Below, one piece after another: positions 1 through 35,745 of a DNA stretch of 35,745 nt. The DNA lies in assembly GCA_027717925.1 (NCBI GenBank), contig JALLON010000003.1, positions 1 through 35,745 of the forward strand. The letters are read 5' to 3'. Numbering within the stretch: the first letter of the stretch is position 1; every line of letters begins with the position of its first letter. Under the pieces are notes generated by a model. It saw nothing but the letters and a program-made list of their open reading frames with translations, had not been told where the DNA came from and searched no databases. This stretch comes from Acidobacteria bacterium AH-259-G07 (GTDB taxonomy: Bacteria > Acidobacteriota > UBA6911 > RPQK01 > JADFOI01). A program made the translations under genes and the position numbers.

Positions 1-204
1 CAGCAATTCGGCGAACAGGAACTTGTAACCAACCCGAGATCCTCCCGAGCCGGCAACCCCGAGCTGAAAAGAGAAGGGTTTGATGTGGGCAGCTTCCAGA
101 ACGGAAAAAAAGTGCTCTTGGCTAACTGCTCAAGCACGAGCGTATGCGTCGAGAACCGCAATACGGAAGGTTCCTTGTCCCAGTCGATGCTCTTTACGTT
201 CTAG
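1..204 (+). CDS. 3' end of a truncated ORF of unknown function (C-terminus ...NRNTEGSLSQSMLFTF*)
   Basis: Frame 1 is open from base 1 to TAG at 202-204 (68 codons), read by hand; not in the ORF track because no start lies in the window. Confidence 0.4.
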   Translation, partial: QQFGEQELVTNPRSSRAGNPELKREGFDVGSFQNGKKVLLANCSSTSVCVENRNTEGSLSQSMLFTF

Positions 205-274
205 CCTTTCTAGCCATTCCTAGTATCGCCACCAGCAGGACTGGACCGTTCAGGAAGAAACGTTAAGTTTCAGG

Positions 275-371
275 TCAGAGCACCCCGGTACCCACAGCAC
301 CAGAGCACCACAGTACCCCAGCACGACGGCACTTCAGCACCATAGCACGACAGCACCGAAACACCAGAACC
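275..371. repeat. Degenerate octamer tandem repeat, consensus about CAGCACGA/CAGCACCA
   Basis: In-register 8-nt units from 293: cacagcac cagagcac cacagtac cccagcac gacggcac ttcagcac catagcac gacagcac cgaaacac. Confidence 0.9.
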
Positions 372-411
372 TTTATAATGCTATAAAACACTAGGCGAAA
401 CCGACGGAGTA

Positions 412-2619
412 GTGATGAGAATGCGGTCCAACAGAACTCTACTGGCGTTTGTGCTGGCCTTTAGCACTTTCTTGGCCCAAGCCTCGGACTGGCCAACTTG
501 GCGAGGCCCGGGTCAAAACGGCGTCTCTTCGGAAACCGGCTTGATTTCCAGCTGGTCACTGGAGGGCGAGAACTTGCTTTGGAAATCCGACTTTATTGGC
601 CGTTCCACTCCCGTCATTCTAAATGGCCGCGTTTACGTCATCGGGCGAGCGGGTGAAGGCATCAACAAGCAGGAGCGAGTGGCCTGCTTCGACGCGGAAA
701 GCGGAAAACTGCTGTGGGAACACCGCCTGAATGTGTTCTTGACCACCGTCCCTTTCCCACGCGTGGGATGGGCCAATCTCACGGGAGACCCCGAAACGGG
801 GAATATATATGCCCACGGAGTGGCGGGTTTGTTCGTCTGCTTTGATGGTGATGGCAAGGTGATTTGGCAGCACTCGTTGACCGAGGAATTTGGGCGAATG
901 GCCGGCTATGGTGGCCGAACCCACACACCGGCAGTGGATGGAGATCTGGTGATTCTCAGCCTGATCAATAGCAACTGGGGCGATCAGGCCGCTCCTCGTC
1001 ACCGCTATTTTGCTTTTGACAAGCACAGCGGGGAGGTGATCTGGGTCTCCACGCCTGGAGGTAGACCCTACGACCTGAACACCTATTCCACCCCGGTCAT
1101 AGCCGCCATCAACGGTCAACGCTTGCTCATTGGTGGAAATGCGGATGGAGCTATCTATGCCCTGAAAGTACAAACGGGAGAAAAGGTCTGGGGATTCAAG
1201 TTGAGCAAGCGAGGAATCAATTCGTCCGTCGTGGTTGATGGTACTCGGGTGTACGCCAGCCACAGCGAGGAGAACTTGGATGAGGCGAATATGGGGCGAT
1301 TGGTGTGTATTGACGGAACCGGGAGCGGAGATGTGACCCGGACGCATGAGCTGTGGCGCTACAACCAGCTTAAAGCCGGATTTGCTTCCCCGACCGTGCA
1401 CCAGGGCCGGGTCTATGTGATTGACAACTCGGCCAATCTGCATTGCCTGGACGCCACCAATGGGAAGGTCTATTGGAAATACAACCTGGGAACTGTGGGG
1501 AAGGGTTCTCCAGTCTGGGCGGATGGAAAACTTTATACGACAGAGCTAAATGGCGCCTTTAACATCCTTCGGCCCGGAGCTGCCGAGTGTGAGTCGCTGG
1601 ACGAAGTGATTATTCCGCTGGGCAACCGCACAGCGGAAATTTACAGCTCTCCTGCCATCGCTTACAGGCGCGTGTTTTTCGCCACCGAAGACGGGCTTTA
1701 CTGCCTGGGGAAAAAGGACTCCCCATTTTCGCTCTCTGCTTCTTCCCTGCCCTCTTCTTCTGATTCTAAGCCCGGCCCACAGCAATCCTCACCTGCCCAT
1801 CTGCAGATTGTTCCTGCGGAGGTTATAACGGGCCCGGGGGAAACCGTTCAATTTCGTGTTCGAGCCTACGACACCCAGGCGCGCTTTCTGGGTGAAGTGG
1901 ATGCCAAGTGGTCGCAAAGTGGCTTGAGTGGTCAGCTGGATCAGGCAGGGAGATTTCGCCCAGAGCCGTCAGCGCAGCATCAAGCCGGCAAGGTCTTGGC
2001 CAAGGTGGGAGGTTTGGAGGCCTCGGCTCGCCTTCGGGTGATGCCCGACTTACCCTGGCAGGAGGACTTTGAAATCATGGAGGTTGGGAAGATTCCTACC
2101 CACTGGATTGGAGCGGCTGGTCGCTTTTCCGTACAGCTCAAAGACGGAAACAGGGTCCTTTCCAAACCCTTTGTCAGGAGAGGGATCCAGCGCTCCTATG
2201 TGTACATAGGGCCTTCAGACTTGAAAAACTATACCATGCAAGCCGACTTGATGGGCACCAAGGACGGACGTCGTATCCCTGATATGGGATTGATCGCAAA
2301 CCGGTATGTCCTTGCCTTAATGGGTGCTCGGCAGCAACTTCATGTCCATTCCTGGGCCTCGGAATTACGAATGGCCAGGAGTGCCGATTTTCCATGGCAG
2401 CCCAACATCTGGTACACCATGAAGATGAGAGTCGATGTTGAAGGAAATAAAGCCGTCGTTCGGGGCAAGGTCTGGCCCAAAACAGAAACGGAACCCGAGG
2501 CCTGGAGTATTGTCGTGGAGGACCCTTTGCCGAATCGGGAAGGGACTCCGGGTTTATTCGGGCAATCCTATGCTGAAATCTTTTATGACAACATCAAAGT
2601 AAGCAAGAGTGAACCATGA
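412..2619 (+). CDS. PQQ/BamB-like beta-propeller repeat protein with signal peptide and C-terminal beta-sandwich-like domain
   Basis: 735 aa ORF; signal peptide then DWPTWRGPGQNGVS, repeated W-x-x-DxxxGxxxW blades (FDAESGKLLWEH, FDKHSGEVIWVS, LKVQTGEKVWGF). Confidence 0.85.
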   Translation: MMRMRSNRTLLAFVLAFSTFLAQASDWPTWRGPGQNGVSSETGLISSWSLEGENLLWKSDFIGRSTPVILNGRVYVIGRAGEGINKQERVACFDAESGKLLWEHRLNVFLTTVPFPRVGWANLTGDPETGNIYAHGVAGLFVCFDGDGKVIWQHSLTEEFGRMAGYGGRTHTPAVDGDLVILSLINSNWGDQAAPRHRYFAFDKHSGEVIWVSTPGGRPYDLNTYSTPVIAAINGQRLLIGGNADGAIYALKVQTGEKVWGFKLSKRGINSSVVVDGTRVYASHSEENLDEANMGRLVCIDGTGSGDVTRTHELWRYNQLKAGFASPTVHQGRVYVIDNSANLHCLDATNGKVYWKYNLGTVGKGSPVWADGKLYTTELNGAFNILRPGAAECESLDEVIIPLGNRTAEIYSSPAIAYRRVFFATEDGLYCLGKKDSPFSLSASSLPSSSDSKPGPQQSSPAHLQIVPAEVITGPGETVQFRVRAYDTQARFLGEVDAKWSQSGLSGQLDQAGRFRPEPSAQHQAGKVLAKVGGLEASARLRVMPDLPWQEDFEIMEVGKIPTHWIGAAGRFSVQLKDGNRVLSKPFVRRGIQRSYVYIGPSDLKNYTMQADLMGTKDGRRIPDMGLIANRYVLALMGARQQLHVHSWASELRMARSADFPWQPNIWYTMKMRVDVEGNKAVVRGKVWPKTETEPEAWSIVVEDPLPNREGTPGLFGQSYAEIFYDNIKVSKSEP

Positions 2620-4070
2620 GACAAACACCGATACCTGATATTCGTATGCTTAAAGTGATCCCGCTAGTCGCCTTGCTGGCAGTGGCAGCTGCGGACACCG
2701 ATAAAGTGGAACGTGCGATGTTCGGTGGATCTCCGTCGCGCAATATGGCTTCCGATGAGAAAGATCTGCCCAACAAGTGGGATCCGGATACCGGAGTAAA
2801 TATCAAGTGGAAGGTAGCCCTGGGTTCGCAAAGTTATGCGGGTCCTGTCATCGCGGGTGGAAAGGTTTTTGTGGGTACCAACAACGAGGGTCTACGCAAT
2901 CCCAAGCTGGCTGGCGATCGTGGGGTGCTGATGGCTTTTCGCGAATCTGACGGCAAATTCCTTTGGCAGGCAGCGCACCCCAAACTGGCGGCGGGTCGAG
3001 TGCATGATTGGCCCCTGCAAGGAGTCTGCTCGACCCCCTATGTGGAAGGTGATCGGCTCTATTACATTTCTAATCGCTGTGAAGTGGTTTGTCTTGATAC
3101 GGAAGGTTTCTTGGACGGTGAAAACGACGGGCCCTTCAAAGATGAAACAGAGACCAGCAAAATCGACGCCGACGTGGTGTGGAAGCTGGACATGATAGCT
3201 GAGCTGGACGTCTTTCCCCATAACCTGGCCGCCAGTTCACCACTGGCTGTTGCGGATCTTCTGTTCACTCTTACCAGCAATGGGGTGGATGAAGACCACG
3301 TCACGATTCCCTCCCCTTTTGCTCCCAGTTTCTTGGCCGTCAATAAAAAGACAGGCAAGGTGGCTTGGGAAGATGGTTCACCCGCGGACCGGATTCTGCA
3401 CGGCCAGTGGTCCAATCCAGCTTATGGGATTATCCAAGGCAAAGCGCAGGTGATTTTCCCGGGAGGTGACGGTTGGCTCTATTCATTTGAGCCTGAGACG
3501 GGCAAGCTGATCTGGAAGTTTGATTGCAATCCCAAGGATTCAGTTTGGATATTGGGCGGCCGGGGGACGCGAAATAATCTCATTGCCGCCCCGGTCATTT
3601 ATGATGACAAGGTTTATATCGGAGTTGGTCAGGATCCGGAGCACGGAGAGGGGATTGGCCATCTGTGGGTCATCGATGGGACCCTGGAAGGCGACGTAAC
3701 TGAGCGAGCGGTGATCTGGCATTTTGGAGATGCCGATTTTAATCGCACCATATCCACGGTAGCTATCCAGGACGGCCTCCTTTATGTAGCTGACCTGAGC
3801 GGATTTCTGTACTGTCTGGATGCCAAAACCGGCAAGCATCACTGGACCTATGATACGTTCGCGGCCGTTTGGGGCTCCGCACTGGTCGCAGATGGGAAAA
3901 TCTATCTCGGTGATGAAGATGGAGACATCGCAGTACTGAGAGCGGGCAAAAAAAAGGAGCTGATCCACGAGGTCAACATGGGAGCGTCCGTGTACACCAC
4001 CCCGGTGGCTAAAAACGGCGTCCTGTACATTGTCAGCCGCACCACCCTCTTCGCCATCGCAGAGAAGTAG
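2616..4070 (+). CDS. PQQ/BamB-like beta-propeller repeat protein
   Basis: 484 aa; blades such as FRESDGKFLWQA, FEPETGKLIWKF, LDAKTGKHHWTY; ATGA overlap with upstream gene. Confidence 0.85.
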   Translation: MRQTPIPDIRMLKVIPLVALLAVAAADTDKVERAMFGGSPSRNMASDEKDLPNKWDPDTGVNIKWKVALGSQSYAGPVIAGGKVFVGTNNEGLRNPKLAGDRGVLMAFRESDGKFLWQAAHPKLAAGRVHDWPLQGVCSTPYVEGDRLYYISNRCEVVCLDTEGFLDGENDGPFKDETETSKIDADVVWKLDMIAELDVFPHNLAASSPLAVADLLFTLTSNGVDEDHVTIPSPFAPSFLAVNKKTGKVAWEDGSPADRILHGQWSNPAYGIIQGKAQVIFPGGDGWLYSFEPETGKLIWKFDCNPKDSVWILGGRGTRNNLIAAPVIYDDKVYIGVGQDPEHGEGIGHLWVIDGTLEGDVTERAVIWHFGDADFNRTISTVAIQDGLLYVADLSGFLYCLDAKTGKHHWTYDTFAAVWGSALVADGKIYLGDEDGDIAVLRAGKKKELIHEVNMGASVYTTPVAKNGVLYIVSRTTLFAIAEK

Positions 4071-4096
4071 GGCCCGTGTCTTTAAAGACACGGCCC
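4071..4096. terminator. Palindrome / bidirectional terminator-like hairpin GGCCCGTGTCTTTAAAGACACGGCCC
   Basis: CGTGTCTTT/AAAGACACG arms extended by G/C pairs; sits between convergent genes ending at 4070 (+) and 4082 (-). Confidence 0.75.
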
Positions 4097-5509
4097 CTTC
4101 TGGAAGGCCCGGGCACGGAACAGGAAGTCCACCAGATTGCCCTCATGCGGCTGAAGCCAGTTGAGGTGAATGGTGGGGATCGGCCCCAGATTGAGCCGGT
4201 CAATGTGCGTGCAGTCCAAGAGCGCCCTTAGAAATCCCTCCTCTTGAGTGATTCCCGTAGCGACCAGGGTGCTGCCAATGTGCTTCAGCATTTTCTCCTG
4301 CGGACACTCGACGACGCTGACAAAGGGGAACATGTACTCGGTGTTGGCCAGCCTCCGCTGGGGGGAATCGCACACAACGACCGAGGGGCGCAGATAGGCA
4401 CAGCGCTCCTGGACGATCAGCCGATCGCCCTCTCGGTACTTGGCGCACAGGTCCTCAACACCGGACTCCTGGAGGCCCTGTTCGATCACTGCATTAGTGG
4501 CCTCAGCCTGCCCCGCCACGGTAAAGGCCGCCAGTGCGGCCTCGGGGTCTTCCGGTGGCTTGGGGGCGATGGGCCCCAGACGCTGGGCCAGGGCCTCGGC
4601 GATCTCCCGGCCGTGTCTTGATACCCAGATGCCGGAGCAGCTGATGCAGCTTCGGCCGCTGTTGATCAGCACACTATCCACCATCAGCTCCAGGTGCTGT
4701 TTCCAATCATCCACCTGGTCGTCGCCGAAGAGGATTTTGCTGAACCCCGGGCCGTGCACCTGTAGGCGTGGATTACCCTTGTACTGCTCGACAGTGGCCG
4801 TACCGCCGAAGATCAAGTTGCGTGGGCAGTGCTCCAGCACGGCCGCTCCTACATCGCCCAAACCCGGATACAGCGCCACAGCCTTGCGGGGTACACCGGA
4901 CTGAAAAAAAGCTTCGGTCATCCGGTACGGGGTCCACGGCTCTTGCGGACCCGGCTTGAGCACTAAACCAATCTGTAGCGGTATGACCGGCAGCCACAAA
5001 CCGTGAACGCCCGGGGAGTTCGACGGCAAGACCATGCCCAGTACCGGCGTCGTGGCTTGGTAGCTGCGCATCACCCCGTTTTCTTCACCGTAGCCTCTAC
5101 TCAGGATACCCAGGTCCAACCCGCGGGTAAGCGATCCGAGGATGTTCTCCAGATTTGTCAGCACATAGTGGAGCTTCTCCATGTTCTGGCGGCACATGTG
5201 TTCAGGCAGTCCCGTCGTGGCTGACTGGTACTTAATGAACTCATCAGGCGTCTGGGTTGCTTCACCGGCGGGCAGCTCGGCCCTCATGAAGAGCTCTGCC
5301 GCATTTTTGAGCATGCCGAGAAGTTCGCCGCAAGGGATCTCACGCAAGACATGGCGCGCTCGCTGGGCCTTGCGCATGTCGCGCTGAATCAGCCCGCGGT
5401 TGGCCTGGCTCACCTCGGCCAGCGGCTCCCCGCTGGCAAAGTGGACCACCTTGTCCATGTCCAGACTCTTGTAGGGCTCTCCCCAACGGAGGATCGGAAA
5501 GTGAATCAC
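4082..5509 (-). CDS. Aldehyde dehydrogenase / acyl-CoA reductase (LuxC-like) family protein
   Basis: 475 aa; LPSNSPGVHGLWLPVIPLQIGLVLKPGPQEPWTPYR, FGGTATVEQYKG, candidate catalytic Cys in NSGRSCISCSG. Confidence 0.75.
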   Translation of the reverse strand: MIHFPILRWGEPYKSLDMDKVVHFASGEPLAEVSQANRGLIQRDMRKAQRARHVLREIPCGELLGMLKNAAELFMRAELPAGEATQTPDEFIKYQSATTGLPEHMCRQNMEKLHYVLTNLENILGSLTRGLDLGILSRGYGEENGVMRSYQATTPVLGMVLPSNSPGVHGLWLPVIPLQIGLVLKPGPQEPWTPYRMTEAFFQSGVPRKAVALYPGLGDVGAAVLEHCPRNLIFGGTATVEQYKGNPRLQVHGPGFSKILFGDDQVDDWKQHLELMVDSVLINSGRSCISCSGIWVSRHGREIAEALAQRLGPIAPKPPEDPEAALAAFTVAGQAEATNAVIEQGLQESGVEDLCAKYREGDRLIVQERCAYLRPSVVVCDSPQRRLANTEYMFPFVSVVECPQEKMLKHIGSTLVATGITQEEGFLRALLDCTHIDRLNLGPIPTIHLNWLQPHEGNLVDFLFRARAFQKGPCL

Positions 5510-5537
5510 AAGAATACTCCCAGGCTGCCCACTCCGC

Positions 5538-6650
5538 TCAATACACCCCTACGGTGGTGGTTGCGGCGAAACGGTGATAAGGGCGGACGCCGCTCACGCC
5601 GTCCCAAGGGTACAGATCGCAGGGCGGCTCGCGCTCTCCCTCATCCCGCTCGACAAAGCGGGGCATGAAAAACTCTTTCGTCAGCGTGCTGAGCATCACC
5701 CGGCCCGTTTGGCCGTAGTCGATCACTTTGTCAGGATCATCAAAGTCGACCACTCCCAGCACGGCCCGTGGCTGGGGAGCATAGTAAATGATCTTGTAGT
5801 TGTCCGCCGGGTCGAACGGTTTGGAGGCGGCTAAGCCCATAAGTGTGTTCCCGTAGGTGGGCGCCATGTAGACACCCTCCAGCAGCTCCTCCATGGCAAA
5901 GCGGTACCACTGCGGCGTAAACTCTGTTCCGCCGGAGAAGATACCCGTGATGCCGGCTTCTTTGATACTCGATCCTTCGGCCTCCAGGTGATTGGCCAGG
6001 GCTTCCAGCAGCTTGGGTGTGGCGAACAGGCATTTAATGTTGTGCCCGGCCGACAGGAGAGTCGCCGCCTGATCGATAACGTGCTGCTGGTAAGCCTTCA
6101 GGTGCTCCATCCACGTTTTTTCGATCAGCTTGATCACCCACCTGGGGTCCAGGTCGACGCAAAAGCAGATCCCGCCGCGGTACTGGGCCAAGTGCTCTAC
6201 CGCCAGGCGCAAGCGCCGCGGGCCAGAGGGCCCCAGCATCAACCAGTTGGCGCCTTTCGGGAAATGCTCCTCGGGCAAGGTCTTCGAGAACATTTCATAG
6301 TCGATCCGGAAGTCCTCGATATTAACCCGCGACTTGGGAATCCCGGTCGTGCCGCCCGTCTCGAAGACGTAGATAGCCCGATCACGGTAAGCCTTGGGGA
6401 CCCAGCGCTGGACCGGTCCGCCCCTCAGCCATTCGTCCTCAAAGTGGCCAAACTTGACGAGGTCATCGAAGCCCTGCACTTCCTCCCGCGGATCCCAACC
6501 TGCCTGCTGCCTCCAGTCGAGCCAGAAGGGGCACCCGGTCTCAGGGTTGAAGTGCCACTCGATGATCTCCCGCACGTGGGCATTCAGTCGCTCCCGCGAG
6601 GCGCGGGCTGTGCCTTCCAGTTGCCCGTTCACTGAACCTGGAAAGGTCAT
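5538..6650 (-). CDS. Adenylate-forming enzyme (phenylacetate-CoA ligase / LuxE acyl-protein synthetase-like), no obvious C-terminal lid domain
   Basis: 370 aa; YVFETGGTTGIPKSRVN AMP-binding loop, GIFSGGTEFTPQWYRF, APTYGNTLMGLA, TGRVMLSTL. Confidence 0.75.
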   Translation of the reverse strand: MTFPGSVNGQLEGTARASRERLNAHVREIIEWHFNPETGCPFWLDWRQQAGWDPREEVQGFDDLVKFGHFEDEWLRGGPVQRWVPKAYRDRAIYVFETGGTTGIPKSRVNIEDFRIDYEMFSKTLPEEHFPKGANWLMLGPSGPRRLRLAVEHLAQYRGGICFCVDLDPRWVIKLIEKTWMEHLKAYQQHVIDQAATLLSAGHNIKCLFATPKLLEALANHLEAEGSSIKEAGITGIFSGGTEFTPQWYRFAMEELLEGVYMAPTYGNTLMGLAASKPFDPADNYKIIYYAPQPRAVLGVVDFDDPDKVIDYGQTGRVMLSTLTKEFFMPRFVERDEGEREPPCDLYPWDGVSGVRPYHRFAATTTVGVY

Positions 6651-6894
6651 GATTTCATACGCTCCAAAGGCTGGGGGAAATCAGCCCACAAGTGGAGTGC
6701 ATCCCTGGATAGAAAACAAACCAAAACCACTAATTTCGCGGGAAATTCTATCCCGGTGTGAAAACGGGGGTCAAGGAGCATTCAGAGGTGGGCCACTGTG
6801 ATTCGCTCATAGGGAGAAACTAATCAAGAGAATTATCGTATAGTGGTTGTTGATTTAACTTCGAAGGGAGTTTGTAGGCAACCTGCGATTTGGA

Positions 6895-8112
6895 ATGATG
6901 AAACAAGCAGCTGAGGGCAGACAATTGGTTGACCATTCGAGAATTTCACGTTCCACATTTGGCATTCGGCATTCGGTATTCGGTATTTCACATTCGACAT
7001 TCGGCATTCGAAATTCGACATTTCTGGTGCTGCTGATCATTGGGGCAGCTTGGAGTTTCGGCTCCGGATCTTCTGAATCTTGGATCCTGTTCCGAGGCGA
7101 CGCGCAGCTGACAGGGGTTGCGCGAAGCTCTTTACCGGAAAGGCTCAAGGTGGCGTGGACCTTCCCAGCAGGTGATGGGATCGAGTCCACCGCAGCGATC
7201 TCCTCGGGCTCCGTTTATGTCGGCTCTTTCGATAGTTACCTCTACGCCTTAGAACTGGACACCGGACAGCTCAGATGGAAGTACAAAGCCCAAGATGAAA
7301 TTAAGTCCTCCCCATTGGTGGTGAATCAGGTCATCTACTTCGGTGATGAGTCGGGCGTTTTCCATGCTCTAGATGCCCGCACAGGCCAGAGAAAATGGAG
7401 TTTTCAAGCCGATGCTGGAATCACTTCATCGGCCAACTTTGCCCAAGGCCGCGTGCTATTTGGCTCTTACGATCAGTACCTTTACTGCCTCTCAGCTGAT
7501 GATGGATCCCTGCTTTGGAAGCTCGAAACCGGCGGCTACGTTCATGCGACTCCGGCGGTACTTAAACAGGATGTCGCCATAGTGGGGTGTGACGGCTACT
7601 TTCGCCTTCTCCGGATTCAAGACGGGCGGGAAAAAATGAAGTTGGACCTCCGTGCCTATGTAGGTGCCAGCCCCGCTATACGGGACAATCGGGCTTATGT
7701 GGGAACCTTTGAAAGCCAGGTCCTGTGCATCGATGTGGAAAAGGCTCAGACTCTCTGGCAATATGAACACGCGCGACGGCATTTTCCGTTTTACTCCTCG
7801 GCGGCAGTGACGGATGATCTGGTGCTGGTGGGCGGTCGAGATAAGATGCTTCATGCTCTCGACCGCCAAACGGGTGAGAAGATCTGGACCTTCCAGGCCG
7901 GAGCCCGGGTGGACTCTTCCCCGGTCGTTGTCGAGGATCGGGTGGTCTTTGGATCCACAGACGGGCTGATTTATGTGCTGAAGCTGGATTCCGGCCAAGT
8001 CCTCTGGCAATTCGACACTGGCTCCTCGATTCTAGCTTCACCCAGCGTCGCCAGTGGTAAGCTGGTCATCGGTACCGCGGACGGTCTTCTATATTGCTTC
8101 GCCGCAGAATGA
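6895..8112 (+). CDS. PQQ/BamB-like beta-propeller protein; true start uncertain because the N-terminus overlaps the heptamer repeat
   Basis: Blades LELDTGQLRWKY, LDARTGQRKWSF, LDRQTGEKIWTF, LKLDSGQVLWQF; signal-like FLVLLIIGAAWSFGSGSS follows the repeat-encoded STFGIRHSVFGISHSTFGIRN. Confidence 0.8.
   Translation: MMKQAAEGRQLVDHSRISRSTFGIRHSVFGISHSTFGIRNSTFLVLLIIGAAWSFGSGSSESWILFRGDAQLTGVARSSLPERLKVAWTFPAGDGIESTAAISSGSVYVGSFDSYLYALELDTGQLRWKYKAQDEIKSSPLVVNQVIYFGDESGVFHALDARTGQRKWSFQADAGITSSANFAQGRVLFGSYDQYLYCLSADDGSLLWKLETGGYVHATPAVLKQDVAIVGCDGYFRLLRIQDGREKMKLDLRAYVGASPAIRDNRAYVGTFESQVLCIDVEKAQTLWQYEHARRHFPFYSSAAVTDDLVLVGGRDKMLHALDRQTGEKIWTFQAGARVDSSPVVVEDRVVFGSTDGLIYVLKLDSGQVLWQFDTGSSILASPSVASGKLVIGTADGLLYCFAAE
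6947..7023. repeat. Heptanucleotide tandem repeat, consensus GGCATTC (11 units)
   Basis: cacgttc cacattt ggcattc ggcattc ggtattc ggtattt cacattc gacattc ggcattc gaaattc gacattt, all in register. Confidence 0.95.
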
Positions 8113-8126
8113 GCAAGAAGTTATCC

Positions 8127-8155
8127 GTAGGGGCGAGCCGGCGGCTCGCCCCTAC
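8127..8155. repeat. Perfect intergenic palindrome GTAGGGGCGAGCC-GGC-GGCTCGCCCCTAC
   Basis: 13-bp perfect stem, 3-nt loop, 15 bp after the TGA at 8110-8112. Confidence 0.95.
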
Positions 8156-8231
8156 AATCGGCCGCACGAAACATCAACAGACGACACAGCCGGCAATGCA
8201 GCTAAAGCGAATTCCTAAGAAAGCAGACGGC

Positions 8232-10364
8232 ATGCTAAATCTTTTTCGCTTACTGCCGTGGTCCGTGCTTTCATTGACTCTCGTTTTGCCAGCCAGCGTT
8301 TTTGGCCAAGAAGCGAGCGAAAGCAAAGAAGAAGAGGAAGAGAAGAAAACAGAGATTTCCCCGCAGAGCTACGAGGTGGTGGTTGAGGATAGTGTTTCCT
8401 ATAGGCCCTCCCTGAACACTGTAGTCATGAAGCTTCCCATCCCCCTTCAATCCACACCGGCAAGTGTGGGAGTCGTCACCGCACCACTTTTTCAAAATCA
8501 GGATGCCACCATTTTGGGGGATGCGCTCAGAAACGTGAGTGGTGTGCTGGCTCACACAGGCTTCGGGGTTCACGATTTCTTCACCATTCGGGGATTCGAT
8601 TCACTCTCGGGCGGCTTGGTGCTCACCGATTCCGCCCCGGAACCGGAGGTGACCTTTTACCACTTGTACAACGTGGAACGGATCGAGGTCCTGAAAGGCC
8701 CCAGTGCCTTTCTATACGGTGGTAACCCTCTGTCGGGCAGCGTGAATTTGGTCAGAAAGCAGCCTCTGTTTGAAAATTCCCTCCAGCTTGGTGGAGCTTT
8801 CGGCTATTTCGAAACCTATCGCGGCAGCGTCGATCTGAATCGTGTGAGCTCGGATGGCAGCTTCGCCTTCCGTCTGAATGTGTTCGGGCAGGATTCGGAT
8901 AATTATCGGGACGATAAGGATAACCGGCAGTTTGGCGTCAATCCGGCCTTGACCTGGACCTTAGGAGGCAAAAGTTCTCTTGCGGTGAACTTTGAGTACA
9001 TCAACAGTGACTACAAATCCGATTCTGGTCTGCCCTTGGTCAATAATAATCAGATACCTGATGTGGCCCGCACTCGTTCCTATCAGTCACCTTTTGACTT
9101 TTCCGACCAGGAAATCTACCGGGTGCGACTTGATTTCAACACCGTCGTGAATGATTTCCTGACGCTCAGAAACAAATTCTACTTTACCGATTTGGATTGG
9201 CGTTCGGCCGGGACCCTTTTCAGTGGCGTTTTCCCCAACCAGCAAGGCAGCCTGGACGTCTTCCGTTTCCTTTCCCGGCTGGACGATCGCCAGAAGCTGG
9301 TCGGAAATCAATTTGAAGGGCTCTTTTCCATATCGACGGGCACAGTGAGCCACAATCTGCTGGCTGGATTCGAGTTCAACCGTTTGGGAGATGAGTTCAC
9401 TCTGGATGTCGCTTTCTTACCCCCTATTGATCTCTTTAACCCAGTTGAAAGAGCCACGGAGCCGCTCTTCCCTCTGCCCGGTCAATTGCAGGCGGCAGAT
9501 GCGCGAAGTCTGGTCTTTGCTCCTTACCTGGTCGACCAGATTGCTTTGTCCGAACAGGTGCAGCTGTTTTTGGGAGGGCGGCTGGATGTCATTGATTACG
9601 ATGATAAGGCGACGGCGACCTTGCGCAATGACAGCCAGTTTAGCCCTCTTCTGGGACTCGTTTATGCACCCAACCCCCAGCTTTCGTTTTATGTCAACGG
9701 GGGAAAGGCCTTTGCTCCGCCCTCCACTCTAGTCGTTGGAGAGCGCAAACCGGAAGAAAGCACCCAATATGAGGTTGGTGTCAAAAAGCAATTCCAGGGA
9801 GGTAAGATCGACACCACTCTGGCTTTTTATCACTTGGAAAAGAACAACATCGCAATTCCGGATCAAAGCGGTGTGACCCGGCAGACGGGGGATCAACGCT
9901 CCAGGGGTATTGAACTGGACTTTGCGGGTGAACTCGCCCTTGGCTGGTATGTCTTTGCTTCCTATGCTTTTAATGAAGCCGAGCTGACTGATTTCAGCGA
10001 GCGTATTATCATCAGTTTTAATCCTTTCTCTGCGATCACGCTGGATCGCTCCGGAAATCGTGCCGCTTTCGCACCCAAACACCTGTTCAATTTCTGGACC
10101 GTGAAAGAGTTTCGGAACGGAGTCAGCGTGGGTGGGGGAGGCCGCTATATTAGCGATCAGTTCATTGCTGAAGACAATGCCTTTAAGATTGACGGCGTGT
10201 TCACGCTGGATGCTACCCTGGCTTATCGCTTTAACAATTGGCGGTGGAGCCTGAACTTCAAAAACATCACCGATCGTAAATACGAAACTCGAGGCTTTAG
10301 ATCCACCTCTGTCATTCCAGCAAATCCGTTTGCTTTGTATGCCAGGGTCGAACTGGGAATGTGA
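8232..10364 (+). CDS. TonB-dependent (siderophore-type) receptor
   Basis: ORF 8094..10364; likely start ATG 8232 (MLNLFRLLPWSVLSLTLVLPASVFGQ). Plug GDALRNVSGV...FFTIRGFDS, YNVERIEVLKGPSAFLYGGNPLSGSVNLVRKQP, C-terminal barrel KNITDRKYETRGF. Confidence 0.9.
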   Translation: MLNLFRLLPWSVLSLTLVLPASVFGQEASESKEEEEEKKTEISPQSYEVVVEDSVSYRPSLNTVVMKLPIPLQSTPASVGVVTAPLFQNQDATILGDALRNVSGVLAHTGFGVHDFFTIRGFDSLSGGLVLTDSAPEPEVTFYHLYNVERIEVLKGPSAFLYGGNPLSGSVNLVRKQPLFENSLQLGGAFGYFETYRGSVDLNRVSSDGSFAFRLNVFGQDSDNYRDDKDNRQFGVNPALTWTLGGKSSLAVNFEYINSDYKSDSGLPLVNNNQIPDVARTRSYQSPFDFSDQEIYRVRLDFNTVVNDFLTLRNKFYFTDLDWRSAGTLFSGVFPNQQGSLDVFRFLSRLDDRQKLVGNQFEGLFSISTGTVSHNLLAGFEFNRLGDEFTLDVAFLPPIDLFNPVERATEPLFPLPGQLQAADARSLVFAPYLVDQIALSEQVQLFLGGRLDVIDYDDKATATLRNDSQFSPLLGLVYAPNPQLSFYVNGGKAFAPPSTLVVGERKPEESTQYEVGVKKQFQGGKIDTTLAFYHLEKNNIAIPDQSGVTRQTGDQRSRGIELDFAGELALGWYVFASYAFNEAELTDFSERIIISFNPFSAITLDRSGNRAAFAPKHLFNFWTVKEFRNGVSVGGGGRYISDQFIAEDNAFKIDGVFTLDATLAYRFNNWRWSLNFKNITDRKYETRGFRSTSVIPANPFALYARVELGM

Positions 10365-10370
10365 GGAAGT

Positions 10371-10394
10371 GGGGCCGTGTCAAGACACGGCCCC
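10371..10394. terminator. Perfect palindrome GGGGCCGTGTC-AA-GACACGGCCCC
   Basis: 11-bp perfect stem, 2-nt loop, just after the receptor stop; shares arms with the 4071 hairpin. Confidence 0.85.
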
Positions 10395-10405
10395 CGCATT
10401 AGAAC

Positions 10406-10633
10406 ATGATGAAAACTTTTCCTCGCTGGATTCTCTACGTAGCAGCGTTTCTCCTCTATGTGCTGCACAATGATCTGTGGTTCTGGAACGATCCTCGATT
10501 AGTGCTGGGCTTGCCGATCGGTCTCCTTTACCATGTTGCATTTTGCCTGGCTGCCTCGGCTTTGATGGTGTTTTTGGTGATCTATGCCTGGCCCGAGAAG
10601 CTCGAGGTTGAAGAAGAGAGAGAAGAGGAATGA
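10406..10633 (+). CDS. DUF3311-like small membrane protein (symporter partner)
   Basis: 75 aa with two hydrophobic helices; ATGA overlap with downstream symporter. Confidence 0.75.
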   Translation: MMKTFPRWILYVAAFLLYVLHNDLWFWNDPRLVLGLPIGLLYHVAFCLAASALMVFLVIYAWPEKLEVEEEREEE

Positions 10634-12108
10634 TCACGACAGGGGTCATCTTTGTTTACCTGGTCTTGGTGCTCCTGATTGGGGCCTTTAGTCACAAGTT
10701 GTTTCGGGGCACAGGTGAGGATTATTTTGTCGCCACCAGAACCATCGGCCCCTTCATCCTTCTTATGTCCCTCTTTGGGACCAACATGACTTCCTTTGCC
10801 CTGTTGGGAGCCTCAGGAGAGGCTTATCATCAGGGGATAGGCGTCTTTAGTCTGATGGCTTCGGCCGGTGCCCTGGTAATTCCTTGTGTCTTCTTCTTTG
10901 TTGGACCGCGTGTCTGGTCACTGGGAAAGCGTCACGGTTATCTTACTCAAGTTCAATTGTTCCGCGAACGTTGGGGTTCGGATGGATTTGGTCTGGTCCT
11001 GTTTGTAGTTCTCATCGCTCTCATTATTCCGTACCTGTTAATCGGTATCATGGCCGGAGGGATTACCCTGAATGAAATCACAAATGGCCAGATCCCGGAA
11101 TGGGCTGGTGGACTCACGGTCTGCCTGGTGGTTTTGGCTTATGTTACCTATGGTGGCCTGCGAGGAACGGCTTGGGCCAACACTTTTCAGACTCTGGTCT
11201 TCATGATTCTGGGCGGTGTGACCTTTTACGTCGTGGTGGACCGCTTGGGTGGCTTCTCGGCTGCCCTGGCCCGAGTCGTCAATCAACACCCGGAGTTGCT
11301 CATCCGCGGGGACTCCATCCAACCCTTAAAATTGTTGACCTATACCTTTGTTCTGCTTTCGGTGGGAATGTTTCCCCACATGTTCATGCACTGGCTCTCA
11401 GCCCGCCGGGCGGCAACCTTTCGCTATCCGTTGATGTTTTATCCAGTATGTATTGCCGTGGTTTGGCTCCCCAGCGTGTTGTTGGGAATCCTGGGGAGCG
11501 TGGATTTTCCAGGACTGAAAGGGCCCCAGGCCAACTACATCCTGGTCAAAATGATCGGGCTTCATGCTCCGGAGATCCTGGCGGGCCTTTTGGCAGCGGG
11601 TGTATTGGCAGCCGTCATGTCCTCGCTCGACTCCCAGGTTCTTTCCATCGGAAGCATGTTCACTCAAGACATCGTGAGACATTACGGATTTCACGATCGA
11701 ATGAGCGAAAAACAGCAGGTACTGGTCGGAAGACTCTTTGTCGTGGGTATTCTGGTCGTGACCTATTTGCTCTTTCTCATCTCTAATCGGAGCATCTTCA
11801 GACTGGGGATCTGGTCCTTCAGCGGATTCTCCGCGCTGTTTCCCATAGTCGTTGCAGCGCTGTTTTGGAAGCGAAGCACAAAGTACGGGGCCTTTGCCTC
11901 GGTCTTTAGTGTGGTCGTCTTATGGATCTACTTCTTTCTCCAGGCCGGACGGGCTGAGGATTATACGATCGGCGGTACAGGAGTCATGCCGGTCGCAGTG
12001 ATTTTGGCTGTGTCCACTGCGGCCATGATCCTCTTTTCACTTTTGAGCAAGGCACCCGATCAGGCCGTGATTGAGAAGTTCTTCCCTAGCGGAGGGGGCA
12101 GACCTTGA
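10630..12108 (+). CDS. Sodium:solute symporter (SSS family)
   Basis: 492 aa, about 13 hydrophobic segments; GTGEDYFVATRTIGPF...TNMTSFALLGASGEAY, AAVMSSLDSQVLSIGSMFTQDI. Confidence 0.9.
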   Translation: MITTGVIFVYLVLVLLIGAFSHKLFRGTGEDYFVATRTIGPFILLMSLFGTNMTSFALLGASGEAYHQGIGVFSLMASAGALVIPCVFFFVGPRVWSLGKRHGYLTQVQLFRERWGSDGFGLVLFVVLIALIIPYLLIGIMAGGITLNEITNGQIPEWAGGLTVCLVVLAYVTYGGLRGTAWANTFQTLVFMILGGVTFYVVVDRLGGFSAALARVVNQHPELLIRGDSIQPLKLLTYTFVLLSVGMFPHMFMHWLSARRAATFRYPLMFYPVCIAVVWLPSVLLGILGSVDFPGLKGPQANYILVKMIGLHAPEILAGLLAAGVLAAVMSSLDSQVLSIGSMFTQDIVRHYGFHDRMSEKQQVLVGRLFVVGILVVTYLLFLISNRSIFRLGIWSFSGFSALFPIVVAALFWKRSTKYGAFASVFSVVVLWIYFFLQAGRAEDYTIGGTGVMPVAVILAVSTAAMILFSLLSKAPDQAVIEKFFPSGGGRP

Positions 12109-12119
12109 ATTTTTAAATC

Positions 12120-13409
12120 ATGAGAATCGCCTACATCGCCGCTGGAGCCGCCGACATGTACTGCGGCAGTTGTATACACGATAACACGCTAGCGGCCGCA
12201 CTCCAGAAAAAAGGCCACGAGGTGGCTCTCTTGCCCACCTATACACCTCTTCGTACCGACGAGCCGAACGTGAGCATGGACCACATCTTCTATGGGGGAA
12301 TCAATGTTTATCTGCAGCAGAAGTTTGCTCTGTTTCGCCATACCCCCTGGGTTTTGGATTCGTTATTCGATCGACCGATTCTGCTTAACCTGGTCTCGCA
12401 GTTCAGTTCGACAACCAATGCCCGGGATCTGGGAGCCTTGACGGCATCTGTTCTCAAAGGGGAGCGAGGGTATCAGCAAAAGGAGTTGGTCAAATTGGTT
12501 ACCTGGTTGAAAGACTCCGTGCAACCTGAAATTGTCCAGCTCACCAATTCCATGTTCCTTGGCCTCGCCAAACAGATTAAACAAGAGTTGCAGGTCCCCG
12601 TTCTTTGTGCTCTTCAGGGAGAAGATATCTTCATGCAGGATCTTCTTGAGCCGCACAAATCGCAGGTGCTGGAACTCCTTCGAAAACGGGTGCCTGACGT
12701 GGACGGTTTCATCGCCACCAGTGAGTATTACGCCGACTTCATGTCGCAGTATCTCGATATCGCCAGGGAGAAGATCCATGTGGTGAGGTGGGGCCTGAAC
12801 CTGCAAGGTCACGGAAAGCTCCCGAAAAATACCGGCAAGAATTCCTTCGCAATAGGCTACCTGGCCCGCATTTGTCCTGAAAAGGGCCTTCACCTGTTGG
12901 TGGAAGCCTTCCACCGGTTGTGCGAGAGGCCGAACCCTGACCAACTCCAGCTCAAGGTTGCCGGTTACCTCAGCAAGCGAGACAAGCCCTATTTTAATCG
13001 TATTCTCCAGAAAATTTCGCAGTGGGGTCTCGAGGGCCGATTCGACTATTGGGGTGAAGTGGACCGCCGGCAAAAGATCCAGTTTCTCAATACTCTTCAT
13101 GTTCTATCCGTACCGACCACCTATCGGGAACCAAAAGGCTTATACGTTCTGGAGGCACTCGCCAACGGTGTGCCGGTCGTTCAGCCCCGTCACGGGTCCT
13201 TCCCGGAGTTGATCCAAGCGACGGGCGGGGGCGTTCTGGTCAATCCGGACTCGGCAGGCGCTCTGGTCGAAGGAATTCAGTCGTTAGTTGAGGATTCTGA
13301 ACACCGAGACAGGCTTGCCCGGCAGGGAAAGGAGGCGGTTCACCGAGCCTTTAGCGACGAGATGATGGCGGAAGCAACTCTAGCCGTTTATCGGCAGTAT
13401 GTACGGTAG
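12120..13409 (+). CDS. Glycosyltransferase family 4/1-like protein
   Basis: 429 aa; MRIAYIAAGAADMYCGSCIHDNTLAAALQKKGHEV, LARICPEKGLHLLVEAF, EPKGLYVLEALANGVPVVQPRHGSFPELI. Confidence 0.9.
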   Translation: MRIAYIAAGAADMYCGSCIHDNTLAAALQKKGHEVALLPTYTPLRTDEPNVSMDHIFYGGINVYLQQKFALFRHTPWVLDSLFDRPILLNLVSQFSSTTNARDLGALTASVLKGERGYQQKELVKLVTWLKDSVQPEIVQLTNSMFLGLAKQIKQELQVPVLCALQGEDIFMQDLLEPHKSQVLELLRKRVPDVDGFIATSEYYADFMSQYLDIAREKIHVVRWGLNLQGHGKLPKNTGKNSFAIGYLARICPEKGLHLLVEAFHRLCERPNPDQLQLKVAGYLSKRDKPYFNRILQKISQWGLEGRFDYWGEVDRRQKIQFLNTLHVLSVPTTYREPKGLYVLEALANGVPVVQPRHGSFPELIQATGGGVLVNPDSAGALVEGIQSLVEDSEHRDRLARQGKEAVHRAFSDEMMAEATLAVYRQYVR

Positions 13410-13431
13410 GGGCGAGCCACCGGCTAGCGGG
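13406..13431. repeat. Degraded copy of the 8127 palindrome (GTAGGGGCGAGCC left arm intact)
   Basis: GTAGGGGCGAGCCACCGGCTAGCGGG; first 13 nt identical to 8127-8139; contains the TAG stop of the glycosyltransferase. Confidence 0.75.
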
Positions 13432-13476
13432 AATGATTGATGATCAGGCCCTAATGAGATAAATTCATTCTAACCA

Positions 13477-14148
13477 GTGTCACTGAAAGTATCCGACCTG
13501 CAAAAGCACTTTGGCAGTGAGCCCCACCGGGTGGAAGTTCTGCGCGGCATTTCTTTCGAACTGGGCCCGGGAGAATCCCTCGCTATCACCGGGCCCTCGG
13601 GTTCAGGGAAGAGTACACTTCTTCACTGCCTGGGAACTTTGTCCCCACCCTCCTCGGGAAGCATCGAAATCGACGGCAAAAATCCCTTTGCCTTACCGGA
13701 GCCTGAGTTGGCTCGATTCCGGAACCGGGTGATTGGTTTTGTCTTCCAGGCCCATCATCTCCTCCCCCAGTATTCTGTCCTCGAAAATGTGCTGATGCCG
13801 GCCTTGGCATTTCCCGACCTGCGTCAGCACACGGAAAAGTGCGCCCTGGAACTGCTAAAAAAAGTGAGTCTGAATAATCGTTTAGGGCATCTTCCCTCAG
13901 AACTCTCTGGAGGTGAGCGTCAGAGGGTGGCTGTGGCCCGTGCTCTCATTAATCGGCCCAACCTGCTGCTTTGCGATGAGCCTACGGGAAACCTCGACCG
14001 CTCTACCGCTCAATCTGTGGCTGCTCTTTTATTTGAGCTCCACCGGGAAGAGAAGAATATTCTAATCGTCGTCACCCACAGTCTTGAGCTGGCCGACCGC
14101 TTTCCGCGGCGTTTTGAGCTGAAGGAGGGAGCGTGCGTCGCAGTCTGA
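13477..14148 (+). CDS. ABC transporter ATP-binding protein (LolD/MacB type)
   Basis: Walker A GPSGSGKST, signature LSGGERQRVAVARAL, Walker B LLLCDEPTGNLD, H-loop VVTHS; GTG start. Confidence 0.92.
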   Translation: MSLKVSDLQKHFGSEPHRVEVLRGISFELGPGESLAITGPSGSGKSTLLHCLGTLSPPSSGSIEIDGKNPFALPEPELARFRNRVIGFVFQAHHLLPQYSVLENVLMPALAFPDLRQHTEKCALELLKKVSLNNRLGHLPSELSGGERQRVAVARALINRPNLLLCDEPTGNLDRSTAQSVAALLFELHREEKNILIVVTHSLELADRFPRRFELKEGACVAV

Positions 14149-17100
14149 TCTATTTCTGGCGAATGAATCTGGCGGTGGCCCTGGGAGCCGCCGTAACCAC
14201 GGCGGTGCTGACCGGGGCTCTTCTGGTGGGCGATTCCGTCCGAGGCAGCCTGCGAGATCTCACGCTGGATCGCCTGGGCGGCATCGACTACTCCCTGGTG
14301 CCCCAAAGGTTCTTCCGTGAAGACTTGGCCGTGGACCTGGCCGAGGACACAGCTTTTAGGGATCATTTTAGGGAGGTGGCTCCTGCCATCCTGCTGGGCG
14401 GCAGCGCCACTCACGCTGGTTCGCAAGCCCGAGCCTCAAAGGTCAGTATTCAGGGAATCGACCAGCGTTTTCTGGAAGTTTTTGGACTTGGCCCGGACGG
14501 CCCTCCTATCGATTTCGATTCAGGCGGTGCAAAAAGGGTCTTCCCTCCCGTGGTGATCAACCAATCGCTTCAAAAGGAGCTCGGTGCAAACATCGGTGAT
14601 CCTATTCTAATCTCGTCGAAAAAACCTACCCAGATTCATCCGGAATTCTTGCTCGGCAGTCGAGATCCTTCAGACCTGCTGGAAACAATTCGACTGAGCC
14701 TGGTCCAGGTTATACCGGACCGCGGAGTGGGAAGATTTGGTCTTGATCCTCACCAGAATCTCCCTTTTAATGCGTACCTTCCTCTATCTGTTCTCCAGAA
14801 GGCCCTCCAGCAGGAGGGACGTGTCAATGCCTTGCTGGTAGCCCAAAGTTCCGGGTCCACCCCAGATAGCGGGACGTCGATACTACAGGAAAGCTTGCGC
14901 CGGGTGCTCCAGCTTCAGGATCTGAACTTAAGGCTGCGAGAAGGCCTGGCCTATTTTGCCCTGGAAAGTCGGGAGATGATTATTCCCCCCTTGATTGAAG
15001 AAGCTGCCGCAGCTGCGGCTGTGGACTTGCAGGCACCTTTCCAGCGTATTTTGACCTACCTGGCCAATGGTATGACTGCCCGCGAACGAGCGATTCCCTA
15101 CTCGACCGTTACAGCCATGGATCCTTCGAAGGGTGATGGCTTTGGCTCTCTGGAGCTGACGAACGGTCAGCCTGCAGCTCCCTTGGGGGAAAACGACATT
15201 CTCCTGAACAAGTGGGCTGCCGACGACTTGAGCGTGAAGGAAGGCGATTTGATTGAGCTCAGCTATTACGTGCTGGGTCCCCGGGAGCAGCTCCTTACCC
15301 AAAAGGCCCGATTTCAATTAACAGGGATCGTGGCCCTGAAGAACCTGGGTGTCGATCGGACTCTCACACCCGAGATTCCAGGTGTTCAAGACGCACAGGA
15401 CATGGCAGCGTGGGATCCTCCCGTTCCCATCGCCCTCGATCGGATCCGGCCCAAGGATGAGGCCTACTGGGATGAATTTGGAGCTGCGCCTAAGGCTTTT
15501 GTGGCTTACGCAGCAGGTCTGAATTTGTGGAGCAGTCGCTTTGGGCGTCTGACCTCGATTCGAGTCGGTGCTGCTAAAGACAGCAATCTGGAGTCGACGC
15601 AAGAGCGGTTTCAAAGGGCCTTGCTGGAGCGAATTAGCCCCATGGGGGTTGGTTTTATCTTCCAGCCGGTCAAGGAGCAAGGCTTAAGGGCATCAGCTGG
15701 AGCCACCGATTTCAGCATGCTTTTTATTTCGTTCAGCTTCTTTCTGATCACCTCGGCGGCCCTTTTGGTCGGGCTTCTGTTTCGCTTGGGTGTGGAGCAG
15801 CGGGCTCGCGAGATCGGCCTTTTACTATCCTTGGGTTATCCGCTGAAGTCCGTGCGCCGGCGCTTCTTGGCTGAGGGAGCTCTTGTGGCTGGAGCAGGCT
15901 CGCTCCTGGGTCTGGCGGGTGCTCTCGCCTATGCATGGCTGTTGATCTTTGGCCTGCGAACCTGGTGGTCGGCGGCTGTAGGATCTCCGTTCCTTTCTTT
16001 CTATGTTACTCGACTAAGTCTGATAGTGGGGTATCTGGTTTCGCTGGCCGTTGTCCTCTTTTCCATTTGGTGGGCCCTACGGAAGCTGGCCCAACTGCCA
16101 ACGCCAGTGCTCCTGGGGGGCGGCACCTCCCACCCTGTGCAAGCCCGAGCGCGCCGATGGGTCAGGGTCTTGGCTCTCGCCAGTCTGGGATTGGCGATGG
16201 TTCTCATGCTCATTGCTGTTCTCACACAGGCTACCTCCTCGGTGGGATTATTTTTTGGAATTGGGACAAGCTTATTGCTGGCCGGTCTGTCTTTTTTCTC
16301 TCTCTGGCTGCGAGCCTCTCGCCGCGTTCCCATTCAGCCCCACAGGCTCGCCCTGCCGGTGCAGATTGCCGCCAGGAACAGCGCCTGGAATCCCGGGCGA
16401 AGTTTGCTTAGCACGGCTCTGGTTGCCAGCGCTTGTTTTGTCATTGTCAGCGTGGGGGCCAATCGCCATGAACCGGGCGAAGAACTCCTTCGCCGGGACT
16501 CAGGCGCGGGAGGGTTTTCCTTGCTGGCCCAATCGGACATTTCTGTGCACCAGGACTTGAACGATCCGGAAGGACGCTTTGATTTGGGCTTCTCTGACAG
16601 CGATTCGGAGAAACTGAGCGAAGTTCGGATCATGCCCTTCCGAGTGCTTCCGGGCGAGGACGTCAGCTGTCTGAACCTGTATCAACCTCAAAAGCCCCGC
16701 ATCTTAGGCGTCCCGCCGGAGCAAATCGCTCGAGGAGGGTTCCAGTTTCAACAGCTGTCTAAGGATGTCGAGAATCCATGGACTTTGCTTGAACAAAGCC
16801 TGGAAGCAGGTGTCATTCCTGCTGTCGGCGATGCCAATTCTGTCCTGTGGATCCTGCATCTAGGGCTGGGTAAGGACTTGATTTTGCAAAACGAAAGAGG
16901 CGAAGAGATCAAGCTTCGCCTGGTGGCTCTTCTGCGAAGCAGCATCTTTCAAAGCGAGCTCTTGATCTCCGAGGCTAATTTCTTAAGACACTTTCCCAGT
17001 CAGAGCGGATATTCTTACTTTTTGATCGAAGCGCCGCTGGAAAAAAGACAGGAAATGGCTTCTCTATTGGAAAGCAATCTAAATCGCCATGGGCTGGACG

Positions 17101-17528
17101 CTACCTCCACCGCTGAGGTACTGGCCAGCTATCTGGCGGTCGAAAACACTTATCTGTCCACATTTCAAACATTGGGGGGTCTGGGCCTGCTGTTGGGCAC
17201 ACTGGGGCTGGGGATTGTTCTGGTGAGAAATGTCCTCGAACGCAGGGGTGAGCTGGCCACGCTTCGCGCTTTTGGCTTTCCCCGATCGAAGCTGGCCTGG
17301 ATGGTCCTGGCCGAAAATGGATTTCTGCTGATGCTTGGCCTGGTGCTCGGTACGGCTTCGGCACTGGTTGCCGTGGCGCCTCATTTGGCTGGCGGCGGCG
17401 CTCCAATTCCCTGGCTGTCGCTTTCTCTAACGCTTCTGGCCGTACTTGTGGTGGGCCTGGCAGCCGGTGCCGCCGCCGTCGTCGCGGCACTGCGGGTCCC
17501 TTTGCTTCCAGCCCTCAAGGCAGAGTGA
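14133..17528 (+). CDS. FtsX/MacB-type ABC transporter permease, large
   Basis: 1131 aa; N-terminal TM anchor, LLVGLLFRLGVEQRAREIGLLLSLGYPLKSVRRRFLAEG and ERRGELATLRAFGFPRSKLAWMVLAENGFLLMLGL; 16-bp overlap with the ATPase. Confidence 0.88.
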   Translation: MRRSLIYFWRMNLAVALGAAVTTAVLTGALLVGDSVRGSLRDLTLDRLGGIDYSLVPQRFFREDLAVDLAEDTAFRDHFREVAPAILLGGSATHAGSQARASKVSIQGIDQRFLEVFGLGPDGPPIDFDSGGAKRVFPPVVINQSLQKELGANIGDPILISSKKPTQIHPEFLLGSRDPSDLLETIRLSLVQVIPDRGVGRFGLDPHQNLPFNAYLPLSVLQKALQQEGRVNALLVAQSSGSTPDSGTSILQESLRRVLQLQDLNLRLREGLAYFALESREMIIPPLIEEAAAAAAVDLQAPFQRILTYLANGMTARERAIPYSTVTAMDPSKGDGFGSLELTNGQPAAPLGENDILLNKWAADDLSVKEGDLIELSYYVLGPREQLLTQKARFQLTGIVALKNLGVDRTLTPEIPGVQDAQDMAAWDPPVPIALDRIRPKDEAYWDEFGAAPKAFVAYAAGLNLWSSRFGRLTSIRVGAAKDSNLESTQERFQRALLERISPMGVGFIFQPVKEQGLRASAGATDFSMLFISFSFFLITSAALLVGLLFRLGVEQRAREIGLLLSLGYPLKSVRRRFLAEGALVAGAGSLLGLAGALAYAWLLIFGLRTWWSAAVGSPFLSFYVTRLSLIVGYLVSLAVVLFSIWWALRKLAQLPTPVLLGGGTSHPVQARARRWVRVLALASLGLAMVLMLIAVLTQATSSVGLFFGIGTSLLLAGLSFFSLWLRASRRVPIQPHRLALPVQIAARNSAWNPGRSLLSTALVASACFVIVSVGANRHEPGEELLRRDSGAGGFSLLAQSDISVHQDLNDPEGRFDLGFSDSDSEKLSEVRIMPFRVLPGEDVSCLNLYQPQKPRILGVPPEQIARGGFQFQQLSKDVENPWTLLEQSLEAGVIPAVGDANSVLWILHLGLGKDLILQNERGEEIKLRLVALLRSSIFQSELLISEANFLRHFPSQSGYSYFLIEAPLEKRQEMASLLESNLNRHGLDATSTAEVLASYLAVENTYLSTFQTLGGLGLLLGTLGLGIVLVRNVLERRGELATLRAFGFPRSKLAWMVLAENGFLLMLGLVLGTASALVAVAPHLAGGGAPIPWLSLSLTLLAVLVVGLAAGAAAVVAALRVPLLPALKAE

Positions 17529-17570
17529 TTTACGCAGCTTATCCTGGGAGGGCAAGGATCCAGAGCTCAA

Positions 17571-17762
17571 TTGAACATAAAAAACGTTGAATTAAAAATG
17601 CCTTTGGAATTGGTCGAGCAGATACAGCTGGCAACCTATGCTAGGATTGCAGGGACATTTGAGGAGACACTGATCTATCTTGTCAGAAAAGGTCTATCTG
17701 CGGTTGCGCCGACTATCAAGCAAGGAGTCATGGATCAGTTGAATAGGTTAAACAGTTTGTGA
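17571..17762 (+). CDS. Small ORF, possible ribbon-helix-helix-like protein next to a TA module
   Basis: 63 aa, TTG start; MPLELVEQIQLATYARIAGTFEETLIYLVRKGL. Confidence 0.35.
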   Translation: MNIKNVELKMPLELVEQIQLATYARIAGTFEETLIYLVRKGLSAVAPTIKQGVMDQLNRLNSL

Positions 17763-17777
17763 AGATCATGGAGTAAG

Positions 17778-18032
17778 ATGTCCGAGGACAAGACAATGGC
17801 AAAGGATATTATCCAGTGTGATCCGAGCATAATGATGGGTAAGCCCGTTGTTGCCGGTACACGTATTACTGTGGAGCTGATACTGGAGAAATTGGCCGCT
17901 GGCGAGACAGTCGAACAACTTCTCCAAGCGCATCCTCGCCTCACAAAGGAAGGCGTACAAGCCGCTTTGGCGTTTGCTGCAAAAGCCTTGAGTTCCGACG
18001 TAGTCTACCCCCTACCGAACAAAACGGCATGA
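17778..18032 (+). CDS. DUF433 domain antitoxin-like protein
   Basis: IIQCDPSIMMGKPVVAGTRITVELILEKLAAGETVEQLLQAHPRLTKEGVQAALAFA is typical of DUF433. Confidence 0.88.
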   Translation: MSEDKTMAKDIIQCDPSIMMGKPVVAGTRITVELILEKLAAGETVEQLLQAHPRLTKEGVQAALAFAAKALSSDVVYPLPNKTA

Positions 18033-18388
18033 ATTTTCTGGTTGATGAAAGCGTCGACCAGCCAATAGTTGACCGGCTTCGGGAGAATGGTCACGATGTA
18101 ATTTATATAGCGGAGATGGATCCCGGGATTTCGGATCAAAGGATTTTGGTACTAGCGAATGAAAAGGCCGCGCTTCTTGTAACGTGTGACAAAGACTTTG
18201 GTGAACTTGTGTTCCGCCAAGGAAGAGTCTCTTATGGGGTCCTGCTTATCCGGTTGGCAGGCCTGCCGGCAAGTGAAAAAGCCCATGTCACTTCCGTTGC
18301 TATTCACGAGCACGGCAGGGAACTCATTCAGCGTTTTAGTGTCGTCACTCCCGGCATGATCCGAATTCGCTCGAAACTTGATGCCTAA
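18029..18388 (+). CDS. DUF5615 PIN-like toxin
   Basis: MNFLVDESVDQPIVDRLRENGHDV...ILVLANEKAALLVTCDKDFGELVF; ATGA overlap with DUF433 gene. Confidence 0.88.
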   Translation: MNFLVDESVDQPIVDRLRENGHDVIYIAEMDPGISDQRILVLANEKAALLVTCDKDFGELVFRQGRVSYGVLLIRLAGLPASEKAHVTSVAIHEHGRELIQRFSVVTPGMIRIRSKLDA

Positions 18389-18432
18389 TTAGGCAATGAA
18401 GAGCCAAGATCTGCAGACTGAGACTTATAGGG

Positions 18433-18530
18433 GCACCGGTTGCCGTCGCGCCTCACCTGGTTAGCGGCGGCGCTCCATTTCGCTGGCGGACACGCCTTGC
18501 CAGTGGACGGGGTGCTCGTTGCGCAATAAT
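18433..18530 (+). pseudogene. Relic of an FtsX-type permease C-terminal segment, paralogous to 17361-17450
   Basis: gcaccggttgccgtcgcgcctcacctggttagcggcggcgctccattt vs gcactggttgccgtggcgcctcatttggctggcggcggcgctccaatt; translates APVAVAPHLVSGGAPFRW vs ALVAVAPHLAGGGAPIPW. Confidence 0.75.
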
Positions 18531-18535
18531 AGAAA

Positions 18536-20296
18536 GTGTCAATGAAAACCTGCTCTAAACTGTTCCCAATTCTCAATGGCAGGTGCATCGGCTGGTTGAT
18601 TTTGATTTCGATCCTGTGCACACCGTTTTTGGCCAGCCGCTCATTTTCCAGGAAGGATACCAACGGGGCCGTGGTGTTGACATTTGATGACGCCGTCAAG
18701 TCGCATCGCACGGTGGTGGCTCCCCTGCTTAAAGAATTGGGGTTTGGAGCCACTTTTTTCGTCACGCACCGATGGATGGCCAATTCCAAAGAGTTTCTCA
18801 CCTGGCGGGAGATCGCGGAAATCCATCGGATGGGTTTTGAAATCGGCAATCACAGCTGGACTCATCCTGACTTCTCCATCCCCAAGAACGCGGCCCGGCT
18901 ACCAGCCGAGCTGGCTTTGGTGGAATACAAGCTCCGCAAGGTGGGTGTTCCCCGGCCCATCAGCTTCGCCTATAGCGGAAACGCGTTCGGTCCTGAGGCG
19001 GTGAAACAGTTGAAGAGGCTGGGCTATAAACTTGCCCGGCGCGGTATGCAGCCTGAAGTACCCTACGGGAAAGCGCAAGTCGGTCCCGTCTTTGATCCCC
19101 AGCGGCATCACCGGCTGCTCGTTCCGAGCACCGGGGATGCCTATCCCAACTGGACGCTCGAACACTTTCGACGCGTAGTCGCGCCCGCTCAGGAAGGCAG
19201 GATCGTACTTCTGCAATTTCACGGCGTTCCCGACCCGGCCCACTCCTGGGTACATACTCCGCCGGAACGTTTTCGAGAGTACATGAATTATCTGAAAGAG
19301 CAGGGCCTTCGGGTGATCGCCCTACGAGATTTGCAAAGATACTTACCTGACATGGATTCCTCCGATCCCCTTCTTGAGGCTCGTTATCCAGAATCCAGGA
19401 AGGGAAAGCTCGAGTTGCCGACCGAGGTGAGAGCCACCCGAGCCGATCTCGCTTACTGGTTAGAGAATATGCTGCGCTACCACCGATATAGCTGGGAGGA
19501 GGCTTCAGAGGCGACCGGCCTGAGTGCGGAAGTGTTGAAAAAACACGTTCGGGAATTGGGCGTAAAGACGAGCCCCTTCCCTCCCCGAGGACGGAGAAAT
19601 CCCCTCCTCTTGCCCTATCCGGGGGGACGCCACCCTCGCATCGGATTTCTGGAGGGCGCCGTCAGCCCTCAGCGGGGTACCAAAGCCAGCCTTTTTCTGC
19701 CTTGGAGTGAATCCGGTTATGCAGTCGTCGATCTTCCGGAGGCTGTTTTCAGTAACCTGGGACTTATTTTTTTGGCCCATACGCACATCCCCACCCTCTG
19801 GCAGAAACAAAATGTCTGGTTGGAAAACGTCGACTGGGAGCGCCACCCGGACGGCAGCTTAAGCGGAAGCCGAGAGCTTCCCAATAAGATTTCTTTTGGA
19901 GCCTCGATTCGCCCCAGCACCGGGCAGGTAGAGATGGAGTTGTGGCTGCACAATGGCTCGAGAGAGCACCTGAGTGCTCTGCGTACCCAGGTCTGCATCA
20001 TGTTGAAAGGGGCGCCGACCTTCGCCACCCAGACCAATGACAACAAGATTTTCCACAGCCCAGTGGCTGCCGTCAGGTCAGCCGAGAAAGAACGCTGGAT
20101 CTTGACAGCCTGGGATCGATGCGGTCGGGTCTGGGGTAACCCGCAGGTTCCCTGTTTTCACTCCGATCCGCTACTGCCTGATTGTGCGCCGGGAGAAACG
20201 GTGCGACTTCGCGGACGGATTTGGTTCTACGAGGGCAGCCATATCGAAGGTGAGATCGAGAGGACAAGAAGACTATTTACCACCCTACCCCCATGA
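18536..20296 (+). CDS. Polysaccharide deacetylase family protein with internal HTH-like segment and long C-terminal extension
   Basis: VVLTFDDAVKSHRTVVAPLLKELGFGATFFVTHRW, MGFEIGNHSWTHPDFS; likely ATG start at 18542. Confidence 0.85.
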   Translation: MSMKTCSKLFPILNGRCIGWLILISILCTPFLASRSFSRKDTNGAVVLTFDDAVKSHRTVVAPLLKELGFGATFFVTHRWMANSKEFLTWREIAEIHRMGFEIGNHSWTHPDFSIPKNAARLPAELALVEYKLRKVGVPRPISFAYSGNAFGPEAVKQLKRLGYKLARRGMQPEVPYGKAQVGPVFDPQRHHRLLVPSTGDAYPNWTLEHFRRVVAPAQEGRIVLLQFHGVPDPAHSWVHTPPERFREYMNYLKEQGLRVIALRDLQRYLPDMDSSDPLLEARYPESRKGKLELPTEVRATRADLAYWLENMLRYHRYSWEEASEATGLSAEVLKKHVRELGVKTSPFPPRGRRNPLLLPYPGGRHPRIGFLEGAVSPQRGTKASLFLPWSESGYAVVDLPEAVFSNLGLIFLAHTHIPTLWQKQNVWLENVDWERHPDGSLSGSRELPNKISFGASIRPSTGQVEMELWLHNGSREHLSALRTQVCIMLKGAPTFATQTNDNKIFHSPVAAVRSAEKERWILTAWDRCGRVWGNPQVPCFHSDPLLPDCAPGETVRLRGRIWFYEGSHIEGEIERTRRLFTTLPP

Positions 20297-21935
20297 CCTC
20301 CTCCGCTATCTGCTGGTAAGCCGACAGTGCTTCGCGAAACTCCTTTAAGGCGTCTTCGGACAGGACCCCCTCATTACGAGCAAGCTGGCTTTTCACCCGC
20401 TGGATCAGATAGTCAATCTGCTCATGCCGAGGGCGCAGCGGTTTGCCGGGTACTTCGATAAAAAACGGTGCCGTATGGGCAAAACGCACTCGCCCCGCCT
20501 CCGTCGGCTCGTAGCAGCGGACGCCAATCCAAGTAGAATCACTGATCTCGAAGCTCACGTCGATGGGGCTCTCGTAACCGCCGCTCGCCATTTCTTGGTT
20601 GACTGGACTTAAAGTGCGAAGGACACTGCCCGCCGAGACGATTTCAATTTTTGATAACGGACGGGCACTCTTTGCCCAGCCAGTGAGGTGGTAGGCTGGT
20701 CGGTCCTGCAGGGCCTGTCTGAAGCTGTAACCGGGCCATCGATCGTTGAGTTTTACCGCCAGCATTGGCCCGGTGGTGACAAAGCTTCGCCCCTGGTCCA
20801 GACCCTTGATCCAGTTGTCATAGGAGAAGCCGTTTTCGAGGTGCACATAAACGCGACCGAAACCAAGCGGCACGGGATGCACCCCTGAGGCCGTGCCGGC
20901 CGTGGGACGCAGCCGCATCCCACAGTTAAGGAGGGCATAGTAGTTCTCAAAGGTGAATTCGATCCAGCCCTTCTCCGTCATGCCGCCCTCATGACGTTCG
21001 ACTTCCATGTAAGGAGGTGGCTCTTCTCCAAAATCGCTGAAGTGGAATTCCGTTCGCCAAATGTGATTGTTGGCCAGTTCGTACAGATCGACCTGCATGA
21101 CCGGCACCAGCATCATCGACCACGGCCAGTTGTGCTTGTCCAATTCCAGCAGTCCTCCCTGTCGATGAACTTGCTGGGCCACCAGGCCCACAGGAGGTGC
21201 TCCGTGCTCCAATACCTGCCTGTGATTGAGCGCAAAGACAGCACCGAGTGTGTGCCGCGTCCCGCCCACGGTAAAAATCTCGTACTCCGTGTTCATGGGA
21301 TAAATGACGTGCATCGGATCCACCCTGATGATTTCTGGCATCACTGGCCGGGAATTCTTGTCTCCACGATCGGGCACTGTGTACGCCTTAGTAACCCAGT
21401 AGGTCAGTGGCAGCGCAACGTTTAGATCCTCAGCCAGCATCAAGTTCGGCAGCTCGTCCAGACTGCGGTGCACGTGCGTTTCGCCCGAGTACCAGCCCAG
21501 GCGTTCCATGTTGATCCAGCGTTTCAGCTTAACGGTAATTGAAACGGGTTCCTCCTTGAGCTCGACACTTTCGCTGTGGGGGAGGTATTCCTTGCCTCGC
21601 TCAACCGTTAGCTTGTACTGGCCTGGCGGCAGCAGAGCGATGAACGGATGAGGCGATAGTGTGGTGTGCATCTCCACGCTTTTTGCGCTGCGCTGTTTGT
21701 GATATTCGACGGCCGAGCCCTCATCATCTGCCGATCGGGCGAAGAAAAAGTGACCGTCGCGTGATTGAATGTAGACTCGGGCCGGCAGGAGCTCGCCCGT
21801 CTTTGCATCCGTGATTGCGCCTCGCAGCATAACCTCTTCGCGGCCTTGTGACAGGGATGCCGTCAGCATTATTCCTGCTAAAAGCAGGGCCTGAGACAAC
21901 TTACCCACCGTCATAAAGGAAACCCCGGGGACCAC
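20277..21935 (-). CDS. CehA/McbA-like metallohydrolase with N-terminal carboxypeptidase-regulatory-like domain
   Basis: MLRGAITDAKTGELLPARVYIQSRDG; RLGWYSGETHVHRSLDELPNLMLAEDLNVALPLT. Confidence 0.75.
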   Translation of the reverse strand: MVPGVSFMTVGKLSQALLLAGIMLTASLSQGREEVMLRGAITDAKTGELLPARVYIQSRDGHFFFARSADDEGSAVEYHKQRSAKSVEMHTTLSPHPFIALLPPGQYKLTVERGKEYLPHSESVELKEEPVSITVKLKRWINMERLGWYSGETHVHRSLDELPNLMLAEDLNVALPLTYWVTKAYTVPDRGDKNSRPVMPEIIRVDPMHVIYPMNTEYEIFTVGGTRHTLGAVFALNHRQVLEHGAPPVGLVAQQVHRQGGLLELDKHNWPWSMMLVPVMQVDLYELANNHIWRTEFHFSDFGEEPPPYMEVERHEGGMTEKGWIEFTFENYYALLNCGMRLRPTAGTASGVHPVPLGFGRVYVHLENGFSYDNWIKGLDQGRSFVTTGPMLAVKLNDRWPGYSFRQALQDRPAYHLTGWAKSARPLSKIEIVSAGSVLRTLSPVNQEMASGGYESPIDVSFEISDSTWIGVRCYEPTEAGRVRFAHTAPFFIEVPGKPLRPRHEQIDYLIQRVKSQLARNEGVLSEDALKEFREALSAYQQIAEEVMGVGW

Positions 21936-21972
21936 TGCACTCTAGCCCGCTTTGCCGGCTACAAGTCCTTTC

Positions 21973-22743
21973 TCACCATTTTGGGCCGATAAGCCTGCCA
22001 CCATCGCAGACAATGGTTTGGCCGGTGATCATGTCGGAGCCGGTGATGATCCCTAATATTGCGGCGGCAACGTCCTCAGGCCGGCACACTTTTCCCAGAA
22101 CAGCACGGGCTTCCCAAGCCTGTTTGACCGACTCATAATCTGCGCCCAGGCCCTTTTGGGTCCATCTTCCAGCGATGAAACCGGGAGCCACGGAATTCAC
22201 TCGAATCGCCGGGCCCAGTACCCGGGCCAGGGAAATGGTTAAATTGATCTGAGCCGCCTTCGAAGCACAGTAAGGAATGGAACTCCCGGCTGCGGTGATT
22301 CCGGCAACGCTGGTGACGTTGACGACTTCGCCTTCACCAGAGGCCTCCATGTATTTGCGTGCGGCCCTGGTGCACTGGAACGTGCCCTTCAGATTGACGC
22401 CAAGGATACGATTCCAATGCTCGTCGGTGACGTCTTCCAGATGGGAATGAGGGATGAATTTAGTGGTGCCTGCATTGTTCACTAGAATGTCCAACCGACC
22501 AAACTCTTTGGCTGCCACATCCATCATGGCTCGACAGGCGTCGTCCTCAGATACGTCCGCTTGAAAGCTAAAGGCTTGTACACCAAAAGTGCGCGCTTCT
22601 TCTACCGTCTGCTCTGCTTCTTCCCGCGAACGGCTGTAATTCACCAGAACCGCGCAATCGCCTCTGGCCAGAGCGAGGGCCGTCGCCTTTCCAACGCCCC
22701 GGCTTGCTCCCGTGATTATTGCTGCCTTTCCTTTTATGTTCAT
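21973..22743 (-). CDS. SDR family oxidoreductase
   Basis: AIITGASRGVGKATALAL, LVNNAGTTKF, YCASKAAQINLT. Confidence 0.93.
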   Translation of the reverse strand: MNIKGKAAIITGASRGVGKATALALARGDCAVLVNYSRSREEAEQTVEEARTFGVQAFSFQADVSEDDACRAMMDVAAKEFGRLDILVNNAGTTKFIPHSHLEDVTDEHWNRILGVNLKGTFQCTRAARKYMEASGEGEVVNVTSVAGITAAGSSIPYCASKAAQINLTISLARVLGPAIRVNSVAPGFIAGRWTQKGLGADYESVKQAWEARAVLGKVCRPEDVAAAILGIITGSDMITGQTIVCDGGRLIGPKW

Positions 22744-22774
22744 AGCACGCTCAAGAGCGTTTAGACTTGCTCAA

Positions 22775-23692
22775 TTAAAAAGTCCGGGTTCCACGAACTT
22801 TCGTGGCTACGTAGTACACGGACGTTCGCGTAGTGATATAAAGGCCTGTAAAACCGGCACCCCAGGCGCAGTTGCTGGCGCTTTCCGGTGTAACAACCGT
22901 ACCTAGATGTCTTCCGGCGGCGGAAAAGACCCAGACTCCTTCGGGGCCCGCCACATACAGGTTGCCGGCCTCATCAGTGTTGAGGCCGGCAGGACCGCCA
23001 GTGAGATCCGATTCCAGCCGGGCTACCACATGCGCATCGGAGAGTGATCCGTCGCTGCCAATGTGGTAACGCCAGACCTTCCGTCGCCCCGAGTCGGTCA
23101 CGTAGAGGGTCAATTGTTTCGGTCCCAGAGCGACGCCCTTTGGGCGCTCCAAGCGATGCGTGGCCACTCTCACCTCCCCTTCCCGAGTTATCTGATAGAC
23201 CGCTGAAAAATCAGTTCTGCTTGGGTCAGGCGGCGCACTGTGGTCTCGAAGATCTGAGAAATAGATGCTCCCGTCAACGGCGTAAATCAGATCGTTAGGA
23301 GCGTTGAGGAGCTTGCCAGCGAGCTTTTCTGCCAGGACTGTAATCTTACCGTCTTTCTCAGTGCGTATAACCCGTCCGGCGGCTCTCTCACATGCGAGCA
23401 GCCGCCCCTGATGGTCGAAGGTCAGACCGTGAGCACCGTGAGAGTCTCGACGGAAAACAGTGAGCCGGCCACCGGGCGGCCCGGTTTTTCCTGGCTCCGG
23501 CGTCCACTTCATAATTCGCTCCCCTCCAGTGTCACTGAAGAGCAGAAAGCCGATCCGGCTGAAGACCGGGCCGCCGGCAAACCGGAAGCCTGCAGCAACC
23601 CTCTGCAGCCGAGCGTCGGGGTCCACAAGGGTGTGGAAAGCAGGATCAATGGTTTGAATAGCCGATGGCATCGTATCAGGACCCCGGGCCAT
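22775..23692 (-). CDS. SMP-30/gluconolactonase-like protein
   Basis: GFRFAGGPVFSRIGFLLFSDTGGERIMKW, GAHGLTFDHQGRLLACERAAGRV, APNDLIYAVDGSIYFSD. Confidence 0.88.
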   Translation of the reverse strand: MARGPDTMPSAIQTIDPAFHTLVDPDARLQRVAAGFRFAGGPVFSRIGFLLFSDTGGERIMKWTPEPGKTGPPGGRLTVFRRDSHGAHGLTFDHQGRLLACERAAGRVIRTEKDGKITVLAEKLAGKLLNAPNDLIYAVDGSIYFSDLRDHSAPPDPSRTDFSAVYQITREGEVRVATHRLERPKGVALGPKQLTLYVTDSGRRKVWRYHIGSDGSLSDAHVVARLESDLTGGPAGLNTDEAGNLYVAGPEGVWVFSAAGRHLGTVVTPESASNCAWGAGFTGLYITTRTSVYYVATKVRGTRTF

Positions 23693-24890
23693 GCGCGTAA
23701 TACGATTTCACAGGCGCCTCATATGCGATGTTGAGCATCGGTGTTTCTATTCGCGTGTGTCCCTGATAGCGCGATTCCATCAGAAAAGCCAGGGCACCTG
23801 TGGTCAGCAGAGTGCGCTCCACCGGGTAGTCAGTTTTCCCGCTAATAAAAGTCCGGGCGATGGAATCGACCAAGGGGCTGAAGTTGTTCGAGTTTTCTCT
23901 GGGGATGTAGCAAAGCGTGGAGAGGATGTCGCTTGCCCCTTTGACCCGAAAGGCTGCCAGGTACTCGCTAACCATTCCACCCAGCATCAAGATCGTTGCC
24001 TTCAATCCGTCGTTGTATTCCAGGAAACAGGCTACTGGGTTTTTTACCAGTTCGTCGGGACGCCCCGGAACCACCTTCTGCCCGCGTGCCAGTGCTGCCT
24101 GCATAAGTTCGCGTGACCAGCGACCTTCGTTGGCTGCGCGCCAGACCGCATCTCCCTCGACGTGCTGAACGGCGCGTACACCCGTCTCCCCGCCTCGTCG
24201 CCGCTCCACGAAGCACTGCAAGACCTCGAGATTGTGAAAGATGCCTCCGTCGGCAACCCAGCCACCACCTATTTCCAGCGCTTCCTCGAAGTGCGTCCCC
24301 AGAGGGAAATCCAGCTCGGGACGCCGGAAGGTCACCGAAACCGAGGAGCCGGCCATCAGCGGAAATCCCAATTCGCGGGACTGATCGTACATCCACCGGG
24401 CCTGTCTCCAGTCGTAGGAAAGGTGCTTATCGACAAAGACGGGAACTGCACGGCCCGAACTTCGGAAGACCTCTACCACCTGCTGCATAAACTTGTAACG
24501 GGGATACAACTTTTGCAGCTTGCTGTTGGTGGGATAGTCACCGTGCTCACCGATCAGCAGCACGCCATCGACCGCGAGTTTCCCGGTGCCCAGGGTGAGC
24601 GCGTCAGCGATGGAAGAATAGATCTTGAAACCGTAGGCCATGGAGAGTCGACGGCTGATGTCGGCCGGGTGGATCTGATCCACGGATAGTGAAACAATAT
24701 CGCAGGGTGGCGGGTAGTACTGCTCATTAATCCAGTAGCCCTCAAGGAATCGAGTGATGAAATTGTCGCTGTGTGAGCGCACATGGTAGGTGGTGGAAAG
24801 CGCGGCTATTTTCTTGCGTCCCTTGGACCTGAGAGCCCAAGGAGCAAGCACGGGGACAGCAACCGTTTGCAGAAAGGTTCGCCGCTTCAT
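23676..24890 (-). CDS. Secreted conserved hypothetical protein
   Basis: ORF 23676..25010; likely start MKRRTFLQTVAVPVLAPWAL at 24890. Confidence 0.7.
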   Translation of the reverse strand: MKRRTFLQTVAVPVLAPWALRSKGRKKIAALSTTYHVRSHSDNFITRFLEGYWINEQYYPPPCDIVSLSVDQIHPADISRRLSMAYGFKIYSSIADALTLGTGKLAVDGVLLIGEHGDYPTNSKLQKLYPRYKFMQQVVEVFRSSGRAVPVFVDKHLSYDWRQARWMYDQSRELGFPLMAGSSVSVTFRRPELDFPLGTHFEEALEIGGGWVADGGIFHNLEVLQCFVERRRGGETGVRAVQHVEGDAVWRAANEGRWSRELMQAALARGQKVVPGRPDELVKNPVACFLEYNDGLKATILMLGGMVSEYLAAFRVKGASDILSTLCYIPRENSNNFSPLVDSIARTFISGKTDYPVERTLLTTGALAFLMESRYQGHTRIETPMLNIAYEAPVKSYYAHGPGS

Positions 24891-25081
24891 AGCGTGTTTC
24901 CCCGATCCAATAGCAGAATACTCATGTTTGCAAAACCCGCATCGCCTTTCCTGGAGTCTATCGTAACTCCATTTTCTGTGCCACCTCTGCGGCTTTTTTT
25001 CATCACGCACAGCAGATTCTCTCCCAATGCTTTTGTCGATGTTTGGAAAAACGATAAATTAGGCTAAGGAGTGGGTAATCC

Positions 25082-26188
25082 GTGAAGATCACCAAAATTG
25101 ATACGAGCCTGTACCGCTTTCCGGCTCACCGGAAGATCGTCGATGCCATCCAGGAGTTTACACACATGGAGGTGATCGCGGCCACGATTTATACCGATGA
25201 AGGAACCAGCGGGATGGGCTACTCCTATACGATCGGTCGCGGCGGTAGGGCGACCAAGGTCTTGCTCGACAGCGAAGTGGTTTCCCTCATTCTTGGAGAG
25301 GATCCCGCCGACATCGAGCGCCTCTGGGAGAAAATGTGGTGGTCTCTGCATTGGGTCGGCCGGCAGGGATTAGTGTCGCTCGCCATGGCAGCCATGGATA
25401 TCGCGCTATGGGACCTGAAGGCCAAGCACGCCGGCCTGCCCCTGTACAAACTTCTCGGTGCCGCGCGAGACAAAATGCCGGTCTACGATACCGATTGCGG
25501 GTGGCTTAACCACAGCCAGGAAGAACTCGTCCGCGAAGCGAGTGTTCTGGTCCAGCAGGGATTCACTGGGATCAAGATCAAGGTCGGCAAAGAGAAGCGC
25601 TCCGAGGATGTGGAACGTCTTAGGGTGGTAAGGAAGGCGATTGGTCAGGATACCAAGCTCATGGTGGACGCCAACCTACGCTGGAGCGCCGGCGAGGCCA
25701 TTGCCCGTGCGCAGCTCTTCGAGGAGTTCGATCTTTTCTGGCTCGAGGAACCCATCGAAGCCGATGACGTGCTGGGCCACGAAAAACTGCGTCAGCGTAC
25801 GTCCATTCCAATCGCCGTGGGAGAAAGCCTCTACAACCGGCATGTTTTCAAAGAGTACCTGGCACGCGGGGCTGCCACAATTTTGCAGCCCGATGTGGGC
25901 CGCGTGGGAGGTGTGACCGAATGGCTTCGAATCGCTCATATGGCACACAGCTTCAACGTCTCAGTCTCGCCGCACTTCCTGATGGAGCTGCACATCCACT
26001 TGGCGTGTGCGGTTCCAAATGCCCTTTGGGTCGAACATATTCCGTTTTTGAATCGATTCGTTCAAGAGCCCTTAAGTGTGGAAGAAGGTTACGCTTTCCC
26101 GCCAAATAGACCCGGGCATGGAGTGCTCTTCAACCAGCAGAAGTCCGAGCCACACCTGGTGGAAACGAATTCCTGGCCCTGCGAGTAA
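25082..26188 (+). CDS. Mandelate racemase/muconate lactonizing enzyme family (enolase superfamily)
   Basis: GIKIKVGK, LMVDANLRWSAGEAI, FWLEEPIEADD, PIAVGESLYNRHVF, ILQPDVGRVGG. Confidence 0.92.
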   Translation: MKITKIDTSLYRFPAHRKIVDAIQEFTHMEVIAATIYTDEGTSGMGYSYTIGRGGRATKVLLDSEVVSLILGEDPADIERLWEKMWWSLHWVGRQGLVSLAMAAMDIALWDLKAKHAGLPLYKLLGAARDKMPVYDTDCGWLNHSQEELVREASVLVQQGFTGIKIKVGKEKRSEDVERLRVVRKAIGQDTKLMVDANLRWSAGEAIARAQLFEEFDLFWLEEPIEADDVLGHEKLRQRTSIPIAVGESLYNRHVFKEYLARGAATILQPDVGRVGGVTEWLRIAHMAHSFNVSVSPHFLMELHIHLACAVPNALWVEHIPFLNRFVQEPLSVEEGYAFPPNRPGHGVLFNQQKSEPHLVETNSWPCE

Positions 26189-26269
26189 GCGGAAAAGCAA
26201 TTTCCTGTTCTTACAAGTTTGTGATATGAGGTAACGACAAGTACGAACCATGACAAGGAAGGTGTTCTT

Positions 26270-26854
26270 ATGCGCATTCTTATTGTTTCCCTTCTCGCCA
26301 CGGCGCTAACGGCCATCGTCGCGGTGGGCTTTACATATCGAGACGAGCCCTCGACTGAGGGAATGACGGTTCCCCAGTACGACGAAGACGGCGCTCTTCT
26401 GCGTCCCAAGGATTTTCACACCTGGGTTTTCGTCGGAGCATCGATCGGTCTGAGCTACTCGGAAGAGAGCAAACGCAGCGGACCAGGGCTGTTCCACAAC
26501 GTCTACATGCAGCCCCAAGCCTACCAATATTACGTCAAAACCGGAAAGTTTCCGAAAAAAACGATGTTCGCCATGGCCGTCTACAAGCCTACGCAGAAGG
26601 CATCGATCAACCGGCAAGGATTCTTCGAAGACGAGTTTGTTTCCTTGGAAGTTGCACTCAAAGACCACGAGCACTTCGATGAGGGCTGGGCCTATTTTGA
26701 CTTCGGCAAGTCCCGCGACCGAGCAACCGCCTTTCCCAAGGAGCGCTGCCATTCATGCCACTCCGCGCACGGCGCTGAGGACAATGTCTTCGTTCAATTC
26801 TATCCCGTTCTGCAGGAGGTGAAGAAGGCAGAGAAAGCCCACGACGAGCAGTAA
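26270..26854 (+). CDS. Cytochrome P460 family protein
   Basis: 194 aa, N-terminal signal, CHSCH heme-binding motif, DFHTWVFVGASIGLSY, HNVYMQPQAYQYYVKTGKFP. Confidence 0.85.
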   Translation: MRILIVSLLATALTAIVAVGFTYRDEPSTEGMTVPQYDEDGALLRPKDFHTWVFVGASIGLSYSEESKRSGPGLFHNVYMQPQAYQYYVKTGKFPKKTMFAMAVYKPTQKASINRQGFFEDEFVSLEVALKDHEHFDEGWAYFDFGKSRDRATAFPKERCHSCHSAHGAEDNVFVQFYPVLQEVKKAEKAHDEQ

Positions 26855-26878
26855 CCCTTAGCCCCACTTAACGCCAGA

Positions 26879-28141
26879 CTAGCCGCGCAGCCGGCCCATC
26901 ACTGACCAGACTGCCTCCACGCGGTTGCCCCGACAAGCGTAAAGCCGGTCATAGAGGTTTACCGACGGGTCGCAGTGGGGAATGATGAATTCCAGCCTAT
27001 CGCCCAGCTTGATCTCACGGCTGGGAGAAGTCAGCGTAAGAATGCCGAATTCGTCCCCTCCCCACCTGTAGGTCACGCCAGTCACGTCCTTGGCCTCAGG
27101 TCCGAAGGAGCGATCAGTGGAGAAAGCCTTTAATCCGGCATCCAGCGTAACCCGGTCCGGGTGATTGGCACTCACCACGGTAGCCATCACGGTCAGTGAA
27201 TGACCAAAATCATTGTAAATTTCTCCATTGCGGCCCCCGATACGGCGGTAGTCCAGGTCCATGAAGATGTAGGATCCAACTTGAAGTTCAGTCAACTCCG
27301 CTAGATCGCTATCAATGTTGTAGGTGCCTGTGCTGGTGCCGGAGAAAATTTCCACCGGTAATCCCTCCTTTGCCAGCTTTTTCCGAGTCTCGGCGGCCTG
27401 GGTCATGGCCGCAAGCGAATGCGCCTTACGATTTTCAAAACCGACCACGTGGGACGAGCCTCCGGAATAGGCCTGCAATCCTCGAAGCTTCAAGTTCTTT
27501 GACCGACTCACGTGCAAGGCCAGATCCAGGGCCGGCTGACCCGGCAAGACACCTGTTCTGCGGTCGCCCACATTCAGATCCACCACCACGTTGAGGGTTC
27601 GGCCTTGAGCTGCCGCTGCTGCCTGAAAAAGTTCAACTTGCCGAGGATGGTCCACAACCACCATAAGATCTGCAGCCTTAGCGGCCAGGCGCACCATGCG
27701 CTCGATCTTGTTGGGACTGGTGATCGGTGAGGTCAGGAGCACACCGCGAACTTTCCCGGCCACCATCATCTCGGCCTCTGGAACCGTCGCCACGCACACG
27801 CCCAGCGCTCCCGCCTCCAATTGTCGCCGGGCCACCTCGACGCATTTGTGCGTCTTGGCATGCGGTCTCAGGGCCTTACCGTTGGAGCTTGCGTGTTTGG
27901 CCATCTTTTTTAGATTGGCTTCGAAAATGTCCAGGTCCAAAAGTAAGGCCGGCGTGGGCAGATCCTCTTTTGTCAAGCCCTTTGTTTTGCCCTCGCGAGA
28001 AATCAAGCGGTTCACCTCCTCCGTGTGGCCCCTCTTGCCGGCAGTCAATCCTTGAGCCAGTACTTGACTGGCCCGTGAACTCTCTAAGGCCACTCCGGTG
28101 GTCACGGTTGTTTGAATGAATTGTCGTCTCGTAGTTTTCAC
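26879..28141 (-). CDS. D-threonine aldolase/DSD1-like PLP-dependent (alanine racemase N-terminal fold) protein with Tat-like leader
   Basis: ORF 26879..28186; likely GTG start 28141 (KTTRRQFIQTTVTTGVAL). TPALLLDLDIFEANLKKMA, LRPHAKTHKCVEVARRQ, IPHCDPSVNLYDRLYACRG. Confidence 0.88.
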   Translation of the reverse strand: MKTTRRQFIQTTVTTGVALESSRASQVLAQGLTAGKRGHTEEVNRLISREGKTKGLTKEDLPTPALLLDLDIFEANLKKMAKHASSNGKALRPHAKTHKCVEVARRQLEAGALGVCVATVPEAEMMVAGKVRGVLLTSPITSPNKIERMVRLAAKAADLMVVVDHPRQVELFQAAAAAQGRTLNVVVDLNVGDRRTGVLPGQPALDLALHVSRSKNLKLRGLQAYSGGSSHVVGFENRKAHSLAAMTQAAETRKKLAKEGLPVEIFSGTSTGTYNIDSDLAELTELQVGSYIFMDLDYRRIGGRNGEIYNDFGHSLTVMATVVSANHPDRVTLDAGLKAFSTDRSFGPEAKDVTGVTYRWGGDEFGILTLTSPSREIKLGDRLEFIIPHCDPSVNLYDRLYACRGNRVEAVWSVMGRLRG

Positions 28142-28190
28142 CTCAAATCCCCCTTTTGAGGGTTCATAGCACGAAAACGAAAACAAAACA

Positions 28191-30260
28191 AGCCGGGGTG
28201 GGGTCTGACCACGGTACCGGCAAAGTCAGGATAAGCGCTGGACAATGCGAAGATTGTAAGTGCCACTGGTGGGCGGGCGGAAGGAGTTCGGATCACGAGA
28301 TGGGTCAAAAGAGGTGTTGCGGGGGTGTTGAAGGCAGAGGTCGATGTGGGCGAGAGGGAAGAGGTTTCTCTGGTTGGGCTCGGGCTAGGGTGCGGTTAAA
28401 TACGGATGAGGCCCAGAGCAAGATGGGGTCGAGCGGCGAGTTCGCGTAGCGCTGAAGCGATGTTGTGGTAATGGGCAAGCCGCAGCACACTAATGGCGAA
28501 GTTGCGTAAGCAAGCCATGGTGAGAGGACCGTTGCCGGTGCGGATTTGCGAGCGGTCTTCATCGTAGGTTACATCGCGCACCCAGTGCAGTCGGTTCTCG
28601 ATCTCCCAGTGGCCGCGGTTCAGTTCCAGCAGACTTTCCGGTCCGGCTTGGTGGGGGGTGAGGCTGGTGATGACGTAGGCGGTCTCCTGCCTGGTTTTTC
28701 CCGATTTCAGCTCCTGGCTGAACCGCTCGATGACGGCCACCTGCCCGCAATGAGGAAACTCCACGTAGTCGTTCAGTGCGGTACTGGTCCAGATTTTGCG
28801 GATTTCCAAACGACCGTGGCCTTTCTCCGTGCTTTCATGCTGAGGGGGGAAAAGCCTCGCTCAGGCCGAGGTCGGCGATGTCTTCTTTCAGCTGGGGTTG
28901 GTTGTCTTTGACCGTGAACACATAGTCGGCCTGTTTGTCTTCCACCAGGAAACGGGCCAACTCTTTTTGGGTATGCATCGCATCGGCCGTCACCACTTTG
29001 CCGGCCAGATCCAGGGGCCGCAGCAACGGTTTGGCGGCCGGAATTTCGTTGCTCTTGGTTTCCACCTGCTGCTGTGCCAGCGTGATCCCTTGCTGATGAA
29101 CAAAGGCACTGAGCAGGTGAATTTGACGGCCCTTCTCCTGCCGGGCCCCGCGCAGGGTCTTGCCGTCCAAAGCGATGGCCTGCTGCGGAGCCGACTTCAG
29201 GCTCGTTAACCATCCGAGCAGGGCGCGGTCCACCGCCTCCACGTCGACCTCCTGCAGGAAGCGGCGAATCGCCGACTCACTGGGAGGCTGGTAGCGCGCC
29301 GTGCCAGGCTTCTTGCGGCAGCGCAGACGCTTGAGCATCTTCTGCGAACAACGCCCGGCCCACTCGCCGATAGCAGGTAGGAGCGGGCTCCGCTTAAGAC
29401 CGCGCAGATCGACACCGCCAGAATGCTCAGTCTCTGGTGGCGGATGCCGCGCCGTTTGCGGGGCTCCGGTACCACCCGCAAACACGCCATCAGATCATCG
29501 CTTTGTGGGATCGAGAGTTTCATCTGAAAAATCCTCCGAGTCAGTTGTGGATCGGGACGGGGGTCGGCTAAGCGCTGGCACGCCCCCTTTTCTAAAGGGC
29601 GCACCCAAACCCGCTTCGGGGCCCCGTGTTCCACGTAATGGGCTCCCCGCTTGCCAAACCCTCTCGTCTTTCCCAGTTCCCGCCAACCCGCGGCTCGGTA
29701 GCAAGTCCCCTGAAAACGACGCGGGTCGACAAACGTTTCCGCCAGCAAAATCGGGTGACCGTAATGACGCTGCCAATCCGAGCAGAGTCGCTTCACGTTT
29801 AAGCCCAACACGCGCGAGGCTAAATTGCGCCTGGCTCCTGGCGCCAGGATTAAAAAACGGGAGTTATTGGCAATCAGGTGCAAGCGTTGCCACTGCAGCG
29901 CCCGGGGCCAGCCGATCCACTCATCCCGCACCCCGCACTTGAGCGCCGCTGACGACCAGCTCAGCAGCGCCACCCACTCCCCTCTCCAGAGCGCCACATA
30001 GCGAATCGACTCCCCCATCAAGGCATGAAAACCCAGGTAGTGATGGCGCTTCATCAGTTCTTCCCAGCGCTTCCGCTCCCTCCAATCAATCGGTCGCACC
30101 ACCACCTCGCCCAGCCCAGGCCAGACCTCCATATCCTGCGCCATACCTCCTTTTTACCAGAGCACTCTGGGAAAGTCCAGTAGTTTCTGTTAAACCTGTA
30201 CTCGTAGGAACTTACGCATTACTTTGATTTAGCCCTGGGGGTCTGACCCACAACCCGGCT
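28191..30260 (-). mobile_element. ISAs1-type insertion sequence carrying a DUF4338 (DruA-like)-transposase ORF, inactivated by frameshifts
   Basis: Imperfect terminal inverted repeat AGCCGGGGTGGGGTCTGACC (28191-28210) vs reverse complement of 30240-30260 (AGCCGGGTTGTGGGTCAGACC); transposase inside. Confidence 0.65.
28396..30144 (-). pseudogene. DUF4338/DruA-like domain fused to ISAs1 family (H-repeat-associated) transposase; two frameshifts (about 29374 and about 28844-28853)
   Basis: ORFs 29206..30144, 28835..29485 and 28396..28809 join as one protein: RHHYLGFHALMGESIRYVALW...LHLIANNSRFLIL...YGHPILLAETFVDPRRFQGTCYRAAGW then QRLSILAVSICAVLSGARSYL|AIGEWAGRC...AIALDGKTLRGA...VVTADAMHTQ...VKDNQPQL...HWEIENRLHWVRDVTYDED. 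Confidence 0.88.
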
Positions 30261-30273
30261 CCACAAAGCTCGT

Positions 30274-31344
30274 TCAAACATTATCGGTCAGCACCCACGG
30301 TTGCCGATATGCCCGGCTGAGGTAGCCATTCGCTTCCTTGTCATCGACAAAGCTCTCAGTCTTGCTATTGAAGTGGAGCTTGCGATCCACTCGCATTGCG
30401 ATGTTGCCAATGTGAACCAGCACTGTGGAGAGATAACCAATCTCGATGTCACAAACCGGTCGTTGGCGGGTGCGGACGCATTCGACGAAGTTGCGATAGT
30501 GCGCATCGGGAAGGTCAACCGCGTTCAAGTTGGGACCTGGGTGATTGTCTCTTGTGTACACTTTCCAACCTTGCTGGTCCAAAATCATGTACCCCTCCGA
30601 GCCGTAGACAGCAACGCCGTTGTCAGCCCCTTCTATCTTGTAGGGTGCCCAGATCCGCATCTCGAAGAGGAGCATCTTATCAGGATATTCGAAAGCCGCG
30701 ATCTGGGTGTCAGGGGTTTCCTGATCGTCGTCGAAGAAGAGCTTTGCGCCGGAACAGCCGGCAGCCTGAGGATAATCAACGTCCAACGCCCACCGGGCAA
30801 TGTCCAGCTGGTGTACCCCGTCGTTACCCATATCACCGGTGCCATAATCCCAGATCCAGTGCCAGTTGTAGTGAAAACGGTTCGGGTTAAAGGGGCGTTT
30901 CGGGGCCGGTCCCAGCCACATGTCATAGTCGACCCCGTGTGGAACCGCGCCGTCCGATTTGCGGCCGATGTTCTTGCGTCGCTGGCTATTCCACGCCTTG
31001 GCCATGAGAATCCTTCCGAGTTGACCCGAGCGGGCAAACTCGATCCCGGCCTGAACCGTGGCACGGCTGCGGTTCTGTGTACCCACCTGGACGACCCGGT
31101 TGTACTTGCGAGCTGCCTGGACCATCAGCCGGCCTTCTCGAAGGTTATGCGAGATGGGCTTTTCCACATAGACATCTTTCCCCGCCTGACAAGCGAGGAT
31201 GGTCGCCGGTGCATGCCAATGATCGGGAGTGGCTACGACCAGAGCATTCACCGCCGGATCGTCCAGAATTCGACGAAAGTCTCCCACCACCTCGGGTTTC
31301 TTCCCTTTGGCCTGCTCTACAATCCGGAGGGCGGGAGCAACCAC
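30274..31344 (-). pseudogene. Gfo/Idh/MocA family oxidoreductase lacking its N-terminal nucleotide-binding segment
   Basis: ATPDHWHAPATILACQAGKDVYVEKPISHNLREGRLMVQAA, HYNWHWIWDYGTGDMGNDGVHQLDIARWAL; coding homology extends to about 31413 (LAREFAALSDVEVAYICDVDQN) and is then cut by the octamer tract with an in-frame TGA. Confidence 0.8.
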
Positions 31345-31413
31345 GTTTTGATCGACATCGCAAATGTAGGCGACCTCGACATCAGACAGAGCCGCAAACT
31401 CCCGGGCCAGCTC

Positions 31414-31453
31414 AGTACGAGAGCACGACAGCGCGAAAGCACGAAGTCACGAA
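31414..31453. repeat. Octamer tandem repeat (5 units): agtacgag agcacgac agcgcgaa agcacgaa gtcacgaa
   Basis: Direct reading; same family as 275-371. Confidence 0.85.
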
Positions 31454-31456
31454 CGC

Positions 31457-32596
31457 TTATGCCAGCTCTACGGGCCTGCCAGTCGCTGCCGAATGGTAAG
31501 CCGCCAAGAGCACCTTCAGAATTTCAGCCCCCTCAGCCGCACTCATGTCACTTTCTCGCCCTGTCTCCAGGCAATCGACGAAAAAGGATGGGTCAGACTG
31601 AGTGGCAGCCTGCATCGTAGTCCAAGTAAATTTCCTGACACCTCCCATGATTTCGGTGGTACTCCTCCAGAATCCCATAGGGTCTTCCGGATGAGGTGGT
31701 CCGGGGCGCCATGCGGGCGCATCGCCGTAAACTTCTAAGCGGGGCCGGGAGGCATCTACGAGCTGCGACGCCCGGGTGCCGATCAGGTACAGCCGCATGG
31801 GTCCGGAAGCGGGATGGCTCAGCCATCCGATCCGTCCCCCGCTGAGGGTTCCGACCAATCCTCCTTCAAATTCGAGGGTCACGGCGGCAAAGTCTTCCAC
31901 GTCATTTCTCTGGTGCTCCCGAAAAAAGTAGTTGGCAGTCCGGGCATATACCCGCCGCACCGGCCGGCCGCCGAGCCCGCGCATGAGTCCAATCGAGTAG
32001 ACTCCTGTGGTGAACAGCTCGCGTTTAGAATCCAGAAACGTGAAGCGTCGCGGTGGGAAGTGCTCTTTCCGAAGCCGGTTCAGATCCGCAGTCCCTGAGC
32101 GCCCCTTGGCAAAGTGGAGATCACAGTGGATACCCACCAGGTCACCCAGTTGTCCACTGGCAACCAGGCGTTTCGCGCCCTGGACCCAGGGCATTCGCAG
32201 CATGCTATACATCTGGCTGTTGACCTTGGCCCGGTGGACAGCGGCAACCAGCCGGGCCGCTTGTTCGTTTGTCGTGGCAAGCGGCTTATCCAGATATAGG
32301 TGTTTTCCTGCATTGGCACACCGTATTGCGACCCGGGCTCGACGCTCGAATTCGACACAAACGCTGGCTATGTGAACATCCGCGCGTGTGAGAGACTGGT
32401 CAAGGTCGGGCAAAAGCGGTACTCCGAGTCGCTCAGCCAGTTCCTGATTCCAGCCGGCCCGCCGAGGTTCAACATCAGCCTCGTCAGTCACTGCAATGAG
32501 CTCACACCGAGGATCAGTTGCAAACTGCACGGCGTAGTTTTCCTGATGGGTTCGGCCCCCACCCACCAGCAAGATACCGTATTTCGAACTCATCAA
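31457..32596 (-). CDS. Gfo/Idh/MocA family oxidoreductase
   Basis: YGILLVGGGRTHQENYAVQFATDPRCELIAVTDEAD, VHIASVCVEFERRARVAIRCANAGKHLYLDKPLATT. Confidence 0.88.
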   Translation of the reverse strand: MMSSKYGILLVGGGRTHQENYAVQFATDPRCELIAVTDEADVEPRRAGWNQELAERLGVPLLPDLDQSLTRADVHIASVCVEFERRARVAIRCANAGKHLYLDKPLATTNEQAARLVAAVHRAKVNSQMYSMLRMPWVQGAKRLVASGQLGDLVGIHCDLHFAKGRSGTADLNRLRKEHFPPRRFTFLDSKRELFTTGVYSIGLMRGLGGRPVRRVYARTANYFFREHQRNDVEDFAAVTLEFEGGLVGTLSGGRIGWLSHPASGPMRLYLIGTRASQLVDASRPRLEVYGDAPAWRPGPPHPEDPMGFWRSTTEIMGGVRKFTWTTMQAATQSDPSFFVDCLETGRESDMSAAEGAEILKVLLAAYHSAATGRPVELA

Positions 32597-33102
32597 TCAG
32601 CTCCCTTGACCACAGATACGGGTTCTCCTTTGCTTAGAGATTGCCGCACCGCTTCTTGGGCATGCTGGCCTGTTGTGGTCACCTTAAAGAATTGAAAGCC
32701 GGGGACATCGACAAACTGCTGGTTCAAAGCCTTTTCATTGTTCTCATGATACAGTGTTCCGTGATTACCTATTACAAGCAAGTCGACGCGGGGCAGCTCG
32801 TGGCGCAGCATTGCCACGGTCACCAGTGCAGTTTGCCCTGCCTCCAGCTCCACCTGGACAGCCAAATGCCCGCTCTTGACACTTCCCCGGGCATAGACCC
32901 TCTGGACCTGCGCTCGCAGTACCTCCCCCGCTAGAGCTACACCTTCTCCAGCAGCAGGCAGCAGGTGTCCGTGGTCGGCCGAGACTGCCAAAACCAGACG
33001 AGCAAAAACGGGTTCCCCCAGATGTCCGGAGGAGATCTTTTCTAATACCGCCTCACGCAGACGTCTTAAATAACTCACTGAAGCGGCTTCCGGAATCTTC
33101 AC
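32593..33102 (-). CDS. Conserved hypothetical protein, possibly related to the Gfo/Idh/MocA C-terminal domain
   Basis: 169 aa; HELPRVDLLVIGNHGTLYHENNEKALN; small overlaps with both neighbours suggest an operon. Confidence 0.55.
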   Translation of the reverse strand: MKIPEAASVSYLRRLREAVLEKISSGHLGEPVFARLVLAVSADHGHLLPAAGEGVALAGEVLRAQVQRVYARGSVKSGHLAVQVELEAGQTALVTVAMLRHELPRVDLLVIGNHGTLYHENNEKALNQQFVDVPGFQFFKVTTTGQHAQEAVRQSLSKGEPVSVVKGAD

Positions 33103-33488
33103 ACCACCTCGTATAAAATGGCCGTGTACTTCCCGCCTGTGAGAGTGTTCCGGATGGTGGGCCAGACACGCTGGTGTTCATCCGTCGCTACCCACTGCTT
33201 GCGTTGATCCTCAGTTGCAAAGCTGATCAGGAGGCGATACTTGCGATTGGCAGGACCTGGACCGGCAAGCGTTTCACGAAGTTTCAGCAATTTCACCCCC
33301 CCGAAGCCGGGCTGCTTGCTGATAGCTGGACGGAAAATCTTGTGGTAGTTTTCCACCATTTCTTTTTCTCGCGAAGGGTCAACTTCAAGGTCTAGGTGAA
33401 GCTGAATCGCGTTTCCTGCCGCCCACAAGCGCCGATTCGAGAGAATTCCCATTCCTAAAAGAGTCAGTAGACATTTTCGACGATTCAT
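33099..33488 (-). CDS. Small secreted protein, possible dimeric alpha-beta barrel (ABM-like) fold
   Basis: True start likely MNRRKCLLTLLGMGILS at 33488 rather than 33731; DLEVDPSREKEMVENYHKIFRPAISKQPGFGGVKLLKLRE. Confidence 0.6.
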   Translation of the reverse strand: MNRRKCLLTLLGMGILSNRRLWAAGNAIQLHLDLEVDPSREKEMVENYHKIFRPAISKQPGFGGVKLLKLRETLAGPGPANRKYRLLISFATEDQRKQWVATDEHQRVWPTIRNTLTGGKYTAILYEVV

Positions 33489-33570
33489 GACACTGATTGT
33501 ACAGCCAGGTTCGCCGAGGGAGAAACAAATTTTATGACCACCGATTCCACTCCTGAACGGACGACGGATC

Positions 33571-33606
33571 TTTGGTGTTTTCGTGCCCTCGTGCTCTGGT
33601 CGTAGT
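33571..33606. repeat. Short degenerate octamer tract, minus-strand orientation (GAGCACGA GGGCACGA AAACACCA)
   Basis: Reverse complement of tttggtgttttcgtgccctcgtgctc. Confidence 0.55.
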
Positions 33607-33633
33607 GCGGAAGCAGAGGGATGAAGCCTGAAA

Positions 33634-33738
33634 CTAATTCCACCAAACGACATCTGAATGAGCCAGAAAGACTTCTCCCATTCCTGCCTCGCCGAGCTTC
33701 TCCAGAATCTTGTAATGGCTGATGCTCTCACCGACCAC
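33634..33738 (-). pseudogene. N-terminal remnant of a Ser/Thr protein kinase
   Basis: Minus strand GTG...: VVGESISHYKILEKLGEAGMGEVFLAHSDVVWWN*; matches the kinase glycine-rich loop LGxGGMGxVxLA. Confidence 0.75.
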
Positions 33739-33948
33739 GCTCGCCCCCCTTCTCAATTTGTGCAAAGGGGTTTTGCCTAAATGTTACGCCTTTGGTGTAT
33801 TACAAGGCAATCTCAACTGGAGTGAGGTAAGATCTTTAATCATTCAATTAAGGACCTAACTTAACTTGGCGTTGGAGCGGACGCAATGACGCACGCCTTT
33901 GGTGGACAATGGTTCTATACCCTCGATGAACGGTGATAGAGGGGAGTG

Positions 33949-34224
33949 TTATGCCACCTTCGAAATTTCTTTCGCCTCATATTCCGGAAACATGATGATG
34001 GCAGGGTGAACCCCGAAAGCCTTGGCGAGTTGGAGTGCGCGCTTTTTCCCAATGTCAACACGATCGTTCTCAAGCAGGCTGATGTTAGTGGCAGAGATCT
34101 TGGAACGCTTGGCCAGCTCCGCCTGGGTCCACTCCTTCAGTTCCCGGAGCAGGCGAATAACCTCTCCGGTTGTAAGGGTGGCGTGCTGCTGTGCCGGAAC
34201 AAACCGGCCTGACTTTTTTAACAT
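33949..34224 (-). CDS. XRE/HTH antitoxin (HigA-like)
   Basis: GEVIRLLRELKEWTQAELAKRSKISATNISLLENDRVDIGKKRALQLAKAFGVHPA. Confidence 0.9.
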   Translation of the reverse strand: MLKKSGRFVPAQQHATLTTGEVIRLLRELKEWTQAELAKRSKISATNISLLENDRVDIGKKRALQLAKAFGVHPAIIMFPEYEAKEISKVA

Positions 34225-34237
34225 TTTGACGTACCTC

Positions 34238-34483
34238 CTAATAGTCGTGTGGCGTAATTCCGAGCACGTATACGGTCACTTCACTCCGTTCGACTTTGTA
34301 AATAACTCGATACTGTAGGCTCAGCCGGGACGATCTTTGACCGGCCCGCTTTCCTGTCAGCTTTTCGTCGCCGAACCCTGGAAAGCTCCTGATGATCTCG
34401 GGGCCATGGCGGAAGACAAGGGCCTTCCAGAGTTCGTATTTCTTGGTCACCTGCTTTGGGAGTTTCCTGCAGATCTTTGCCAT
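34238..34483 (-). CDS. RelE/ParE (HigB-like) toxin
   Basis: 81 aa: IIRSFPGFGDEKLTGKRAGQRSSRLSLQYRVIYKVERSEVTVYVLGITPHDY, directly upstream of the XRE gene. Confidence 0.88.
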   Translation of the reverse strand: MAKICRKLPKQVTKKYELWKALVFRHGPEIIRSFPGFGDEKLTGKRAGQRSSRLSLQYRVIYKVERSEVTVYVLGITPHDY

Positions 34484-34510
34484 GTTCGGTGCTTCTTTGA
34501 CACGCCACAG

Positions 34511-34534
34511 TAGGTTATTAGAAATAATAACCTA
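34511..34534. promoter_or_regulatory. Perfect palindromic operator TAGGTTATTA-GAAA-TAATAACCTA next to a minus-strand TATAAT -10 box (34534-34539)
   Basis: 10-bp perfect arms, 28 bp upstream of the toxin start. Confidence 0.8.
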
Positions 34535-34799
34535 TTATAAACGATGAGTCAAGGTGCGATCGAAATGTCCGGTCGAAGGGAATGCATAGGAATGGGTGCC
34601 CCGCTGCGGTGATGTCCTTGCGCGTCCATTTTCGCTTCAGGGTGCCCAGTGCTTCAGCGAGACACAGCAGCGTCGCACAAAAGTTCGTATTCGAATTGAA
34701 GAACTGGCGTATTGGACCGCAGTCGCCTTCGTTGACCACCAGCTTTACCAACGCCGAAGCATCGAGATAGTGAGTCCTCACCCATTCAAAACCAGCCAT
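34518..34799 (-). pseudogene. Truncated PIN-domain (VapC-like) gene
   Basis: HYLDASALVKLVVNEG...FFNSNTNFCATLLCLAEALGTLKRKW is the PIN N-terminal half; the rest (HPFLCIPFDRTFRSHLDSSFIIGYYF) lacks the later acidic motifs. Confidence 0.75.
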
Positions 34800-34904
34800 C
34801 CATTTTTTCTCCCAGCGTCCCTATTCCACGTCCACAGAGCCCGCGCCCGCCGCCGCAGGCATTGGGCGGTCTAACGCTGCGCACCATTGCCGAGAGGTGG
34901 GTCG

Positions 34905-35651
34905 TCATGGTTGCTCCCCGGCGTTTCCGCTATCGGCGTTATGCCATCCGCCAGTCGTTTGAAATGAATCTTCGCCGAAAATCTGCCCGTACACGTCTTC
35001 AACCTGCGCTGTTTCGTCCTGCGTCAGCGCGGCAAACTCCTTCTTACGAGCCCGCTTTGACAAATGCCCCTGATTCTGGTGAAGGAAGCGAAACAATAAG
35101 TCGACCGTCCGGTCCGGCATATCGATCATGGATTTAACGCGGCTTCTAAACCGGTCATACCGCCGCAGAAATTCTGTCTCATACGGCAAATCCTGTTCGA
35201 TCGTCCACCTCACGCACTCATACAGAAACTCGGCGTGCGGTGTCGCATCAAAGAAGCAGTAATAGTCGCCGCTATCATTCAGTACGCGCACATTGCCGTC
35301 CTCGGTCGGCTGCCACTCGACAAGCAGCAGAAGACGCGCAGAATAGTCCTGCAGAACCTGCCGATATTCGTCGATCCGGTCCAAAATGGCGGGCCCGTGG
35401 TCGAACGCGATCATGCCTTCCATCAGAGAGGGAAGATCCTCGGGCCGCGCGCTGATGTGATCTGGCCGGGGCGCGCGCGTTTCGCGATCGTGTTCGCCGA
35501 CAAAGCCGTCTTCCTCTCGAAGGCCAAGGCGCACAAAACGCGCATCGCCAATGACGCGGCCCCATCGCTGGATACGATTCTGCGGAGGATGCTCCCCTTC
35601 AATGGCATACTCATCTTCGACAGTTTCAAAATGTAAGCTTCGCCTTACCAA
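34905..35651 (-). pseudogene. Fic-family protein with internal deletion(s) removing the HPFx[D/E]GNGR catalytic motif
   Basis: EDEYAIEGEHPPQNRIQRWGRVIGDARFVRLGLREEDGFVGEHDRETRAPRPDHISARPEDLPSLMEGMIAFDHGPAILDRIDEYRQVLQDYSARLLLLVEWQPTEDGNVRVLNDSGDYYCFFDATPHAEFLYECV; resembles Fic proteins but no HPF...GNGR present. Confidence 0.7.
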
Positions 35652-35745
35652 TGAGTTAGAGGCGCGGCTTTAGGGCTTGGCACTACGTTCCTCTGTTTGT
35701 GAAGGTGGGCTTTGCCTCATGGCCGATCCGCTTCCACTTTTCTGA

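Follow-up and report, generated by a model that had tools for sequence, protein, structure and literature searches.

A DruA-like domain resembling phage Mu Mom at the N-terminus of an ISAs1-type transposase with candidate recoding sites

A contig of Acidobacteria bacterium AH-259-G07 carries a domain of the DruA family, known from the anti-phage system Druantia, next to an ISAs1-type transposase, and this raises the question of whether the two form one gene and what such a domain would do in an insertion sequence (IS). We approached it by analysing the stretch of 35,745 nucleotides that is referred to here as the window, together with related loci from the host phylum and beyond.

A fused gene in a complete insertion sequence

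The original prediction that a DruA-like (DUF4338) domain is fused to an ISAs1-type transposase was borne out, as PF14236 is followed by PF13808 within one open frame. The minus-strand ORF 30144..29206 contains PF14236 at amino acids (AA) 22-165 (E=1.9e-23) and, in the same frame, the N-terminal part of PF13808 (DDE_Tnp_1_assoc) at AA 220-256. With 83.5 bits against a cut-off of 27, a weak or absent PF14236 match is ruled out, and the family is matched by all of the relatives (38/38). The next two ORFs match the NCBIfam ISAs1 model NF033564 at positions 32-180 (E=2e-41, 142 bits) and 210-314 (E=2e-22, 80 bits), so that both transposase parts exceed its cut-off of 70 bits; the intact transposase of one relative (L042) scores 149 bits. 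Since the junction between the DruA-like and ISAs1 parts lies uninterrupted in one open frame, we can rule out that two adjacent ORFs were merged there by a frameshift, and intact fused ORFs of 600-665 AA exist. The fusion is real, but the span 28396-30144 first assigned to it is not one open frame, being broken near 29375 and at 28844-28853. The window therefore does not hold a single uninterrupted transposase gene; it has two frame changes, one of them at a conserved candidate recoding site. The features of the element are as follows.

28210..30237, minus strand: complete DruA-ISAs1 IS, 2,028 bp (ends as in multicopy relatives; exact target duplication)
28200..28209, no strand: target-site duplication copy 1, GGGGTCTGAC, identical to 30238-30247
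30238..30247, no strand: target-site duplication copy 2, GGGGTCTGAC, identical to 28200-28209
30222..30237, minus strand: left inverted repeat CAGGGCTAAATCAAAG, guided by the ends of relatives
28210..28225, plus strand: right inverted repeat CACGGTACCGGCAAAG, imperfect, 9/16 against the left; its CACGG start equals the Accumulibacter right end
29206..30144, minus strand: open frame 1, with the DruA-like (Mom-like GNAT) domain, a linker and the start of the ISAs1 transposase (ORF list, Pfam)
29650..30081, minus strand: DruA-like domain core with predicted Mom-type active-site residues H35, Y36, R96, S110, D140 and Y149 in ORF numbering (PF14236, AlphaFold2, Foldseek, residue mapping)
29377..29487, minus strand: N-terminal part of PF13808 (DDE_Tnp_1_assoc), ISAs1 transposase (Pfam)
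28835..29485, minus strand: middle of the ISAs1 transposase with the first and second Asp motifs, ALDGK and TADAMH (NF033564 32-180)
28396..28860, minus strand: C-terminal part of the transposase read in the +1 frame and containing the catalytic Glu region NRGHWEIENRLHWVRDVTYDED (NF033564 210-314; stop-to-stop frame)
29374..29377, minus strand: private lesion, a frame change (1-nt deletion relative to relatives) placed by comparison with L131, open there

The unit to consider is the complete IS (28210-30237), which contains the DruA-transposase gene alone and is flanked by a racemase-like and a Gfo/Idh/MocA-like gene, as judged from their translations. Its boundaries were located from the ends of multicopy relatives. 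Members of the ISAs1 family are expected to have inverted repeats starting with CAGGG and a target duplication of about 8-10 bp; the ends in the window begin CAGGG on the left and CACGG on the right, and the 10-bp duplication is exact. When the flanks are joined an intergenic palindrome is restored, AGCCGGGGTGGGGTCTGACCCACAACCCGGCT (-23.2 kcal/mol, z = -3.5), which argues that the 10-bp repeats are a genuine target duplication. The IS is placed in the middle of this palindrome (28192-28209 with 30238-30270), similar GGGGTTGGGGTCWGACCCCAACCCC palindromes are found at several places elsewhere in the genome, and the palindrome may be a REP-like repeat serving as target. No further copies of the IS were found in the same 66%-complete MAG, and a search of genus and family for an empty site found the flank DNA absent from the six relatives examined.

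In the closest full relative (L131), whose transposase is 68% identical, the frame is open at the position corresponding to ~29375. By this comparison the change would be a 1-nt deletion private to the window copy, or an assembly error, and on account of the deletion the window copy is probably inactive; its recoding site and Mom-type residues are intact.

The relatives of the window element are mobile, and the DruA-ISAs1 fusion is not a local accident. An Acidobacteriota MAG carries a 2,146-bp element in several copies that are 99.9-100% identical, with 10 to 11 loci of this type; its gene is one 625-codon open frame running from DruA to the end of ISAs1, its ends are CAGGGCCATCCCACGCT and CAGGACTATCCCACGCT, and of the four copies in which both ends are present, three have target duplications of 9-13 bp. 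Candidatus Accumulibacter ACC003 contains a 1,908-bp element with ends CAGGGTGGATTTGTCC and CACGGTAAATTTGTTC in ~20 copies (98.4-100% identical), with a 9-10 bp duplication in 17/18 copies. Scanning GTDB species genomes with the fused proteins returned 79 loci, nearly all of them fusions, from Desulfobacterota, Acidobacteriota, Planctomycetota, Nitrospira, Verrucomicrobiae, Alpha-, Beta- and Gammaproteobacteria, and Pelotomaculum; intact relatives are thus spread over many phyla, and intact multicopy elements exist. The annotation of a complete Thiodictyon plasmid calls the first part of such a gene only 'ISAs1 family transposase' and the last a 'hypothetical protein'. The Accumulibacter genome also has a second, separate DruA-like gene (324 AA; L178:5976-6947, also L189 and L202) near some ISAs1 copies, which groups on a long branch with the IS4-fused form.

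With the ISAs1 family (the H-repeat group, NF033564) these elements share a DDE transposase with PF13808, CAGGG ends and target duplications of 9-13 bp. The canonical members in the host phylum, in contrast, are single frames of 376-465 AA with no DruA match, whereas the elements described here have an extra N-terminal domain of ~190 AA and conserved candidate recoding sites. In the transposase tree, a well-supported branch separates DruA-ISAs1 proteins from canonical ISAs1 of the same phylum, and a degraded fragment that lacks DruA (L215) falls among the fused forms. The ISAs1-fused DruA domains could have arisen once, and a tree test rejected the IS66-linked DruA domains as a single clade. 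At the 5% level, a common origin of every DruA-transposase fusion was not rejected (p-AU 0.065), and we therefore do not claim independent fusions; this tree was built from the IS-linked domains, the genuine DruA proteins being too divergent and their rows aligned too briefly.

Conserved breaks in the transposase frame

In most fused elements the gene is divided between two overlapping frames, and the division falls at either of two positions. A mainly proteobacterial clade has its split after the first Asp motif and before the second, where the zero frame reads CAA AAA AAG, that is, the heptamer A_AAA_AAG, and the -1 frame continues with PKKVGTL; the sequence CCCAAAAAAAGT is identical in nearly all of ~20 elements despite widely differing proteins. 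In the clade of the window element, the frame breaks after the second Asp and before the Glu motif, at TTTTCCCCCC, and the downstream frame is +1. In both layouts the zero-frame product would comprise the DruA-like domain and the N-terminus of the transposase, without the full DDE triad. The two features at the window site are:

28844..28853, minus strand: slippery run TTTTCCCCCC, candidate +1 recoding site (transcriptional slippage), conserved in L131-L134 and L149
28855..28871, minus strand: hairpin CCTCG-GCCTGAG-CGAGG directly 5' of the slippery run, with similar hairpins of other sequences in 6 relatives

The run varies among relatives, being T5C5 in L135 and L136 and T3C6 in L232. A hairpin that stops 0-1 nt short of the run is present in 7/9 elements, among them that of the window, and its sequence differs from element to element; L135 and L136 have no hairpin. 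The combined shuffle p value for the hairpins is 1.6e-8, in a post hoc test with its criterion taken from the published Roseiflexus case, and once 3' sequence is added, a fold other than the slippage hairpin is favoured in the window. Around the -1 heptamer, RNAalifold found no conserved RNA structure. Single-frame DruA-ISAs1 relatives encode the gene without such runs. In four A-rich relatives (L139, L140, L143 and L137), A8-A9 runs rather than T4C6 lie at or near the frame break, which suggests that the position of the split is maintained as the slippery sequence changes. A second type of DruA-ISAs1 element in the genome of the 2,146-bp element (L120:1526-3646 and L121:1765-3882) has two frames of 706-707 AA in which the ISAs1 frame is lost around model position 200.

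A shift-prone sequence conserved at the break, together with a conserved downstream frame, is what programmed recoding calls for, and judging from the sequences these elements probably use it. PMC5009743 describes an IS630 element of Roseiflexus in which a hairpin lies 5' of a T5C5-type run and RNA polymerase drops one C. The window cassette resembles it in the hairpin directly 5' of the run, in the +1 gain (one C lost) and in its position between transposase parts, but belongs to another IS family and has a T4C6 run at which slippage is predicted from sequence. The -1 cassette, compared with dnaX/IS3-type shifting as presented in the same review, has the heptamer A_AAA_AAG in the correct frame in ~20 relatives and an upstream product without the full catalytic triad; unlike that system, it belongs to ISAs1-type elements, and the RNAalifold search returned no stimulatory structure. 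Within its accessible part, PMC5009743 lists IS1, IS3, IS5 and IS630 as families using frameshifting, does not mention ISAs1 among them, and states that no IS is known to use +1 ribosomal frameshifting. A literature search that covered few subscription journals returned nothing on point about frameshifting in IS66 or ISAs1. ISAs1-type elements, with two different candidate recoding cassettes, would be an addition to the IS families that make transposase by frame shifting.

Transposase partners and the relation to Druantia

Of 396 genomes of the host phylum that were searched for PF14236, 29 contain it, at 54 places in total, and at 45/54 of these the DruA-like domain is fused or adjacent to a DDE transposase. 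Partners were assigned by script and by eye, using local profiles built from Pfam/NCBIfam-labelled partners and, for the rest, Pfam directly. They comprise 24 IS66 elements, nine ISAs1 fusions, four Tn5-type IS4 fusions (one broken), one IS4_1 fusion, two IS1182, one IS701, three other DDE_Tnp_1 and one neighbour with DUF4277, which we take to be a transposase domain. The remaining places are five genuine Druantia systems or fragments of them and four without an assigned partner. In the IS66 elements the order is often tnpA-tnpB-druA-tnpC, with genes that overlap or nearly touch, and the IS66, IS4 and Tn5 forms have an extra N-terminal stretch of ~100 AA. At L099, L094, L114, L054 and L100, DruA-like genes adjoin transposase genes of IS701, IS1182, unclassified DDE_Tnp_1 and further IS66 type, in differing gene orders. 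One DruA-like gene on a long tree branch (L113:2963-3901) adjoins no recognisable transposase, and its neighbour (L113:3915-4970) has no Pfam match.

The PADLOC DruA models (PDLC00001 and PDLC00002) matched neither the window ORFs nor an IS66-linked protein (L053), while genuine DruA proteins of the same phylum (L091-L093 and L101), used as positive controls, scored 316-582 bits and have HerA neighbours or a DruE fragment. Among these, L101:3245-4372 belongs to a decayed Druantia on an Acidobacteriota chromosome, in which PADLOC recognises a truncated genuine DruA and, joined to it, a fragment of DruE. No druB-E neighbours are present in the window IS. The IS form and Druantia DruA belong to the same Pfam family above cut-off and have the RDxWIGW region in common, and the N-terminal half of the IS-linked domain, which contains this region, aligns to genuine DruA with a probability of 96%; the IS form differs in having no PADLOC match and no other Druantia gene. 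The idea that a defence-associated domain works with IS transposition machinery survives in its second half, which describes the usual setting of the domain in this phylum. The label 'defence-associated' finds no support in that form, as the PADLOC models do not match and profiles place the IS-linked domain beside phage Mu Mom. DruA/DUF4338 matches in the host phylum should mostly be annotated as transposon parts, not as defence genes.

A Mom-like domain and its possible function

Several comparisons strongly indicate that, in both fold and conserved active-site residues, the DruA-like domain corresponds to phage Mu Mom, a protein with the GNAT fold. Mom modifies adenine in DNA (Mu record; PMC7824862). 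An AlphaFold2 model of the window domain, computed with 37 relatives, reached a pLDDT of 88.8, and its best Foldseek match in the PDB was Mu Mom (8bv8; E=2.5e-8, probability 1.0, TM 0.60, 14% identity), with the GNAT acetyltransferases RimJ, AAC(6') and SpeG close behind; among viral models, one Mom protein was found in the first five matches. Profile-profile alignment of IS-linked DruA domains with 13 phage Mom proteins gave a probability of 95.8% (local) or 97.5% (global) and a score of 60; of 60 column shuffles none exceeded 19.8, and the reversed profile scored 18.9. The ISAs1-linked and IS66-linked sets each reach Mom alone; a single Mom sequence scores weakly against the fused-domain profile, and three genuine DruA rows aligned to Mom without significance. 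Pfam Mom (PF25680, cut-off 27.1 bits) is matched unaided by 32/38 fused domains with a best E of 1.8e-5, a count that is not tied to this cut-off, and the window copy is not among the 32. No ordinary acetyltransferase family was matched, and Mom is the only second Pfam family for most of the fused domains.

The aligned pairs (DruA/Mom) are H35/H48, Y36/Y49, R96/R101, N107/N111, S110/S114, D140/D139, G146/G146, Y149/Y149, A151/A151 and G158/G158. Across ~80 divergent IS-linked rows, H35 is kept in 79/79, Y36 in 74/79, R96 in 81/82, S110 in 81/82 and Y149 in 76/79, position 140 is D in 66 and E in 13 of 80, and N107 is the exception, often being H in IS66-linked rows. It should be noted that 8bv8 is titled 'inactive mutant S124A' and has alanine at Mu Mom S114, the equivalent of DruA S110. 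Mu Mom shares the fold and these ten residues but is a free phage protein without transposase fusion, and identity over the structural alignment is 14%. In a search with little coverage of subscription journals, we found no literature linking DUF4338/DruA to Mom or to IS fusions.

We consider it somewhat probable that the IS makes both a Mom-like DNA-modifying protein and a recoded DruA-transposase. The IS, complete but slightly damaged, belongs to the ISAs1 family, and its one gene encodes a DruA-like domain joined N-terminally to a DDE transposase. Most translation would yield the short protein, that is, the DruA-like domain with the N-terminal part of the transposase, which may bind the DNA of the element and modify bases there; the minor, recoded product would be the complete transposase that moves the element. 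The modification could serve to label or shield the element's own DNA, or to control how its ends are used. Recoding itself, the predominance of the short product, the modification of DNA and a benefit to the element are all steps that we infer, and the choice of DNA as substrate and of a base as the modified group is presumptive, GNAT-fold enzymes acting on many substrates. More tentatively, and with a chance that we put somewhat below even, there may be a whole class of IS with its own Mom-type enzyme, spanning several unrelated DDE families, in which modification serves transposition or its control and of which Druantia DruA is a diverged relative.

Other explanations have to be weighed against this. 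The domain could be a catalytically idle GNAT-fold module that binds DNA or partners and helps the transposase to find ends or target, as might be expected from the extra ~100 AA of the IS66, IS4 and Tn5 forms, the very different transposases alongside, and the placement of the domain beside the N-terminal region of the transposase; yet the equivalents of the Mom active site are almost invariant over ~80 divergent rows, a degree of sequence conservation that suggests catalysis, and we regard an idle module as unlikely. Rather less likely still is that the domain acylates protein or RNA (for instance the transposase to which it is fused, a nucleoid protein or tRNA) and thereby controls transposition: the GNAT fold, the protein and small-molecule acetyltransferases ranking just after Mom, and the naming of DUF4338 as a GNAT acetyltransferase domain (PMC10853773) speak for it, while the shared motifs are of Mom type, the second family recognised by Pfam in 32/38 is Mom, and ordinary acetyltransferase families are unmatched.

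Two further readings appear very improbable. If the DruA gene were defence cargo with a Druantia-like anti-phage function, the common Pfam family and the alignable N-terminal half would be accounted for, but not the absence of PADLOC matches where genuine DruA of the phylum scores highly, the IS without any other Druantia gene, or the transposase partners at 45/54 places. Equally hard to sustain is the view that the frame was broken by ordinary decay or by errors of sequencing, and that the element is simply a degraded fusion pseudogene. The window copy is indeed single in an incomplete MAG and carries a private deletion; however, the same break and slippery sequence recur in ~20 (-1) and nine (+1) separate elements, the break is also present in 18 near-identical Accumulibacter copies, in the isolate Nitrosomonas Nm51 and on a complete plasmid, and single-frame relatives lack such runs. 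This recurrence contradicts decay at the conserved recoding site, and decay applies to the private lesion only.

A Mom-like domain fused to the transposase, in elements with active relatives, suggests that DNA modification is a step in the movement of some transposons. If the domain does modify DNA, some of the simplest mobile elements carry an enzyme class otherwise associated mainly with phages (Mu Mom), joined to the transposase itself. This would be a direct link between base modification and transposition, and could explain why the same domain is found beside IS66, ISAs1, IS4/Tn5, IS1182 and IS701 transposases.
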